Assembly (NCBI GenBank): GCA_022841825.1
Contig: JALHQT010000005.1
Location: 124,001 to 188,000, forward strand
Direction of reading: 5' to 3'
Origin: Anaerolineae bacterium
GTDB lineage: Bacteria > Chloroflexota > Anaerolineae > Aggregatilineales > Phototrophicaceae
Length of the DNA: 64,000 nucleotides
The notes beneath the pieces were generated by a model, which was given only the letters and a program-made list of their open reading frames with translations, made no database searches and had not been told where the DNA came from. Below, in pieces: positions 1 through 64,000 of the stretch. Position 1 is the stretch's first letter. Each line of letters begins with the position of its first letter. The position numbers and the translations under genes are program-made.

Positions 1-1134
1 CGCCTCAGACTCCAGGTCTTTGAGCGATGAGTTCTCCAGCCAGTTGGCGCTCGGCGCGTCCATCATATCGACAATCACGAGCAGGAATGGCAGACGGACA
101 TCGCCCGCATTCTTGTCCCCGCGCCGCATCTGGCGCTGATCCAATTCAAAGCGCAGCGTCTTCCAGAACAGCGAGACCTTGTCGCGTTCCTTATCCGGGT
201 CTTTGCCCGTCTCCGCCTCAAAACAGATCGGGTAATACTGGCGCTGGTCTTTGCCCTTCGGCACCGGGCAGTGCGGCAGTTTATCCAGCCACGACCACTG
301 GCTCGTCGCGCCGTGCCTGCCGACGACCAGCACATTGGCATCCGTCGGCGCGTGAAAGGCGACGTAGTGCCCACTCAGCGAACGAATGAAGGGATAGAGG
401 TCGCTGGAGTCGCCGACGATGCCGACGGCGTGATGCTGTTCGGCGGGCGGTGCTTCCTCTTCTTCCTCTTCCTGCTCGCCCGCGTCATTCAGTCTTCCGA
501 ACATCGAGAGCAGCACGGGGACGTCGAAGATCACCTTCGATTCTTCCGCCAGCTTACGAGCATCGCGGTGCAGTGGCTGCTCGTCGTCGGAGGCGTTGCC
601 CGCGTTCTGCGTCTTGTAGACGATGGTCGATGGGCGCGAGCTGATGCCGATGCGCAGCGCGCAGAAGTCATCATCGCCGCTGCGCCGCTCCCACAAGCGG
701 CTGCCAGAGCGGCTGTCGATGTTCGAGCCATCAATGCGCAGAACACGCTCTGGATCGGGGTAATTGTGATAATAAAAGTTTCGCTGCATGTCATGAGAAT
801 TAATCATGTCTTTGCGGAGTTCCGCCAGCAGCAGTTCGTATTCTTTTTCCTCTTCTTCCTGCTTGCGCAGTTCAGCGCGATACTGCTGGAAGGCGAAAAT
901 ACTGGTGATGACAACCGATAGACCCATCGGCACAATCATCAGCAGGTTACGCCCCTGCCCGAACACGCTCACCATCACATAACCGATGACAGTGATCAGC
1001 GGGAGCATCGCCTGGCGTACCGCCATATTGCTGCGCTCCCGCCGCTTGGGAGCCTGCGGAATTTCGACCTCGCCCATCGGCAATACCGGCTGTATGCGCG
1101 GCGGGCGATCTACATAACCTTTAGGTTCTGCCAC
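1..1134 (-). CDS. eccC: Type VII secretion ATPase EccC/EssC, N-terminal part (cut by window edge)
   Basis: The frame is open from a GTG at 1134 to the left edge (378 codons), so this is the N-terminus of a larger protein. Two adjacent membrane segments lie at about residues 43-58 and 62-81, followed by a charged coiled stretch (86-110). The block NYPDPERVL...SRLWERRSGDDDF (about 125-157) is the hallmark of the EccCa N-terminal region in actinobacterial ESX ATPases, which power export of WXG100 substrates. The FtsK/SpoIIIE ATPase modules would lie outside the window. GTG was chosen because AAGGGG lies just upstream and no in-frame ATG precedes the conserved region. It is divergent from the pseudokinase gene and close to four WXG100-like genes. 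Family assignment is by motif memory, not search. Confidence 0.85.
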   Translation of the reverse strand, partial: MAEPKGYVDRPPRIQPVLPMGEVEIPQAPKRRERSNMAVRQAMLPLITVIGYVMVSVFGQGRNLLMIVPMGLSVVITSIFAFQQYRAELRKQEEEEKEYELLLAELRKDMINSHDMQRNFYYHNYPDPERVLRIDGSNIDSRSGSRLWERRSGDDDFCALRIGISSRPSTIVYKTQNAGNASDDEQPLHRDARKLAEESKVIFDVPVLLSMFGRLNDAGEQEEEEEEAPPAEQHHAVGIVGDSSDLYPFIRSLSGHYVAFHAPTDANVLVVGRHGATSQWSWLDKLPHCPVPKGKDQRQYYPICFEAETGKDPDKERDKVSLFWKTLRFELDQRQMRRGDKNAGDVRLPFLLVIVDMMDAPSANWLENSSLKDLESEA

Positions 1135-1210
1135 GATGAACCCCTTCGGAGGCAATAAAAATGGCGCACAGAATCCATTATAGGGGGAATATGCGATGGC
1201 ACAACCGATG

Positions 1211-1356
1211 AGAGTGCGAAGTGCGTGGTGCGAAGTGCGAAAATGCAGAAGGCGAAACTCCGATTATGAACTTCCTCAGTGCCCGCGCCGCGCGCACCAT
1301 CCTTGCACGACACTGCTTTGCTTGTTCGCACCGCGCACTTCGCACCACGCACTCTT
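1211..1356. repeat. Inverted pair of degenerate heptamer arrays (H1)
   Basis: Positions 1211-1242 read as tandem 7-mers of type GTGCGNN, and 1325-1356 hold the reverse complement type (TCGCACC, GCGCACT, TCGCACC, ACGCACT). The two arrays face each other across about 80 bp. The element fills most of the 298-bp divergent region between eccC (starts 1134) and the pseudokinase (starts 1433). Similar heptamers occur at 45130-45163. Confidence 0.7.
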
Positions 1357-1432
1357 CATCCTTCGTTACTCGTTGCTCTGTTCCGTGCTATAGTGATAAC
1401 CAGCGCCGACGCGACAAGGAGCGTTTTTCCTC

Positions 1433-2524
1433 ATGAAGCTTATTTGTACCTTGTGCGGTCAGATGTCCACCGATGGCAACCTATGGTGCGAACAGACCGA
1501 CTGCCCGGCAGGCAATATTCCAGTCGTGCTCGATTACGGTGAATTTCTGGGCGACATCAAAGTATTGCGCCTGCTGCGGCTCTTTCGTACCGCCGCCGTA
1601 TACGAGGCGGAACGCGATGAGCAGTTGATCCTGCTCAAGGTCGCGCATGTCGGTCACGAAGAAGGGCTGAAGGCAGAAGCAGCGCTGCTGGCACGGCTGG
1701 CGAAGGCGAGTCAGACCAATCTGCCTGTCTTACTGCCCGCCTACCGCCAGGGCAATCTGCGCGATCACAGCTATGGCAAAGCCGTTTTCCGCAATGAGAC
1801 CAAATACTACGAAGTCTTCCAGCACATCACGGGCGAATTCCTGCGCGATACGCTCATGAAGAACCCGCAGCCCTGGTATCAGCACACCGCCTGGATCATG
1901 ACGGGCATCGCCCAGGGCTTGAGCTACCTCTACAAACACGAGGGTGGGTTGAGCCTCAACGTGTGCCCCGATGTGATCATGATTTACGAAGACGAAAACG
2001 CGACGCCGATCCCCGTGCTGCTCGATCTCGGCTTGATCCTCAAGCCACAGAACACGACTCCCGAAGTGCAAGGTCGGGCGCTGCGGCATGTCATGCCCGC
2101 GTATCTGGCACCAGAGCTGCTGGAACGTGGGTCGAACGTCGGCGAATCTGCCGATGTGTACGGGCTGGGACTGCTCTTCCACGAAATGCTGTCCGGCGCA
2201 CCCGCCTATGCCTATCGCCTGCGCGCCGACGAGGAAATTCGAGCGCAGGTCAAACGCAGCGGAATCCCCCGCGCCGAACGCCGCGACATCCCGCAGGCAG
2301 TCAAGGTGCAGGAGCTGATCGAAAGCGCGACCCATCGCAGCCCCGCCAACCGCCCGCAATCCGTCGTCGAATTCGGCAAGCAGGTGACGCAGATCTTCGG
2401 CGCAATCCCAGCGCCCAAGCGGACGTTCATGAAGCGCTTTGCCGACTGGAGCGTCCCGGTCATCGTAGGTTGTGTGATATTCGTGCTGATCGCGCTGCTC
2501 TTGGGGGCGTTGGTACAGGTCTAG
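1433..2524 (+). CDS. Zinc-ribbon pseudokinase with C-terminal membrane anchor
   Basis: 363 residues. A Cys4 ribbon (C5, C8, C19, C24) is followed by a Ser/Thr-kinase fold and one C-terminal membrane helix (about 339-361) ending only a few residues later, so the kinase domain is cytoplasmic. The beta3 lysine (LILLKVA), a DLG in place of DFG and a good APE (YLAPELLE) are present, but the catalytic HRDxKPxN loop reads SLNVCPDV, losing the Asp, Lys and Asn. It is therefore predicted to be a pseudokinase. Type VII systems of Firmicutes have EssB/YukC, a membrane-anchored pseudokinase, and the neighbourhood (EccC, WXG100 genes, FHA, PP2C) suggests a similar role, although no EssB-like outer domain follows the helix. 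The RBS AAGGAG lies upstream of ATG 1433. Confidence 0.8.
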   Translation: MKLICTLCGQMSTDGNLWCEQTDCPAGNIPVVLDYGEFLGDIKVLRLLRLFRTAAVYEAERDEQLILLKVAHVGHEEGLKAEAALLARLAKASQTNLPVLLPAYRQGNLRDHSYGKAVFRNETKYYEVFQHITGEFLRDTLMKNPQPWYQHTAWIMTGIAQGLSYLYKHEGGLSLNVCPDVIMIYEDENATPIPVLLDLGLILKPQNTTPEVQGRALRHVMPAYLAPELLERGSNVGESADVYGLGLLFHEMLSGAPAYAYRLRADEEIRAQVKRSGIPRAERRDIPQAVKVQELIESATHRSPANRPQSVVEFGKQVTQIFGAIPAPKRTFMKRFADWSVPVIVGCVIFVLIALLLGALVQV

Positions 2525-2530
2525 GAATCC

Positions 2531-2558
2531 GTAGGGGCGACCCATAGGTCGCCCCTAC
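2531..2558. repeat. 28-nt palindrome (GTAGGGGCG family) between convergent genes
   Basis: Arms GTAGGGGCGACC and GGTCGCCCCTAC surround CATA. It lies 6 bp after the pseudokinase stop and 22 bp before the stop of the convergent gene, so it may fold in both transcripts. Nearly identical to 37820-37847. Confidence 0.85.
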
Positions 2559-2580
2559 AGCGCAGGCTGCGCGCTACGCG

Positions 2581-2868
2581 CTAGAAGCTGTTGCCCGATT
2601 GCGACGCCGCCTGGTGGTTGGCAATCGCCGTATCGATGTCGTCGCTGATCTCGCCAGTCTTCTTCGCCAGGTTCTCGACCTTCGGCTGAAGATTGGAAAC
2701 CCATCGTTCCATCCATGCCGTCGCGCCGAAGCTGATGAACGACGCGAACTTGAGCGCGTACATCGCCGCCTGAAGCGCCATGCTGACCGCCTTCAGCGTG
2801 TTCGAAACCCCTTCAAAGCCGTTGGACACGTTCTTCATCTTGTCGGTGTCCATGAATGTCGTTGCCAT
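2581..2868 (-). CDS. Small WXG100-like helical protein 4
   Basis: 95 residues, mostly helical, no signal peptide. Its central GATAWMERW (about 49-57) sits where WXG100 proteins have the WxG turn, but the exact WxG is absent, so it is a divergent member or a partner. It is the last of four co-directional small genes (4023 down to 2581) with separate ribosome sites (GAGAGGA, 7 nt before ATG). WXG100 proteins are dimeric substrates or chaperones of type VII export. The presence of eccC 1.4 kb away supports that role. The gene is separated from the previous one by heptamer arrays at 2922-3010. Confidence 0.55.
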   Translation of the reverse strand: MATTFMDTDKMKNVSNGFEGVSNTLKAVSMALQAAMYALKFASFISFGATAWMERWVSNLQPKVENLAKKTGEISDDIDTAIANHQAASQSGNSF

Positions 2869-2921
2869 GTTCGTTTCCTCTCAGAGTTAATCGTCAAAAT
2901 GCGTTGCGAATTGAGAGAACA

Positions 2922-3010
2922 GGAATGAGTGATGAGGAATGAGTGATGAGTCACGTCGCCGTCATACAGGGGCTGAACTCATTACGCATTACTCGTTACT
3001 CATCACTCCT
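2922..3010. repeat. Inverted pair of degenerate heptamer arrays (H2)
   Basis: Left array 2922-2953 consists of GAGTGAT/GAGGAAT-type 7-mers. Right array 2977-3010 has the opposite sense (ACTCATT, ACGCATT, ACTCGTT, ACTCATC, ACTCC). The right array touches the stop codon of the gene at 3010-3330. Same layout as H1 but a different 7-mer. Confidence 0.7.
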
Positions 3011-3330
3011 TAGAAAATTCCCTGGAAGATACCAACCAGGTCTTCGACGATGCCGAGCGCCTGATTGTCTGCGTTCTTGATGTTGTCTGCCGACTGGGTG
3101 ATGCCGCTGCTCATGCCAAAGATGGCAGCGATCAGGTCGGCGACCATCGGCAGGACGACCGAGGTGATTTCGTTCGCCATTGCGTCGGCGTCTTCACCTT
3201 CCCATGCGCCACCCATGATGGTACCGAGCAGGGCGTTGACGGGCGATTCGACCGCATCCTGAACAACCTTGCCCTGGTTCAAAATCTGGTTGAGGACGCC
3301 CTCAACCGCGTCGGAAATGAAACTGAACAT
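3010..3330 (-). CDS. WXG100-like protein 3
   Basis: 106 residues with a canonical turn W43-E-G45 in GGAWEGEDADAMANEI, between two predicted helices, as in the ESAT-6/WXG100 family. Glycine- and alanine-rich hydrophobic stretches (about 62-77) are more apolar than usual. The RBS is GGAG, 9 nt before ATG. Probably exported by, or a structural partner of, the EccC-type machinery encoded nearby. The TAA stop abuts a heptamer array. Confidence 0.7.
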   Translation of the reverse strand: MFSFISDAVEGVLNQILNQGKVVQDAVESPVNALLGTIMGGAWEGEDADAMANEITSVVLPMVADLIAAIFGMSSGITQSADNIKNADNQALGIVEDLVGIFQGIF

Positions 3331-3382
3331 CTGCTTTTTCTCCGTGTTGTGATTTCAGGTTATCTGTTGAGCCAGGGCAAGC

Positions 3383-3679
3383 CTAGAACAAACCCGCCGA
3401 CTTCTTCTCGGCAGCCTGCATGTCTTCCTTCTCCATGTTGACGTAGCGCGCGCCATCGGTGAGCGCGGCGATCAACTCGTTGATCTTGCCGACTGCCGAA
3501 CGACGGATGCCCGCCGCCAGTGCATCGCCCGCCTTGCCGAGCAAAGCGCCGCCTTCGAGCGCGGTCGCGATGCCTTCCAATTCGGTCACGATGTCCCCGT
3601 AGTTCGTCGCGGCTTCGTTCAGAATCTGAACCATCTGATCCGCTTCGGGGTATTCCATCTTCAGGATATTGTCTGCCAT
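3383..3679 (-). CDS. WXG100-like protein 2
   Basis: 98 residues, helix-turn-helix pattern with a turn at LEGGALLGKAGDALAAG (about 41-57). The W of WxG is replaced by L, but length and the position of the turn fit the WXG100 superfamily. The start has a strong AAGGAG, 7 nt upstream. It lies 44 bp after the end of WXG100-like gene 1, consistent with a single transcript. Function inferred from family and context only. Confidence 0.65.
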   Translation of the reverse strand: MADNILKMEYPEADQMVQILNEAATNYGDIVTELEGIATALEGGALLGKAGDALAAGIRRSAVGKINELIAALTDGARYVNMEKEDMQAAEKKSAGLF

Positions 3680-3723
3680 CGTAAGCTCCTTATGAGGTCA
3701 AGTGTTCAGGGTAACGAGATGAA

Positions 3724-4023
3724 TTAGGTGGGGAAGTACGACTTGTTCTGGTCGTCAGCATCCTTAATGATCTTCTGGATTTGCTCGACGGTTTCAGCAG
3801 CACTTGCCATGGACTTGGTGAGGCGATCCATCGCGGGCAGCCAGTCGTTCTCCATGATTTCGTAGAATTTGTCCGCGTTGGGACCGATCCATGCACCGCC
3901 GCGCAGGACTTCCATCTGCGCCAACACCTTATCGTAGGTGGCGCGGGCGGACTCCGACCCATCGTTGAACCGCTGCACGATCCCATTCAACTGGTCGTAG
4001 TCACATTGAACTGTGTAAGCCAT
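3724..4023 (-). CDS. WXG100-like protein 1 (first of the cluster)
   Basis: 99 residues from the ATG at 4023 (MAYTVQ), preceded by AAAGGA at good spacing. An upstream in-frame ATG at 4068 lacks a comparable site. W45-I-G47 in RGGAWIGPNADKFYEIMEND is a textbook WxG turn with the usual following helix. It starts the run of four small genes transcribed leftward. WXG100 proteins form four-helix dimers and are exported by type VII ATPases. Eccc-like ATPase and FHA/PP2C genes nearby fit this. Confidence 0.85.
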   Translation of the reverse strand: MAYTVQCDYDQLNGIVQRFNDGSESARATYDKVLAQMEVLRGGAWIGPNADKFYEIMENDWLPAMDRLTKSMASAAETVEQIQKIIKDADDQNKSYFPT

Positions 4024-4274
4024 GAGAGTCATCCTTTCAGAGACAGAGTAAGGGTGAAGGGGCTTCAAAACGCATTGCGTTTTCCGATATGCACACTATA
4101 TGTGGATTTTCCGGAAAACTTCTACAACGTTTCAAAACCCCAACAATCGGGGCACCCAGATCGCGAAAAATTTGCAACGTCAATGACTCGCTCAATTGCG
4201 CACGACCACTTCCCGCATATAATTGGTTTCAGGTCATTTCGCGGTCTCGCTCCGCAGCTTTCAAAAAGGGCAGA
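4024..4274. promoter_or_regulatory. Divergent intergenic region, WXG100 operon / VWA-FHA gene
   Basis: 251 bp between divergent start codons, less GC-rich than the genes around it. It must hold both promoters. No clear sigma-70 boxes or operator were picked out by eye. Confidence 0.4.
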
Positions 4275-7160
4275 ATGTTTATGGCAAGATTTGCGCGATT
4301 CGTATTCGTTTTGCCGTTGACGATGTTCATCCTCGCGCTCGTCTTCGGAAGTGCGCTGGCACAGAACAACGCCCAACGTGTCATCATCAACTACACGTCC
4401 GTCAGCGAAACCGATACGCAGCAACTCGACCTCTTCTTCACTGTCCTGAACAACACCGGTCAGGCGCTTCTCAATCCCGAAATCGACGAGGTGAGCATCT
4501 CGCTCGATAACAACGCGCCAGTCGAAATCCTGGGCGTGACGACGCCAAATATTCCCTTTTATATCACTCTCGTCCTTGATGCCAGCGGCAGCATGGGACC
4601 CGTCAGCGCCGTGATGCAAGCGGCAGCAAACAGCGCCATCAATAACATGCCTTCGGACGCACAGATTTCGGTCATCCGCTTCAACCAGCAGATCGATCTG
4701 CTCCAGGGCTTCACAACCGACAGAGGGTTGGTTACGCAGGCAATTAACCAGACCTCGTCCGTGCGCAACTCCGGCACTTGCCTTTATGACGCCATGTTCC
4801 AGGGCTTGGAACTGTTGAACAACGCGCCCAACCCCGCCCGCCGCGCGCTGATCGTCTTCACCGACGGACGCGACGAAATCACCGCCGGACGAGGCGACCG
4901 CTGCAGCCAGAAGACGGATAGCGAAGTCATCGATCTGGCAACCGGCTCGCGCCAGCCGATCCCGATCTACACCATCGGGCTGCGCGGCGACCGCAACATC
5001 AACGAGACCGAACTGCGCAACTTCGCCGACGCCACGGGCGGCTTATCCGCCATCGGCGAGCAGTCTGTGCTCAATGATCTGTTCCTGCAAATCGTCAACA
5101 GTCTGCGCAGCCAACTGCTCGTCCAGGCGCGCGTGTGCAGCGAAGGCGGCGCGCGCACCGCGACGCTGATCGTCAATACCGGCAGCCCCTTGCAGCCGGA
5201 CGTGACGCAGTTCACGCTGGAGACAGACTGCTTCCTGCCGACGGCGACGCCCAACCCGACCGCGACGCCGACGGCGACTTCTACGCCGACGCCGACGCCT
5301 GTCCAGCTCTTCATTGAATCGTTCGCCGTCAACAACACTGCGGAAACACTGACGTTTGAAATCCGCCGCACGGGTCAGGTGCCGTTCACGCAGATTCGCG
5401 TCCAGATCGCCGATGGCGGAACCAACGCTATCCTGGAACAGCGCATCATCACGATTGGGGATACCCCGGTCGAAGTCGTCGAATTCCCGCTGACGGATCG
5501 CATCCGAGGCGACATCGAAATCATCGCCAGCGCGCTCGACGCGCGTGGCAACGTGGTCGCCCGTGTGGAAGAGGCGTTCGGCGTGGCGCTGCCGACGCCC
5601 ACGCCGACGCTCCGCCCCGTCGAAGTCTTCATCGACGCCTTCACCGTCAACATTGACGAGGAACTGATGCAGTTTGAACTGCGCCGCGAAGGCGATACTC
5701 CGGTCAGCCAGTACCGCATCCTGGTCAATAACGCTTCGACAGGTGTGCTGCTGGTCGAGCGCATGGAAGAAGCGGACGACGCGCCAACACAGATCGTCCA
5801 GCTTTCGACCGAGGGGCTGCCCGGTGGTGACATCGAGATCGTGGTGAATGCCCTGAACGCGACCGGCAATGTCATCGCACGTCGTTCTGGCGATTTCGCC
5901 ATCGTTCGCCCAACTGCGACGCCGACCGCGACGCCGATCCCGATTGCCATCAGCGTCTCCAGCCTCGAATTCGACACCGAAGAAAAGCTGCTCACACTCA
6001 ACCTGACGACGCGCGGCACACAGCGCATTCGCAATCTGGAGATCACGGTCGTCAACCGCGCGACCAATCTTCTCCAGGGCACCTACACGCCCGACCTCGC
6101 ACAGCAGATAGAGATACCGCTGCCGACGCTGGAACCGGGCGAATATGATGTCCGCCTGACGGTCGAAAGCGACACGGGGGAAATCGCCGAAGCGGAAACC
6201 AGCTTCGAGTACGTCCTGATCCTCACGCCCACGCCGCAGGTGCTCGCCAACCTCTCGACGATCAACTGGGACCCGACGACCGAGCTGTTCACCATCTCGG
6301 TCGATGTCCAGAACGAATCGCAGATTGAAGGCTACATCGTGCGGATCGTCAACAGCGAGAACGGCATCCTCGTCAGCGAATTCACCACCTTCGACCTGCC
6401 GCCCTACGACCGCGTGCAGTTCTCAAGCAGAGATCTACCAGTTGGCTCGTATGTCATCGAGGTGACGGCGCTCGACGCCAACAATCAGCCGATCACCGAG
6501 TCGGACATTGAAATCGACTGGACTCCGCCGCCCACCCCGACCCCAACACCTATGCCGTCGTTTGTCGAACAGGCGCAGGCTGCCATTAGCCAGAATCCGC
6601 CGCTGGCGATTGGCGTGGTCGTCGTCGTCCTGGCGCTGCTCGGCTTGTTCTTCGCACTGCTGCGCGGGCGCAATCGTAAGCCGGATAGCTGGGGTAGCGC
6701 ACTGCCCGAAGCGGGGCAGACGGGCGTCATCAGCATTCCGCGCGCGCCCGCCGCAGCCGCCAAGCCAGCGGCTGCCGACGGCGACGCGACGCAGATCATC
6801 GGCATGACCGGTGCGAGCGCGACCGCTGCCAGCCTGTATATCGCCCGTGCCGCCGCCGAGACCGGTCTCCAGGGGCAGCGCGTCAGCATTGTCCCGCCCT
6901 TCAGCATCGGGCGCAGTGGCTCCAGCCTCAACTTTGCGGGCGATAAGAGCGTTTCGCGCAGTCACGCCCTCATCACCTATGATGGGACGAACTACCTCAT
7001 CCAGGATCAAGGCAGCGGCAACGGCACGATCGTGAATGACCAGCGCCTTGCACCCAACGCGACCGTCGCCCTGCGTAACGGGATGACCATCAAGATCGGC
7101 ACATCAACCGAGTTGATCGTCGAGATGGGGGAAAGCGACGACCGTACCCAGGTGTTCTAG
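4275..7160 (+). CDS. Secreted VWA / repeated Ig-like domains / TM / cytoplasmic FHA protein
   Basis: 961 residues from ATG 4275 (AAAAAGGG upstream; an alternative ATG is at 4281). A signal peptide (to about 30) leads into a von Willebrand A domain with an intact MIDAS DASGSMG (D102). Four beta-rich modules of about 100 residues follow, each introduced by a T/P-rich linker and sharing the pattern hydrophobic-x-I-x-S/A-F-x-V/F-x-x-x-x-E-x-L. One membrane helix lies at about 774-797, then a cytoplasmic tail with an FHA domain (IGRSGSSLNF...SVSRSHALI...GSGNGT; about 875-945). FHA domains bind phosphothreonine, so the protein appears to link an outer adhesion or ligand domain to inner phospho-signalling. 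The PP2C gene follows at once. In Firmicutes, EssC carries the FHA domains; here a separate protein does. Confidence 0.85.
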   Translation: MFMARFARFVFVLPLTMFILALVFGSALAQNNAQRVIINYTSVSETDTQQLDLFFTVLNNTGQALLNPEIDEVSISLDNNAPVEILGVTTPNIPFYITLVLDASGSMGPVSAVMQAAANSAINNMPSDAQISVIRFNQQIDLLQGFTTDRGLVTQAINQTSSVRNSGTCLYDAMFQGLELLNNAPNPARRALIVFTDGRDEITAGRGDRCSQKTDSEVIDLATGSRQPIPIYTIGLRGDRNINETELRNFADATGGLSAIGEQSVLNDLFLQIVNSLRSQLLVQARVCSEGGARTATLIVNTGSPLQPDVTQFTLETDCFLPTATPNPTATPTATSTPTPTPVQLFIESFAVNNTAETLTFEIRRTGQVPFTQIRVQIADGGTNAILEQRIITIGDTPVEVVEFPLTDRIRGDIEIIASALDARGNVVARVEEAFGVALPTPTPTLRPVEVFIDAFTVNIDEELMQFELRREGDTPVSQYRILVNNASTGVLLVERMEEADDAPTQIVQLSTEGLPGGDIEIVVNALNATGNVIARRSGDFAIVRPTATPTATPIPIAISVSSLEFDTEEKLLTLNLTTRGTQRIRNLEITVVNRATNLLQGTYTPDLAQQIEIPLPTLEPGEYDVRLTVESDTGEIAEAETSFEYVLILTPTPQVLANLSTINWDPTTELFTISVDVQNESQIEGYIVRIVNSENGILVSEFTTFDLPPYDRVQFSSRDLPVGSYVIEVTALDANNQPITESDIEIDWTPPPTPTPTPMPSFVEQAQAAISQNPPLAIGVVVVVLALLGLFFALLRGRNRKPDSWGSALPEAGQTGVISIPRAPAAAAKPAAADGDATQIIGMTGASATAASLYIARAAAETGLQGQRVSIVPPFSIGRSGSSLNFAGDKSVSRSHALITYDGTNYLIQDQGSGNGTIVNDQRLAPNATVALRNGMTIKIGTSTELIVEMGESDDRTQVF

Positions 7161-7186
7161 CCCACCAATGATCGGAGTGTTCCATG

Positions 7187-7214
7187 CAACGGATGCCAGG
7201 AATGGCGTCCGTTG
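7187..7214 (+). other. Hairpin between VWA-FHA and PP2C genes
   Basis: Arms CAACGGATGCC and GGCGTCCGTTG (one G-U pair) with a 6-nt loop in the 108-bp gap. No T-run follows, so it is more likely an attenuating or mRNA-stability hairpin than a full terminator. Confidence 0.5.
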
Positions 7215-7268
7215 AACGATGGCGAACATTGGTTTTACAGATTCTGATGGCACCTGGAGAAGTCAGCT

Positions 7269-8273
7269 ATGGCAGACAATTTTGAGCGCCCGGTTTTTGC
7301 CCATCGCTGTGAAATCGGGCTGAAGCGCCCTCGGAACGAAGACTCGTTCGGGGCGCACACCCCCAATGGCGGCGATAAGCGCGAGCGTGACCTGGGATCG
7401 CTGTTCGTCATCGCCGATGGCATTGGCAGCATCGGCGGCGGCGAGCAGGCGAGCGAGTGGGCGGTCAAGACGCTGATCGACACCTACTATGACGCCGAAC
7501 TGGAAGACGATGAGCCGCGCGAGCGGATCGTCGCCGCCATCCAGGATGCCCAGGATGCCGTGCGGGCGCGGGCGCGCGTCCTCAAGGTCGATACGCTCGG
7601 CACGACGGTGGCAGGTGTGCTGATCCTCCCTAATGGGCGGACGCTGATCTTTAACGTGGGCGACAGCCGCGTCTATCGCCATCACAACGGCGAATTCGAG
7701 CAGGTGACGGCGGATCAGACCTATGTCGATCCCAAAGGCGACCCCAAGCGTGCCAAGCTCACCTCCTACCTGGGTCAGCCGCAGCCGATCCTGCCGAACA
7801 TCTACGAACGGACTCTCAAGCGGGGCGACAAGCTGCTGATCTGCTCGGACGGCTTATGGGGATTGGTCGAAAAAGACGAGATCGCGCGCACCGTCAGCGC
7901 GCACGACGCGAAGAAAGCGGTCGATCTGCTGGTCGAGCGCGTCTATGAACGCGGCGCGCGCGACAACGTCACGATCTGCGTGATCGAGACGGGCAAGCCG
8001 CGCGGAATCAACCCGCTGGTCTGGGTGGCGCTGCTCATCGCGGCGGCGCTGCTGGCGGCGTTTGTCGTGCTGCAAAATCAGCCGCTCACGGCAGCCCTGC
8101 CGCTGCCTACGCCAACCGCGACCGCGGAGGGAACCGCCGATGCCGCGCCAACCGCTGGCGTCTCGATCCACCGCGACGCGACCGCCACGCCCGACGACGG
8201 CACGGCAGAGCCAACCGCCACCCCTCCGCCAGGCTCAACGCTCGTCGTCCGCACCCCGACGCCGGGGGGATGA
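7269..8273 (+). CDS. PP2C-family Ser/Thr protein phosphatase with TM anchor
   Basis: 334 residues. The PP2C (PPM) catalytic domain spans about 1-240 with the metal-binding motifs RNEDSFGAH, VIADGIGS, LLICSDGLW and ARDNVTICVI all intact. A membrane helix follows (about 248-267), then a T/P/A-rich outside tail. It reverses Ser/Thr phosphorylation and is likely to act on targets recognised by the neighbouring FHA domain. Notably the nearby kinase-like protein looks catalytically dead, so the partner kinase is not visible in this window. Codon use matches its neighbours. Confidence 0.9.
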   Translation: MADNFERPVFAHRCEIGLKRPRNEDSFGAHTPNGGDKRERDLGSLFVIADGIGSIGGGEQASEWAVKTLIDTYYDAELEDDEPRERIVAAIQDAQDAVRARARVLKVDTLGTTVAGVLILPNGRTLIFNVGDSRVYRHHNGEFEQVTADQTYVDPKGDPKRAKLTSYLGQPQPILPNIYERTLKRGDKLLICSDGLWGLVEKDEIARTVSAHDAKKAVDLLVERVYERGARDNVTICVIETGKPRGINPLVWVALLIAAALLAAFVVLQNQPLTAALPLPTPTATAEGTADAAPTAGVSIHRDATATPDDGTAEPTATPPPGSTLVVRTPTPGG

Positions 8274-8286
8274 ACAGATGCCTTGA

Positions 8287-8382
8287 AACACGGAGGAGCG
8301 GCGAGAAGAGGAGGACACGGAGGGAAGAGATGCATGGGTTCCTCCCTCTCCGTGATCCTCCTTTATCTTCGTTCCTCCGTGT
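8287..8382. repeat. Long imperfect inverted repeat of A/G-rich 7-mers (H3)
   Basis: Left arm from 8287 (AACACGGAGGA...GAGGAGGACACGGAGGGAAG) matches the reverse complement of 8343-8382 with few mismatches, making a stem of about 40 bp. It fills the 204-bp gap after the PP2C gene. The CACGGAG/CTCCGTG units recur at 29290-29330 and in the signal-peptide codons of the dockerin genes. Confidence 0.7.
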
Positions 8383-8477
8383 TGAATAATCCTGCTCCGC
8401 TTATTGCTCTTCCCCTCGTTTTCAGGTAGCGTATACGCATCTTCCGCCCACAGTATCCAGAAGTCAGGATTGTTCCC

Positions 8478-9524
8478 ATGTCCCGCACGATGCAAGGCGT
8501 TTTCTTCCTCGAACCCGGCAAGCTTGAACAACGCGAAGTCGCCATCCCCGAACCGGGCGCGGGCGAAGTCGTCATCAAAGTCGAATCGGCGACCACCTGC
8601 GGCACTGACCTCAAGGGCTTTCTGCGCGGGCATCGTCTGTTCCGCCCGCCGATGCCGTTCGGGCATGAGTACAGCGGGGTTATCGTCGCGGTTGGGGCGG
8701 GCGTGACGCGCTTCAAGGAAGGCGACGCCGTGACGGGTGCCAACAGCGCGCCCTGCAACCACTGCTACTACTGTAAGCGTGGATCGCCGCAGTTGTGCAT
8801 CCATCTGGAAGACGCCTTCAACTTCGGCTCGTACGCCGAATACTTCCGCATCACCGCGCCCATCGTCGCGCAGAACCTGCACATCAAGCCAGACAATGTG
8901 CCGTTTGAACATGCCTCGTTCGTCGAACCGCTGGCGTGCGCCGTGATGTGCATCGTCAACGCCAACATCCGCCTGGGCGATACAGTCGCCATCATCGGAC
9001 CCGGCGCGCAGGGCTTGATGCAGATTCAGTTGGCAAAGGCGGCGGGTGCGGCACGCGTGATCGTGGTCGGGCGCGCGGCGGGGCGTCTGGAGCGGGCGAA
9101 GCTACTCGGCGCGGACATCACCTTCAGCACTAACGACGGCGACGCCATCGCCTTTGTGAAAGAGCAAACGGGCGGCTATGGCGCGGATGTCGTCATCGAG
9201 GCGGCGGGCAATGCCGAAACGTGGTCGCAGGCGCTGCTCATGGCGCGCAAGGGCGGCACGGTCGTGCAGTTCAGTGGGCTGGCGGGCGGCACGCAGGTCA
9301 GCTTTGACGCGACACACCTGCATTACGGCGAGATCACGATGAAGGGTGTCTTCCATCTCACCCCGCGCACGGTCGAGCTGGCGGTGCAGGCGCTGGCGAA
9401 CGGCACGGTGGATGTGGCGCCGATGCTGGATGGAAAAATCCCGCTTTCGCAGGTCGAAGACGGCTTGATGCGCATGAAGCGCAGCGAGGCGATCAAGCTG
9501 GCGGTGGTGCCGGGGATGGCATAA
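8478..9524 (+). CDS. Zinc-dependent medium-chain alcohol/polyol dehydrogenase
   Basis: 348 residues, an MDR-superfamily NAD(P)-dependent dehydrogenase. The catalytic zinc ligands are C41 and the GHE motif (H63, E64). The structural zinc site is C93, C96, C99, C107 in CNHCYYCKRGSPQLC. The Rossmann glycine motif is GPGAQGLMQI. It is closest in style to sorbitol or threonine dehydrogenase types, but the substrate cannot be read from sequence. The rhamnulokinase gene begins 10 bp downstream with its own AAGGAG, which suggests one operon for deoxysugar or polyol use. Confidence 0.85.
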   Translation: MSRTMQGVFFLEPGKLEQREVAIPEPGAGEVVIKVESATTCGTDLKGFLRGHRLFRPPMPFGHEYSGVIVAVGAGVTRFKEGDAVTGANSAPCNHCYYCKRGSPQLCIHLEDAFNFGSYAEYFRITAPIVAQNLHIKPDNVPFEHASFVEPLACAVMCIVNANIRLGDTVAIIGPGAQGLMQIQLAKAAGAARVIVVGRAAGRLERAKLLGADITFSTNDGDAIAFVKEQTGGYGADVVIEAAGNAETWSQALLMARKGGTVVQFSGLAGGTQVSFDATHLHYGEITMKGVFHLTPRTVELAVQALANGTVDVAPMLDGKIPLSQVEDGLMRMKRSEAIKLAVVPGMA

Positions 9525-9534
9525 GGAGTTTTCG

Positions 9535-10971
9535 ATGACCACCCTTCTTGCAGTCGATTTGGGCAACGAATCCGGGCGCATCATGCGCGTGCGCTTCGAC
9601 GGCGCGCGCCTGACGAGCGAGGAAGTCCACCGCTTCCCCAACAACCCCGTCACCGCGCACGGCACCCTCTACTGGGATGTCCTGCGCCTGTGGCATGAGA
9701 TCGAGCACGGCATCACCCTGGCGCGCCGCGAGGCAGCCGACGGCATCGGCGTGGCATCCTTCGGCGTCGATTTTGGGCTGCTCGACGCGCGCGGCGCGCT
9801 GGTCGCCAACCCGGTACATATGCGCGACCGCCGCACCGAAGGCATGATGGAGTGGGTCTTCGAGCGCGTGCCCAAGGCGACCCTTTGGGAGCGCAGCGGC
9901 GGCATCGGTTTCTACGTCATCAACTCCCTCTACCAGCTCGCCGCCATCCGCCAGCAGCAGCCCTGGCAGCTCGCCGCCGCCGAGACGCTGCTGACGATGC
10001 CCAACCTGATCAACTTCTGGCTGACGGGCGAAATCGCGTCCGAGTTCACCCACACGACGACGACGCAGTGCTACAACCCGCTCAAGGGCGACTGGGATCG
10101 CGAAACGCTCGATGCGCTGGATATTCCGACGGGCATCTTCCCGCGCGTCGTCCAGCCCGGCGCGCAGATCGGCACGCATCACGGCGTGCCCGTCTTCGCT
10201 GTCGCCAGCCATGACACAGGCAGCGCGGTCGTCAGCGTGCCCGCCGAGACGCCAAATTACGCCTATATCAGCAGCGGCACATGGTCGCTGTTCGGCGTCG
10301 AAACGCACGCGCCGCTGCTCAACGATGCCGCACAGCGCGCCAATCTGACGAGCGAAGGCGGCGCATTCGGGACGTACCGCCCGCTCAAGATGGTGATGGG
10401 CTTGTGGATCATCCAGCAGTGCCGCGCGGCTTGGGCAGCGGCGGGAGAGGCAGTCGATTACGCGGGTTTGATGGCAGCCGCCGAGAAGGCAGCGCCGCTG
10501 CGCTCGTGGATCGACCCGGACGACTCGGTCTTCTTCACGCCGGGCGATATGCCGGGGCGCATCCGCGATTGGTGCGCCAGGACCGGGCAGGCAGTGCCGC
10601 AAAGCCAGGGTGAAGTCATCCGCTGCGTGCTGGAGAGCCTGGCGCTCAAGTATCGTGTGGTCGTCGAGCAGCTGGTCGAGGCGAGCGGGCAGCCTGTGGA
10701 CGTGATCCACGTCGTCGGTGGCGGCGCGCAGAACCCGCTGCTCAACCAGATGACGGCGGACGCGACGGGGCGCGTGGTGCTGGCGGGACCGACCGAGGCG
10801 ACGACGCTCGGCAATGCGCTTGTGCAGCTCATCGCGCGCGGCGAGCTGCGCGACCTGGCGCAGGCGCGCGAGGTGGTGCGGGCGACGCAGACCATCACGC
10901 GCTACGAGCCGAAAGATGGGGACAGGTGGGACGAGGCGTATGAGCGGTTTGAGAGGATGTTGGGGAAATAG
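9535..10971 (+). CDS. rhaB: Rhamnulokinase-like FGGY carbohydrate kinase
   Basis: 478 residues. The N-terminus (TTLLAVDLGNESGRIM) and the motif ISSGTWSLFGVE are typical of L-rhamnulose kinases in the FGGY family, which phosphorylate a ketose with ATP using an ASKHA fold. The C-terminal ATP-site motif VIHVVGGGAQNPLLNQMTAD is intact. AAGGAG lies 7 nt before ATG. The upstream dehydrogenase is probably in the same operon. No rhamnose isomerase or aldolase occurs next to it, so L-fuculose or another ketose remains possible. Confidence 0.8.
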   Translation: MTTLLAVDLGNESGRIMRVRFDGARLTSEEVHRFPNNPVTAHGTLYWDVLRLWHEIEHGITLARREAADGIGVASFGVDFGLLDARGALVANPVHMRDRRTEGMMEWVFERVPKATLWERSGGIGFYVINSLYQLAAIRQQQPWQLAAAETLLTMPNLINFWLTGEIASEFTHTTTTQCYNPLKGDWDRETLDALDIPTGIFPRVVQPGAQIGTHHGVPVFAVASHDTGSAVVSVPAETPNYAYISSGTWSLFGVETHAPLLNDAAQRANLTSEGGAFGTYRPLKMVMGLWIIQQCRAAWAAAGEAVDYAGLMAAAEKAAPLRSWIDPDDSVFFTPGDMPGRIRDWCARTGQAVPQSQGEVIRCVLESLALKYRVVVEQLVEASGQPVDVIHVVGGGAQNPLLNQMTADATGRVVLAGPTEATTLGNALVQLIARGELRDLAQAREVVRATQTITRYEPKDGDRWDEAYERFERMLGK

Positions 10972-11018
10972 CTGAAAGGGCATTGAATGGTTATGCCCTT
11001 GGGGTTAGGGATAGCAGA

Positions 11019-11945
11019 ATGAGAATTACCAGAAGTACCAATTCATCTATTCAGCCCCGTGCATACGAAACTTTAGCGTTTCGTCGAGATGCTAACTACT
11101 TTCATCAGCAGCGGACGCTTCGGCATCCATTAGGAATTTATGGTCGATCACTGAATGACATCTGGGAAGGTTTTGAAAGTGTACTGGATGAACTTGAACG
11201 AATACTGGTGAGTAAGCCCTTTAGAGAAATCCCCCCAGTAATAGGCTGGGACATCGAGCTTACACTGAGGCAGGAAAAGTTGATGCGAGATCTGATGCGG
11301 CATTTCGATGACTGTCGCAATTTGATACTGTGTTTGTATGAACAGGACTGGAAGCAGGTGCAAAAAATCCCAATAGTCGCGAATGCACTGCAATTAACGC
11401 AACCATATCGTGACCACATAGCAACAATCGAGAACCACATAAAGCACTGTCAAGGTTCCTTACGAGGATTAGCCCTATTTAACGATACGATAGCGATCCC
11501 CGGTTACTTCGTTGAACACGTCGATACAACTGGTGCGATTGGGACACATCCTGATGTTCATCCAACTTATCAGGGAATGCACACGGCATTTTCTTTCTTT
11601 CGAGATTTACGTTTCAATTTCTGGCTCGTCTTTGCAGTCTCAGAAATAATTGCTGATGTAGTTTGGCAAGTGCAACCACAGCCTACCAACAGTGAAGTTG
11701 ACACGACATCTGATGCCTTGCTTCTACAGTTAGCCACACGTATTGCCAGCTTGCCGAAATGGATGTTTAAGGATGAAGCAACCAAACCGTTTCCGGAAAT
11801 TCGAGCTGATAATTCTTTTGTGATACTTGAATACCCCAGCAATAACACTGAACTTCCAAGTTTGTCTGGAACTTACTCGGTTGCTTTAAGTTTCAGGGGC
11901 GATGGAGTGAGTACAATTTTTCAATTGCCTTACTATAGTGGATGA
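11019..11945 (+). CDS. Hypothetical protein, AT-rich island
   Basis: 308 residues from ATG 11019 (AGGGA upstream); a TTG at 10983 in frame is an alternative start. No domain is recognised. The sequence is a soluble, helix-rich protein with charged helices in its first half (EGFESVLDELERILVSK, RQEKLMRDLMRHFDDC). Base composition and codon use (many A/T third positions) differ clearly from both neighbours, which points to recent acquisition. There is no mobility gene beside it. Confidence 0.6.
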   Translation: MRITRSTNSSIQPRAYETLAFRRDANYFHQQRTLRHPLGIYGRSLNDIWEGFESVLDELERILVSKPFREIPPVIGWDIELTLRQEKLMRDLMRHFDDCRNLILCLYEQDWKQVQKIPIVANALQLTQPYRDHIATIENHIKHCQGSLRGLALFNDTIAIPGYFVEHVDTTGAIGTHPDVHPTYQGMHTAFSFFRDLRFNFWLVFAVSEIIADVVWQVQPQPTNSEVDTTSDALLLQLATRIASLPKWMFKDEATKPFPEIRADNSFVILEYPSNNTELPSLSGTYSVALSFRGDGVSTIFQLPYYSG

Positions 11946-12182
11946 TTACGGTCGCTTCTACATCTCGCCCACGTTTTCATGCTCATAAAAGATACAACTG
12001 ACACTAAAGATTCCACTGGTCTGCCATGATTGCTAGCCATATACCCATAAGTTGCACATCAACACTGAACCACCCACCTGACCTATCCCACAATCACCCA
12101 TCACAACCGTGGTGAGGGGCGCCCCTTACTTCATGATGACGCATGTATGGGCAACTATTCTGCTCATCAGAAAGGGCAGGTC
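11946..12182. other. Intergenic region without visible gene
   Basis: 237 bp, relatively AT-rich at its left side. No convincing reading frame, hairpin or repeat was seen. Confidence 0.5.
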
Positions 12183-12614
12183 ATGAGCCTGGAACGCAAA
12201 GAGCATGTCGAGATTGTCGAGGATGAAGGGTACGAACGCCGACAGCAGCGTACGGAAGTCACGCCTTCTACGCGCTCGACTGTGGTTTCGCGCATCATCC
12301 AGATCATCGCGTTCATCACCACCATCATCGTGCTCCTCATTGCAGTACGCTTCTTCCTGCAACTGATCGGCGCGAACGAGGCGAATGCTTTCGCCAACAT
12401 TGTCTTCGGACTGACCAACCCGCTGGTCGCGCCTTTTGCCAGCCTGTTCCCACCCACCGCCGCGCAGGAAGGCATCGTCATCGAGTGGTCTACATTGGTC
12501 GCTGGAGTCGTCTACATCGGATTGGGTTGGCTGATCGCGACGCTCATTCGCATTATCTTTGGGTCAAGCGGCTCGGTTCGTCGCGTGCGCACGGTGGAGC
12601 GCTCACGCCTGTAA
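12183..12614 (+). CDS. YggT-like small membrane protein
   Basis: 143 residues from ATG 12183 (AGGGCAGG upstream). A charged N-terminus of about 40 residues is followed by two or three hydrophobic helices (IIQIIAFITTIIVLLIAVRFFLQLIG; LVAGVVYIGLGWLIATLIRIIFG). The pattern RFFLQLIGANEANAF...PLVAPF resembles the YggT (DUF/CCB3-related) repeat, here a single copy with an N-terminal extension. The role in bacteria is poorly defined (membrane or osmotic functions have been proposed). A strong terminator follows. Confidence 0.7.
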   Translation: MSLERKEHVEIVEDEGYERRQQRTEVTPSTRSTVVSRIIQIIAFITTIIVLLIAVRFFLQLIGANEANAFANIVFGLTNPLVAPFASLFPPTAAQEGIVIEWSTLVAGVVYIGLGWLIATLIRIIFGSSGSVRRVRTVERSRL

Positions 12615-12642
12615 TCTCTCGCCACAACCTCGCAGATGATGC

Positions 12643-12674
12643 AAACGCCGGGCGGTCGCTGCCCGGCGTTTTTT
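12643..12674 (+). terminator. Intrinsic terminator after YggT-like gene
   Basis: Perfect 11-bp stem AAACGCCGGGC / GCCCGGCGTTT with a 7-nt loop, running into TTTTTT on the plus strand. Confidence 0.9.
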
Positions 12675-12679
12675 GCGTT

Positions 12680-13072
12680 TCAGAGCATGGGTCGCCATTC
12701 CACTGGCGGGCGTGTGCCGCGCAATTCGCTGATCCGCGCCTCTACCCCGCGCTTGCCATCGAGGAATTCAATCGGCAGGCTGTCGAGCATCAGCTTCCAG
12801 CGCTGTATCCATTCCGCCCCCGGCAGTCCGTGACTCAGGTATAGAAACCGCTCGCCCGCCTTGCCATGCACATAGTCGCCACAAAAATCGAGCGTCCCAT
12901 CCTCCTTGCGAACCACCTTGAGCGTAAAGGTGTAGATCAGGCTGCCATCCACGCCCGGCGCGCCGGACTGCACCTGCTGCGCTTTGTCCTGTAAGCCGAA
13001 GCGCGCATCGGGCGCGCACAAGGGTTGTTGGGTAAGCACGATAGACAGGGGAATTTCGACTGCTTCAGGCAC
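12680..13072 (-). CDS. DUF5990-like protein
   Basis: 130 residues, no signal or membrane segment. The order EIPLSIVL...ARFGLQDK...DGSLIYTFTLKV...GDYVHGKAGERFLYLSHG resembles the DUF5990 family, a small beta-rich domain of unknown function. Convergent with the YggT gene, sharing the terminator region, and divergent from glpK (101 bp). Role unknown. Confidence 0.6.
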   Translation of the reverse strand: MPEAVEIPLSIVLTQQPLCAPDARFGLQDKAQQVQSGAPGVDGSLIYTFTLKVVRKEDGTLDFCGDYVHGKAGERFLYLSHGLPGAEWIQRWKLMLDSLPIEFLDGKRGVEARISELRGTRPPVEWRPML

Positions 13073-13172
13073 GATAGTGTCTCCTCTCTGTGCGTTCTTG
13101 CAGTATACTCCGCCGCAATGACACTACTTTTAACTTTCTACTTTGAACGTTGAACGTCCCCAGGAGCCCCTT

Positions 13173-14663
<1,491 letters not shown>

Positions 14664-16109
14664 TCAGTCGCCCGCCCCTGCCATACTTTTCTGACCCGAC
14701 TTGGCGCTGCCATGCATCGTCTTATCCCAGTAGTGCGGGTTGAAGATGAGCTGATTGAGGGCGCGCCACGCGGCAATACTCATCAGAAACCAGTATGCGG
14801 GTGTGAGCAGCATCCACTTGATGGTGCCATATTCGCGCTGCACGAATGCGCCCGTCAGGCTGATGTAGATCGCCAGGAAGTTGCCCGCCAACATCGCCAA
14901 CGCGCCCAGGTACAGGATGGGACCGGGGAATAGACTTTCGATAAAGGTCGAGCGCGTCAGAAAGTAGACGGCGGTCAGCACCCAGAAGAGCGGGTTTAGC
15001 AGGTTCGTCAACGCCGCGACACCGAACATCATCTGGAAGACGAAAAAGCGCTGCCAACCCAACTCGCGGAGCAGCGCGAAAGGGTCGCGCATATGCGCCA
15101 GGTACGTTTGCATGTAGCCCTTGATCCAGCGCGAACGCTGCTTAATCCAGCTCCACAGGTGTCCGTTCGCCTCTTCCCAGGTATTGGTCTTGACCGTCTT
15201 GATTTGGTAACCCGCCCGAACCAGGCGCACCCCCAGATCGGCATCTTCTGTCACGTTAAAGGGGTCCCATCCGCCCACCTCACGAAGCACGGACACCTTG
15301 AAGTGGTTCGAGGTGCCCCCCAGGATAAACAGCCAGTCATGGCGCGCCAAGCCCGGCAGATAAAGCCGGAACCAGCTTGAGTACTCCGACGCGAAGAAGC
15401 GCGTCAGCATGTTTTCGCGCGGGTTATGATGCGTCAACAGCCCCTGAACACAGGCGACGTTGGATGGCAGCGTTTGGAATGCGGCAACCACTTTCAGAAG
15501 CTGATCCGGGTCGGGGCAGTCTTCCGCATCGTAGACCACCAGATATTCGGCATCGACGTGCTGCAAGCCGATGTTCATCGCCTTCGGCTTCGTGCGGGGC
15601 TGCGAAGGCGGGACCAGCAGGAGGTGGAAGTTTGGCGGCAGCACGCGCGACTGGACATGCTCGACCATCGGCGTGTCGTCGGCTTCCAGCAGCAGGATGA
15701 TCTTCAGCTTCTCCTGCGGGTAATCCAGCGCGGCAAGATTTCGAATGAGGTCGTCAACCACACTGGTCTCTTTATAGAGCGGAACCATCGCCGCGTAGCG
15801 GGGAAGCTGGCTGCGATCCAAGCGGCGCGCGATCGTCTTGGCATCGATTAAGGCGTCTTTGCCTTCCGACTCGGCAAGCAGGAAGACATTAAAGACCATC
15901 TGTACGAAATACAGGATCGTGCCCCCCGCGATAAACACGATGATCAGGCGGAGAGGATGCACCCCCAATACCATGAGCGCAACGGGAAGCATGAGCAGAG
16001 CCAGCAGCGCCCACTTCTGGAATCGCCCCAACTGATGCTTTGCGCTGGACGGTAACGACTTAAGCTCGATAGGCGTTTCCGGCGGAACATTCCAGACAGG
16101 ATTAACCAT
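14664..16109 (-). CDS. Family 2 processive-type membrane glycosyltransferase
   Basis: 481 residues with two N-terminal membrane helices (about 33-70), a cytoplasmic GT2 domain and three or four C-terminal helices. The GT2 metal-site aspartates (LLEADD, VYDAEDCPD), TEDADLG and the acceptor motif QRSRWIKGY (QxxRW) match cellulose/hyaluronan-synthase-type enzymes. It probably makes a beta-linked envelope or exopolysaccharide. It begins 3 bp after the stop of the upstream GT-C-like gene, so both are one transcription unit. Product not predictable. Confidence 0.85.
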   Translation of the reverse strand: MVNPVWNVPPETPIELKSLPSSAKHQLGRFQKWALLALLMLPVALMVLGVHPLRLIIVFIAGGTILYFVQMVFNVFLLAESEGKDALIDAKTIARRLDRSQLPRYAAMVPLYKETSVVDDLIRNLAALDYPQEKLKIILLLEADDTPMVEHVQSRVLPPNFHLLLVPPSQPRTKPKAMNIGLQHVDAEYLVVYDAEDCPDPDQLLKVVAAFQTLPSNVACVQGLLTHHNPRENMLTRFFASEYSSWFRLYLPGLARHDWLFILGGTSNHFKVSVLREVGGWDPFNVTEDADLGVRLVRAGYQIKTVKTNTWEEANGHLWSWIKQRSRWIKGYMQTYLAHMRDPFALLRELGWQRFFVFQMMFGVAALTNLLNPLFWVLTAVYFLTRSTFIESLFPGPILYLGALAMLAGNFLAIYISLTGAFVQREYGTIKWMLLTPAYWFLMSIAAWRALNQLIFNPHYWDKTMHGSAKSGQKSMAGAGD

Positions 16110-16112
16110 GCT

Positions 16113-17789
16113 TCAGCCCCCTTGCACTTGTGCTTGTTCGTTCCAGGAGATGGCTGGCGGTAGTCCAGGGCGTTTGCGGTAGATCTCGTAATACACGTTT
16201 CGGAAAACGAGTTCAAAATCCTGTCGAAATCCTGGTTTAGCACGCAGCAACCGAAACAATAAGTCGCCTGCGAGACCCGAGCTGCCCTCTTCCTCGCGGT
16301 ATCGCATCAACACCCAGTCGGCATACCGCGCAGGGTCGTCGAGCGCAGCATCCCAAAGCCGATAGCTGCCTTCATAGATGAGGAGACCCAGAGGAAGCCG
16401 CGCCTCAAACTGGATGGGCGTGTTGCCATATGACTCCATCAGGAGCGGGCGTTGATCATAATTTGCCAGCATCCAATCCCGAGCTTCGGTCGCCGAGATA
16501 GCCAATGGTTGCGTGGTGTAGCTGATGGGGTCGCTCAGGGTAATGATGCCGTAGATCTGGAGATGGGCGTACGTGACAAGCGGGATGACCAGCACCATCA
16601 CCAGCTTCGCCCGCCATGAATGGCGAGTGAGATAGGCAAAGATGATGGCGATGGGCAGTGCCATGACCAGCGCAAACCGGATGTTGTACATCGTACCTGT
16701 GAGTTCTGGAACCTGGAGCGGACGCTGTCCCAGATAGAGCATGGCGACGAATGCCGGGAAGAGCGCGACCAGTGCCAGAACAGGGATGCTGACGGGGCGC
16801 AAGCGCGTCTGCCATAGATAAACGACAAGAGCGAGTGGCGCGAATACAGCCAGGGGACCGATGGTGGAGAGAGTGGCATAGGCATACGACAGAAACGAGA
16901 CCGGGAGGTTGCGATACACCGCATCCTCGCTCGATACCCATAACGCAGGCGAAGCATATTCGCCCCGCTGAAAGTTGAGCGGATCGCCAAAGATCAACCA
17001 GTTCCACAGCATCCAGGCTGCGGCACCCGCGAATGCCCAGAATCCCCAATAGACCAACGTCCCTTCGATCTGTACCAGGCTCATTCGATGCCTGAAATAG
17101 ATGTACAACAGGCAGGGAACATAGATCAGCGAGATGATCCAAAGTTCATAGCGGATGAGGGCACCCAGCGCCAACGAGATACCGCACCCCAACATGTAAA
17201 GGCGATTTTCTGGAGCCTTCGCCATACGCACGAGGAAGTAGGTCGCCGCCATAATACTGGCGTACATCGGCACCTCAGTCATGGGCGTGGTCTGCATAAA
17301 GAGCATGTTGGGATTCATCATGAAGATGAAAACCCCGATGACACTGCTCCACCGATCCTGCGTCAGCAGTTCAATCGTCTTGTAGAGAAAGTAAGCGGTG
17401 AGCACGAAGGCAAGCATCGACAGAATGCTCAATGCCAAGCCCGTTTCGTAGAGAAAGTCGTTCCAAATCAATGGAAGGGAGAGAATATGGGTGAGCGGGG
17501 GCCAGACGGCACCGAGCTGCGCCAAACCCGCCGTCGGACTATCGATGACACGGCGGGCAATCAGCAAGCGTGCCATTCCGTCGGCGTAACTATTGGTCAA
17601 CCCCGCCTGAAAAAACACCCATAGCGTGACAATCGACAATGATGATGCCGTTGTGAGAACGAACGCGAGAAGGGGAATGCGCGCCAAGGTCCTGAGAAGG
17701 ACACCTAACCCATTGTCAGGAACCTTCCTTGAAACCGATGGTGATACAGGCTGCGATGCTTGAGTGTTGGGAAAAATAGAAGCCATCAC
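16113..17789 (-). CDS. Multi-spanning GT-C type glycosyltransferase (ArnT/PMT-like)
   Basis: 558 residues with about 10-12 hydrophobic helices. The early loop contains SYADGMARLLIARRVID, where GT-C enzymes carry acidic catalytic residues, and a charged C-terminal domain (SATEARDWMLANYDQRP) lies outside the membrane. Such proteins transfer a sugar from a polyprenyl-phosphate donor at the outer membrane face. It is transcribed together with the GT2 gene downstream. Substrate unknown. Confidence 0.7.
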   Translation of the reverse strand: MMASIFPNTQASQPVSPSVSRKVPDNGLGVLLRTLARIPLLAFVLTTASSLSIVTLWVFFQAGLTNSYADGMARLLIARRVIDSPTAGLAQLGAVWPPLTHILSLPLIWNDFLYETGLALSILSMLAFVLTAYFLYKTIELLTQDRWSSVIGVFIFMMNPNMLFMQTTPMTEVPMYASIMAATYFLVRMAKAPENRLYMLGCGISLALGALIRYELWIISLIYVPCLLYIYFRHRMSLVQIEGTLVYWGFWAFAGAAAWMLWNWLIFGDPLNFQRGEYASPALWVSSEDAVYRNLPVSFLSYAYATLSTIGPLAVFAPLALVVYLWQTRLRPVSIPVLALVALFPAFVAMLYLGQRPLQVPELTGTMYNIRFALVMALPIAIIFAYLTRHSWRAKLVMVLVIPLVTYAHLQIYGIITLSDPISYTTQPLAISATEARDWMLANYDQRPLLMESYGNTPIQFEARLPLGLLIYEGSYRLWDAALDDPARYADWVLMRYREEEGSSGLAGDLLFRLLRAKPGFRQDFELVFRNVYYEIYRKRPGLPPAISWNEQAQVQGG

Positions 17790-18010
17790 GACACTCCTGA
17801 TTGGGCTAGTCTTCGCGGCGCACCAAAAACAAGACTTAGACTATGTTTCGGATGGAAGCGGCAACGATCAAAGAGTGGTGAATTAATGAAGCTTGATTCT
17901 TAAGGACGACAGTATAGACCACGCCTAGAGGCAAAAAACCCCTGACAAAGGTACCGTCAATATTACAGATTTATAATATTACAACTTAATTTGTGAAGTT
18001 TGCAAAAACT
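17790..18010. promoter_or_regulatory. AT-rich intergenic region with dyad AATATTA-N8-TAATATT
   Basis: The most AT-rich stretch nearby. The dyad at 17959-17980 includes a perfect TATAAT (17972-17977). It probably contains the promoter of the leftward glycosyltransferase operon. Exact boxes are ambiguous. Confidence 0.4.
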
Positions 18011-18277
18011 CTACCCTGCAAAGAAACCTTGGCAAGTCCTGTATGACCTTGCGTTGATCGACTCAGATGACGAACCCGTCTTCCAATCGGTCACCGCGCT
18101 TGCGAGCAAAATCATCGCCACGCTGATGTCCGTCATGTCGATGGGCGGTGACGAGTACCAGTTCTTCAAGAGTGCATACATGTCGTGGCGCAAAACGCGC
18201 CGCTGATCGTTGAAGATGCGCGCGTACACCTTCCCCTCGACCCGTAAGACGATGCGCCACGCTCGCATCTGAATCAT
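18011..18277 (-). CDS. Small hypothetical protein
   Basis: 88 residues from ATG 18277 (AAGG 5 nt upstream). Third codon positions over 18070-18265 are strongly G/C on this strand, as in true genes here, whereas the overlapping plus-strand frame is not. Reads RAWRIVLRVEGKVYARIFNDQRR... then a hydrophobic-amphipathic stretch. The last 20 codons lose the codon bias, so the C-terminus may be eroded. No family recognised. Divergent from the next gene. Confidence 0.4.
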   Translation of the reverse strand: MIQMRAWRIVLRVEGKVYARIFNDQRRVLRHDMYALLKNWYSSPPIDMTDISVAMILLASAVTDWKTGSSSESINARSYRTCQGFFAG

Positions 18278-18319
18278 CAATACCTTGTATTATCGTAAGA
18301 TTGAGAAGCGAGCATCGCC

Positions 18320-18721
18320 ATGAACCCCCTCGTCCAGCAAATCATCGACACCGTCTCTGCCTGGGAGGGCATCACGCCGGAGCCGCACCGCTTTGGCGGC
18401 ACGGAATTCAGCCTCGGCAAAGTCGAAATCGGGCATGTCCACCACAGCGGGCTGGTCGATATTCCCTTCACCAAAAAGCTGCGCGAAGCGCTCGTCGCCG
18501 ACGGGCAGGCGCAGGTGCATCATCTTCTCGTGGACAGTGGCTGGATTAGCTTCTACCTGCGCAAGCCGGGCGACGAGGCACAAGCGCTGCGCCTGATGCG
18601 TCTGTCATATCTGCACAAGCGCAGCCGCCGCCAGCGCGATCTCGATGTGGCGGGTGAATTGGGCGATTTGAACTTTGCCGCGTCTGTCGTCGCCGCCTTT
18701 GGCGGTCAGGCAGAGGAGTAG
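18320..18721 (+). CDS. DUF5519 (luciferase-domain-like) protein
   Basis: 133 residues, cytoplasmic. The block PHRFGGTEFSLGKVEIGHVHHSGLVDIPF and the later HHLLVDSGWISFYLRKPGDEAQALRLMRLSYLHKRSR match the small domain called DUF5519 or 'luciferase domain', found alone in many bacteria. The conserved His cluster (HVHH) may bind a metal or ligand, but no activity is established. A single-gene unit followed by a palindrome. Confidence 0.65.
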   Translation: MNPLVQQIIDTVSAWEGITPEPHRFGGTEFSLGKVEIGHVHHSGLVDIPFTKKLREALVADGQAQVHHLLVDSGWISFYLRKPGDEAQALRLMRLSYLHKRSRRQRDLDVAGELGDLNFAASVVAAFGGQAEE

Positions 18722-18737
18722 AACGAGATAAGTGAGC

Positions 18738-18757
18738 GGACGAGGTGTGCCTCGTCC
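18738..18757. repeat. Palindrome (GGACGAGG family)
   Basis: Arms GGACGAGG and CCTCGTCC around TGTG, followed by CCTG. It lies between convergent genes. Same family as 29129-29148, 38246-38265 and 45024-45043. Confidence 0.8.
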
Positions 18758-18796
18758 CTGCACCTTTGTCACCGCTTGTCTCATCACCTGTTCGCG

Positions 18797-19951
18797 CTAC
18801 TCATCACTCCCATATATCCGCGTCTCCGGCATAAACGCCGCCCACGCGAACCAAAAGTGCGGCGCGGCGATCTGGAGCTGCAAGCGCGCGCCCGCCAGCT
18901 CGCCGTCGAGCGCCTCACCGAAGGCGTTCCAGGTCGTCCCGGTCTCCACATCGCGCAGCGTGCCGTCTTCCCAGGTGAACGTCAGGGCGCGCCCATCAAC
19001 CTCGCGGCTGTAAAGTGCCGCCCAGCCGATCTCACGCGAGTCGTCGATGCTGCGCGCGTCGAGCGCGCTGGTCACGCCGCCCTGCCAGACCGCCACCACC
19101 GGCACCTCGTCGATGACGTCGTTGATCGCGCCCTGCTGGCGCAGAATTGGGAACGGATAAGCGACCGCCTCCTCGCCCACGTACGCCGCCAGCACATGCT
19201 CGGTGGCAGGCAGGCGCGCATCGATCACGCCGTCAAAGAGGAACGGCTGCTCCGTCGAGTCGTAGCCCACGTAGGGATTCGCGCCGTAATCGCGGCTGAC
19301 GCCCGTCTCGCGCGAAAGCACATCGCCCTCCGGGAACTGTTCAACGAACGCGCCAAAGCCGATCACCAGCGACGGCAGGAACGTGAGCTGCGTCCCCGCG
19401 TAAGCACCGACGATGCCCTCGCCCGTCAACTGCTGCCACCAGCTCTGCGTCTGCCGATCCCACATGACCAGATCGCTGTTACGCAGGTTGCCACTGACGC
19501 CGAAGGTCAGCACAGCGTCACCGACGCGGCGGTCAAAGACAACGGCGCTGTTGCAGAGCGGGCAGAATGTAACGGCGATGGGTACATCCGCCAGCGTGTC
19601 GTTAACAATCTCATGCCAAGTCAGGATGGCGAGCGGGTAAGCGCGCGCCTCGCCATCAATCTCCAGCTTAATGACGGGCGACTGTGGCTGAAGCCACGTC
19701 GAAGCGTCGGCGATGCTCTCGAATGAAGGCGTATCAATGGGCGGGATACCATCTGGCGGGACGCCGCCCCACAGGATGTCCTCGTAATCAACCGTACGCT
19801 GGCAGAAATCCGTCTGCTCCCACAAGCTGGCGTCGAAGCGAATGAATGCCCCTGCGAAAGGGTCATCACACGAGTTCTGCGCGGATGCTGAAGGTGCGGC
19901 AAGCAGCAGCGATAGGAGAAAAATGACGATAGCCAGACCGTTGCCTCTCAT
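18797..19951 (-). CDS. Secreted DUF3179 protein
   Basis: 384 residues from ATG 19951 (GGAG upstream), giving a clean signal peptide (MRGNGLAIVIFLLSLLLAA, cut near ASAQ). The frame extends upstream to 20074, but those codons come from an intergenic repeat (NRQDAKNARKRSKR) and are rejected. The DUF3179 core is clear: VNDTLADVPIAVTFCPLCNSAVVFDR, followed by GVSGNLRNSDLVMWDRQTQSWW. The CPLC pair and conserved histidine suggest redox or metal binding, function unknown. The stop codon and last codons overlap a short ACTCATC heptamer array (18775-18812). Confidence 0.85.
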   Translation of the reverse strand: MRGNGLAIVIFLLSLLLAAPSASAQNSCDDPFAGAFIRFDASLWEQTDFCQRTVDYEDILWGGVPPDGIPPIDTPSFESIADASTWLQPQSPVIKLEIDGEARAYPLAILTWHEIVNDTLADVPIAVTFCPLCNSAVVFDRRVGDAVLTFGVSGNLRNSDLVMWDRQTQSWWQQLTGEGIVGAYAGTQLTFLPSLVIGFGAFVEQFPEGDVLSRETGVSRDYGANPYVGYDSTEQPFLFDGVIDARLPATEHVLAAYVGEEAVAYPFPILRQQGAINDVIDEVPVVAVWQGGVTSALDARSIDDSREIGWAALYSREVDGRALTFTWEDGTLRDVETGTTWNAFGEALDGELAGARLQLQIAAPHFWFAWAAFMPETRIYGSDE

Positions 19952-20080
19952 ACCTGTACTCCGTACTACCCTTTTGCTTCTCTTCCTCGCGTTCTTTGCG
20001 TCCTGGCGGTTCAATAATGAATTGACCGCCACGACGCGATTGACGCCAGATTCATGTTTCTTGGAGTGATTCAAGTATGT

Positions 20081-20770
20081 TCACTCCAAAATCTCGACGC
20101 CTTCGGCAACCAGCAGCGCCTCGACCCTGGCGCGATGGACGGTCAGCGTCCGCCCTGCGCCACCCAGCATCCCTTCCCGACGTAATTCATTGATGAGCAG
20201 GTTAGCGGTCGTCCGGTTCAATCCGGCGATACTGGCGACATCCGCCTGGGTGATGCCCGGCGGCAGACAGTGCCAAAACTGCTCGGTCTCCTGCGACTGT
20301 CGCGCCAGCGTTAGCAGCGTGCCGAGCAGACGAAAGCGCGCATTCAACTGGCGCACCGCGTGCAGGCGCGCCAGCGTCTCGCGCTGGCTGTCCGCAAGAT
20401 GCTGGATCATATTCAGGCTTAAACGGGGGATCGTCGTCGATAACTGCTCAAGATCGCTGCGCGCAAGCGCGGCAAGCGAGACATCGGTCACGGCGATGGC
20501 AGTGGCGATGCGATGGCGGTACTTACCCAGAAAGAGCTGCCCCAAAATGTCGCCCTTCTGGTAAACACCCATCACCTGCTCATCCCCCCGCGCGTTGCTG
20601 TAGGTCTTCTTGACGACGCCTTCCAGAACAACGAACAGCACATGCGCAAGCTCACCCGCGCGAAAGATGATCGCCCCGCGCGGATACTGCGAGTAGCGCA
20701 GCACGCGACAGACTTGACTCGCTTCATCCGGCGACAAGCCATTGGTGAGCAAGGGGACACCATTCTGCAC
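20081..20770 (-). CDS. Crp/Fnr-family transcription regulator
   Basis: 229 residues. Cyclic-nucleotide-type beta barrel at about 10-125 (PRGAIIFRAGELAHVLFVVLEGVVKK; GDILGQLFLG), a dimer helix, and a C-terminal winged helix with recognition helix TQADVASIAGLNRTTANLLINELRREGML. No N-terminal cysteine cluster is present, so it is not an oxygen-sensing FNR. The effector is unknown. Its gene lies downstream of a small reading frame on the same strand and next to an operator-like dyad at 21004-21023, which could be its target. Confidence 0.85.
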   Translation of the reverse strand: MQNGVPLLTNGLSPDEASQVCRVLRYSQYPRGAIIFRAGELAHVLFVVLEGVVKKTYSNARGDEQVMGVYQKGDILGQLFLGKYRHRIATAIAVTDVSLAALARSDLEQLSTTIPRLSLNMIQHLADSQRETLARLHAVRQLNARFRLLGTLLTLARQSQETEQFWHCLPPGITQADVASIAGLNRTTANLLINELRREGMLGGAGRTLTVHRARVEALLVAEGVEILE

Positions 20771-20811
20771 GCGCGATCATCCTCTCCAGCGAAATCATCC
20801 GTATTGTAGCG

Positions 20812-20946
20812 TCATCCGCGCGACCGCAGCACCTGAACCACCGCCGCCGCGATCATGTCCTTCGCCAAGCCGCCGATAATCCCCCGCGTGATCGGCTGCG
20901 CCATCCCGCTCGCACCCGTTTGCGAAAGTGCATTTACAGACATCAT
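20812..20946 (-). CDS. Small hypothetical protein (44 residues)
   Basis: A compact frame from ATG 20946 (second ATG 20943) to TGA 20812. AGAGGGG lies just before the start and third positions are G/C rich. The product is glycine- and alanine-rich and amphipathic (ITRGIIGGLAKDMIAAAVVQVL), suggesting membrane association. It is 41 bp upstream of the Crp-type gene and could be co-transcribed. No family recognised. Confidence 0.45.
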   Translation of the reverse strand: MMSVNALSQTGASGMAQPITRGIIGGLAKDMIAAAVVQVLRSRG

Positions 20947-21003
20947 GGACCCCTCTCATCCTCACTGGCTATGCCCACACTGTATGCGAGGCAACAGTCG
21001 AAT

Positions 21004-21023
21004 TCTGTTGTCCAGACAACAGA
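21004..21023. promoter_or_regulatory. Perfect operator-like dyad upstream of MFS gene
   Basis: TCTGTTGTC-CA-GACAACAGA, a perfect 9-2-9 inverted repeat. It lies 8 bp before a TTGACA box, in the divergent region shared by the small gene/Crp-type regulator (minus) and the transporter (plus). The size and symmetry fit a dimeric regulator. Position upstream of -35 favours an activator such as the Crp-like protein. Confidence 0.65.
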
Positions 21024-21031
21024 GGTGGTTC

Positions 21032-21060
21032 TTGACACCCCCAGTAATTCGGGGGATGAT
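21032..21060 (+). promoter_or_regulatory. Sigma-70-type promoter of MFS gene
   Basis: TTGACA at 21032-21037, 17-bp spacer, GATGAT (4/6 match) at 21055-21060. The spacer holds the dyad CCCCC-agtaattc-GGGGG. The start codon lies 32 bp downstream. Confidence 0.6.
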
Positions 21061-21091
21061 GGCGAAATCCTCAGTCTTGTAAGGTCGCTTT

Positions 21092-22324
21092 ATGTTTCGC
21101 CAGATGACTACCCTGCGCGCGGTTTCCTATGCTCACTTTGCCGTTGACATTCTCAATGGGCTAAATGCGGTTGTCCTGACCTTCATCAGCGCGCACTTCA
21201 TGACGATTTCCAAGACGGAAATTGGCTTGTTACTCGGTCTCTACAGCCTGTGCGCCTCGCTCAGTCAGCCATTCTTCGGCTGGCTGGCAGACCGCGACGG
21301 GGGCAGGCGCATTGCACTGATCGGGGTTATCTGGCTGCCTGTGTTCCTGATGGCTGGCTATTTTGCCGGCATGGCGACCAAGAATTACTGGCTCATGCTC
21401 GTCCTGCTGGTGACGGGCGCGCTCGGCAGCGGTGCTTTCCATCCCGTCGGCACCATGCACGCCACCGATGGCAGCGCCAAACGCGCGGCGCGCGGACTGT
21501 CTTGGTTCTTCATGTCGGGTCAGTTCGGCTTCGCGGTCGCGCCCGTCATCATCGGCTGGCTGCTGGATCATTCGCTTGTCAACGGCGAAGGCGGCTCCCT
21601 GCTGCCGATGTTGTTGTTCGTCCCGCTCTCGATTCCGGCGTACCTTTGGATGCGCCAGACGCTGCCCACGCGCGAAGGCTACGCCATCGACCATCCAAAG
21701 GAAGAGCGTACACGCCTGAAACTCGTCCTGCCTAAACGAGAAATCAGCCTGTTGGCGTTGGTCGTCGGGCTGCGTTCGCTATCGACCCCGGCATCGGCGG
21801 CATTCATCGCGCTGCTGTTCGCGGAACGCGGTTGGTCGCCGGAGGCATATGGCTTGGCAGTCACCGTCTTCTGGCTGACCAGCGCCTTCACGCCGATTGC
21901 CGCGAGCCGCCTTGCCGAGCGTTACAATGGCAAAGTGGTCATCGCCGTCTCGCTGCTGCTGGCAGCACCGATGTTCTGGCTGCTGCCCGCTAGCGACGGC
22001 ATCGCGGCATTCATCATCGCCGGGCTGGCGGGCGGTTTGAGCGGGGCATCACACAGCCTGATCATCGCGCAGGGGCAACGCATGATGCCCGCGCGCAAAG
22101 GCTTCGCGTCCGGCTTGACGATGGGCTTCCTGTTCAGCGTCGGTGCGGTTGGCAGCCTGATGCTGGGCACGCTCTCCGACCGTATCGGCTTGCCCAGCAC
22201 GTTCGAAGTGGTCGCCATCGTCACCGCCATTGCCGCGCTGCTGGGGCTGCTGCTGCCAGAACTAGGCGCTGCGCGCGCGCCACAGCCCACCAAACTGGCA
22301 GCGGCGGGTCAAGCGGGAGATTGA
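21092..22324 (+). CDS. MFS transporter, fosmidomycin-resistance (Fsr)-like
   Basis: 410 residues, 12 predicted membrane helices, with the loop 2-3 motif GWLADRDGGRR of the major facilitator superfamily and GALGSGAFHPVGTMHA in helix 4, a signature of Fsr-type exporters. It probably expels a small organic compound by proton antiport. The dyad upstream suggests inducible expression. Convergent with the EthD-like gene, with 6 bp between the stops. Confidence 0.85.
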   Translation: MFRQMTTLRAVSYAHFAVDILNGLNAVVLTFISAHFMTISKTEIGLLLGLYSLCASLSQPFFGWLADRDGGRRIALIGVIWLPVFLMAGYFAGMATKNYWLMLVLLVTGALGSGAFHPVGTMHATDGSAKRAARGLSWFFMSGQFGFAVAPVIIGWLLDHSLVNGEGGSLLPMLLFVPLSIPAYLWMRQTLPTREGYAIDHPKEERTRLKLVLPKREISLLALVVGLRSLSTPASAAFIALLFAERGWSPEAYGLAVTVFWLTSAFTPIAASRLAERYNGKVVIAVSLLLAAPMFWLLPASDGIAAFIIAGLAGGLSGASHSLIIAQGQRMMPARKGFASGLTMGFLFSVGAVGSLMLGTLSDRIGLPSTFEVVAIVTAIAALLGLLLPELGAARAPQPTKLAAAGQAGD

Positions 22325-22330
22325 GATTCT

Positions 22331-22678
22331 TCACCCGCGCGTGCGTGTATCCGGCAGGGGACCGGGGATGACGATGTATTCCTCGGTATAGAGATGGGTG
22401 CGCAGAATCGTAAACGCATCGCCATCCGCGCCCGCGTCCTGACCGATTTTTGTGGCAAACGCCACCTCCATCTCTTCCAGGCTGTCCCACCACAGCTCCG
22501 CTGTACCGTCGTAATCCGGCGCGCCTTCCGGCTGCGTCGGAACAGCGATGTTGATGCGATACCCCTTGCAGTTGGGCAGCTTGCCGGAGATCTTGGTGTG
22601 CTCATGCACCCAGCGGGCGCGGAATTCCTCCATCGTCATGCCGGGCTTGCGCTTCAAAAAAGCAATCAGCTTGATCAT
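22331..22678 (-). CDS. EthD-domain protein
   Basis: 115 residues from ATG 22678 (GAGGA 6 nt upstream; another ATG at 22681). The start MIKLIAFLKRKPGMTMEEFRARWVHEHTKI is the EthD dimeric alpha-beta barrel signature, with the conserved His in VHEH, followed by KGYRINIAVPTQP and DGTAELWWDSLEEM. EthD domains occur in small catabolic or degradation enzymes; the substrate here is unknown. The earlier in-frame start at 22750 has no site and is not favoured. Confidence 0.8.
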   Translation of the reverse strand: MIKLIAFLKRKPGMTMEEFRARWVHEHTKISGKLPNCKGYRINIAVPTQPEGAPDYDGTAELWWDSLEEMEVAFATKIGQDAGADGDAFTILRTHLYTEEYIVIPGPLPDTRTRG

Positions 22679-22845
22679 CATTGTCCTCAGAGTATTATCC
22701 GAAAAAAGAACTTCACTCACATTCATTTTAACGCGCGCCCGTCGACTCACCAGTGAAGAATAGGCAGTTTGACCGAAGTACCTTTACCCATACAGGACGT
22801 TTTTGAATCGATGGTTAGATTTAAGGTAAACTTATCTTTCTTTTG

Positions 22846-22851
22846 TATACT
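22846..22851 (+). promoter_or_regulatory. Candidate -10 box for the pdh operon
   Basis: TATACT preceded by TTTTG in an AT-rich stretch, 29 bp before the pdhA start. No good -35 is seen at 16-18 bp. Confidence 0.35.
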
Positions 22852-22880
22852 CGCCACATACGATTCTAAAGTGTGCAGTT

Positions 22881-23915
22881 ATGGCGAAACGCGCCACTCG
22901 ACAGGAACCCGATACGCCTATGGAAACACAAGCGATGACCCTACCCCGCGAGAAGCTGTTGGAGTGGTATCACCAGATGGTGCTGATCCGCCACTTTGAA
23001 GAACGCAGCCTGGATATTTATCACGCGCCCAAGCCGGAAGACAGACACATCGGCGGTGTCTATCTGCACGTCTACAACGGTCAGGAAGCGACGGGCGTCG
23101 GCGCACTCGCCGCGCTCAAGCCGCAGGATCATGTCATCACCGCCTACCGCGATCACGGCATCGCCATTGCGCGCGGCGTCGATCCCAAGCGCATCATGGC
23201 GGAGATGTTCGGCAAGAAGACGGGCGTCAGCGGCGGCAAGGGCGGCTCGATGCACATCGCCTCGGCGGAACACCGGATGTGGGGCGGCTACGCCATCGTC
23301 GGCGGGCATCTGCCGCTTGCGACCGGCATCGCCATGAAAGCGCGCTACATGGATCTTGATGAGGTGACACTCTCGTTCATTGGCGACGGTGCCACCAACA
23401 ACGGCTACTTCCATGAAGCGCTCAACATGAGCGCCGTCTGGAAACTGCCCGTGATCTGGTTGATCGAGAACAACCTCTACGGCATGGGCACGGCGGTCGA
23501 AGATGCCTCCGGACAGGTGGCGCTGCATAAGCGTGCCATCGCCTACGGCATGGAAGATGGCGGACGCATTGATGGCATGGACGTGACGGTCGTCTATGAC
23601 GCCATCACTCAGGCGCGCGAATATGCCATCAAGCATGGACCGATCCTGATCGAGTCGATGACTTATCGCTATGAAGGGCATGGCGTTTCGGACAAAGTCG
23701 CCAAAGAACGCAAGGATGAGATGGCGAAGTTCCAGGATCGCGATCCCATTAAGCTGCTGGCACAGCAGATGCATGATGCTTTTGGCGCGGGGATCGACGA
23801 CGAAATCAAGCGGATTGACGCGCAGGCACTGCGCGAAGTTGATGAGTCTGTCCAGTTTGCGCTGGAAAGCCCGGACCCAACCTACGCGGATCTCTTCAGC
23901 AACATCTATGCGTAA
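22881..23915 (+). CDS. pdhA: Pyruvate dehydrogenase E1 component, alpha subunit
   Basis: 344 residues; ATG 22881 is the longest start, but it has a poor ribosome site, and ATG 22920 is an alternative. The thiamin-diphosphate motif is GDGATNNGYFHEALNMSAVWKLPVIWLIENN (GDG...NN), with GGHLPLATGIAMKARY before it and the phosphorylation-loop type YRYEGHGVSD after. With the E1 beta and E2 genes that follow, it forms the E1 decarboxylase of a 2-oxoacid dehydrogenase complex. Pyruvate is the likely substrate, though acetoin dehydrogenase and branched-chain homologues look alike. Confidence 0.85.
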   Translation: MAKRATRQEPDTPMETQAMTLPREKLLEWYHQMVLIRHFEERSLDIYHAPKPEDRHIGGVYLHVYNGQEATGVGALAALKPQDHVITAYRDHGIAIARGVDPKRIMAEMFGKKTGVSGGKGGSMHIASAEHRMWGGYAIVGGHLPLATGIAMKARYMDLDEVTLSFIGDGATNNGYFHEALNMSAVWKLPVIWLIENNLYGMGTAVEDASGQVALHKRAIAYGMEDGGRIDGMDVTVVYDAITQAREYAIKHGPILIESMTYRYEGHGVSDKVAKERKDEMAKFQDRDPIKLLAQQMHDAFGAGIDDEIKRIDAQALREVDESVQFALESPDPTYADLFSNIYA

Positions 23916-23980
23916 TCCACAGCGGGCGGGGGCGCTTCCTCGCCTTCGTCTACACCCTGAAAGGCAAACGGGACTGATTC

Positions 23981-24961
23981 ATGGCTGATAAAAACATTTC
24001 GATGCGCGACGCCGTGCGTAACGCACTCCTTGAAGAGATGCGCCGCGATGAGCGCGTGTATATCATGGGGCAGGAAGTCGGCAAGTGGAACGGCACGCAC
24101 AAGGTCACGCGCGGTTTCCTGGATGAGTTCGGACCGCGCCGCGTTAAGGATGCGCCGATCAGTGAGATGGCGATTGCGGGTGCGGCGATTGGCTCGGCGA
24201 TGGTTGGGCTGCGCCCGGTGGCGGAGATCATGACGATCAACTTCGCCTTCCTCGCCCTGGATCAGCTCATCAACCACGCGGCGAAGATTCACTACATGTT
24301 CGACGGGCAGATGAAGGTGCCGATGGTGATGCGCTGCGCAACCGGTTGGGGCAACCAGGCGACCGCCTCCCACTCGCAGACGCCGGAACCGATCTTCGCC
24401 CACTTCCCTGGTCTGTATGTTGGCTGCCCCTCAAACGCGCGCGATGCCAAAGGCATGTTGAAAGCGGCGATCCGCGACGACAACCCCGTGCTCTTCACCG
24501 AAGTCATCGCCCTGTATCCCAAGCCAGGTCCCGTGCCGGACGACGAAGAGTTCCTCGTCCCGATTGGCAAGAGCGACCTCAAGCGCGACGGCGACCATGT
24601 GACGCTTGTCGCCTACGGGCGCGGGGTCGATTGGGCGCTGGAAGCGGCGAAGATGCTCGAACGCGACGGTGTACGGGCGGCAGTCGTCGATCTGCGCTGG
24701 CTGCGCCCGCTCGATATGAGCATTGTCTTCGAGAGCTTCAAGAAGACCAACCGCTGCGTCGTCGTCGAAGAATCGCTGCCGCACTTCAGCTTTGGCAGCG
24801 AGATCGCCGCGCAGATCCAGGACAAAATGTTCGACTATATGGACGCCCCGGTCAAGCGCGTCAGCGCGCTCGATGTGCCGCTGCCGTTTGCCGCCGAAAT
24901 CGAGTTGATGGCACTCCCGAATGCTCAGAAAGTCGTGGACGCCGTGAAGGAGATACTATAA
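23981..24961 (+). CDS. pdhB: Pyruvate dehydrogenase E1 component, beta subunit
   Basis: 326 residues. Typical opening (SMRDAVRNALLEEMRRDERVYIMGQEVG), then GFLDEFGPRRVKDAPISEMAIAGAAIGSAMVGLRPVAEIM and HSQTPEPIFAHFPGL. The C-terminal transketolase-like domain is complete. It pairs with the alpha subunit to bind TPP. The TAA stop overlaps the ATG of the E2 gene by one base, so the two are translationally coupled. Confidence 0.9.
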   Translation: MADKNISMRDAVRNALLEEMRRDERVYIMGQEVGKWNGTHKVTRGFLDEFGPRRVKDAPISEMAIAGAAIGSAMVGLRPVAEIMTINFAFLALDQLINHAAKIHYMFDGQMKVPMVMRCATGWGNQATASHSQTPEPIFAHFPGLYVGCPSNARDAKGMLKAAIRDDNPVLFTEVIALYPKPGPVPDDEEFLVPIGKSDLKRDGDHVTLVAYGRGVDWALEAAKMLERDGVRAAVVDLRWLRPLDMSIVFESFKKTNRCVVVEESLPHFSFGSEIAAQIQDKMFDYMDAPVKRVSALDVPLPFAAEIELMALPNAQKVVDAVKEIL

Positions 24962-26235
24962 TGGCGCAAGAGATCAAGCTGCCCAGCCTCGGCGGGGACT
25001 CTGCCGAAGGCACGCTGCTCAACTGGCTCAAGCAGCCTGGCGACAGCGTGAAAGCCGACGAGATCATCGCCGAAGTCGAAGCGGACAAGGCGACCATTGA
25101 AGTGCCCGCAGGGGTGGATGGCACGGTGCTTCAACTGGTCGGCAGCGTCGGCGAGACCGTCCGCGTCGGCAGCACGATCGCCGTCATCGGCGCGGCAGGA
25201 GAAAACGCTTCTCCCGCGCCGACTGCTCCCACGCCCGCCGCCGCCAAGAGCAACGGCGCACCGGCTGCGGCTGCGCCCGCCCCTGTGCTGCCCGTCGCCG
25301 CCGAGGATGATGGCAGCTTCCCCGACGGCGTCAAGGCGTCGCCGATTGCCCGCCGTATCGCCGAGGAACGCGGCATCGACATCCGCCTCGTGCAAGGCAG
25401 CGGTCCTGGCGGGCGTGTCACCAAAGCCGATATCGAAAATTGGGTCGCTCCGGCGGTCGCACCCGCGCCACCCAGCGCAGCGCCTGCATCGGCACCCGCC
25501 GCGTTCGTGGCGCTCGGTCAGACCTGGCCCGATATCGTGCCAAGTGCTGATGTCGAGATCATCGACCTGACACGCCTGCGCGGTCGCATCGCTCAGCGCA
25601 TGAACCTGAGCAAGCAGCAGGTGCCGCACTTCTATGTCACGGTCGATATTGACACCGCGCCGCTCGTGGCGCTGCGCGCCGAGATCAACGCCACGCAGCC
25701 AGACGACAACAAGATCACGATCAACGATTTCATCATCAAGGCGGCGGCGCTCACGGTCGCGCAGTTCCCGAACCTGAACACGCACTTCTACGGAGACAAG
25801 CTGGTGCGCTACAAGCGCATCAACATTGGCATCGCGGTCGCCGTGCCGAATGGCTTGATCAACGTGGTTGCGCAGGATGCGGATAAGCTGGTGCTCGGAA
25901 TCATCGCCAAACGCAACAAAGAGATGATCGCCCGTGCGCGCGAGGGCAAAGTCAAGCCGGATGACGTGCAGGGCAGCACCTTCACCGTCAGCAACCTGGG
26001 TGCGTATGATGTCGAGCATTTCTCGGCAATCATCAACCCACCGGAGAGCGGCATCCTGGCGATTTCGTCGGCGAAGAAGGTGCCAATTGTGCTCGAAGAC
26101 GGCACGCTCGGTGTCGGCAATCGTATGAAGGTGACCCTCAGCGTCGATCACCGCGTGAGCGATGGCGCAGAAGGCGCGCAGTTCATGCAGTTGTTCAAGG
26201 CGCTGATCGAGAACCCCAAGCGGCTGCTGGTGTAG
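24961..26235 (+). CDS. pdhC: Dihydrolipoamide acyltransferase (E2)
   Basis: 424 residues, starting at the ATG that overlaps the pdhB stop. One N-terminal lipoyl domain (lipoyl lysine in EADKATIEV, about K43), an A/P-rich linker, a peripheral subunit-binding domain (KASPIARRIAEERGIDIRLVQGSGPGGRVTKADI), a second A/P linker, and the catalytic core with the active-site His in DHRVSDG. It moves the acyl group from E1 to CoA. No E3 (lipoamide dehydrogenase) gene follows; it must be encoded elsewhere. A repeat-derived terminator lies 60 bp downstream. Confidence 0.9.
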   Translation: MAQEIKLPSLGGDSAEGTLLNWLKQPGDSVKADEIIAEVEADKATIEVPAGVDGTVLQLVGSVGETVRVGSTIAVIGAAGENASPAPTAPTPAAAKSNGAPAAAAPAPVLPVAAEDDGSFPDGVKASPIARRIAEERGIDIRLVQGSGPGGRVTKADIENWVAPAVAPAPPSAAPASAPAAFVALGQTWPDIVPSADVEIIDLTRLRGRIAQRMNLSKQQVPHFYVTVDIDTAPLVALRAEINATQPDDNKITINDFIIKAAALTVAQFPNLNTHFYGDKLVRYKRINIGIAVAVPNGLINVVAQDADKLVLGIIAKRNKEMIARAREGKVKPDDVQGSTFTVSNLGAYDVEHFSAIINPPESGILAISSAKKVPIVLEDGTLGVGNRMKVTLSVDHRVSDGAEGAQFMQLFKALIENPKRLLV

Positions 26236-26258
26236 AGCGGCTAGACGCGGCATTGATA

Positions 26259-26276
26259 GACGCCATAAATGGCGTC
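26259..26276. repeat. Palindrome GACGCCAT-AA-ATGGCGTC
   Basis: Perfect 8-2-8 inverted repeat followed by CCTAC, the common flank of the palindrome family. It is 18 bp before the next palindrome. Confidence 0.7.
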
Positions 26277-26294
26277 CCTACACATGACATTGTA

Positions 26295-26322
26295 GGGGTT
26301 TGGCGTGCCAAGCCCCTTTTTT
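26295..26322 (+). terminator. Terminator of the pdh operon, built from a palindromic repeat
   Basis: GGGGTTTGGC-GT-GCCAAGCCCC (one G-U pair) followed by TTTTTT. It is preceded by TGTA, so it begins like the GTAGGGG repeat family, suggesting that a repeat copy acts as the terminator. Confidence 0.8.
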
Positions 26323-26860
26323 ATGCCTTTAGACACGCGAATGTCGCTCGCAAACGCGCGCAGTCTTCCTCAGTCAATCCCCCAATCACTATTCCTTCCA
26401 GGCAGTTATCGTTACCCAGAAAGAGCTGCACATCTCCTCCTACCACGCACATTCTTGGCATGGGAGTCTCTGAAAGTAGAATGGCGAATCGTTGTTCCTC
26501 GAGGGAGACTGTAAAATTGCCAACATCGTCAACGTATGCAGGAAGGGAGCCGATGTTCCCAAGTTCCGCAATAAGCGACGCATTCTCAATAGGTGTGTTC
26601 TTCGTCCCGTATAGGCTTTCAATCTGAGATGGCGAAGCAAGGCTGTCTGCCAATAGCAGAGTTATTGATGATACTTCTCCAAACGGATGCTCAATACCGA
26701 TCTCAATAAATGAGGTACGCAAATTACCGGAGCGCCACCATACATGAGGGTTGTTGCTTGTGGTTGCCCAGCGGATCTGAAAGAGATAGTCATCAATAAG
26801 GACTGTCGGAGGTGGTAAAAAGAGTAAGCCTCTCGTCTTGAGCGCCATGTCCGAGTTCAC
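26321..26860 (-). CDS. Hypothetical protein downstream of Uma2
   Basis: 179 residues. The GTG at 26860 overlaps the TGA of the upstream gene (GTGA), favouring coupled translation; an ATG follows at 26848. No signal peptide or membrane helix. No family recognised. Base composition is less GC-rich than the core genes, as for the neighbouring Uma2 copy. Its C-terminal codons reach into the terminator at 26295-26322. Confidence 0.6.
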   Translation of the reverse strand: MNSDMALKTRGLLFLPPPTVLIDDYLFQIRWATTSNNPHVWWRSGNLRTSFIEIGIEHPFGEVSSITLLLADSLASPSQIESLYGTKNTPIENASLIAELGNIGSLPAYVDDVGNFTVSLEEQRFAILLSETPMPRMCVVGGDVQLFLGNDNCLEGIVIGGLTEEDCARLRATFACLKA

Positions 26861-27342
26861 TGTTTCATTTGATCAACGATTTGTGAAATCGAGCACAAAT
26901 CCGGTAACTGATCGTTCCAAAGAAGAGAAGTATCGAGAGCGAACTCATGCAATTCTGATGACACCAGGAGTGCTGGAGCCTTTATTACAACCTCACGATA
27001 GAACTTTCCGTCCAACCGAAAAATGAGTACGCGCCTTCGAACAGTGTCGATCAACCAATACTCTGGCACGCCTGCCGCTTCGTACAGGAGACGCTTATGC
27101 CCGTAAGCAAGATCATCAGTTTCATGCGTCGCAATCTCAACGACAATGTCGGCAATGCCCTCAATATCAGTGTCTCGCAGGCGACCTCGATGGTCTCCAA
27201 GCAGCACCATCAAATCCGGTTCCGATGTCTGTGTCTCGTCAATTCGCATGGGCATGCTAGCAGGAACGACAACGCCGTCGATTCCGTGCGCATCGATATA
27301 CGACTTGAGCACGCTTGATAGAAATCCGGCAATGTCTTGCAT
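26857..27342 (-). CDS. Uma2-type PD-(D/E)XK protein lacking its N-terminus
   Basis: 161 residues. The Uma2 (DUF820) core is visible: TSEPDLMVLL, IADIVVEIATHETDDLAYGHKRLLYEAAGVPEYWLID, giving the D...E-x-K-type nuclease residues (D, E, and K in HKRLLYEA). Normal Uma2 proteins have about 25-40 more N-terminal residues before the helix that here starts the protein. The ATG lies in the same frame as, and one codon after, the TGA of the complete Uma2 gene upstream. Either the gene starts inside an ancestral copy, or the two arose by tandem duplication with loss of the second N-terminus. Confidence 0.7.
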   Translation of the reverse strand: MQDIAGFLSSVLKSYIDAHGIDGVVVPASMPMRIDETQTSEPDLMVLLGDHRGRLRDTDIEGIADIVVEIATHETDDLAYGHKRLLYEAAGVPEYWLIDTVRRRVLIFRLDGKFYREVVIKAPALLVSSELHEFALDTSLLWNDQLPDLCSISQIVDQMKQ

Positions 27343-27345
27343 GAC

Positions 27346-27888
27346 TCACCCCAGCATCTCATCAACTACGATCAACTTGCCACCCAGCATTTCCGAAGTG
27401 AATGTCTGTCCGGGACCGTAGATCCCCTGCCGCACAAACTGTCCTTCTCGCAGCACGTAAACCTCGACGTATAACTCTGTCGGGTCGATCATCCAGTACT
27501 CGCGCACGCCGTACTTTTCGTATAGCGTATACTTCTCGTCACGATCCCGCCGCGTGGTTCCGGGCGAGAAGATTTCCACAATCAAGTCGGGCGCGCCGAT
27601 GAGGGTCTTCTCGCCAACCTGACAGGTGCTGTTTTCCGCCACCCACACCAGGTCGGGTTCAGGGATATTTTCCTCGTCAAAATAGACCCCGGTCGGCGCA
27701 TAGAACAGTTCCCCACCCGGAACGGCGCGATCCAGCACGAACAATGCTTTACGACTGACGCGCTGATGCAGCGTGACGGGTGGCGGCGACATGATAATCT
27801 CCCCATTGATTAGCTCGGATGGTTGCGTGGTTTCTGCCATTTGCAGAAATTCGTCCGCCAACACTTTCTGCCGAAATATGTCAACCAT
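27346..27888 (-). CDS. Uma2-family restriction-endonuclease-fold protein
   Basis: 180 residues from ATG 27888 (GAGGA upstream). Complete Uma2/DUF820: ELINGEIIMSPPPVTLHQRVSRKALF, then IPEPDLVWV, APDLIVEIFSPGTTRRDRDEKYTLYEKYGVREYWMIDP. The PD-(D/E)XK pattern D...E-x-F and the K in KYTLYEKYG fit the fold. The family is greatly expanded in Cyanobacteria and Chloroflexota, with unclear function (proposed nuclease). The TGA is followed by one codon and the ATG of the second copy. Confidence 0.85.
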   Translation of the reverse strand: MVDIFRQKVLADEFLQMAETTQPSELINGEIIMSPPPVTLHQRVSRKALFVLDRAVPGGELFYAPTGVYFDEENIPEPDLVWVAENSTCQVGEKTLIGAPDLIVEIFSPGTTRRDRDEKYTLYEKYGVREYWMIDPTELYVEVYVLREGQFVRQGIYGPGQTFTSEMLGGKLIVVDEMLG

Positions 27889-27899
27889 GAGGCTGTCCT

Positions 27900-28442
27900 C
27901 TAGACTTTTTCTGCCGCAATTGTAGCATGATCCACTGTTACCGAGCGGTAACGCGCCCCCGCGTGCATCATCGCCAGAACGACGATGTGATGGAACGGGC
28001 GGACAAAAAAGAAGTACACCGGTCCTGCCCAATTGCGATACTTGACCGTCGTCCCGACATGAAACCGTGTGCCGCCGCTCGCCAGCGGTTCAGCGGCGAT
28101 CACCAGATACGCTGCCAGATGGCTGTCGCTCGCGCTGCCCATCCAATATTCGCCCTCTTTCGCCGCCTCGACGATGAAAATGGTGCAGCGCTTGCCGGTT
28201 TCAAAACGCACTTGTTCGGGACGCAGATTCCAACCACGCGGGAAACCCTCCTGCTTCATCCCTAGCAGGCGGACGAAGACCGCGCGGATGGCATAGAGCG
28301 CCTTGATCCACGACGGGTAGTACGAGAGAAATCCGGCGAGAAACTCGCGCAGGCTAACGTTCGCCTCAACAGCCTTGAGATCGACATAATCCGCACCGTC
28401 GAAAAATGGCTGCGCTGCTTCCAGGTGTCTCAAGAAAGTCAT
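27900..28442 (-). CDS. DUF2867-family protein
   Basis: 180 residues from ATG 28442, which overlaps the TGA of the TetR gene (ATGA). FFDGADYVDLKAVEANVSLREFLAGFLSYYPSWIKALYAIR is the DUF2867 opening, and GTRFHVGTTVKYRNWAGPVYFFFVRPFHHIVV the ending. These proteins resemble polyketide-cyclase/START-fold ligand binders and commonly accompany TetR or SDR genes. It is probably the main target gene of the TetR repressor in a two-gene operon. Ligand unknown. Confidence 0.8.
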   Translation of the reverse strand: MTFLRHLEAAQPFFDGADYVDLKAVEANVSLREFLAGFLSYYPSWIKALYAIRAVFVRLLGMKQEGFPRGWNLRPEQVRFETGKRCTIFIVEAAKEGEYWMGSASDSHLAAYLVIAAEPLASGGTRFHVGTTVKYRNWAGPVYFFFVRPFHHIVVLAMMHAGARYRSVTVDHATIAAEKV

Positions 28443-28996
28443 GACTCGCGCTCCTTCATCGCACTCATACGACCGATTGCAGTAAACATTGCGGATAGTT
28501 CTTCGCGGGTGGCGGGCGGAATGATCTCTGACGCGCCGATCAGGGTGGCGTAGAGCAGCAGCGCGAAGGTGCGCGCGCGCTGCGCATCCCCATGCAGCGC
28601 CGTATGAACCATCGTGAGATACGCGATACGACGCCCATCGACACGCTCGACTACACGACGGGCGCGCGCATCCGTCTGCGCCCAGGCGCGAATGGCGTTT
28701 TCCTGCGTGCCGAACGTCTCGACGACGATTTCCTGAAGCCGATTCAGTTGTTCGGTCGGTGTCGTCCCTTGCTGACTGTATTCGATGAACGCCGAGGTGT
28801 AGTGTTCCTCCCAATGCAGCAGCAGTGCATCCTGAAAATCTTCCTGCGAGCGAAAGTGGTGGTAAAACGAACCTTTCGTCACTTGAAGCTGCTGGCACAT
28901 CGCATCGATGGTGACCACCTCAACACCACTGCGTACCAGTGCTTCGAGTCCTCGTTCCAGCCAATCTGACTTTGTGTAACGTGCCATCGTCCCCAT
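28439..28996 (-). CDS. TetR-family transcription regulator
   Basis: 185 residues from ATG 28996 (ATG 28987 also possible). N-terminal helix-turn-helix: WLERGLEALVRSGVEVVTIDAMCQQLQVTKGSFYHHFRSQEDF. The all-helical C-terminal domain binds an unknown ligand. The DUF2867 gene overlaps its stop. A perfect 19-bp palindrome sits between the -35 and -10 boxes of its own promoter, so it is very likely autorepressing and controls both genes. Confidence 0.9.
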   Translation of the reverse strand: MGTMARYTKSDWLERGLEALVRSGVEVVTIDAMCQQLQVTKGSFYHHFRSQEDFQDALLLHWEEHYTSAFIEYSQQGTTPTEQLNRLQEIVVETFGTQENAIRAWAQTDARARRVVERVDGRRIAYLTMVHTALHGDAQRARTFALLLYATLIGASEIIPPATREELSAMFTAIGRMSAMKERES

Positions 28997-29016
28997 ATCC
29001 GTTAGATATGCGAAAC

Positions 29017-29035
29017 ATACCATACAGTATGGTAT
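29017..29035. promoter_or_regulatory. TetR operator: ATACCATAC-A-GTATGGTAT
   Basis: Perfect 9-1-9 inverted repeat. It lies between TTGACT (29043-29038, minus) and TATGTT (minus) with an 18-bp spacer, 21 bp before the TetR start. This is the usual geometry of self-repression by a TetR protein. Confidence 0.85.
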
Positions 29036-29043
29036 TGAGTCAA

Positions 29044-29336
29044 CTGAAACGGATCTACACCAACGGACTAGACGTGTCTTGCCCGCTGACAAAGATGGGA
29101 AGTCACCGAAACAAAATCACGAATGCGCGGACGAGGCGTGCCTCGTCCCTACGAAAAAACCCACCGTGCCTGTAGGGACAAGGCATGCCTTGTCCGAAAA
29201 GATACGAAAACCTACTTTAAGTAGGTTTCGAAGTAAATCGTGTTGCGGACGCGCAAAAGCGCGTCCGCCATATGAAATGTCTTGAGCCTCTAACGCCGTG
29301 TGCCTCCGTGCTCACTGGTCGTCCGTGTTGACATCA
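29044..29336. repeat. Repeat-rich intergenic region with four palindromes
   Basis: No gene. Palindromes: 29129-29148 GGACGAGGC-GT-GCCTCGTCC; 29176-29195 (20-nt perfect, arms GGACAAGGCA/TGCCTTGTCC); 29208-29228 (AAACCTACTT-T-AAGTAGGTTT); 29245-29268 (arms GCGGACGCGC/GCGCGTCCGC around AAAA). CTCCGTG-type 7-mers follow at 29290-29330 up to the stop of the next gene. Four different stems in 300 bp, each with conserved symmetry but different sequence. Confidence 0.8.
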
Positions 29337-32300
29337 TCATTCGCCCTGCGTGATCGCGAACACGTCGCCCGCGCTGCGCCCGAAGACCTCCGGGAAGTAC
29401 GCTTCACGCGCCGTCGCGGGCAGCACCTGATACGTCCCCGGTAAGCCTGGACGCAGCGTGTAGACGAATTCGTATACGCCTGCGGGCAGGAACATGGCGT
29501 TCAGCACGACCTTCTCATCGCGGAACTGGATGCTGCTGAACCACCACCAGCCCCAACCCTGGGTCAGCGGATCGGTGCTGTCGAATTCGGGACGTGTGCC
29601 GACCTGCTGGCTCGTCAGCAAATCAGGATTCACCGCCTCCGCACCTGCCGGGATCGGATCTTCGACCACCACATAGTACAGGTCGTTGGGCGCGATAATC
29701 GTCAGCCGCACCGTCACCGCCTCGCCAACAGCGGCGCTGGTCACGCTTCGCAGGTCGTCGCCTTCGCCAATGGTGTAGCGCCGCTCGACCACGATGCCCT
29801 GATTGAGCGCACCGTAGTTCGAGGCAGGCAGCGTCAGGTCGAGCTGCGCGGTGTAGTAGACGGTGCTCGCTCCCGCGTTGGCAATGTCGATGCTGCTCGG
29901 CGCATCGGTCGGGGCAGGAACGTTGGCGACTGCTGCGTCTTCAACCACCGTCAACGACACAACCTCGCCATCGACCGTTACCTGCGTCACGTCCGCTGCC
30001 GCCTGCGCGGTCAGCCCCACGTCGCCGGTCGCGCCAATGTAACGCGCGATCCCCATCAGCGCCCAGCTTGTCTCCTGCGAAGTCTCCCAGACATCCGCCT
30101 GACGCGCACTGACCAGCCAGCGGACGATGTTCGGGATGAGCGCGCTGTCCGGGCGCTGCTGGAGGAACGTATTGAGGACAATCGCCGTCGTGCGGGTATC
30201 CGTTGCCCAGTTGTATGGGTCGCGCTCACCCTCTTCCCAGTGCGCCCCGGTCGCGCTCAGAATCACCCGCGTCGCCAGCGCATCCAGCAGATCGCTCGCC
30301 CTTGGGTCGGCGGGGTCGCGCAGCGCCAGCGACTGCGAAAGCAGTGCCTGCGCCCACTGCGCCAGACGGTCGCGGCTTTCATAGAGCGTCGCCATGCGCG
30401 CGTCGTCGGGCTGCCCGCTCACTGCGAGCGCGTAGAGGATAAACGCCTGGCGGTTAAGCAGCCACGCGGGCGTCTCAAGGCTGGGGGCGACGAGCTGCTG
30501 GCGCAGGTAATTGCGGGCACGCTGGAGAACGCCTTCATCGACCGTGTAGCCATCCTCGCGCGCAGCGCTCAAACCAATCAGCGCGTAGGCGGTCGTGTTC
30601 GGGTCGCTGTCATCAGCCAGATACCAGCCCCAGCCACCACCCACACGCTGGTTGGCGACCAGGAATTGCAGAGCGCGTTGGAAATTGGCGCGCGCGCTGC
30701 TTTGGACTGTCGGGTTATCGATGCCCGCAGCAACAAGTACGCGGTTGACCAGGATATTGGGCAGGAAACTGCTGACAACTTCTTCGACGGAGGGATTGGA
30801 CGAAAGCACGGTCGCGTCCAGGCTGCGCAGGGCAGCCGCGATCAGCGACGGCTGCACGCTGATGCGCGCCTCCGCCGATGTCGCGCCAAGTTCAGCCGGA
30901 ATGCTGATCGTCTCGGTCACGCTCTCGCCCGCCGCCAACGCACCCGCCGTCGCCACCGTCTCCGGCGCGTCATAGCGGATAATGGGCAGCACGCCGTCAT
31001 CGCCCGCCAGCGGCGGCGCGCTGGCATCCTGGAGGTCGGCATTCTGCGCCTGGGCGAAGAACAACAGCGCGGCTTCCTCCGCATCGCCGACGGTGAGCGC
31101 CCAATCCACGCGAGCGCGTTCGCCCGCTGCCAGCGTGACCGTCTGCGTCAGTGGAGATGTGCTCTCGCCCTGCTCCGGCGATCCAATCTCCAGGCGCACA
31201 TCGACCGTCAGTTCCTGCTCGGTATTGTTGTTGAGCACCGCCGCAACCGTTGCCTGATCGCCCACCACGAAGAAGCGCGGCGTGACCGGACGAATGAGCA
31301 GCGGTTTAGTGCTGATCAGGTCGAAGGTCTCCTGTCCAACGCGCGTATCGCCATCAGCGCCGCGTGTGACCGCGCGTGCATCCAGCCGCCAGGTCGTCAA
31401 GTTGTCCGGCAGCGTGACGCTGAAAGTCGCCTCGCCATTCGCGTCGGTGACCAGCGCGCCGTTCCAGTAGGCGGTATCGACGAATTCCTGACGGATGTCA
31501 AAGATGCCGCCCTCACCGAAGCCGCCGCCGCCGCCCTTGATCGTGTCGAGAATCTCCTGCGTCAGTTGATCGACATTGATGGTCAGCGCGGTCGCGGTGC
31601 GCACCCCCAGGCTTTGCAACCCGTAGAAGTAGTCGAGGATCGGCGTGCTGTTGGCGGGCGCGATGCTCAACGACGCCAGATCGGTCAGCCCAACGCCGAC
31701 TTCCGCCGAGATCGGCGCACCCGTGTAATCGGTTGTGCGCACCGTGTACGTCACGGTGTCACCGGGTCCTGCCTGTTCGCGGTCAGGCGTCAGTTCGAGC
31801 GTGATCTCGCGCTGCTCAGTATCGACACTCAGCCCGATCATGCCCATACGGAAGGCTGCGACCGGGTTGGTCTCGTCCACGCCTTTGACGATCAACACAC
31901 TGACATAGACATTCGGCGCGTAGTCCGCTGTGATCGGCAGTCGATAGACCGTCGAATTGCCCGCCAGCATGATGCGCTCGCTGAACAGCACATCGCCGCG
32001 TTCGACCGTAATGAGCGCCTCCGCGCTGCCCTGGAACGGCGACGCGATCAGAATCTCCGCCGTGTCGCCAATCGCGTAATCATCCTGATCGCTGACCAGG
32101 TCGATCCGGTTGCTGTTCTGCTGCCGCCACGAGATGAAATCCTCGCTGCTGACCCAGATATTTGCCGAGGCGACCGCCGTATTGCCCGCATCATCGCGCG
32201 TCCTGGCGATCACCTTGTAGATGCCGCCCGCTGGCGGGGTGAAGACAAATTCCGCCGCGCCGTTATCGTCCGTCGTCACCGATCCAGTCGTGACCGGGAT

Positions 32301-35252
32301 GTCTTCGACCTCCCACGACCAGATCGTGCGCCCGGCGTCGTCTTCCTGCTGCACGCTTGACCAACGGCGCTCGACGACTTCGACATCGACCGCTGCGCCG
32401 CGGATGGGTTCCCCCTCCCAATCGACGACCGTCAGATCGACACCGGTCTCCTGCCCAACAGTCGCCACATATTCCTGCGGGCGCACGCCGACATAAACCT
32501 CCGCTTTATTGACAATCACGTCGGCGCGCCCGCTGACTGCCTGCCCGCTCTCGTCGGTCACGGTCGCCTCGATGGTATAGGTCAGACTCTGCGTGGCATC
32601 ACGCAGGTCGGCAGGCAGCTCGATCATGAACTGCCCGCTCCCATCGGTCGTGCCTTCGCCCGTCGCGATTTCGCCGCCGCCAGCGCCAAACAGCTCGCCA
32701 GCGCCGGAGTCGTAGTTGAAGTCGATGAAGCTGTAGCGCGACATCCCATCCGGGCTGAAGAAATAGGGCTGGGCGACGACGCTGTACTGTACGTCAGCGT
32801 TCGAGACCGCGCCGCCGAAGAAGAAGCTGCTGTCCACCAGCACGCGGATGGTGTCCTGGGGACCGACCTGTTCCGTCTCCGCCGTCACATTGACCTGGAA
32901 CTCCGGCAGGCGATACTGTGCGACCGAGAAGCCAATCGTGCCCTCTATGCCGTAGTACTCACTTTCGGGGTTCAGGCGCGGGAGCTGCGCCACCAGACGA
33001 TAGAACCCCAGCGGTGCATCGCCCGCCAGATCGAACTGCCCGCTAAAGGTGCCGAACGGCGTCAGCGGCAATGTCGCCTCGTAGAGCAGCGCGCCATCGT
33101 CGCCGCCGAAGATCTGCACGGGGACTTCCGTCAGGTTGGGCAGCGTATAACGCACATCGTCGCGCGTGCGCACCACACCTCGGAAGTAGACCGGCTGCCC
33201 CGGTCGGTACACCGGGCGGTCGGTGTAAACGTAACTGCGGAAGGGTTCCGGCTCGACTTCGAGCGGCAGCCCATAATCGTAGCTTTCGACGCCCGCCGAC
33301 CAGTTGTTCGCGCCGACGCCGAAGTGCGTCCCGTCGTCCAGCACCGCCATGCGCGCTGTGTAGAGATTGACCGCGCGCGGCAGCGAGACCGTCATCAGTC
33401 CGTCCGCGTCGGTTGTGCCCTGGGCAATGACACTATAGTTTTGATCATAGAGCGTGATCGGCGCGTCGGCGATGGGCGCGCCCGTGTTGACATCCGTCGC
33501 CCAGACGAGCGCGCTGTCGATGCTCGTCTTGAGCGTCAGGTTGGCGCTGCCGACGATCAGGAAGTGACTTAGTCCCTGGTAGCCGCGCTGCTCGGTCTCT
33601 GGCGAACTGACGCGGAGAAAGTAGATTCCAGGGGGCAGCGCGCCCCCGTCAGTAGCCAGCGTGGCGACCGCAGCTTGGGCACCGCCGACACGCTCGATGA
33701 AGTATTCTTCCGGCAGTCCTTCGGCGATCCAGGCGTTCTGACCATCGCGCAGCCGCACCTGCCACCACAGAATGCCCTCGATGCATTCGGGACCGCCGGT
33801 GATCGTCAGCGCGTAATCGCGATAGAGCAGCGTGACGATTTCGCCGTCGCCGGGCGTGGCGCGGGCGCGCACCGGGTCGGGTGTGCTGATGATGCGAGCG
33901 CTGTCGCCCACCTGCAAGCGCGCTGGTGGCGCGCCGGGGCATTCGACCGACCCCGACGCCGCCGCACCCAGGTCGAGCAGCTCGTAGCGCCGTGCATTCA
34001 GCGGCGCGACGGACTGAATCGACCAGCTCCGCAGCAGTTGATCGACGTTGGGCACGAAGTCATAGGTCGGGTCGTAACTGTTGGGACCCACGAACAGTGG
34101 AAGCGCGTCGCCGAGGCTGACCTGATACAACGACAGATCGACCTGACTGATGTTGCGATGGTTCAGGTAGACCTCGGTCTCATCGTTGGCGGCATTGTAA
34201 AAGCCCACGCCGATGGGTGCTTCCAGGCGAATATCCGGCTCGAAGGGCAAGGTCGAAAACGCGAACGAGAACGGCTGCTCGAGCCGGTTGCCAAAGGCGT
34301 CTTCCGCGCCCGGCGCGAGCGTGATGGTGTAGTCGGTGCTCGGCTCAATCGGGAACGAGAGCACGTAGCTGTTGTCCCAATCGCTGTAATAGGTATCCGG
34401 TTCACGCCAGGGTTCCGGCGTGATCGTCACTTTGTCTTCCAGCGATGCGGGGTTCATGGGTGAGGCGAAGAAGATCGTCACCCCGTAGAGCGGCGCGTCG
34501 CCCTGCCCATCGAACGGGTCGGTGCGAACGACCGCCGGCGCGGGCACGGTCTCGAAAAACATACTCAGCCCGTTCGCGAGCGAGCCGCCCGCAATCGCCT
34601 GTGCCGCTCCCGCAAAGCCATATTCATAAACCGTCGCCAGGTCGAGCAGCGCATCGGGGACATAGCGCAGCCCGGTGTTGTCGTCGTTCCACTCAAAGCT
34701 CCCCGCGATGCGCCCGGTTCCGTTGTTTTCGCGGAAGAAGAAATCCGCCTCGGTCGCCGCACGATCCATCGGCATGTTGAACGTCACCTGGAGCGACGTA
34801 TCGATGCGCGCCAGCGGGTCACGCCCCGGCAGCATCTCGGTCACGCTCGGCGCGGTCGTCGTAAAACGCCAGAGGAACGGCTCGACAGTCGCGCCATCGA
34901 CCGCGGTCAGCGCCGGGTTCAGGCTGATGGTGTAGGTCGTGTTTGCGGCAAGCGCGGGTTCGCCCTCGAAGGTGTAGATGGCGCTGTTCAGCCATTCGCC
35001 GCGCCCGCGTGTCGCGGGTTCGATGATCAGCGCGTCGGGGAGCTGGTCGCCCGCTTCGACCGCCGTCAGCGGGACGACCGGTCGGTTGAAGATCACGGTG
35101 ATCACGCCGTCGGTCGGCACCTCAGAAGCGCCATCTCCCGGCAGCCCATCAATCACGCGCAGGACATCTGGTGGAGCACCTTCCTGTGCCTGGGCAGCAC
35201 CGCCCAGGATGAGAAGTGCAAGAAGGGCAAGGGACAATAAGCGACGAATCAT
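29337..35252 (-). CDS. Giant secreted alpha-2-macroglobulin-like protein without thioester
   Basis: 1971 residues, GGGGGGAAC upstream of ATG 35252, signal peptide 1-22 (ILGGAAQAQ). Order: Ig-like SbsA-type domains (VFNRPVVP..., YTISL, about 27-340), an SH3-like segment (about 440-520), repeated macroglobulin domains (RPVYRPGQPVYFRGVVR, DVIVNKAEVYVGVRPQEYVATVGQ), a bait-like and ANA region (WNGALVTDANGEATFSVTLPDNLTTWRLDARAVT), then the alpha-alpha thioester-domain barrel (VGGGWGWYLADDSDPNTTAYALIGL) and a receptor-type C-domain. At the CxEQ thioester site the sequence is P-S1488-V-E-E, so covalent trapping is lost. Such proteins guard the cell surface against proteases, as E. coli YfaS-type members. 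The stop abuts CTCCGTG repeats. Confidence 0.85.
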   Translation of the reverse strand: MIRRLLSLALLALLILGGAAQAQEGAPPDVLRVIDGLPGDGASEVPTDGVITVIFNRPVVPLTAVEAGDQLPDALIIEPATRGRGEWLNSAIYTFEGEPALAANTTYTISLNPALTAVDGATVEPFLWRFTTTAPSVTEMLPGRDPLARIDTSLQVTFNMPMDRAATEADFFFRENNGTGRIAGSFEWNDDNTGLRYVPDALLDLATVYEYGFAGAAQAIAGGSLANGLSMFFETVPAPAVVRTDPFDGQGDAPLYGVTIFFASPMNPASLEDKVTITPEPWREPDTYYSDWDNSYVLSFPIEPSTDYTITLAPGAEDAFGNRLEQPFSFAFSTLPFEPDIRLEAPIGVGFYNAANDETEVYLNHRNISQVDLSLYQVSLGDALPLFVGPNSYDPTYDFVPNVDQLLRSWSIQSVAPLNARRYELLDLGAAASGSVECPGAPPARLQVGDSARIISTPDPVRARATPGDGEIVTLLYRDYALTITGGPECIEGILWWQVRLRDGQNAWIAEGLPEEYFIERVGGAQAAVATLATDGGALPPGIYFLRVSSPETEQRGYQGLSHFLIVGSANLTLKTSIDSALVWATDVNTGAPIADAPITLYDQNYSVIAQGTTDADGLMTVSLPRAVNLYTARMAVLDDGTHFGVGANNWSAGVESYDYGLPLEVEPEPFRSYVYTDRPVYRPGQPVYFRGVVRTRDDVRYTLPNLTEVPVQIFGGDDGALLYEATLPLTPFGTFSGQFDLAGDAPLGFYRLVAQLPRLNPESEYYGIEGTIGFSVAQYRLPEFQVNVTAETEQVGPQDTIRVLVDSSFFFGGAVSNADVQYSVVAQPYFFSPDGMSRYSFIDFNYDSGAGELFGAGGGEIATGEGTTDGSGQFMIELPADLRDATQSLTYTIEATVTDESGQAVSGRADVIVNKAEVYVGVRPQEYVATVGQETGVDLTVVDWEGEPIRGAAVDVEVVERRWSSVQQEDDAGRTIWSWEVEDIPVTTGSVTTDDNGAAEFVFTPPAGGIYKVIARTRDDAGNTAVASANIWVSSEDFISWRQQNSNRIDLVSDQDDYAIGDTAEILIASPFQGSAEALITVERGDVLFSERIMLAGNSTVYRLPITADYAPNVYVSVLIVKGVDETNPVAAFRMGMIGLSVDTEQREITLELTPDREQAGPGDTVTYTVRTTDYTGAPISAEVGVGLTDLASLSIAPANSTPILDYFYGLQSLGVRTATALTINVDQLTQEILDTIKGGGGGFGEGGIFDIRQEFVDTAYWNGALVTDANGEATFSVTLPDNLTTWRLDARAVTRGADGDTRVGQETFDLISTKPLLIRPVTPRFFVVGDQATVAAVLNNNTEQELTVDVRLEIGSPEQGESTSPLTQTVTLAAGERARVDWALTVGDAEEAALLFFAQAQNADLQDASAPPLAGDDGVLPIIRYDAPETVATAGALAAGESVTETISIPAELGATSAEARISVQPSLIAAALRSLDATVLSSNPSVEEVVSSFLPNILVNRVLVAAGIDNPTVQSSARANFQRALQFLVANQRVGGGWGWYLADDSDPNTTAYALIGLSAAREDGYTVDEGVLQRARNYLRQQLVAPSLETPAWLLNRQAFILYALAVSGQPDDARMATLYESRDRLAQWAQALLSQSLALRDPADPRASDLLDALATRVILSATGAHWEEGERDPYNWATDTRTTAIVLNTFLQQRPDSALIPNIVRWLVSARQADVWETSQETSWALMGIARYIGATGDVGLTAQAAADVTQVTVDGEVVSLTVVEDAAVANVPAPTDAPSSIDIANAGASTVYYTAQLDLTLPASNYGALNQGIVVERRYTIGEGDDLRSVTSAAVGEAVTVRLTIIAPNDLYYVVVEDPIPAGAEAVNPDLLTSQQVGTRPEFDSTDPLTQGWGWWWFSSIQFRDEKVVLNAMFLPAGVYEFVYTLRPGLPGTYQVLPATAREAYFPEVFGRSAGDVFAITQGE

Positions 35253-35563
35253 GATGTTCCCCCCGGAACACGGAGCGATTTGTCTCTATTATAGTCCTGT
35301 TCAGGGGGCGTAGGACGGGCGGCGGGAAAGCGTCACGGGTACATTCGGAAATGGGGGTGAATTCGTCCGCAGGCGGTTGAGAATCGCCCGCTACAAGGAG
35401 GCGACGCCCCCTGCGGGGGCTGGCAGCAGGGGATTCGGGAAGAGACGAGCCAGCCTATGACCGAATGCACGCGCAAGGCATACGCCTCGCGCCTCGCCCC
35501 TATCCACGTTACAATCCGCGCTCACACCTCCGTATGCCCCTTGTACGCAGGAGAGATAGCGCG
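35253..35563. other. Intergenic region between divergent genes
   Basis: 311 bp with no supported gene. It holds a small dyad GCCCC-ctgcg-GGGGC at 35406-35420. No clear promoter boxes were identified. Confidence 0.5.
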
Positions 35564-37819
35564 ATGAAGACCCGCCCGGATGTGATGATCAGCAGCACAT
35601 CGTATGATCTGCCGGAGCACCGCAAAGAAGCGCTCGAAGCCATCCAGCGCCAGAGTATGCATACCATCCGTATGGAAGACCTGCCTGCCAGCAGCCGCAC
35701 GGCGCTGGAGGTCTCGTGGGCGATGGTGGATGAGGCGGAGATCTATCTGGCGATCATCGCGTTTCGCTACGGCAGTATCGACGACACGCCGCGTAACCCG
35801 AACAGGCTCTCTTACACCGAACTGGAATATGAGCGAGCGTTTGCGCGCGGCGATGCGATGGAGCGCATGATCTTCATCATGAGCGACAAGCATGAAATCA
35901 CAGGCGGCGATGTCGAAAAGGGCGAGGGCGCGGTCAAGCTGGACGCCTTCAAAGCGCGGCTGCGCAAAGAGAACATCGTGCTGGAGTTCGACAGCCCCGC
36001 CGACCTGCGCGCCAAGATCATCGACAGCCTATCCAAGTCACGCTTTAAGACGGCGGACGCCGCCTCCACCCTGCACGCCAATATCGACATCCCCAAGCCG
36101 CCCGCGCCCTATATCGCCCATGCCTATTCGCTGCTGCAAACCGACGGGCTGATCGGGCGGCAGGCGGAGCTGGAAAAGATCACCGATTGGGCGACGCGCG
36201 CGACGGCGACGCCGATGCTCCAGATCGTCGCCATCGGCGGCATGGGCAAGAGCGCGCTGACGTGGAAGTGGTTCAACGAGACCGCGCCCAAAGAGCTGAA
36301 GCTCAAAGGGGGGCTGTGGTGGAGCTTTTACGAAAGCGACGCCACCTGGGAGAACTTCGTCATCCGCGCGCTGGCATACGTGAGCGGGAAGCCGCGCGAG
36401 GAGATCGAGAAAGGCGTCCCGGCGGGCGAGCGCGAAGACGCGCTGTGGGGCATCCTCGACCGCGAGCCATACCTGCTGGCGCTCGACGGTCTGGAACGCA
36501 TCCTGATCGCCTACGCGCGGGCGGACGCGGCGCGGCTCCAGGACGGGCAGGTCTCGGACGAGCGCGCGCTGCGCAAGACCGCCGACCCGCGCACGGGACT
36601 GTTCCTGCGGCGGCTGCTCAAGCTGAATGCGTCGCGCGTTCTCGTCAGCACGCGGCTGTTCCCGGCGGCGCTGGAACGCGAGGATGGCTACCCGATGCCG
36701 GGCGCGGCGCGCCTCGACCTGACGGGACTGAGCGACGCCGACGCCGTCGAACTGTGGCGGGCGTTCGGCGTGAGCGGGACGCGCGAGGAGCTGACGCCGC
36801 TCTTCGCCAGCTTCGGGCATCATCCGCTGCTGCTCCAGGCGCTGGCGGGCGAGGTGAAGAAGGACCGCCGGGCGCGCGGCGACTTCGCCCTCTGGCGCAA
36901 GAACAACCCCGGCTTCGACCCGGCGCAGCACCCCGAACTTGGCAAGCGGCAGGCGCACATCCTCGAATACGCGCTGCGCGGGCTGGACGACGGCGCGCGC
37001 GCCGTGCTGCACACGGTCGCCGCCTTTCGCATGCCCGCCAGCCAGGAGACGCTCGACGCGCTGTTTGTCGGCGACGACAAACGCTTCGCCAGCCCCGGTG
37101 CCTTCGACGCCGCGCTGCTCGACCTGGAAGATCGCGGGTTGGTCGGCTGGGACGCCGGGGCAAATCGCTACGACCTGCACCCGATCGTGCGCGGCGTGGT
37201 CTGGAACACGGTCGATGGCGACGCGCGGACGGCGATTTTCACGACGATGGAGGGGCACTTCTCGGCGCTGCCAGTGGTCGATCAGGATGAGGTCGAACGC
37301 CTGGAAGATCTGACGTCCGCCATCCAGCTCTACCACACGCTGATCGATCTCGGCAGGTATGCCGACGCCTGCGACCTGTTCGACGACCGCCTTAACCGAG
37401 CTACGCTCTACCGCCTGAGCAGCGCCCGCCAGCGCGTCGAGCTGCTCGAACGCCTCTTCCCCGACGGTCTCGACCGGCTTCCGCGCCTAAGCAAGCCAGA
37501 CGACCAGGCGTTCACGCTCAACGCGCTGGCGCTGGCGTATCAGTACAGCGGGCAGCCGGGTGCCGCCGCGCCGCTGTACCGCCGTCAGAATGAGGTTCGA
37601 GAAGTAGCCGACGACAAGAAGAATCTGAGCGCAGGTCTCCGAAACCTGTCGAACGCTCTGCGCTTCTCCGGTGCGCTGCACGACGCCGAAGCCGCCGCCC
37701 GCCATGCCCTTATGCTGACGCGCGTGATCGACGATGCGTTTGGGGAAGCGGTCAGCCTGCAATATGTGGGGCTGGCGCTGGCGGCGTAGGGGGGGCAGGA
37801 TGAGGCGGCAGGTGGCGGC

Positions 37820-37847
37820 GTAGGGGCGACCCATGGGTCGCCCCTAC
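37820..37847. repeat. Perfect 28-nt palindrome inside the STAND gene
   Basis: Arms GTAGGGGCGACCCA and TGGGTCGCCCCTAC with no spacer. Identical family to 2531-2558, but here in coding sequence, 31 bp after the in-frame TAG. Confidence 0.9.
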
Positions 37848-38129
37848 TACAGGCATTCCGCCGCGCCATCGCCATCTTCCGCCAAAGAGACAATCAACAA
37901 TCCGTCGGTCTGAATTACGCCTACCTCGCCCAGGCGGCGCTCTGGCGCGGCGATGCGGGGGCGGCGCGCGTCCTCGCCGACCGCGCGTGGGAGCTGGCGG
38001 GGGTGCGGCGGAATGCGCGCGATGTCATCCGCCCGGCGCGTTTGCAGGGCGCGGCGGCGGTGGGGGGGATGGCGATGGGGAATTTGGGGAATGGCGGGGG
38101 GGATGCGGGTGGCAGCGGCGGACGTAACC

Positions 38130-38275
38130 CCTCCCTAAATCCCTCCCCACTCCGCAAGCTGCGTGGAGAGGGACTTCCAGACGACTCGTCTGGCTCCCCC
38201 TCTCTGTACACGGAGAGGGGGTTGGGGGGTGAGGTTGATGCGGGCGGACGAGGCGCGCCTCGTCCCTACGGCGAC
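38130..38275. repeat. Composite palindromic insert in the TPR region
   Basis: Contains CTCCGCA/GTGGAG-type stem (38148-38165), CAGACGA-C-TCGTCTG (38172-38186), CCCTCTC...GAGAGGG stem (38198-38222) and GGACGAGGC-GC-GCCTCGTCC-like palindrome at 38246-38265. Length and phase keep the reading frame open. Confidence 0.75.
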
Positions 38276-38860
38276 GATATGGGGGGTGAGGGCTTTGATG
38301 CGGCGAGTGAGGGCTTATCCGCCTTCGCCGACGAGCGCCTGCACTTCGCCATCACCAAAGCGCGCGAGATCAATGATGCCGAGAACGAGCTGCCCGCGCT
38401 GGTGGCGCTGGCGGAACTGCGGCGCTTGCAGGGGCGCACCGAGGAAGCGCGCGAGCGGCTGGGCGAGGTGTGGGACGGCGCGGAGCGCGGTCCGTATCCG
38501 CTGTTCCACGCCGACGCGCTGAATGTGCTGGCGCAGATCGAACGCGACGCGGGCAATCGTGATGCTGCCATCGCCGCCGCGACGAAGGCGTACACGCTGG
38601 CGTGGTGCGATGGCATCAGCGCCGATGGGCGCGAATGCTACGCCTATGCCTACGGGCTGCGCAATGCGCGCGCGCATCTGGAGGCGCTCGGCGCGCCCAT
38701 TCCGTCGCTGCCGCCCTTCAGCTTCGACGGGCGCGAGCCGATGCCGGAGGTCGAGATCGACCCCGATGACGAATGGCATGTCGGGGACAGAAAGGTGGAG
38801 GAGGAAGACGCCTGAGGGCGATCAGCCGCGCCGAACGTTGGAAACGTCCGGCTAGTTTGA

Positions 38861-39025
38861 CGACGCCTGCTGCGCAGGCTGACTCGCCCCCTGTCGCTTC
38901 ATGGGTGAAAATTTGCTGCGTGTCAGAAAAGTAAGCCGCAGGTCAGCGTGTCCTATGCTGCTCGCAGGCTGGCAGCCTGCGCAGCAGGCGTCGTCGCTGT
39001 AGCCTTAGGTTTCCAACCTGAGGCG
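38861..39025. repeat. RAYT-flanking REP-type repeat, left copy
   Basis: 165 bp. Begins CGACGCCTGCTGCGCAGGCT, ends CCTTAGG-tttccaa-CCTGAGG. It holds GCAGCCTGCGCAGCAGGCG in the opposite sense, so it is a pair of facing hairpins. Ends 13 bp before the transposase stop codon. Matches 39513-39677 at both ends, less in the middle. Confidence 0.85.
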
Positions 39026-39037
39026 GTGCGCACGCGC

Positions 39038-39454
39038 TCACTCCTCATCCGGCGTGCGTTCCAGCGCAGGCTCAATCGTGCCGTGTGCGTGATGTTCTTT
39101 CTGGCGGCGGATGTAGTCGACGGCGTACTGTTTGCGCGACGTGCCGAAGGTGAAGGCGCTGTAGCCGCGCTGCCATTGAAATTTCGTTTCGGCATCCGGC
39201 AGCAGCAGGTTGACTTCGCGCGACGAGTACGCCTTGACATCGCTCACCCACTTGGCGACGGCAATCGCGGGCGGGATCGATACGGCGACATGCACATGAT
39301 CGGCGACGCCGTTCAGCGCGAGGATGGGTGCCTTCAGCTCGTTCGATTTGTGCCGGATCGCCTCGTAGATAATCGGCTCCAGCAGCGGCGTGATCGCAGG
39401 CTGGCGATAGCGGGTTGCCCACACGATGTGGTAGTAGAACAACCAGAATGGCAT
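39038..39454 (-). CDS. REP-associated tyrosine transposase (RAYT), TnpA-like
   Basis: 138 residues, Y1-transposase fold of the IS200/IS605 family. HUH motif H53-V-H55 and the catalytic tyrosine helix YIRRQKEHH (Y114, with Q118 at the IS608-like Y+4 spacing) are both present. RAYTs are TnpA relatives that nick single-stranded DNA at REP hairpins and are usually immobile and single-copy, next to two or more REPs. Here the gene sits between two 165-bp hairpin repeats (38861-39025, 39513-39677) with an additional hairpin at 39480-39500 upstream. No tnpB. Reading frame intact. Confidence 0.85.
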   Translation of the reverse strand: MPFWLFYYHIVWATRYRQPAITPLLEPIIYEAIRHKSNELKAPILALNGVADHVHVAVSIPPAIAVAKWVSDVKAYSSREVNLLLPDAETKFQWQRGYSAFTFGTSRKQYAVDYIRRQKEHHAHGTIEPALERTPDEE

Positions 39455-39479
39455 CCAAGACCTTTAATCACATGCTCCA

Positions 39480-39500
39480 CCTGAGGATTCCGTCCTCAGG
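39480..39500. repeat. Hairpin CCTGAGG-attccgt-CCTCAGG upstream of RAYT
   Basis: A perfect 7-7-7 stem-loop, 26 bp upstream of the transposase start. Same plan as the end of each flanking repeat (CCTTAGG-tttccaa-CCTAAGG). Confidence 0.8.
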
Positions 39501-39512
39501 CTACAGTTTGGG

Positions 39513-39677
39513 CGACGCCTGCTGCGCAGGCTGACTCGTCCAATGCCAATCGATTGCGCAGAACTCGCCGTACCTGACCACAGCGCTTCACAGGTCAGCG
39601 CGCCAACTCTTGCGCCCGCGCTGCCAACCTGCGCAGCAGGCGTCGTCGCTGTAGCCTTAGGTTTCCAACCTAAGGCG
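39513..39677. repeat. RAYT-flanking REP-type repeat, right copy
   Basis: 165 bp, same length and same ends as the left copy. The last 60 bases (from GCGCAGCAGGCGTCGTCGC to CCTAAGGCG) differ from the left copy by one base. It ends 3 bp before the stop of the iolG gene. Confidence 0.85.
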
Positions 39678-39679
39678 CT

Positions 39680-40693
39680 TTACCCCTCCGCCCTCCCCAC
39701 CCGCACCGGGCGGTTTTCGCGCAGCGAGCGCAGCGCCGCCATCGCGATCACGACAGGCGCGCGCCCATCCGCGCCGCTGACGGGCATGGGCGTTCCATCT
39801 TGCAGACAGCGCACGAAGGCGCTCAGTTCCGCCTGATACGACGGAATGTAGCGATCCATAAAGAAGTTGAGCGGCAGCCCATGCCGCACCTGCTCCGCCG
39901 TGCTGATCGTGACGGCATCCGCGTACAGGTTGCCGCTGCTGGCGCTGCCCTGGCTGCCGAAGACCTCGACGCGCTGGTCATAGCCGTAGACCGCCTGGCG
40001 GCTGTTGTCGATGGTGCCGAGCGCGCCGCTGGCGAACTTGAGCGTGATGAGTGCGGTGTCGATGTCGCCCGCCTCGCCAATCGCCGGATCGACCATCACG
40101 CCGCCCGCCGCGTAGACCTCGCTCACCTCGCCGAGCAGGAAGCGCGCCATGTCAAAGTCATGGATCGTCATGTCGAAGAACAAGCCGCCGGAGACGCGCA
40201 CGTATTCGACGGGCGGCGGCGACGGGTCGCGGCTGACGATGTGAATGAGCTGCGGCGTGCCGATCTCGCCATTCGTGATCGCCTGCTTGATGCGGGCGTG
40301 GTTGGCGTCGAAGCGGCGGTTGAAGCCGATCATCAGCCGGACGCCCGCCGCATCGACCGCCGCCAGCGCCGCGTCGATGATGCCCAGGTCGGCGGCGATG
40401 GGCTTTTCGCAGAAGATGTGTTTGCCCGCCTGCGCCGCTTTCGTGATGAAGGGCGCGTGCGTGTCGGTCGCCGAGCAGATCACGACCGCCTGAATGCGAT
40501 CATCGGCGAGGATGGCGTCGTAATCGGGCGCGACCTGCGGGATGCCGAAGTCGGCGGCGGCGCGCTCTGCCGCCTGCGCATTGACATCGGTGATGGCGAG
40601 CAGCCGCGCGCCGGGCACACGCTGCGCCAGCGTTTGCGCATGGACGCGCCCGATGCGCCCCGCGCCGACGAGACCGAGGGTGATGGGGGACAT
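39680..40693 (-). CDS. iolG: Inositol 2-dehydrogenase-like oxidoreductase (Gfo/Idh/MocA)
   Basis: 337 residues. NAD motif GLVGAGRIGRVHA, EKP in FCEKPIAADLG and the catalytic HD in MTIHDFDMARFLLGE, all as in myo-inositol 2-dehydrogenases. Oxidises myo-inositol to 2-keto-myo-inositol. It is the last gene of the minus-strand iol group (iolC, iolB, four-helix gene, iolD, iolE, iolG). A second paralog lies at 46242. Octamer arrays lie 24 bp upstream. Confidence 0.85.
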   Translation of the reverse strand: MSPITLGLVGAGRIGRVHAQTLAQRVPGARLLAITDVNAQAAERAAADFGIPQVAPDYDAILADDRIQAVVICSATDTHAPFITKAAQAGKHIFCEKPIAADLGIIDAALAAVDAAGVRLMIGFNRRFDANHARIKQAITNGEIGTPQLIHIVSRDPSPPPVEYVRVSGGLFFDMTIHDFDMARFLLGEVSEVYAAGGVMVDPAIGEAGDIDTALITLKFASGALGTIDNSRQAVYGYDQRVEVFGSQGSASSGNLYADAVTISTAEQVRHGLPLNFFMDRYIPSYQAELSAFVRCLQDGTPMPVSGADGRAPVVIAMAALRSLRENRPVRVGRAEG

Positions 40694-40716
40694 GGTGATA
40701 CTCCGTGTGTTATGGA

Positions 40717-40845
40717 AGCAAATCAGCGAATTAGCAGATTAGCTTGATAGCCAAACAGCTCGATAGCTTCATTCTTCGACACCTGATTTTGTGACAGAAG
40801 CTTGCAAGCCAGAGGCTATCCAGCTAAAAAGCTATGCAGCTACAA
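40717..40845. repeat. Inverted octamer arrays without a gene (O1, solo element)
   Basis: Seven exact-period 8-mers of type AGCNNNNN from 40717 to 40772 (e.g. AGCGAATT, AGCAGATT, AGCTTGAT, AGCCAAAC, AGCTCGAT). Opposing units at 40806-40845 (GGCTATCC, AGCTAAAA, AGCTATGC, AGCTACAA). About 33 bp lie between the two arrays. It fills the 171-bp gap between iolE and iolG. Confidence 0.8.
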
Positions 40846-40864
40846 ACTTTCAGGCTTACTCGCT

Positions 40865-41758
40865 TTACAATCCAATGCTGCGCAGATACGCGCGATTTGC
40901 TGCCGAGAAGCGCTTGGGCGCGTCGAGATCGTCGGTCAGGATGTCCTGCTCGACGACCGCCCAGCCATCATAGCCGATCTTCTCCATCTCACGGATGACG
41001 CCGGGGAAATCGACCTCACCCTCGCCGAGCGCGCAGAAGACGCCCGCCGCCACCGCTGCGAAGTAGTCTTTGCCCTGCGCGCGGCATTCAGCGGCGATCC
41101 GCCCTTGGCAGTCCTTGAGATGCAGGTAGCGCACGCGCTCGCCAAACTCGCGCACGGCAGCGACCGCATCACCGCCCGCGTAATGCCAGTGCCCGGTATC
41201 TAGGCACAAGCCGACGCTCATGTCGGTCTTTTCGAGCAGGCGGCGCGTCTCGTCAGGCGTTTCGACATAACCCGCACCGTGATGATGAAAGACGACACTT
41301 AAGCCCGTCTCATCGCGCAGGCGCGCGGCGATCTCGTTGACGCCGCGAGCGACGATCCGCCATGCCGCGTCGTCCAGCGCGCTGCCGCTGCGCCGCCCCG
41401 CCTGCGCGACAAGTTCAGGCACCTTGCCGTTGTCGTCCGCCAGTACGATGCAGCGCGCGCCCAGCGCCGCCAGCAGCCGCCCGACCTTCAACGCATCCTC
41501 CGCACCTGCGGCGTGCGCATCCGCGTCCACGAGCTTCACCGGGACGAAGGCGGACAAGAGTTGCAAGCCGCGTTTGTCCAGCTCGGCGCGCAGCACATCG
41601 GCGTCGGTCGGCAGGTAACCCCAGGGACCCAGCTCGATCCCGGTGTAGCCCGTCTCGGCGATTTCATCCAACACGCGCGCATACGGAAACTTCGGCTCGA
41701 TGCCTTCAAATTCATAAATACCCCAGGACACCGGGGCAGAAGCCAGATGGATCGTCAT
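40865..41758 (-). CDS. iolE: 2-keto-myo-inositol dehydratase
   Basis: 297 residues, xylose-isomerase-like TIM barrel. ASAPVSWGIYEF at the start, FHHHGAGYVETPDE and CLDTGHWHYAGGDAV hold the metal-binding E/D/H residues typical of IolE. It dehydrates 2-keto-myo-inositol to the trione. The ATG overlaps the stop of iolD (ATGA), so translation is coupled. Length (about 300) is normal. Confidence 0.9.
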   Translation of the reverse strand: MTIHLASAPVSWGIYEFEGIEPKFPYARVLDEIAETGYTGIELGPWGYLPTDADVLRAELDKRGLQLLSAFVPVKLVDADAHAAGAEDALKVGRLLAALGARCIVLADDNGKVPELVAQAGRRSGSALDDAAWRIVARGVNEIAARLRDETGLSVVFHHHGAGYVETPDETRRLLEKTDMSVGLCLDTGHWHYAGGDAVAAVREFGERVRYLHLKDCQGRIAAECRAQGKDYFAAVAAGVFCALGEGEVDFPGVIREMEKIGYDGWAVVEQDILTDDLDAPKRFSAANRAYLRSIGL

Positions 41759-43623
41759 AAGTGGTGTCTCTCCTTCTCTTTATCCGCCGCGTATTTCTCG
41801 CGCGCTGCCTGCACCGCCGGGTTTTCGCTCACCTCCGCCACCGCCACATCCCACCACGACTCGTAACCGCCGACGCGCTGGCGGCGGTCGGTCTCGGTGA
41901 TGATGCAGACCGGTCGGTCGGTGATCGTCCGCGCCTCTTGCAGCGCCGCGCCAAAGGCGTCGCGGTTCAGCGCGCGGAGGACATGCGCGCCCATCCCGGC
42001 GCAGATCTGCCCGAAGTCAAGCGGCAGCGTCTCGCCGTCGAGCTGGTCGTTCTCCGTGCGGTAGCGATACTTGGTGCCAAAGCCGTCGCTGCCGACGCTC
42101 TTGCTCAAGCCGCCGATGCTGGCGTAGCCGTGGTTGTCCAGCACAACAATCGTGACGTTCAGACGCTCCTGCACCATCGTCACAATCTCGCTGTTCATCA
42201 TCAGGAACGAGGCATCGCCCACCATGACGTAGACCGCGCGCGTCGGGTCTGCCATCTTCACGCCCAGCCCGCCTGCGATCTCGTAGCCCATCGTCGAAAA
42301 GCCATATTCCAGGTGATAGCCGCGCGGGTCGCGCGTGCGCCACAGCTTGTGCAGGTCGCCGGGCAGGCTGCCCGCCGCGCACAGCACGACATCCTGCGGG
42401 CGGCTGAAGGTGTTGACCATGCCGACGACCTCGCCCTGGGAGAGCAGCGGCTCGTGCTCGAAGTTGTAGATGCGCGTCACCTCGGCGTCCCACTCGGCAT
42501 TCAGCGCCTTGCAGCGGGCGCTGTATACCGCGTCCGTGTGATAGTCGCCCAGTGCCGCGCTCAGTTCGTCGAGCGTGACGCGCGCATCGCCCGTCAGCGG
42601 GATCGCGCCGCGCTTGTAGGCGTCGAACTCCGCGACGTTGATGTTGATGAAGCGCACGTCCGGGTTCTGGAAGGCGGTGTTCGAGGCGGTCGTGAAATCG
42701 CTGTAGCGCGTGCCGACACCGATGATGACATCCGCCTCGCGAGCGATGATGTTCGCGCCATGCGTGCCCGTCGCGCCGATGGCACCCAGGTTGAGCGGAT
42801 AGTCATAGGGCAGCGAACCTTTGCCCGCCTGCGTCTCCCCTACAGGAATGCCGTGCTTCTCTGCGAAGTGGCGCAGCGCGTCATGCGCCTCGCTGTAATG
42901 CACGCCGCCGCCCGCGACGATCAGAGGATGCCGCGCGCCGCGCAGGAGTTCCGCCGCGCGCACCAGCGCCGCCAGGTCGGGGCGCGGGCGCGGGATGTAC
43001 CAGACGCGCTCCTCGAACAGTTCGGCGGGATAGTCGTAGGCGAAGGTCTGCACATCCTGCGGCAGCGCCAGCGTGACCGCGCCCGTCTCGGCGGGCGAGG
43101 TCAGGACGCGCATCGCCTCCGGCAGCGCAGTGACGAGCTGTTCCGGGCGGTTGATGCGATCCCAGTAGCGCGAGACGGGCTTGAAGCAGTCGTTGACGCT
43201 GATGTCCTGCGTATGTTCGCTTTCGAGCTGCTGCAGGACGGGTGCCTGGATGCGCTCGGCGAAGATGTCGCCCGGCAGCAGCAGCACCGGGATACGGTTG
43301 ACGGTGGCGACCGCCGCGCCTGTCAGCATGTTGGTCGCGCCCGGTCCGATGGACGACGTGCAGGCGAAGGTTTGCAGGCGGTTCTTGTGCTTGGCGTAGG
43401 CGATGGCGGTGTGGACGTGTGCCTGCTCGTTGCGCGACTGGTAGTAGCGCAGTTCGCCGCTGTACTGTTGCAGCGCCTGCCCGATACCCGCGACATTGCC
43501 GTGCCCGAAGATGCCCCAGACGCCAGCGAAGAAGCGGTGACGCGCGCCGTCGCGCTCGACGTATTGCGACGCCAAATACTTTATGAGTGCCTGAGCTAGG
43601 GTGAGTGTGACTTTGCTTTTCAT
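41755..43623 (-). CDS. iolD: Trihydroxycyclohexane-1,2-dione hydrolase
   Basis: 622 residues from ATG 43623; a TTG 6 bp earlier is not favoured. A ThDP-dependent enzyme: N-terminal glutamate YYQSRNEQAHVHTAIAYA, and C-terminal TPP motif VGDASFLMMNSEIVTMVQERLNVTIVVLDNHGYASI. It opens the inositol ring to 5-deoxyglucuronate. Located between the four-helix gene and iolE; octamer array O2 lies 15 bp upstream of the start and may affect its translation. Confidence 0.95.
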   Translation of the reverse strand: MKSKVTLTLAQALIKYLASQYVERDGARHRFFAGVWGIFGHGNVAGIGQALQQYSGELRYYQSRNEQAHVHTAIAYAKHKNRLQTFACTSSIGPGATNMLTGAAVATVNRIPVLLLPGDIFAERIQAPVLQQLESEHTQDISVNDCFKPVSRYWDRINRPEQLVTALPEAMRVLTSPAETGAVTLALPQDVQTFAYDYPAELFEERVWYIPRPRPDLAALVRAAELLRGARHPLIVAGGGVHYSEAHDALRHFAEKHGIPVGETQAGKGSLPYDYPLNLGAIGATGTHGANIIAREADVIIGVGTRYSDFTTASNTAFQNPDVRFININVAEFDAYKRGAIPLTGDARVTLDELSAALGDYHTDAVYSARCKALNAEWDAEVTRIYNFEHEPLLSQGEVVGMVNTFSRPQDVVLCAAGSLPGDLHKLWRTRDPRGYHLEYGFSTMGYEIAGGLGVKMADPTRAVYVMVGDASFLMMNSEIVTMVQERLNVTIVVLDNHGYASIGGLSKSVGSDGFGTKYRYRTENDQLDGETLPLDFGQICAGMGAHVLRALNRDAFGAALQEARTITDRPVCIITETDRRQRVGGYESWWDVAVAEVSENPAVQAAREKYAADKEKERHHL

Positions 43624-43637
43624 ATACAACTCTCTTT

Positions 43638-43669
43638 AGCTTGATAGCCGGATAGCTTGATAGCTTCTT
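43638..43669. repeat. Octamer array O2 (left boundary of four-helix element)
   Basis: Four exact 8-mers AGCTTGAT, AGCCGGAT, AGCTTGAT, AGCTTCTT. They lie 10 bp beyond the stop of the four-helix-bundle gene. The reverse-complement units are at 44103-44134. Confidence 0.85.
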
Positions 43670-43678
43670 GATGACGCA

Positions 43679-44044
43679 TTAATCACCATGCAATCGCTTG
43701 ATGAACGGTCCTAGCATCATCTTGATCTCCAACAGTCTTAGATTCATGTTTTCGTATTGCTCGGGGTTTAAATAGGCTAAATCGCGAGCCAGCAGAAGCT
43801 GATATTCAAGTTCAGACGTCGATCCCATTGAGATCTGCATGTAGCGTGCAAGTTCAGCTTCACTGCTTTTGCCGCATCCTTCGGCAATGTTGCTTGGAAT
43901 TGATACTGCTGCCCGACGCATCTGGCTTGTAAGTCCGTAAAGTTCATGATTTGGAAATTGGGCAGTCGCTTTGTAAATCGCAAGTACAAGCTGATGGCTC
44001 TTTTCCCACACCTTCAACTTACGGAATTCTCGCACGACAGGCAT
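43679..44044 (-). CDS. Four-helix-bundle protein (S23 / 23S rRNA intervening-sequence family)
   Basis: 121 residues. VREFRKLKVWEKSHQLVLAIYKATAQFPNHELYGLTSQMRRAAVSIPSNIAEGCGKSS... is the S23/IVP four-helix-bundle signature. These proteins are found in the intervening sequences of some 23S rRNA genes and as free genes of unknown role, and are related to the Avd accessory protein of diversity-generating retroelements. Here it interrupts the iol operon and is bracketed by inverted octamer arrays (43638-43669, 44103-44134). Codon use is more AT-rich than the iol genes, in keeping with insertion of a foreign unit. No rRNA or reverse transcriptase is nearby. Confidence 0.85.
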   Translation of the reverse strand: MPVVREFRKLKVWEKSHQLVLAIYKATAQFPNHELYGLTSQMRRAAVSIPSNIAEGCGKSSEAELARYMQISMGSTSELEYQLLLARDLAYLNPEQYENMNLRLLEIKMMLGPFIKRLHGD

Positions 44045-44102
44045 GTAGGCTTGCTCCTTCTCATCAAGTTCCGGTTGACCTGACGATTATGACAGTACGA
44101 AA

Positions 44103-44134
44103 AAGCTATCAAGCTACCGAGCTATCAAGCTTCC
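44103..44134. repeat. Octamer array O3 (right boundary), overlaps iolB stop codon
   Basis: Four 8-mers AAGCTATC, AAGCTACC, GAGCTATC, AAGCTTCC, the reverse complement of O2 type. The iolB TGA (44125-44127) and last codon lie inside it. Confidence 0.85.
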
Positions 44135-45006
44135 ATCGCCATACTGACAACGGGGACTCGCGGGTCTTTATCTGTCCAGGTGCCTCTGACCCACGCATAC
44201 GCCGGATCATCCACATTCGCCAGACTCTGCGCCGACCCCGCCAGGAAGTTGAGATAGTACGTCGTGTAGCCGTGGGCGCTGACGACCGGATGATAGCCTT
44301 CCGGCACGAGCACTGCGTCGTGGTTGCCTGCCAGCATCAGCGCGTCGATGCGGCGGTCGTCGGTGTAGACGCGCTGGTAGGCGTAGCCTTCCGGGCGGTC
44401 GATCTTGTAGAAGTAGATCTCTTCGAGATCGGCTTCCAGCAGCGTGCCGTCCTCGGCGACTCGATGAACATCATGCTTGTGCGGCGGATAGCTCGACCAG
44501 TTGCCCGACGGCGTATAGACCTCGACACAGACGATGCGCTCGCACGGGAAGCCGGGCGGCAGAATGCCGTTGATCTGGCGCGTGGCATTGCCGCCGCCGC
44601 GTATCTCGACCGGGCAGTCCTGCGGCGTGACGAGCTTGGGCGGATGCTGCGACTCGCTGGTGACCCAGCAGGACGCGAATTCGAGCTGATGACTGATCGC
44701 TTCGATTTCGAAATCGACGCCCGGCGGCAGATAGACCGCCCAGGGCATGCCGCTGAAGACGTTCTCGCGGCGACCGATATTCAGAAATTCGCCGCGACTG
44801 GTGCGGACATGGCAGCGCCCGCCCAAAATGACGATGGCGTTCTCGCAATCGCGCGTGCTGTCCGCGTATCGCTGCCCCGCGAACAACCGCATCGCCGCCA
44901 TGTTGAGGTGTTCCCAACCGACCGCTTTCGCATCGATGCTGGCAAACACGCCACTGTCTCCTTTATCGGCGGATTTGATCAATAAGCCGGAAGAAGTTGT
45001 ATCCAT
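44125..45006 (-). CDS. iolB: 5-deoxy-glucuronate isomerase
   Basis: 293 residues, a bicupin. GHEHLNM-type (VGWEHLNMAAMRLFAG), then RTSRGEFLNIGRRENVFSG and the metal-site block PPHKHDVHRVAEDGTLLEADLEEIYFYKI are typical of IolB. It isomerises 5-deoxyglucuronate to 5-deoxy-2-ketogluconate. The last codons and the stop come from octamer array O3, so the native C-terminus may have been changed by the repeat. Palindrome and heptamer repeats lie upstream between it and iolC. Confidence 0.9.
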   Translation of the reverse strand: MDTTSSGLLIKSADKGDSGVFASIDAKAVGWEHLNMAAMRLFAGQRYADSTRDCENAIVILGGRCHVRTSRGEFLNIGRRENVFSGMPWAVYLPPGVDFEIEAISHQLEFASCWVTSESQHPPKLVTPQDCPVEIRGGGNATRQINGILPPGFPCERIVCVEVYTPSGNWSSYPPHKHDVHRVAEDGTLLEADLEEIYFYKIDRPEGYAYQRVYTDDRRIDALMLAGNHDAVLVPEGYHPVVSAHGYTTYYLNFLAGSAQSLANVDDPAYAWVRGTWTDKDPRVPVVSMAMEA

Positions 45007-45163
45007 GATGAATTCCTTTTTGCGGACGAGGCGTGCCTCGTCCCTACGGACAACCCGACACTATTTGTATGGACGCGGCATAACTCGTCCGCCGAATGGG
45101 TTTGCAGCGCCAACCCTCTGGATAATGCTTGTTCGCACTGCGCACTACGCACCTCGCACTCTT
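45007..45163. repeat. iolB-iolC spacer: palindromes and heptamer array
   Basis: A perfect GGACGAGGC-GT-GCCTCGTCC palindrome at 45024-45043, a weaker one at about 45061-45090, and 7-mers TTCGCAC, TGCGCAC, TACGCAC, CTCGCAC at 45130-45163, ending at the iolC stop codon. No gene. Confidence 0.8.
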
Positions 45164-46174
45164 CTACTCCAATCCCCCGCGTGCTTCGACGAAAGCCATC
45201 ACCTCTTCAAGCGTGGGCATGAAATTCGCGCAGCCGTGTTTCGTGACGACAATCGCGCCGCAGGCATTGCCCAGCCGCGCCGCTTTGCGCCAGCCCCAGC
45301 CATGCACATAGCCATACAAAAAACCGCCGCCAAAGGCATCGCCCGCGCCGAGGATGTTGTAGACCTCGACCGGGTAGCCCGGCGCGTCGATCACGTCGCC
45401 GCCGCGCAAATAGATGCGTGACCCGCGCGCGCCCGTCTTGAGGATCAGCGCTTCCGGACCCGCCGCCAGGATCGCAGTGATGGCGCGCTCAGTATCGCCT
45501 TCGACGTGCGTATCGGACACTGACTGCGTGGCGGTCATCTGGCGCGTATCGACCAGCATCGCCGCGTTGATCTCGTCCTCGGTGCCGATCACGACATCGA
45601 CCAAGCGCAGCGCCGACCGCACCGCCACGCCGAACGCGCGCACGTCATGCCACTGGTTAGGGCGGAAATCGACATCCAGCACCACTTTCGCGCCGCCGTC
45701 GTGCGCGCGCTCAACGGCGAAAAGCGTCGCGCTGCGCGAAGGCTCTTTGCTGAGGTTCGTCCCCGCAAACTGGAAGACCTGCGTATCATGCAGCGGGGCG
45801 GCAAGCACATCGTCGATGCTGATCTGGATGTCGGCGCAGTTATCGCGGTAGAAGAGCAGCGGGAACTTGTCCGGTGGTTCGATACCCAGCACGACCGCAC
45901 TGGAGTTATGCCCCGGTTTGCGCGGGATGTAATCGGTGACGATGCCCTCTTTACGCAGGAAATGGAGGATAAAATCGCCGACCGGATCGACGCCGACGGC
46001 GGTCAGCAGCGCCGTCTTCAGCCCCAGGCGGCGCGCGCTGACGCAGATGTTGGTCGGCGAGCCGCCAACGTAAGCGGCGAAGCTGGTGATCTGCTCGAAA
46101 GGCGCGCCGACATCGTTCGAGTAAAGGTCAATGCCGCTGCGCCCCATGTTGATCACGTCATAAGTTTTGGACAT
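45164..46174 (-). CDS. iolC: 5-dehydro-2-deoxygluconokinase
   Basis: 336 residues from ATG 46174. PfkB-family kinase: GGSPTNICVSARRLG near the N-terminus and the ATP/catalytic signature ILGAGDAFGGGFLYGYVHG (D in GAGDAF). It phosphorylates 2-deoxy-5-keto-gluconate. It lacks the C-terminal aldolase-like extension found on some IolC proteins, so the next aldolase must be a separate protein. Divergent from the second iolG. A TATAAT on the minus strand at 46221-46216 fits a promoter for the iolC-first transcript. Confidence 0.9.
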   Translation of the reverse strand: MSKTYDVINMGRSGIDLYSNDVGAPFEQITSFAAYVGGSPTNICVSARRLGLKTALLTAVGVDPVGDFILHFLRKEGIVTDYIPRKPGHNSSAVVLGIEPPDKFPLLFYRDNCADIQISIDDVLAAPLHDTQVFQFAGTNLSKEPSRSATLFAVERAHDGGAKVVLDVDFRPNQWHDVRAFGVAVRSALRLVDVVIGTEDEINAAMLVDTRQMTATQSVSDTHVEGDTERAITAILAAGPEALILKTGARGSRIYLRGGDVIDAPGYPVEVYNILGAGDAFGGGFLYGYVHGWGWRKAARLGNACGAIVVTKHGCANFMPTLEEVMAFVEARGGLE

Positions 46175-46215
46175 GAGTTGCACTCGTTGTGTGACACCTG
46201 TACTATTTTCTGACG

Positions 46216-46223
46216 ATTATAAC
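46216..46223. promoter_or_regulatory. Divergent iol promoter region with overlapping -10 boxes
   Basis: TATAAT (minus, 46221-46216) for iolC and TATAAC (plus, 46218-46223) for the second iolG overlap in the 67-bp divergent gap. The -35 boxes are not clear. Confidence 0.4.
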
Positions 46224-46241
46224 GCGCGGTGGGAGCGGCGA

Positions 46242-47258
46242 ATGGCGAAGATCAATCTCGGCGTGATCGGGCTTGGGCGGATGGGGCAGGTCTACGCCCT
46301 GCACGCGGCACATCAGATCGAATCCGCGCGGCTGGCCGCCGTCGCGGATGCCCGGCGCGAAGTCACCGACTCATTTTCTGCCCGCGTCAGTGGCGTTGCT
46401 ACCTATGCTGATGTCGCCTCGCTGCTGGCGCATCCCGGTCTCGACGCGGTCATCGTCGCCACGCCAACCTCGACTCATCTCGATGTGGTGCTCGCCTGCG
46501 CGGGAGCGGGCAAAGCGATCTTCTGCGAAAAGCCAACCGCGCTGACCCTGGCGGCGACCGACGAGATGATCGCAGCGGTCGAGAAGGCGGGGGTGCTCTT
46601 CCAGGTCGGCTTCATGCGGCGCTTCGACAGCGGTTATGCCGAGGCGAAGCGGCAGATCGACGCGGGCGTGATCGGGCAACCGGTCGCCGTGCGCTCCATC
46701 GGGCGTGATGCCGGGCGCACCAGCCTGGAATACGCCGACCCGAACGTCAGCGGCGGCTTGATCGTCGATATGGGCATTCATGATATTGACCTCGTGCGCT
46801 GGTACATCGGCGCGGAAGTCGAGCGCGTTCACACCGAAGTCGCCTCGCTGGTCTTCCCGGAATTGCAGACCGTCGGCGATGTCGATTACGCCATGATCAA
46901 CCTGCGCTTCAGCAATGGTGCGCTCGGCAACATCGAGGTCAGCCGCGCTGCCATTTACGGCTACGACATCCAGACCGAGATCATCGGCAGCCAGGGCACG
47001 CTCAAGGTCGGCTATCTACAGCACACGCCTGTGCTGGTGACGACCCAAGCGGGGGTGCAGCACGACATCGTCCCGCACTTCCCGCAGCGTTTCGGTCCCG
47101 CCTACACACGCCAGATCGAGCACTTCGTCAGCTGCCTGACGACGGGCAGCGCGCCACTCATCACCACCCACGATGCACGCGCGGCGCTCCAGGTCGGCAT
47201 CGCCGCCACCCGTTCGCAGCATGAGGGGCGTGTGGTCTATGTGGACGAAGTGCGTTAG
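46242..47258 (+). CDS. iolG: Second inositol 2-dehydrogenase-like oxidoreductase
   Basis: 338 residues from ATG 46242 (GGGAG upstream). GLGRMGQVYALHAA NAD motif, FCEKPTALTLA, and the catalytic block VDMGIHDIDLVRWYIGAE. It is a paralog of the gene at 39680. IolG, IolX and IolU subfamilies cannot be told apart by eye; it may handle a different inositol isomer. It heads the plus-strand group that includes the ABC transporter. Confidence 0.85.
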   Translation: MAKINLGVIGLGRMGQVYALHAAHQIESARLAAVADARREVTDSFSARVSGVATYADVASLLAHPGLDAVIVATPTSTHLDVVLACAGAGKAIFCEKPTALTLAATDEMIAAVEKAGVLFQVGFMRRFDSGYAEAKRQIDAGVIGQPVAVRSIGRDAGRTSLEYADPNVSGGLIVDMGIHDIDLVRWYIGAEVERVHTEVASLVFPELQTVGDVDYAMINLRFSNGALGNIEVSRAAIYGYDIQTEIIGSQGTLKVGYLQHTPVLVTTQAGVQHDIVPHFPQRFGPAYTRQIEHFVSCLTTGSAPLITTHDARAALQVGIAATRSQHEGRVVYVDEVR

Positions 47259-47375
47259 TATTGCCATTCACATCCGCCAGACCGCCCCCCTCAATTGGGG
47301 CGTGGTTGAAGACAGGATGATAATGGGGCGGCGCAAGCCGTCAGGCAGGTTGGATTACTTTTTGAGGAGAGAATC

Positions 47376-48335
<960 letters not shown>

Positions 48336-48353
48336 AACGCGCCATTAACGATT

Positions 48354-48381
48354 GTAGGGGCGCAATAGTTTGCGCCCCTAC
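48354..48381. repeat. 28-nt palindrome (GTAGGGGCG family)
   Basis: Arms GTAGGGGCGCAA and TTGCGCCCCTAC around TAGT. It lies between the substrate-binding and permease genes, and could reduce downstream expression relative to the binding protein. Confidence 0.9.
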
Positions 48382-48470
48382 ATGATCGTCTGCTGTAAAT
48401 GGCGTCCGTCGCGGTGGCAATCAACCCACCGGTGTACACCAATAAATCTTCTTGAGAGGTTTTTTCGTTT

Positions 48471-49541
48471 ATGCAGGCAGCCAACACCACCACCCCAGAT
48501 GAAAGAGTCAGACGCGAAGGCGGGCTGCGGCGGCTGCTGCGCCGTCCGGAGATGGGCGCGGTCGGCGGGGCGCTGCTCGTCTGGCTCTTCTTCGCCATCG
48601 TCGCGGGCGACAGCGGCTTTCTGACGCTGCGCGGCGCGGCGACCTATCTTGAAGTCGCGGCGCAGCTCGGCATCCTGGCGGTCGCCGTCTCGCTGCTGAT
48701 GATCGCGGGCGAGTTCGATCTGTCCATCGGCTCGACCATCGGCGCGTGCGGCATGATCATGGCGCTGCTGGCGGTCGATCTGGGTTGGAACCTGTGGGCG
48801 GCGATAGGTGCTTCGCTCGTCTTCGCCCTGCTCGTCGGCGCGATCAACGGCATCCTGGTCGTGCGGACGAAGCTCCCGTCTTTCATCATCACGCTGGCAT
48901 CGCTGTTCGTCATTCGCGGCTTGACCATCGGCATCACACGTCTGGCGACCGGACGAACGCAGTTGGGCGGCATCGATGAGACGCTCGGCTTTGACAGCGC
49001 GTCGGCATTCTTCGCCAGTGCGCTGCGGATAGTGGATCCGGCGTCCTCGCGCGGCGCTTCCGCCGAGTTCCCAATCTCGGTTCTTTGGTGGCTGCTGATC
49101 GCGGGCTTGGCGACCTATGTCCTGCTGCGCACGCGCCCTGGCAACTGGATCTTCGGCATTGGCGGCGATGAAAACGCGGCGCGCAATGTCGGTGTGCCCG
49201 TAGACCGCATCAAGATCGCCCTGTTCATGACGACGGCGGTCGCCGCATGGCTGGTGGCGACCATAACCGTGATTGAAGCGCGCGGCGCGGATGTGCTGCG
49301 CGGTGAGCAGCGCGAATTCTTCGCCATCATCGCGACGGTCATCGGCGGTACGCTGCTGACCGGCGGCTACGGCTCGGCGATTGGAGCGGTCTTCGGCGCG
49401 CTGATCGTGGGGATGGTGCAGCAGGGGATCGTCTTCGCGGGCGTCGATGCCGACTGGTTCCAGGTCTTCCTGGGCGCGATGCTGATCATCGCCGTGCTGG
49501 TCAACAATTTCATCCGCAGGCGTGCATCACAGGCGAAATAA
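48471..49541 (+). CDS. ABC-type sugar/inositol permease
   Basis: 356 residues, about 9-10 membrane helices, RbsC/YtfT type. [31 protein letters not shown] and [35 protein letters not shown] (the GGNxxAA-like coupling region) are typical of the CUT2 family. It forms a homodimer with the ATPase of the next gene, 2 bp after its stop. Confidence 0.9.
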
Positions 49542-49542
49542 T

Positions 49543-50334
49543 ATGTCCACTTCTACCCCCGTTCTGGAAGTCCGCAACATCGTCAAATACTTCGGCACGG
49601 TTATCGCGCTCAACGACATTTCGCTGCGGCTGATGCCGGGCGAGGTGCTGTGCCTGTTGGGCGATAACGGCGCGGGCAAATCGACCCTCATCAAGACGCT
49701 GTCTGGCGTGCATAAGCCCGACGAGGGCGAGTACCTCGTCGAAGGCAAGCAGGTCTCGTTCGACTCGCCGCGCGACGCGCTGGCGCATGGCATCGCCACC
49801 GTCTATCAGGATCTGGCGATGATCCCGTTGATGAGCGTCGCGCGCAACTTCTTCCTGGGGTCAGAGCCGACGCGCGGTTGGGGCATCTTCAAACGCTTCG
49901 ACGTGGCGCGTGCCAGCCAGATCGCCCGCGAGGAGCTGAACAAGATGGGGATCGACATCCGCGATGCCGATCAGCCCGTCGGTACGCTGTCCGGCGGCGA
50001 GCGGCAGTCGGTGGCGATTGCGCGGGCGGTCCACTTTGGCGCGAAGGTGCTGATCCTCGACGAACCGACCTCGGCGCTCGGCGTCAAGCAGGCGGGCGTC
50101 GTGCTGCGCTACATCGCGCGGGCACGGGCGCAGGGTGTGGCGGTCATCTTCATCACCCACAACCCACATCATGCCTATCCGATTGGCGACAAGTTCGTCA
50201 TCCTCAAGCGCGGGCGCATCATGGGGACATACACTAAGGCGGAACTGCCGCGCGACGAGATGATCCGCATGATGAGCGGCGGCGAGGAACTCGACGCGCT
50301 CGAACACGAACTGCGCGAGTTCGCGGGCAAGTGA
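49543..50334 (+). CDS. ABC-type sugar/inositol ATP-binding protein
   Basis: 263 residues from ATG 49543. Walker [14 protein letters not shown], signature [15 protein letters not shown] and Walker [13 protein letters not shown] are intact; H-loop FITHNPHH. Only one ATPase domain, whereas many CUT2 ATPases have two, so it works as a homodimer. It energises the inositol-type importer with the two previous genes. Confidence 0.9.
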
Positions 50335-50370
50335 AGCCTGGGTACGCGTCCTCAGGCGGTCAAAAACCCC

Positions 50371-51669
50371 CTACGCGCGCACCATCGAGAACATGTCCTG
50401 CTGCTGCGCGTACAGCTTGTCGATCAACCGCCCGTCCGGGAATTCCACGTCGTCTATCGTCAGATAGCTGTCCTTCGGCAGGTCGCGCCTGACCGTGCAG
50501 CCTTCCGCCAGACCAATCGGCAGCAGCCGCTCGCGCTGGACGATCTGGCTGTTCTCCGCCTCGCCATACATCGTGTAGCCGCCCAGGTAGTCCAGCTTAT
50601 CGCCCGCCTTGAGGTCGATCTTTGCGACGGTGATGACTTCGACCACCGGCGCACCCAGCGGGGTGATCGCATAATCCTGAAACAGCACCGCACGGGCAAT
50701 CGAGAGGGGTGCCTCAAAGTGGCACAGGTGGTACGGCTGGTAGAAGCTGTAGAGAGGACCCTCGCCCAGCTTGTACAGGTTCAGGTAATGGCGCTGCTTA
50801 GGGTCGTCATGTGTGCCCAGTACGAACACGCCCGGCGAAGGCTTGCTGCCGACAACGTAATCGACGATGCCGCCATGCGACTTCAGCATCTCGATGTCGA
50901 AGCGCTGGGTCAGTTCGTCCACATGCCCCTCATGCGCATAACCCAGCATCCCGCGCTTCGCCACGCGCATCCCGGTCGCGTTGGCGACCAGCGCCTGCTC
51001 GAACGAGATCTTCGTGCCATCGGCGAAGCTTGTCACCATCGACGGGTTCTGCCCCCACTTTTCGGCGAAGCCCTTCTGCGTCGTCGGGTTGCGATAGGGG
51101 TCTTGCAGCCCCTTGATGTTGCCGCACATCAGCGGCGTGATGCCCAGTGATTTGACGAAGCGGTACAGGTTCATCTGCACGCCAGGCTGATCGCCATCGC
51201 TGCCCGTCAGGATCACGCCCGCCCTGTCCGCCAGCTTGCGCAGCAGCGGACCGACTGTGCCGTCGAGTTCCGCGTTCATCGTCACCATGTGCTTGCGGCA
51301 CTCAATCGCCTTCATAGTGATGTGCGCACCAAATTCCAGCGCCCCAGTCACGTCGAACAGACAGTCAATGTTGCCCGCCTCCGCCAGCAGAAAAGCGTTG
51401 TCGGTGATCGCCGGGTGGTCATGGGCGACGGCGTCTTCGAGCGCCTGAACGCTATCCACCGTCACGCTGTTTTCGACGCCCGCATAGCGATAGGCTTCCC
51501 CAGCGCGATCCAGCGTGCGGTTGGCGATGGCAACCAGCTTCATGCCAGGTTGCGAGTTGACAATCTGATTGGCAAGCGCGCGCCCCATGAAGCCCGCGCC
51601 GATCATGCCTACACGAATGGGCTTGCCTTCTGCCGCCACCCTCGCCAGTGCACTCGCAGCAATCTGCAT
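50371..51669 (-). CDS. SAF-domain NAD(P)-dependent oxidoreductase (homoserine-dehydrogenase-like)
   Basis: 432 residues. N-terminal Rossmann fold VGMIGAGFMGRALANQIVNSQPGMKLVAIANRT, a mid region TMNAELDGTVGPLLRKLADRAGVILTGSDGDQPGVQMNL, and a C-terminal SAF-like module (VITVAKIDLKAGDKLDYLGGYTMYGEAENSQI). The substrate is not predictable; related proteins are often found in sugar-acid or polyol catabolic clusters. Convergent with the ABC operon. Confidence 0.75.
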   Translation of the reverse strand: MQIAASALARVAAEGKPIRVGMIGAGFMGRALANQIVNSQPGMKLVAIANRTLDRAGEAYRYAGVENSVTVDSVQALEDAVAHDHPAITDNAFLLAEAGNIDCLFDVTGALEFGAHITMKAIECRKHMVTMNAELDGTVGPLLRKLADRAGVILTGSDGDQPGVQMNLYRFVKSLGITPLMCGNIKGLQDPYRNPTTQKGFAEKWGQNPSMVTSFADGTKISFEQALVANATGMRVAKRGMLGYAHEGHVDELTQRFDIEMLKSHGGIVDYVVGSKPSPGVFVLGTHDDPKQRHYLNLYKLGEGPLYSFYQPYHLCHFEAPLSIARAVLFQDYAITPLGAPVVEVITVAKIDLKAGDKLDYLGGYTMYGEAENSQIVQRERLLPIGLAEGCTVRRDLPKDSYLTIDDVEFPDGRLIDKLYAQQQDMFSMVRA

Positions 51670-51701
51670 TCAGGTTAACCTTTCAGAATCAGTCATGAAC
51701 A

Positions 51702-52241
51702 CTATAATGCGGCGGCAGAAAAAAGCGGCCAGTTCGCATCCTTGTCCGAGATGACGGAGACAGGCAGGGGCCAGTTCAGCTTGAATGCCGGGTCATCATA
51801 GCGCAGCCCACGCTCATAACCGGGTGTGTAGAATTCACTCACGAGATACAGCGCCTCGCTATCGTCGCTCAGGGTTTGGAAGCCATGCGCGAACATCTCC
51901 GGAATGTACAGCGCACGGCGATTCTCCGCCGTCAGTTCGACAGCGATGTGCTGCATGAAGGTCGGCGATGCCGGGCGCATATCGATGATGACATCGTAAA
52001 TGCCACCGCGCACGCAGCGAACGAACTTGGTCTCGGCGGCAGGAGGTAGCTGGTAGTGCATCCCACGCAGCGTCCCCTTGCTGGCGCTGAACGACAGATT
52101 CACCTGGGCGACCCGCGTTTCCATCGCATGTTCGCGAAACTCATTGGCGCAGAAAGCCCGCGCGAAAAACCCGCGTTCGTCGCTGCGCGGTTCAAGATCC
52201 ACGATAAACGCGCCCGCCAGCCTGGTCTCAGTGAAGATCAT
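51702..52241 (-). CDS. rmlC: dTDP-4-dehydrorhamnose 3,5-epimerase
   Basis: 179 residues from ATG 52241 (GGGGACAC upstream); the upstream in-frame stretch to 52349 overlaps the divergent gene's leader and is rejected. RGFFARAFCANEF, GTLRGMHYQLPP (catalytic His), GIYDVIIDMRPASPTF and IPEMFAHGFQTLSDDSEALY (catalytic Tyr region) mark RmlC. It supplies dTDP-L-rhamnose for envelope polysaccharides. rmlA, B and D are not next to it. Confidence 0.85.
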   Translation of the reverse strand: MIFTETRLAGAFIVDLEPRSDERGFFARAFCANEFREHAMETRVAQVNLSFSASKGTLRGMHYQLPPAAETKFVRCVRGGIYDVIIDMRPASPTFMQHIAVELTAENRRALYIPEMFAHGFQTLSDDSEALYLVSEFYTPGYERGLRYDDPAFKLNWPLPVSVISDKDANWPLFSAAAL

Positions 52242-52377
52242 GGTGTGTCCCCAGTCGCTCCTAACTGCGCCTGATTGTGGTCTATTCGCTACAATCGAGT
52301 CAATGCTTTTGATCTTCGTCGCCCTCGATGCCTTACGATTCGAACGCATAGTGTCACATCATACTGGAGAACTCACG

Positions 52378-53352
52378 ATGACTCCTGGCAAATACCGTCA
52401 CCTGGCAAGAGCCACTTCACCCGAAGGCTTCTTCGTCATACTGGCAATTGATCACCGCGCCAACCTGCTCAAAGCGCTCAGCGACCACGCCGGCGCACCG
52501 CTCTCCGACTTCGACTTCACCGTCTTCAAGCAGACGGTCATCGCCGCGCTGGCGAAGCATGGCACCGCCGTGCTGACCGACCCGGCATATGGCATTGGCG
52601 TTGGGCTTACCAGGGGATACCTGCCCCATCACACAGGCTTGCTCGCCCCGCTCGAAGTGACCCATTATGATCTGCGCGCCAGCGCGCGCGACGTAGAACT
52701 CATTCCTGGGTGGTCGGTGGGCAAGATCAAACGCATCGGCGGCGACGGCGTTAAGCTGCTGCTGCCGTACCATCCGGACGACGCAACGGCGGAGGGGCGC
52801 CGCGCAGTCGTCCGCCGTCTGATCGACGAATGCGGCGTGGCAGACATCCCGCTCTACCTCGAACCGATCACCTACTCGCTGGATAAAACCCGACGGCTGA
52901 GCAGCACCGAACTCACGCAGATCACCGTGGCGATGGCGCGCGAGTTCAGTGCGATGGGAGCGGACATCCTCAAGCTGCAATTCCCGGTCGATCCAGACGA
53001 AACAACCGACCTCGCCACCTGGCGCAGCGCCTGCGCCGCTGTCAACGCGGCGTGCGGGGCGACGCCCTGGACGCTCCTGAGCGCGGGCGTCTCGTTTGAC
53101 ACCTTCGTACAGCAGACGAGCATCGCCTGTCGTTCCGGCGCTTCTGGAGTCATCGCCGGGCGAGCAGTCTGGAACGAGGCAGTTGTCCTGCAAGGCGACG
53201 CGCGCGCCGACTTCCTGGATACCATCGCTGTAGGTCGCATGACGACGCTTCATCAGGTGTGCTGGAACCAGGCGGCGCGGATTCTACAGCGCACTGCGCC
53301 GAACCTCTCATCACCCGATTGGTACGAAACCTATGACGATCTGTTTTCGTGA
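52378..53352 (+). CDS. LacD-like class I aldolase
   Basis: 324 residues from ATG 52378 (GGAG upstream). TIM barrel resembling tagatose-1,6-bisphosphate aldolase: VILAIDHRANLLKAL, GDGVKLLLPYHPD (Lys in a typical Schiff-base strand), GADILKLQFPVDP and WTLLSAGVSFDTFVQQTSIACRSGASGVIAGRAVW. The iol group here has no recognisable IolJ aldolase, so this enzyme could cleave 2-deoxy-5-keto-gluconate 6-phosphate. This is inference from position, 2 kb after the transporter. Confidence 0.75.
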   Translation: MTPGKYRHLARATSPEGFFVILAIDHRANLLKALSDHAGAPLSDFDFTVFKQTVIAALAKHGTAVLTDPAYGIGVGLTRGYLPHHTGLLAPLEVTHYDLRASARDVELIPGWSVGKIKRIGGDGVKLLLPYHPDDATAEGRRAVVRRLIDECGVADIPLYLEPITYSLDKTRRLSSTELTQITVAMAREFSAMGADILKLQFPVDPDETTDLATWRSACAAVNAACGATPWTLLSAGVSFDTFVQQTSIACRSGASGVIAGRAVWNEAVVLQGDARADFLDTIAVGRMTTLHQVCWNQAARILQRTAPNLSSPDWYETYDDLFS

Positions 53353-53469
53353 GCAAACCATTAAGGTACAGGCGTACTATTCTCAATTCTCCATCAATCC
53401 GTTACGTTCTTAGGGAAAGAGAAACCATCCAGCGATGAACTGCACCACCTGCGTGTAGGAGACCGTCCA

Positions 53470-56031
53470 ATGATACGCAGCCATGTTCCAGAGCGACGAG
53501 AGCATAAGCCCGGCGCGCTGTACGTTCTACGCCGGGGATTGCTCACAGGAGCTATCCTTTGGCTGCTCGCTATCAGCGGCATCACCCAGGCACAGGCGGC
53601 ACTGAACGTCTACGACGACGCGCTGGCAAGCGGCTGGCAGAACTGGTCATGGAACACGACCGTGAACTTCGCCTCCACCACCCAGGCACAGAGAGGCACT
53701 CAGTCGATAGCCGCCACCTATACCCAGGGATGGGCGGGCGTCTACCTGCGTTCGGGCGCGGCGCTGCCGGATGGCTACACGACGCTGCGCTTCTGGGTGC
53801 ATGGCGGTACAGGTGGCGGGGGGCAAATCCGCGTCGATCTGTACGACCAGGCGGGCAGCGGTACGACTCTTGGCGAGATCACCGCGCAGGCGGGGCGCTG
53901 GACACAGCACGATCTCGCGTTGACAAGCTTCGGACCCAGCAGCCGCGTCTGGGGCGTCGTCTGGCAGGAGAACACCGGCAGCGCCAGACCCGCCTTCTAT
54001 CTCGACTCCACTCAATTCATCGGCGGCACATCCGTCACCCCTGTCCCACCGGGTCAGGGTCCGGCGCTGCGCATTGACGCCGCCGCCGACCGTCGTGCCA
54101 TCCATCCGCACATTTACGGCATGGCGTTCGCCAGCAATCAGCTCGCCCGCGATCTGCGCCTGCCCATAAACCGCTGGGGCGGCAACGCGACCACGCGCTA
54201 TAACTACCGCCTTGATGTCTCCAACCGCGCCGCAGACTGGTTCTTCCAGAACATCCCCAATGATGTCGCGGATGTCTCGGCGCTGCCGCGCGGGTCGGCG
54301 GCGGATAGCTTCGTGCGCGACAACCGCGCGAATAGTGCCGACTCGCTGATGGTCATGCCGATGATCGGCTGGACACCGCGCAGCCGCACGTATGCGGAGT
54401 GTGGCTTCCGCGTCAGCGTCTACGGCGCGCAGCAGACGGTCGATCAATGGCACCCGGATTGTGGCAATGGTGTGCGCCCAAACGGCACGTTCGTCACTGG
54501 CAATAACCCGCTCGACACATCACTCGCCATCGACGAGACGTGGGTGCAGGACTGGATTCGCCACCTGCATAGTGAATTCGGCACAGCCGCGAACGGCGGC
54601 GTGCGCTACTACTCCCTCGACAACGAGCCGTCGCTGTGGAACAGCACGCACCGCGATGTGCGCCCGCTGCCGCTCGGTTCTATCGAGCTGCGCGACCTGA
54701 CCTATCGCTACGGCGCGGCGATCAAAGCCGTCGATCCGGCGGCGCTGCTGTTTGGTCCGGTCGAATGGGGCTGGACGGCGTACTTCTACAGTGCGGTCGA
54801 TGTCGCGTCCGGGCAGTGGAGCAACCCGCCGGAAGCGGGTATTCGCGGCGGGCTGCCGCTCGCGCCCTGGTATCTCGATCAGATGCGGCGCTACGAGCAG
54901 CAGAACGGGCGGCGCCTGCTCGATTACTTCACGCTCCATTACTACCCACAGGGGCAGGGCGTCGCGCTCGGCGGCGCGGGCAGCAGTGCTACCCAGGCGC
55001 TGCGCCTGCGCTCGACGCGCTCGCTCTGGGACCCGACCTATGTGGACGAAAGCTGGATCGGCGAAGCGGTGCGCCTGCTGCCGCGTATGCGTGAATGGGT
55101 CGATCAGTACTATCCAGGGACGCGGCTCGCCATCACCGAGTACAACTTTGGCGGCTTCGAGCATATCAACGGGGCACTGACCCAGGCGGATGTGCTCGGC
55201 ATCTTCGGGCGCGAAGGGCTGGACTTTGCCACGCTCTGGACATCGCCCGATTTCAATCAGCCCGTCGCCTTCGCCTACCGCATGTATCGCAACTACGACG
55301 GCGCAGGCGGCGCGTTTGGCGAGACCCGCGTGCGCGCGCAGAGCGACGACCAGGCGCGCCTTTCGACTTATGCCGCGCTGCGTGCGGATGGCGCGCTGAC
55401 GATCATGATCATCAACAAGACGGATGCGGCGTTGACCGCCCCCGTGCAGGTCGCCAACTTCGGCGGCACGACGGCGCAGGTCTACCGCTACGCCAATGCC
55501 GATTGGACGCGCATCGTCCGCGATACGGACATCACGCTCTCCGCCACAACGACCATCAGCTTCCCCGCGTCTTCGATCACACTCCTGGTTATCACCCCTG
55601 GGAGTACGAATGCGTCGCTCGCTGGCACGGTGACTCTGCAAGGGCGCGGCGCGGCGAATGTCCCGCTGCGCGTCTCACTCAACAACACGCAGCACACGCC
55701 GACAACCGATGCCAGCGGCGTCTTCCGGCTGACGAATCTATCCCCTGCAACCTACACCATCCGCGTCAAACACGCCCAGTCGTTGGCGGTGACGCAAAGC
55801 GCGACGCTGGCGAGCGGGGCGAATACCGCCACCTTTCCACTGCTGCGCATGGGCGACGTCAATGACGACAACGCCGTCACACTGGCGGATTTTTCGCTGT
55901 TGGCAGCGAGCTTCAATCGTGCGCCGGGGCAAGCGGGTTACGATGCACGCGCCGACCTGAACGGCGACGGCGGCGTGACGCTGCAGGACTTCTCGCTGCT
56001 GGCGGGTAACTTCAATCAGGTTGGACAATGA
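53470..56031 (+). CDS. Secreted GH44 glycoside hydrolase with dockerin
   Basis: 853 residues; TAGGAG upstream. Signal peptide (about 1-43), a beta-sandwich carbohydrate-binding-like module (44-190), a P-rich linker, and a glycoside hydrolase 44 domain (about 200-715) with general acid in YSLDNEPSLW (E386) and nucleophile in ITEYNFGGF (E557). Typical GH44 activity is on beta-1,4-glucans or xyloglucan. Then a carboxypeptidase-regulatory-like domain (about 718-790) and a dockerin with two Ca-binding repeats (GDVNDDNAVTLADF, ADLNGDGGVTLQDF). The TGA overlaps the next ATG (ATGA). Confidence 0.9.
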   Translation: MIRSHVPERREHKPGALYVLRRGLLTGAILWLLAISGITQAQAALNVYDDALASGWQNWSWNTTVNFASTTQAQRGTQSIAATYTQGWAGVYLRSGAALPDGYTTLRFWVHGGTGGGGQIRVDLYDQAGSGTTLGEITAQAGRWTQHDLALTSFGPSSRVWGVVWQENTGSARPAFYLDSTQFIGGTSVTPVPPGQGPALRIDAAADRRAIHPHIYGMAFASNQLARDLRLPINRWGGNATTRYNYRLDVSNRAADWFFQNIPNDVADVSALPRGSAADSFVRDNRANSADSLMVMPMIGWTPRSRTYAECGFRVSVYGAQQTVDQWHPDCGNGVRPNGTFVTGNNPLDTSLAIDETWVQDWIRHLHSEFGTAANGGVRYYSLDNEPSLWNSTHRDVRPLPLGSIELRDLTYRYGAAIKAVDPAALLFGPVEWGWTAYFYSAVDVASGQWSNPPEAGIRGGLPLAPWYLDQMRRYEQQNGRRLLDYFTLHYYPQGQGVALGGAGSSATQALRLRSTRSLWDPTYVDESWIGEAVRLLPRMREWVDQYYPGTRLAITEYNFGGFEHINGALTQADVLGIFGREGLDFATLWTSPDFNQPVAFAYRMYRNYDGAGGAFGETRVRAQSDDQARLSTYAALRADGALTIMIINKTDAALTAPVQVANFGGTTAQVYRYANADWTRIVRDTDITLSATTTISFPASSITLLVITPGSTNASLAGTVTLQGRGAANVPLRVSLNNTQHTPTTDASGVFRLTNLSPATYTIRVKHAQSLAVTQSATLASGANTATFPLLRMGDVNDDNAVTLADFSLLAASFNRAPGQAGYDARADLNGDGGVTLQDFSLLAGNFNQVGQ

Positions 56032-59000
56032 AAAGACTCTCAACACGAAGGCGCGAAGTGGACGGAAGTAAACCGAGGACATTTGGCAATTTCTCCTGGC
56101 GTCCTGGCGGTGTAATCAACATCAACCGCCAGGACGCCAGGCATTCCTCGCCTGTGAAACCCGTCGCGTCCTTCGCGTCTTCGCGGTTGCATCGCTCCGT
56201 GTTCCTCCGTCTCTTCGTCCCTTCGTGTTTCATGTTCTTCTTGCTCGTCGCACTCGGCATCGCACCGACCGCCGCGCAGGGGGCGGCGACCTACTACGTG
56301 AGCAGCGTCAACCCGGCGGCGAACGATAGCAACCCCGGCACACAGGCGCTGCCCTGGCGCACGCTGGCGCGCTTACAGACTTCAATCGCCAGCCTGCGCC
56401 CCGGCGACCAGGTGTTGTTCGAGCGCGGCGGGACATACCCGGGCAGCCTGAACACCGGCGGGCTGATCGGAAGTTCGACAGCGCCGATTGTCTTCGCCGC
56501 TTATGGCAGCGGCGCGGTGCCGATCATCAGCGGTCTGGAAACGCTCACCGGTTGGGTCTCGCTCGGCGGCAACCGCTGGGAGGCGACCTGTGCGGGCTGC
56601 GGCGCGGCGATCAACCACCTGCTCATCAATGGTGAGACGCAGCGCATCGCTCGTTACCCCAATATCGACGAGGGCGACGAAGGCTATCTCTATTTCGACG
56701 GCGCGTTAGGGCGCACGTCGATTACCGACGCTGCGCTCGCCGGGCAGAACTGGGTCGGCGGCGAACTCGTCGTGCGCAGCATCGCCTGGGTGCTGGATCG
56801 AATGCGCATCCAATCACACAGCGGCAGCACGCTGACGACCAGCACACCCGCCAACTACAATCTTGAGGTCGGCTATGGGTACTTCATCCAGAATCACCCT
56901 TCCGCGCTCGACCGCCAGGGCGAATGGGTTTACAACCCGACGACGCGAAAGATCACACTGCACAGCACGACCAACCCTGCGAGCGCCCGCGTCCAGGTGA
57001 CAACGACCGACACGCTGTGGCTGCTGGAGAACAGCAGCGATGTGCAGCTGCGCGACCTGGCGCTGCACGGCGGCGATGAGTACACGCTGGATGTCACCAA
57101 CTGCACGCGGCTGAAGATCGAGCGCGTGGAGTTTTTGTACGGCGGCGGGGAAGCCCTGCGCGCCACCAGCTGCGCGGCGCTGGACATCAGCGAAAGCCGC
57201 CTTGCAAACGCGCTCAACTTCGGGCTGCGCCTGTGGCAGTGCCGCAACTGCCTGATACGCCGCAGCACCTTCGAGAATATTGCCACCTTCGCGGGCATGG
57301 GCAAAGGCAGCGACGGGCAATACAGCGGCGTCCAGTTTGACGGCATCGACTCCGTTTTCGAGAACAACATCGTTCGCTACACGGGCTATATCGGCGTCAA
57401 CTTCGGCGGAACGGTGACGATCCGCAACAACCACGTCAGCTATTTCAACCGGGTCAAAGTCGATGGCGGCGGCATCTACGGCTGGCACGCGGTCGGGGCG
57501 CGCATCCTCGGTAATATCGTCCTCTATGGCGACGGCAGCTCGGCGGGCATTCCCTGGGACAGCACGGCGACCCACGGGATTTACGTCGACGACAATTCCG
57601 AAAACATCGAAGTGCGCGATAACCACATCGGCTACATGAGCGCGTCCGGCATCTACCTGCACAACACGCGCAACGTGCAGGTGGTCAATAACACGATTTT
57701 CGACGTGGGCGAGCAGGGCATCCTGCTGGCGGATGATGACCTCGGCAGCTACAACATTGAAAACAGCCTGATCGAAAACAACCAGATCTTCACCGTCACG
57801 CCAACTGCCTTTGGTATCTCGTTGGCGACGAACAAGACCGAGTCGGCATTCCTCGGCTGGGTGGGGACACTGCGCAACAATACCTACTGCCTGCCGACCG
57901 CTGATGCTGCCGTCCGCATGACTCTAATCAGCAGCGGCTGGCGCTCGCAGGATTACTCGCTCGTTCAGTGGCAGTCGCGCAGCGGAAAAGAGAGCGGCTC
58001 GACGACCTGTGACATCCGCCTGCCCGCCTTCACCGAGACTGGGACGCTGGGCGGCAACCAGATCGCCAACAGTACACTCGACACCAACGTGGATGGCTGG
58101 GTGCGCTGGCCCGAAAACATCAGCAGCCTGGCGTGGGATGCGCGCATGGGGGGCAGCTTCCGTTTCGCCCGCACGGGTGGCACCCAGGAAATCTACGCCC
58201 ACCATGTCATCGGTGCGGTCACCCAGGGCACACTCTATCGAGTCCGGCTGCGCGGCATCAGCGAAGGGGTCGGAACCTCGGTCACGCTCGTCTTGTCGCG
58301 CCAGGGCGACGACTACGCTTGGATCAGCCCAACGACCCAGGCAGTCCTGACGGCGAGCGAACGTGTCATTACGGTCTACCTGAGACCGTCCAGCAGCTAC
58401 GCCAACGCGCGCCTCAATCTGATGCTGACCGGCAGCACACCGATCTGGGTCGATAATGTTGAAGTGGTGCCCGTCAACGCTGCGCCGCTGACGGCGGATG
58501 CTGCTGCGCGTTTCGAATACAACAACACGACCGCGCCGCGCACCTTCACGCTTGATGCAGCCTATACTGACCCGCGCGGCAACAGCTACACGGCAGGCAG
58601 TACGGTGACGGTTCAGCCGTTCACGTCGATCATCCTGATCCGCAGCGCGTCAACGACGAGCGTGACGCTCGACGGTATCGTCACGATGCAGGGGCGGAGC
58701 GCGGCGAATGTGGCGCTGCGCATCTCGCTCAACAGCGTCGCCTACACGCCAACCACGACCGCGAGCGGCGGCTTCTCCATCGCCAGCCTCACAGCGGGCA
58801 GCTACAACGTGCGCGTCAAACACGCGCAGTCGCTCGCGGTCGTCCAGCAGGTAACGCTCGTCGCCGGGACGAACGCAGTCACGTTCGCCCTCCTGCGCAT
58901 GGGCGACGTGAACGACGATAACGCGATTACACTATCAGATTTTTCGCTGCTGGCAGTGAGCTTCAATCGTGCGCCGGGGCAAACGGGTTACGATGCGCGC

Positions 59001-59081
59001 GCCGATCTGAACGGCGATGGCAGCGTGACGCTGCAAGACTTCTCCCTGCTGGCGGGCAACTTCAATCAGGTTGGACAATGA
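56028..59081 (+). CDS. Secreted parallel beta-helix protein with dockerin
   Basis: 1017 residues; ATG 56028 overlaps the GH44 stop. The first 67 codons come largely from an intergenic-type repeat block (heptamers of CTTCGCG/CTCCGTC type), and an alternative GTG at 56199 would give a shorter signal peptide (VFLRLFVPSCFMFFLLVALG). Mature part opens TYYVSSVNPAANDSNPGTQALPWRTLA, a pectate-lyase or PL-like right-handed beta-helix (repeats with N-x-x-V-x-x-N/D patterns to about 620), a beta-sandwich (650-790) and the shared regulatory-like domain plus dockerin. Probable polysaccharide lyase or binding protein. Confidence 0.8.
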   Translation: MKRLSTRRREVDGSKPRTFGNFSWRPGGVININRQDARHSSPVKPVASFASSRLHRSVFLRLFVPSCFMFFLLVALGIAPTAAQGAATYYVSSVNPAANDSNPGTQALPWRTLARLQTSIASLRPGDQVLFERGGTYPGSLNTGGLIGSSTAPIVFAAYGSGAVPIISGLETLTGWVSLGGNRWEATCAGCGAAINHLLINGETQRIARYPNIDEGDEGYLYFDGALGRTSITDAALAGQNWVGGELVVRSIAWVLDRMRIQSHSGSTLTTSTPANYNLEVGYGYFIQNHPSALDRQGEWVYNPTTRKITLHSTTNPASARVQVTTTDTLWLLENSSDVQLRDLALHGGDEYTLDVTNCTRLKIERVEFLYGGGEALRATSCAALDISESRLANALNFGLRLWQCRNCLIRRSTFENIATFAGMGKGSDGQYSGVQFDGIDSVFENNIVRYTGYIGVNFGGTVTIRNNHVSYFNRVKVDGGGIYGWHAVGARILGNIVLYGDGSSAGIPWDSTATHGIYVDDNSENIEVRDNHIGYMSASGIYLHNTRNVQVVNNTIFDVGEQGILLADDDLGSYNIENSLIENNQIFTVTPTAFGISLATNKTESAFLGWVGTLRNNTYCLPTADAAVRMTLISSGWRSQDYSLVQWQSRSGKESGSTTCDIRLPAFTETGTLGGNQIANSTLDTNVDGWVRWPENISSLAWDARMGGSFRFARTGGTQEIYAHHVIGAVTQGTLYRVRLRGISEGVGTSVTLVLSRQGDDYAWISPTTQAVLTASERVITVYLRPSSSYANARLNLMLTGSTPIWVDNVEVVPVNAAPLTADAAARFEYNNTTAPRTFTLDAAYTDPRGNSYTAGSTVTVQPFTSIILIRSASTTSVTLDGIVTMQGRSAANVALRISLNSVAYTPTTTASGGFSIASLTAGSYNVRVKHAQSLAVVQQVTLVAGTNAVTFALLRMGDVNDDNAITLSDFSLLAVSFNRAPGQTGYDARADLNGDGSVTLQDFSLLAGNFNQVGQ

Positions 59082-61324
59082 AAAGATTCTTAACACGAAG
59101 GCACGGAGAGGGCGGCGGTAAACGGCGGACATTTGGCAATATCTCCTGGCGTGCCTGGCGTCCTGGCGGTGTAATCACCATCAACCGCCAGGGCGCCAAA
59201 GACGCCAGGCATTGCTCGCCTGTGAAACCCTTCGCGCCCTTCGCGTCTTCGCGGTTCAATCTCTTCGCGCCTTCGTGCTTCATCTTGTTCTTCCTGCTGA
59301 CACTCTCTATCACCCCCGCCCACGCAGCCGGCGTCGTCGGCGATGGCACGCCCGCGAGCTGCACGCGCGCGGCACTGGCAGCGGCGCTGACGGGCGGCGG
59401 CAGCGTCACCTTCAACTGTGGAGCAAATCCGGTCAGCATCAGCATCACGCAGACGCTGGAGATCAGCGCCGCCAGCACGACCCTCGACGGCGGCGGGCGC
59501 GTCACGCTGCAAGGTGTGGCGGGCGTGCGCATCCTGCGGCATTTCACCTGGGGCTTTAACGCGCCGAGCACACTCACCCTGCGCAATCTGACGATCAACG
59601 GCGCATCGATCAGCGGCGTGGGCGATGCCGCGAACGGCGCGGCGATCCTCAGCCAAAACCAGAGCGCCAACTTCCCGCAGGACTTCCCGACGCTGAATCT
59701 TGAAAACGTCACCTTCACGAACAACACCAGCACGCTGACCGGGCTGCCCAACCAGTCGAGCATCGTCGGCTACGACTTCGGCGGCGGCGCGATCTTCTCG
59801 ATTGGCGGCGTCGTCAATATCACCAACAGCACCTTCACCAACAATCGCGCCAACGGCGGCGCGGGTGGCGCAGTCCATATCCTGGGCAGCAATCTCACGA
59901 TCAGCGGCAGCACCTTCACGGGCAATATCGCGACCGTGCGCGTGGCGAACGACACGAACAGCGGCTATGGCGGGCATGTCTCTGTCGATGGCGCGTGGTC
60001 TGGCAGGGGCGGCGGAGTCAGCATCATGAACAGCACCTTCACGGGCGGTCGAGCCGCCAACCAGGGCGGCTTCGCCTACATCAACCTCTACTCGTCACGC
60101 GGCGACCGTCTGACCATCGACGGCAGCCGCTTTGTCGATAACGTCGTCTCCGGCGGTGGCATGGGCTTGGGCGGCGCACTCAGCGGCGGAGTCACGCCTG
60201 ATGGCGGCACGAATACCGCGCCCATCACGATCACAAACAGCCTCTTCAGCGCCAACACCGTCTCTGGCGGCACATCCGGCGCATCCGGCGGCGCAATTGC
60301 TTTCGCGCAGCCCGCCACTGTCATCATCGCCAACAGCACCTTCACGGGCAACCGCGCCAACGGCGTCTGTACCAACTGCTGGAATGCCAATGGCGGCGCG
60401 ATCTACATGGTCAATCATCCGGTCGCCGCGCAGTTCACCAATCTCACCATCGCCAATAACTATGCGGGTTGGGTCGGCGGCGGCATCAGCATCGGCGGGC
60501 AGGGCGCGGTGCTGCGCAATACGCTCTTCGCCAACAACACGGCGGATAATGGCGGCAACGGCTGGCAGATTCAGCAGCACTGCTCCGCCAGCTACACCAA
60601 CAGCGGCGGCAACCTGCAATTCCCAAACCGCAACCCCAACCCCAACTTCTGGAACGAAGTCGTCTGCGCCCCTAACATCACAGTCGCCAACCCCCTGATC
60701 GGCACAACCCTGAGCGCGGGCAGCACACTCATCCCTGGCGCAGGCAGCCCCGCCATCGACGCGGGTGACGCAGCAATCTGCGCGGCACCGCCTGTCAGCA
60801 ACCGCGACCAGCGCGGCGCGACGCGCCCACAGGATGGCAACGGCGACGGCACGGCACGCTGCGATATTGGCGCGCATGAGGTCGATGCCGCGCCGACGAC
60901 TGCGACGCTCGACGGGACAGTCACCATGCAGGGGCGAACACCCGCCGCGAACGTTCCGCTGCACGTCACCATCGGCAGCACTGTCTACACACCCACCACC
61001 AATGCCAGCGGCGTCTTTTCCATCCCGAATATCACGCCGGGCACCTATTCGATCCGCGTCAAGCACGCGCAGTCGCTCGCGGTCGTGCAGAACCTGACGC
61101 TGACCGCCGGGGCAAACGCCACGACGTTCGCCATCCTGCGCATGGGCGACGTGAATGACGACAACCGCATCAGCCTGACGGATTTCTCGCTGCTGGCGTC
61201 GAGCTTCAACCGCGCGAATGGGCAGCAGGGCTACGACGCGCGCGCCGATCTGAATGGCGATGGATCGGTCACCTTGCAGGACTTCTCCTTGCTCGCGGGC
61301 AACTTCAACCAGGTGGGATCATGA
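59078..61324 (+). CDS. Secreted beta-helix (choice-of-anchor-like) protein with dockerin
   Basis: 748 residues; the ATG again overlaps the previous TGA, and the N-terminal 70 codons are a second copy of the repeat block (MKRFLTRRHGEGG...RFNLFAPSCFILFFLL). The mature part carries many FTNN/FTGN-type parallel beta-helix repeats (NSTFTNNRANGGAGGAVHI, STFTGNIATV), as in polymorphic outer-membrane and adhesin-like proteins. The C-terminus has the shared regulatory-like domain and dockerin (GDVNDDNRISLTDF...ADLNGDGSVTLQDF). Likely a surface or extracellular binding protein. Confidence 0.8.
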   Translation: MKRFLTRRHGEGGGKRRTFGNISWRAWRPGGVITINRQGAKDARHCSPVKPFAPFASSRFNLFAPSCFILFFLLTLSITPAHAAGVVGDGTPASCTRAALAAALTGGGSVTFNCGANPVSISITQTLEISAASTTLDGGGRVTLQGVAGVRILRHFTWGFNAPSTLTLRNLTINGASISGVGDAANGAAILSQNQSANFPQDFPTLNLENVTFTNNTSTLTGLPNQSSIVGYDFGGGAIFSIGGVVNITNSTFTNNRANGGAGGAVHILGSNLTISGSTFTGNIATVRVANDTNSGYGGHVSVDGAWSGRGGGVSIMNSTFTGGRAANQGGFAYINLYSSRGDRLTIDGSRFVDNVVSGGGMGLGGALSGGVTPDGGTNTAPITITNSLFSANTVSGGTSGASGGAIAFAQPATVIIANSTFTGNRANGVCTNCWNANGGAIYMVNHPVAAQFTNLTIANNYAGWVGGGISIGGQGAVLRNTLFANNTADNGGNGWQIQQHCSASYTNSGGNLQFPNRNPNPNFWNEVVCAPNITVANPLIGTTLSAGSTLIPGAGSPAIDAGDAAICAAPPVSNRDQRGATRPQDGNGDGTARCDIGAHEVDAAPTTATLDGTVTMQGRTPAANVPLHVTIGSTVYTPTTNASGVFSIPNITPGTYSIRVKHAQSLAVVQNLTLTAGANATTFAILRMGDVNDDNRISLTDFSLLASSFNRANGQQGYDARADLNGDGSVTLQDFSLLAGNFNQVGS

Positions 61325-62346
61325 ACAGATTTTCCTCCGTGAACCTCCGTCTCTTCGTACCTTCGTGTTTAATGCTCATCTTCTCCCTGCTTCTCCTCGT
61401 CACCCCTGCCACCGCGCAGGAACCCGACCTGGTGGCGCTGGTCAACCAGGCGCGCGCCAACGCGGGAATTGCCCCGCTGGTCAGCAACACGTTGCTCGTC
61501 AACGCCTCACAGCGCCACAGCAATGACATGGCGGCGCGCGATGTCCTCAGCCACACAGGCGGCGACGGCAGCAGCGTTGGCACGCGAGTCACCCAGGCAG
61601 GTTATAGCTGGAACTTCGTCGGCGAAAACGTGCTCTACCGCTGGGATGTCAGCGCGCAGGGGGCATTCGACCAGTGGTGGAACAGCACCGGGCACCGCAA
61701 CAATATGATGAACGCCAGCTTCTGCGACATCGGCGTAACTCGTGCGCGGGCGGCGAGCGGGCGCATCTATTACACGATGGTGCTGGCGCGGCGCTCCGGC
61801 GTTTCGTCATGCCCCAGCAGCGGGGCGACGGCGACCCCCACCCCAACGCCCACCCGTACCCCCATCCCACCCACAGCGACACCAACGCAGACGCCGACTG
61901 CAACCAGCACCCCACAGACGACCGCCACGCTCAACGGAACCGTCACGATGCAAGGGCGAACACCCGCCGCGAACGTTCCGCTGCGCGTCACTATCGGCAG
62001 CACCACCTACACGCCCACGACCAACGCGAGTGGCGTATTCTCAATCCCGAACGTTGTGCCCGGCACGCACACCATCCGCGTCAAGCACGCGCAGTCGCTC
62101 GCCGTCCTGCAAAGTGTGACGCTGACCGTCGGCGCGAACGCTGCAACCTTCGCCATACTCCGGATGGGCGACGTGAATGACGACAACGCCATCGGACTGA
62201 CGGACTTCTCGCTGCTGGCGACGAGCTTCAATCGCTCGTCTGGGCAGTCGGGCTACGATGCGCGCGCGGACTTCACCGGCGATGGCGCAGTGACATTGCA
62301 GGACTTTTCTCTGCTTGCAGGCAATTTCAACCAGGTCGGGGGGTGA
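61321..62346 (+). CDS. Secreted CAP (SCP/PR-1) domain protein with dockerin
   Basis: 341 residues; ATG overlaps the previous stop. Signal peptide MNRFSSVNLRLFVPSCLMLIFSLLLLV is coded by a short piece of the same repeat. A CAP domain (35-160: LVNQARANAGIAPL, SHTGGDGSSVGTRVTQAGY, GENVLY, WWNSTGHRNNMMN) has the conserved His/Glu pair. A T/P-rich linker leads to the shared regulatory-like domain and dockerin. Ends the coupled four-gene operon. Confidence 0.9.
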   Translation: MNRFSSVNLRLFVPSCLMLIFSLLLLVTPATAQEPDLVALVNQARANAGIAPLVSNTLLVNASQRHSNDMAARDVLSHTGGDGSSVGTRVTQAGYSWNFVGENVLYRWDVSAQGAFDQWWNSTGHRNNMMNASFCDIGVTRARAASGRIYYTMVLARRSGVSSCPSSGATATPTPTPTRTPIPPTATPTQTPTATSTPQTTATLNGTVTMQGRTPAANVPLRVTIGSTTYTPTTNASGVFSIPNVVPGTHTIRVKHAQSLAVLQSVTLTVGANAATFAILRMGDVNDDNAIGLTDFSLLATSFNRSSGQSGYDARADFTGDGAVTLQDFSLLAGNFNQVGG

Positions 62347-62453
62347 AAATCACCCCTGCGGAATTTACGAATTTCAGAATATCCAACGTCTGAGCGAGCG
62401 AAGTTATCCATAAGATTGAATTGTGTTTTATCGCAATCAATCAGGACTCAATT

Positions 62454-63041
62454 ATGCTTCGCAAATTCATCGTGTTGGCAGTTTCGCTCTGCCTTCTCAC
62501 CATCATCGCTGGCATTGCCAGCGCGCAGGACACCCCGCCGCCGCCCGTCGAAAACCTGTGTGACGCAGGGCAGCCATGGGATGACGGGCGCTGCAACATC
62601 CCCGGTCATGAGGGCGCGTCTGCGCTGGCGTGGGAGTGCGGCTACTACATGGCGCGCGTGCTGGATGGTCGAATTGCCGCGTCGGATGTCCCCACGCAGT
62701 GCGAGCATCTCGTCAAGCAGGCGCTCAACGAGCTTTGCCGCGGCACAGACATCATTGAGGAAGGCTTCATTGCCTGTATTCGCAGCGACGGCACGGGCAG
62801 TGTCTATTTTGACATTAACGAGTTCGAAGGTCAGCGGCTCCCGTTCGACATTACGCTGCCAATCTTTGAAATCCGCTTCTTTGATGTGGAAGTGGAACCC
62901 TCCCAATGCCCGGATGTAACAGGCTTCGAGTTGATTTCCGTCTTCGCACCTGGCTACTTTGGCATCTTCTCGGCGGACGAGCGCGCATCGCTGGGTCTTG
63001 GCGGTTGGATGTGCTTCTACGTCAACGAGCTTATGTTCTGA
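62454..63041 (+). CDS. Secreted Cys-containing hypothetical protein
   Basis: 195 residues from ATG 62454. Signal peptide MLRKFIVLAVSLCLLTIIAG (cut near ASAQ). At least eight cysteines occur in the mature protein (CDAGQPWDDGRC, WECGYY, TQCEH, ELCRG, IACIR, SQCPD, WMCFY), which suggests disulphides. No family is recognised. It is not part of the dockerin series, as no dockerin follows. Confidence 0.75.
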   Translation: MLRKFIVLAVSLCLLTIIAGIASAQDTPPPPVENLCDAGQPWDDGRCNIPGHEGASALAWECGYYMARVLDGRIAASDVPTQCEHLVKQALNELCRGTDIIEEGFIACIRSDGTGSVYFDINEFEGQRLPFDITLPIFEIRFFDVEVEPSQCPDVTGFELISVFAPGYFGIFSADERASLGLGGWMCFYVNELMF

Positions 63042-63248
63042 CCTTCGTACGACCAGGGAACACTGAGCCTGCGCAATGCAGGCTCGTGCTCGCCTGCCAG
63101 CTTCCACTTGATCGTCCCCGATGATCCTTTTGTCCCCGTAGCGTTATTCTCGGCTACACTGTAGGATGTTAGAAGCGTAAAGACATTCTGCGCGCGCTGT
63201 CGCCCCAGGCGACGCCCTGTCGTCGCGTTGTTCATCCTGAGGTCGCCT
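63042..63248. other. Intergenic region
   Basis: 207 bp; contains a small GC stem near 63067-63090 (GAGCCTGCGC / GCAGGCTCG). No supported gene. Confidence 0.5.
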
Positions 63249-64000
63249 GTGAAGCAACGGCTCACGATCCCATCGCACCGCGTCCTGCTGCTCGTTATCC
63301 TGCTCGCCGCGCTCACTATGCGCGTGATTGGCATCAACTGGGATCAAGGCTCCCACATGCATCCCGACGAGCGCTTCCTGACGACCATCGCCAGCGCCAT
63401 CGGTAAGCCGGACAACCTGACGAGCGAGGCGCGCAATCGCTGCCCGGATACGGCGCGTCATACCGCATACTTCGATACCCAGTGCAGCGTCTTCAACCCC
63501 AACAACATCAGCGAAGGCAGTTACGTCTACGGCACGCTGCCGCTCTTCATCATCAACCTCGCTGGGCAGGGTGCAGCCGCGCTGAATATCGGCGGGCTGG
63601 AAAATCCCAGCCACTGGGTCGGTTACGACTACATCCATCTCGTCGGGCGCTTCGTCAGCGCCATCGCCGATACCATCACCATCCTCGTCCTCTATCTGAT
63701 CGGAAAGCGGCTCTTCACCCGCAATCATGGCATTCTGGCAGCGACACTCTACGCCTTCGCCGTGCTGCCCATCCAGCTTTCGCACTACTGGACGGTCGAT
63801 GTCCAGTCGCACCTGTATGTCGCGCTCGCACTGTACGGCGCGATAGAGATCGGCTTGCGCGGGCGCTTCTGGGGCTACGCAATTTTCGGCTTGGCGCTGG
63901 CGGCGGCGCTGGCGTCGCGCGTCAATCTGTATCCGCTGGCAGGAGCGCTGCCGCTGGTCCTGCTCCTGCGCTACTGGCTGGGCTGGTACGAGCATCGGGA
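63249..64000 (+). CDS. GT-C membrane mannosyltransferase-like protein (cut by window edge)
   Basis: Starts at GTG 63249 and runs to the right edge (250 codons). Hydrophobic N-terminal helix (VLLLVILLAALTMRVIGI), then GSHMHPDERFLTTIA, with the acidic pair (DE) of the first outer loop typical of PMT/GT39-like enzymes, and several further helices (VGRFVSAIADTITILVLYLIGKRLF; GILAATLYAFAVLPIQLSHYW). Predicted to transfer a sugar from a polyprenyl-phosphate donor. Confidence 0.75.
   Translation, partial: MKQRLTIPSHRVLLLVILLAALTMRVIGINWDQGSHMHPDERFLTTIASAIGKPDNLTSEARNRCPDTARHTAYFDTQCSVFNPNNISEGSYVYGTLPLFIINLAGQGAAALNIGGLENPSHWVGYDYIHLVGRFVSAIADTITILVLYLIGKRLFTRNHGILAATLYAFAVLPIQLSHYWTVDVQSHLYVALALYGAIEIGLRGRFWGYAIFGLALAAALASRVNLYPLAGALPLVLLLRYWLGWYEHR

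What the first reader, a model, noticed from the sequence alone, without database searches (positions are those of the whole stretch)
43638..44134. Four-helix-bundle gene as the cargo of an inverted octamer element
The gene is bracketed by exact-phase AGCNNNNN octamer arrays in opposite orientation, inserted in the iol operon, with the right array providing the iolB stop. A 129-bp gene-less version of the same arrays lies between iolE and iolG (40717-40845). This resembles an autonomous/non-autonomous pair, though no transposase is encoded. The S23 protein may itself act on the arrays, possibly at RNA level. I know of no description of such elements.
Basis: partly seen in the sequence, partly recalled or inferred. 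Interest (0 to 1): 0.8.

Follow-up and report, generated by a model that had tools for sequence, protein, structure and literature searches.

The report
Ring-protein gene between inverted five-unit arrays
Genes for a small ring-forming protein known from split ribosomal RNA genes turn out to sit, in many groups of bacteria, between two facing arrays of a short repeated DNA word, most often five copies, as many as the ring has subunits; this looks like an undescribed kind of mobile element and could explain short repeats whose origin was unknown.

Summary
In detail: a PF05635 ("S23", four-helix-bundle) gene at 43679-44044(-) lies between two exact 8-bp AGC arrays (4+4 units) facing each other, in the iolB-iolD gap; a gene-less pair (7+4 units) lies at 40717-40841. 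The S23 gene is not cargo of one octamer element. Of 130 S23 loci from many phyla, 113 have a short-period array (mostly 7 bp) on at least one side (one of these is a masked run) and 70 on both, against 53 and 4 of 390 random positions. The unit is as a rule shared by both sides but differs between loci. The commonest length is five units (48 of 52 arms of one Flavobacterium element); the two solved S23 structures have five chains. Elements are present or absent at the same gap in relatives. A prediction held: 1 of 369 gammaproteobacterial genomes has published orphan GGGAATC arrays, and its one S23 gene, a broken copy, lies between such arrays. Best reading: a self-propagating element whose pentameric ring protein binds one repeat per subunit, with gene-less pairs as dependants. 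Binding and movement are inferred; no transposase or target duplication was found, and published Xanthomonas arrays are mostly stable in position.

The parts
43638..43664 (+). Array of 4 AGC units, 8-bp period, AGC on the + strand; downstream of the S23 gene
43679..44044 (-). S23 / four-helix-bundle gene, 121 aa (PF05635, TIGR02436; AlphaFold model close to 2gsc and 2rld)
44105..44131 (-). Array of 4 AGC units, 8-bp period, AGC on the - strand (sense strand of the S23 gene), upstream of it
44125..44127 (-). Stop codon of iolB, inside the array; relatives carry a few other codons and an ordinary stop
40717..40767 (+). Left arm (7 AGC units) of a gene-less pair between iolE and iolG
40815..40841 (-). 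Right arm (4 units) of the gene-less pair
44125..45006 (-). iolB, host gene whose end is the insertion point
41755..43629 (-). iolD, next host gene of the operon

Best explanation
The locus is one copy of a widespread family of small elements (about 450-520 bp where measured): array, S23 gene, array. SHOWN: the two arrays are as a rule inverted copies of the same degenerate 7- or 8-bp unit; the conserved core (often AG) reads 5' to 3' inward at both ends; the commonest length is five units; the unit is tied to the S23 lineage; elements are present in some species and absent in relatives at the same gap, in some cases right behind a stop codon or containing it; gene-less inverted pairs or single arrays of the same unit lie elsewhere in several such genomes. 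INFERRED: the S23 protein, a ring of five, binds an array with one repeat per subunit, as TRAP binds its repeated triplets (recalled). The fixed 7-8-nt spacing does not match the DNA helix, so I expect a single strand (DNA or RNA) laid around the ring. By holding the two ends the protein lets an enzyme of the host, or of another element, copy or move the segment; gene-less pairs use the protein in trans. The 23S rRNA intervening sequences would be copies that landed in rRNA genes.
For: Linkage: inverted similarity of flanks, median 20, against 11 cross-locus, 12 in direct order and 12 at random positions (130 loci, p=2e-38); held-out set 58 pairs, median 20.5 against 11. Arrays in 113 of 130 loci on at least one side (112 without a masked run), 70 on both, against 53 and 4 of 390 random positions. 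Five units: 24/26 left and 24/26 right arms of one Flavobacterium element (related species, so conservation, not independent counts); 63 of 260 flanks with an AG chain of exactly 5, against 22 with 4 and 16 with 6, one shuffle of each at most 4; core-free count mode 5 in both sets (70 of 173; 21 of 89). Pentamers: 2gsc and 2rld, five chains each. Unit follows the S23 lineage: Mantel 0 of 1000 permutations, 109 loci. In Flavobacterium one unit letter switches A/T in nearly all units of both arms together. Empty sites: iolB-iolD gap, cas4-cas1 gap 5 bp in a relative, 15 of 20 Flavobacterium gaps read without S23. Prediction held: the one genome with the GGGAATC pattern (1 of 369) has its S23 gene between such arrays. 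AGC-octamer arrays only in S23-bearing relatives: 9/26 against 0/35, p=1.8e-4.
Against: No nuclease or transposase is encoded and no target duplication was seen (by eye). Binding was not tested. PMC4692102 (passages) finds 90% of the GGGAATC repeats of one Xanthomonas between the same genes in another, more stable than control gaps: against frequent movement. In the held-out set the AG chains show no peak at five (10 at 4, 10 at 5, 9 at 6) and the core-free peak is weak; the window copy has four units and gene-less pairs of G000 often more. Five loops of gene-less pairs compared in Pseudanabaena are unrelated except at the one shared site, unlike copies of one transposable sequence. Some S23 loci lack arrays or have them in direct order: 17 of 130 without any, 14 of 130 with high direct scores, L459 direct. 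The strict cut-off weakens the genome association (7/22 against 2/39, p=0.008), and relatedness is not corrected for. G035 has 79 AGC pattern hits but its one S23 gene has TAGTC arrays. CAAGAGC hairpins in nine Flavobacterium gaps did not match the one or two S23 units read per genome.
Confidence: 0.58

Rival explanations
1. RNA processing or autoregulation: the arrays are an RNA hairpin around the S23 message, cut by RNase III or bound by the protein to control its operon, and the element does not move by itself.
For: Inverted arms can pair; 23S rRNA intervening sequences fold so and are cut by RNase III (PMC4990558, passages). Position-specific complementarity of the arms slightly exceeds that of shuffled columns (18.4 against 16.8, p=2.5e-4, 57 loci). 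GGGAATC arrays of Xanthomonas are mostly stable in position (PMC4692102, passages).
Against: Most of the arm similarity is the shared unit, not exact pairing. Presence and absence at the same gap in relatives, several S23 genes with different units per genome. Gene-less pairs lie at many places without an S23 gene beside them.
Confidence: 0.2
2. Independent repeats: heptamer arrays are dispersed by some other means (for example a Y1/IS200-type enzyme) and the S23 gene is a passenger or settles beside them.
For: Many solitary arrays exist; a Y1 transposase gene lies at 39038-39454; loops of gene-less pairs are not copies of one another.
Against: Settling inside an array would give two arms in direct order, but direct scores are near background (median 12 against inverted 20). 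As a rule both sides of one S23 gene share the unit, and the unit follows the S23 lineage. All 9 AGC-array genomes of 61 have S23 hits, two of them below the family cut-off.
Confidence: 0.13
3. Slippage microsatellites near a tolerated intergenic gene, with no function.
For: Some arrays are long and perfect, up to 34 units.
Against: Number (5), phase (exactly 8) and AG core are kept in 48 of 52 Flavobacterium arms while other positions vary; random positions rarely have both arms (4 of 390).
Confidence: 0.03
4. A retroelement-like path: the S23 protein is an Avd relative that presents array-marked RNA to a reverse transcriptase of the host.
For: Model resembles Avd (4dwl) and Avd in DGR reverse-transcriptase particles (8ub7, 8ube); PF05635 is linked with DGRs (PMC10053308, passages).
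Against: No reverse transcriptase was looked for in the genome; loops are not copies of one another.
Confidence: 0.15

Closest known systems
23S rRNA intervening sequences (IVS) with an S23 ORF (Coxiella and others; PMC4990558)
   Same: Same protein family; terminal inverted repeats; patchy distribution; mobility proposed before
   Different: Here in intergenic gaps of ordinary operons, ends made of degenerate arrays most often of five units, gene-less relatives with the same unit; whether IVS stems contain such arrays was not tested
Orphan heptamer repeats: TAACTGA (PMC4679880), GGGAATC and GGGGA(T/C)T (PMC4692102), cyanobacterial STRR (recalled)
   Same: 7-bp tandem arrays, mostly in intergenic gaps; PMC4692102 reports 70 and 75 facing pairs in two Xanthomonas genomes, most arrays of four units
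   Different: The term S23 occurs in neither main text; PMC4679880 suggests that an unidentified repeat-binding protein may be the mobile element
REPIN / RAYT
   Same: Short inverted repeat pairs with a rarer gene-bearing form (recalled)
   Different: RAYT is a Y1 nuclease (recalled); for S23 no catalytic activity is known to me; unit is an array, not a palindrome
TRAP (trp RNA-binding attenuation protein)
   Same: Ring protein and repeated short motif at fixed spacing, one per subunit (recalled)
   Different: TRAP is an 11-mer regulator without inverted arrays or mobility (recalled)
DGR Avd
   Same: Four-helix bundle, fold match; pentamer (recalled)
   Different: Avd serves a reverse transcriptase of its own element; none is among the neighbours scanned here, and none was sought elsewhere

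Membership tests
23S_rRNA_IVP / S23 protein family (PF05635, TIGR02436) | Profile match above the curated cut-off | tested here: met
   136 bits against 33.8; 130.8 against 24
23S_rRNA_IVP / S23 protein family (PF05635, TIGR02436) | Pentameric four-helix bundle | tested here: inconclusive
   Monomer fold met (pLDDT 95; 2gsc_B TM 0.89/0.92); the five-fold assembly rests on 2gsc and 2rld, five chains each
23S rRNA intervening sequence | Insertion inside a 23S rRNA gene | tested here: not met
   Lies between iolB and iolD
23S rRNA intervening sequence | Terminal inverted repeats forming an RNA stem cut by RNase III | not tested
   Inverted arrays present; exact pairing only slightly above shuffled columns; cutting needs the bench
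DDE/Y1/serine/tyrosine transposon | Encoded transposase or recombinase | tested here: not met
   The S23 ORF is the only ORF of 100 aa or more wholly between the arrays
DDE/Y1/serine/tyrosine transposon | Target site duplication | tested here: inconclusive
   None seen by eye at iolB-iolD, cas4-cas1 and the Flavobacterium gap, but the relatives compared are too distant for exact junctions
REPIN / RAYT | RAYT (Y1) gene with REP palindromes | tested here: not met
   S23 gene, arrays instead of palindromes; the nearby Y1 gene scores 22 bits against 80 for the RAYT model
DGR | Reverse transcriptase, template and variable repeat beside the gene | tested here: not met
   None between the arrays nor among the seven proteins of the neighbourhood that were scanned; DGR Avd model 38.7 bits against 80; the rest of the window was not scanned

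The most novel reading that the evidence does not exclude
A categorically new mobile element without its own transposase: its only protein is a five-fold ring that measures an array of five short repeats at each end, one per subunit, and this element family is the source of many orphan heptamer/octamer repeats (STRR, TAACTGA, GGGAATC) and of the 23S rRNA intervening sequences.
Probability: 0.48. Interest if true: 0.93.

Novelty: categorically new. Interest (0 to 1): 0.87.

Why it matters
The S23 family is still described as functionally uncharacterized (PMC11270868, passages). Tying it to inverted arrays gives it a concrete, testable ligand, a stoichiometry (one repeat per subunit) and a role. 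It would also join puzzles that are described apart: rRNA intervening sequences, heptamer repeats in cyanobacteria, Beggiatoaceae and Xanthomonas, and the odd S23 genes inside cas loci (PMC3936711 counts 18; passage). If movement without an own transposase is shown, the mechanism would be new.

Tried and rejected
A combined literature search for Avd, pentamer and 23S intervening gave 0 papers. Strand of solitary arrays against gene direction: too few cases. A mechanical count of arm orientation gave, for G000, 24 '+-' but also 8 '-+', 4 '--' and 2 '++'; many units there read AGCT, which is its own complement, so I rely instead on the five-unit hits (nine nearby pairs, all '+-'). S23 genes in phages: 3 records, all annotated as DGR Avd, 29% identity; a pattern-based scan of viral contigs gave 29 loci, so I do not think the element mainly phage-borne. 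Gene-less CAAGAGC hairpins of Flavobacterium may be ordinary terminators. Rejected: S23 as cargo of one octamer element; insertion of S23 into an older array as the general case (would be direct repeats; L459 may be such a case); slippage; phage origin.

Full report
1. What is in the window. The gene at 43679-44044(-) codes 121 residues and matches PF05635 (23S rRNA intervening sequence protein, 136 bits) and TIGR02436 (four helix bundle protein). It lies between iolB and iolD, both identified by equivalog models. On the + strand AGC stands at 43638, 43646, 43654, 43662 and GCT at 44105, 44113, 44121, 44129: two four-unit arrays, exact 8-bp period, facing each other. The iolB stop lies in the right array. 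A second pair without gene has 7 and 4 units at 40717-40767 and 40815-40841. The five-unit pattern has 75+45 overlapping hits in the genome and 0 in the reversed control.

2. The link to S23 genes is general. I collected S23 loci from relatives, from named genomes of many phyla (best 80 of 584; record titles name Chloroflexota, Bacteroidota, Acidobacteria, Planctomycetota, a cyanobacterium, Nitrospirae and others) and from the same phylum. Of 137 loci with a hit, 130 remained after removing duplicates, short coverage and short flanks. The 250 bp before the gene and the reverse complement of the 250 bp behind it align with a median score of 20; flanks of different loci 11; direct order 12 (44 of 130 inverted and 14 of 130 direct scores exceed the 99th percentile of the cross-locus pairs); random positions in the same loci 12 (390 positions, p=2e-38; score 23 or more in 47 of 130 against 0 of 390). 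The similarity has a period: best identity at lag 7 is 0.69 against 0.48 in shuffles, with a second peak at 14. Arrays above the 99% shuffle level are found on at least one side in 113 of 130 loci (112 without the masked L084) and on both in 70, with the same period in 67 of the 70; periods 7, 8, 9, 6: 147, 25, 10, 1 arrays. Random positions: 53 of 390 either side, 4 of 390 both. The unit differs between loci (TCAGCNN, TTAGCNN, GACAGTT, TAGTCNN, GATGAGT, AGGTTCAA, GTTGGTN and others), yet is as a rule the same on both sides of one gene. A held-out set of 60 further loci of the same phylum repeats it: 58 usable pairs, median 20.5 against 11 (score 17 or more in 40 of 58 against 38 of 290).

3. 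Direction and number. The AG-bearing strand runs inward at both ends: chains of five or more AG in 35 of 120 held-out flanks on the expected strand, 9 of 120 on the other. In the first set the number of AG in a chain peaks at exactly five (63 of 260 flanks; 22 with four; 16 with six; one shuffle of each flank reaches four at most). Counting whatever dinucleotide is most conserved, five is the mode in both sets: 70 of 173 (24 each at four and six) and, more weakly, 21 of 89 (15 each at four and six). With AG alone the held-out set shows no peak (10, 10, 9 at four, five, six); there GT and GG cores are common. The clearest case is one element shared by many Flavobacterium species: in 26 of 30 loci that I could delimit, 24 left and 24 right arms have exactly five AG at exactly 8 bp, and a C at the sixth position of the unit is nearly fixed while other positions vary. 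These are related copies, so this shows conservation of the number, not independent events. One further letter is A in nearly all units of both arms in one group of species and T in the other, with two mixed species (L251, L264), and several S23 residues separate the same two groups (one split, so no independent test). The solved S23 structures 2gsc and 2rld have five chains each, and PMC4990558 (passages) calls the former a toroidal homopentamer; the window protein models to the same fold. This is the basis for 'one repeat per subunit'.

4. The unit travels with the gene. Similarity of units rises with S23 identity: Mantel 0 of 1000 permutations, 109 loci; this fits both co-inheritance and specific recognition. 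In two array sites shared by G002 and G013 (flanks aligned; L305/L309 and L316/L312, one arm of each counted by eye) the five cores stay in phase: 1 of 30 core letters and 11 of 40 others differ.

5. Presence and absence. iolB-iolD gap: 498 bp with S23 in G000 and 462 bp with S23 in G022; 267 and 222 bp without S23 in G013 and G002; 15-90 bp in the 12 other relatives read. G022 has a second S23 element in the iolC-iolB gap (468 bp), which is 15-134 bp in nine relatives, 160 bp without S23 in G000 and more than 1 kb of other sequence in three. In G000 the element starts at the last codons of iolB. Pseudanabaena: an S23 element lies between cas6 and cas4 of P. galeata, and not in a relative 86% identical over the aligned part; the cas4-cas1 gap is 5 bp in the relative and holds a gene-less pair of about 170 bp in P. 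galeata, where the cas4 stop falls in the array (cas1 there recognised by similarity only). The empty cas6-cas4 site of the relative carries another heptamer run (by eye). In the cas1-cas2 gap both have a gene-less pair, and the 69-bp loop is 94% identical but inverted: the arms have recombined, or the segment went in twice in opposite directions. Flavobacterium: the 1,801-bp query around L113 matched 120 of 121 genomes; in at least 39 (G360 itself included; the listing is cut) one match runs through the S23 element. Of 20 gaps that I read because the match breaks there, 15 have no S23 and 5 have an S23 gene of another sequence type with another unit (L284-L288), two of them broken. This suggests that the same gap was filled more than once. 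No target duplication is evident, but these relatives are too distant for exact junctions.

6. Gene-less relatives. In the 100 listed of 120 hits in G000, nine pairs of opposite strand lie close together, all with AGC on the + strand first; their loops look different by eye. A looser count also gives other orders (see Tried and rejected). With the element region of F. saccharophilum as query, 25 further places of its genome match, at the query positions of the two arrays; for Thiohalocapsa seven of nine further matches do. In G408 a solitary AGAAAAT array resembles the unit of a resident S23 gene, L418 (by eye). AGC-octamer arrays occur in 9 of 26 genomes with an S23 hit and 0 of 35 without (p=1.8e-4); with the strict family cut-off 7 of 22 against 2 of 39 (p=0.008). 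Against it: G035 has 79 such hits but TAGTC arrays at its S23 gene.

7. A prediction from the literature. PMC4692102 (passages) describes 186 GGGAATC arrays in Xanthomonas campestris, 70 cases of facing pairs and mostly four units, and leaves the function open; that species is the source of 2gsc. The paper also finds 90% of these arrays between the same genes in a second Xanthomonas, more stable than control gaps, which speaks against frequent movement. After reading it, and, I predicted (not written in the notebook) that a genome with GGGAATC arrays has an S23 gene flanked by them. Of 369 genomes drawn from the class of Thiohalocapsa (Gammaproteobacteria) one, G848, has the pattern. It has one S23 hit, between two genes that look like accB and accC (by eye, recalled), with GGGAATC arrays on both sides, inverted (score 30); the copy changes frame midway. 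This is one genome. Among the 22 other genomes searched, 8 further S23 hits of 95 bits or more have arrays of other units above threshold on at least one side in 7 of 8, on both sides in 3 of 8, and an inverted score of 17 or more in 4 of 8; L459 has its arrays in direct order. Three weak hits (29-38 bits), two of them beside a gene that looks like rpsU (by eye), have none.

8. What was known. PMC4990558: IVS as selfish element with terminal repeats, RNase III, theories of mobility (abstract and passages). PMC4679880: TAACTGA heptamers, with the remark that a repeat-binding protein may be the mobile element; the term S23 does not occur in its main text (abstract and passages). PMC4692102: the term S23 does not occur either. 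PMC3936711: 18 S23 genes in cas loci (passage), which insertions such as L228 might explain. PMC11270868: S23 in insertions of CPR 16S and 23S genes (passages). PMC10053308: PF05635 and Avd (passages). My searches for a link between S23 genes and arrays listed none by title or abstract; most subscription papers are not held.

9. Verdict. The architecture is shown. Binding of one repeat per subunit is a strong inference; propagation with the help of S23 is a weaker one; the enzyme that cuts or copies is unknown; DNA or RNA is open (arms share the unit more than exact complement: 18.4 against 16.8 for shuffled columns, p=2.5e-4, 57 loci).

Noticed in passing
window 45120-45180, minus strand: Solitary heptamer-like run (AGTGCGAGGTGCGTAGTGCGCAGTGCG) in the iolC-iolB gap, AG spacing 6, 8 and 7; no facing partner was seen.
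   Followed up: partly
window 39038-39454: IS200/Y1-type transposase gene 1.3 kb from the gene-less array pair; whether its own ends carry arrays was not studied.
   Followed up: no
L228 and L232, cas1-cas2 gap: Loop of a gene-less pair is inverted between two Pseudanabaena plasmids (69 bp, 94% identity).
   Followed up: yes
L175, L176, L271: Another small inverted repeat (CCCTCTCC ... GGGAGAAGG type) fills the same gaps in two relatives and in one Flavobacterium.
   Followed up: no
L464, L465: Weak PF05635 homologues beside a gene that looks like rpsU in Gammaproteobacteria lack arrays: perhaps a domesticated or different family.
   Followed up: partly
Flavobacterium genomes: One to eleven S23 hits per genome in 19 of 19 genomes searched, several broken; the loci read carry different units.
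   Followed up: partly
L397, L398, L414: S23 elements with GGCTTTGGGCTTTGAGC-type arrays in three Flavobacterium species; whether they are orthologous was not tested.
   Followed up: no
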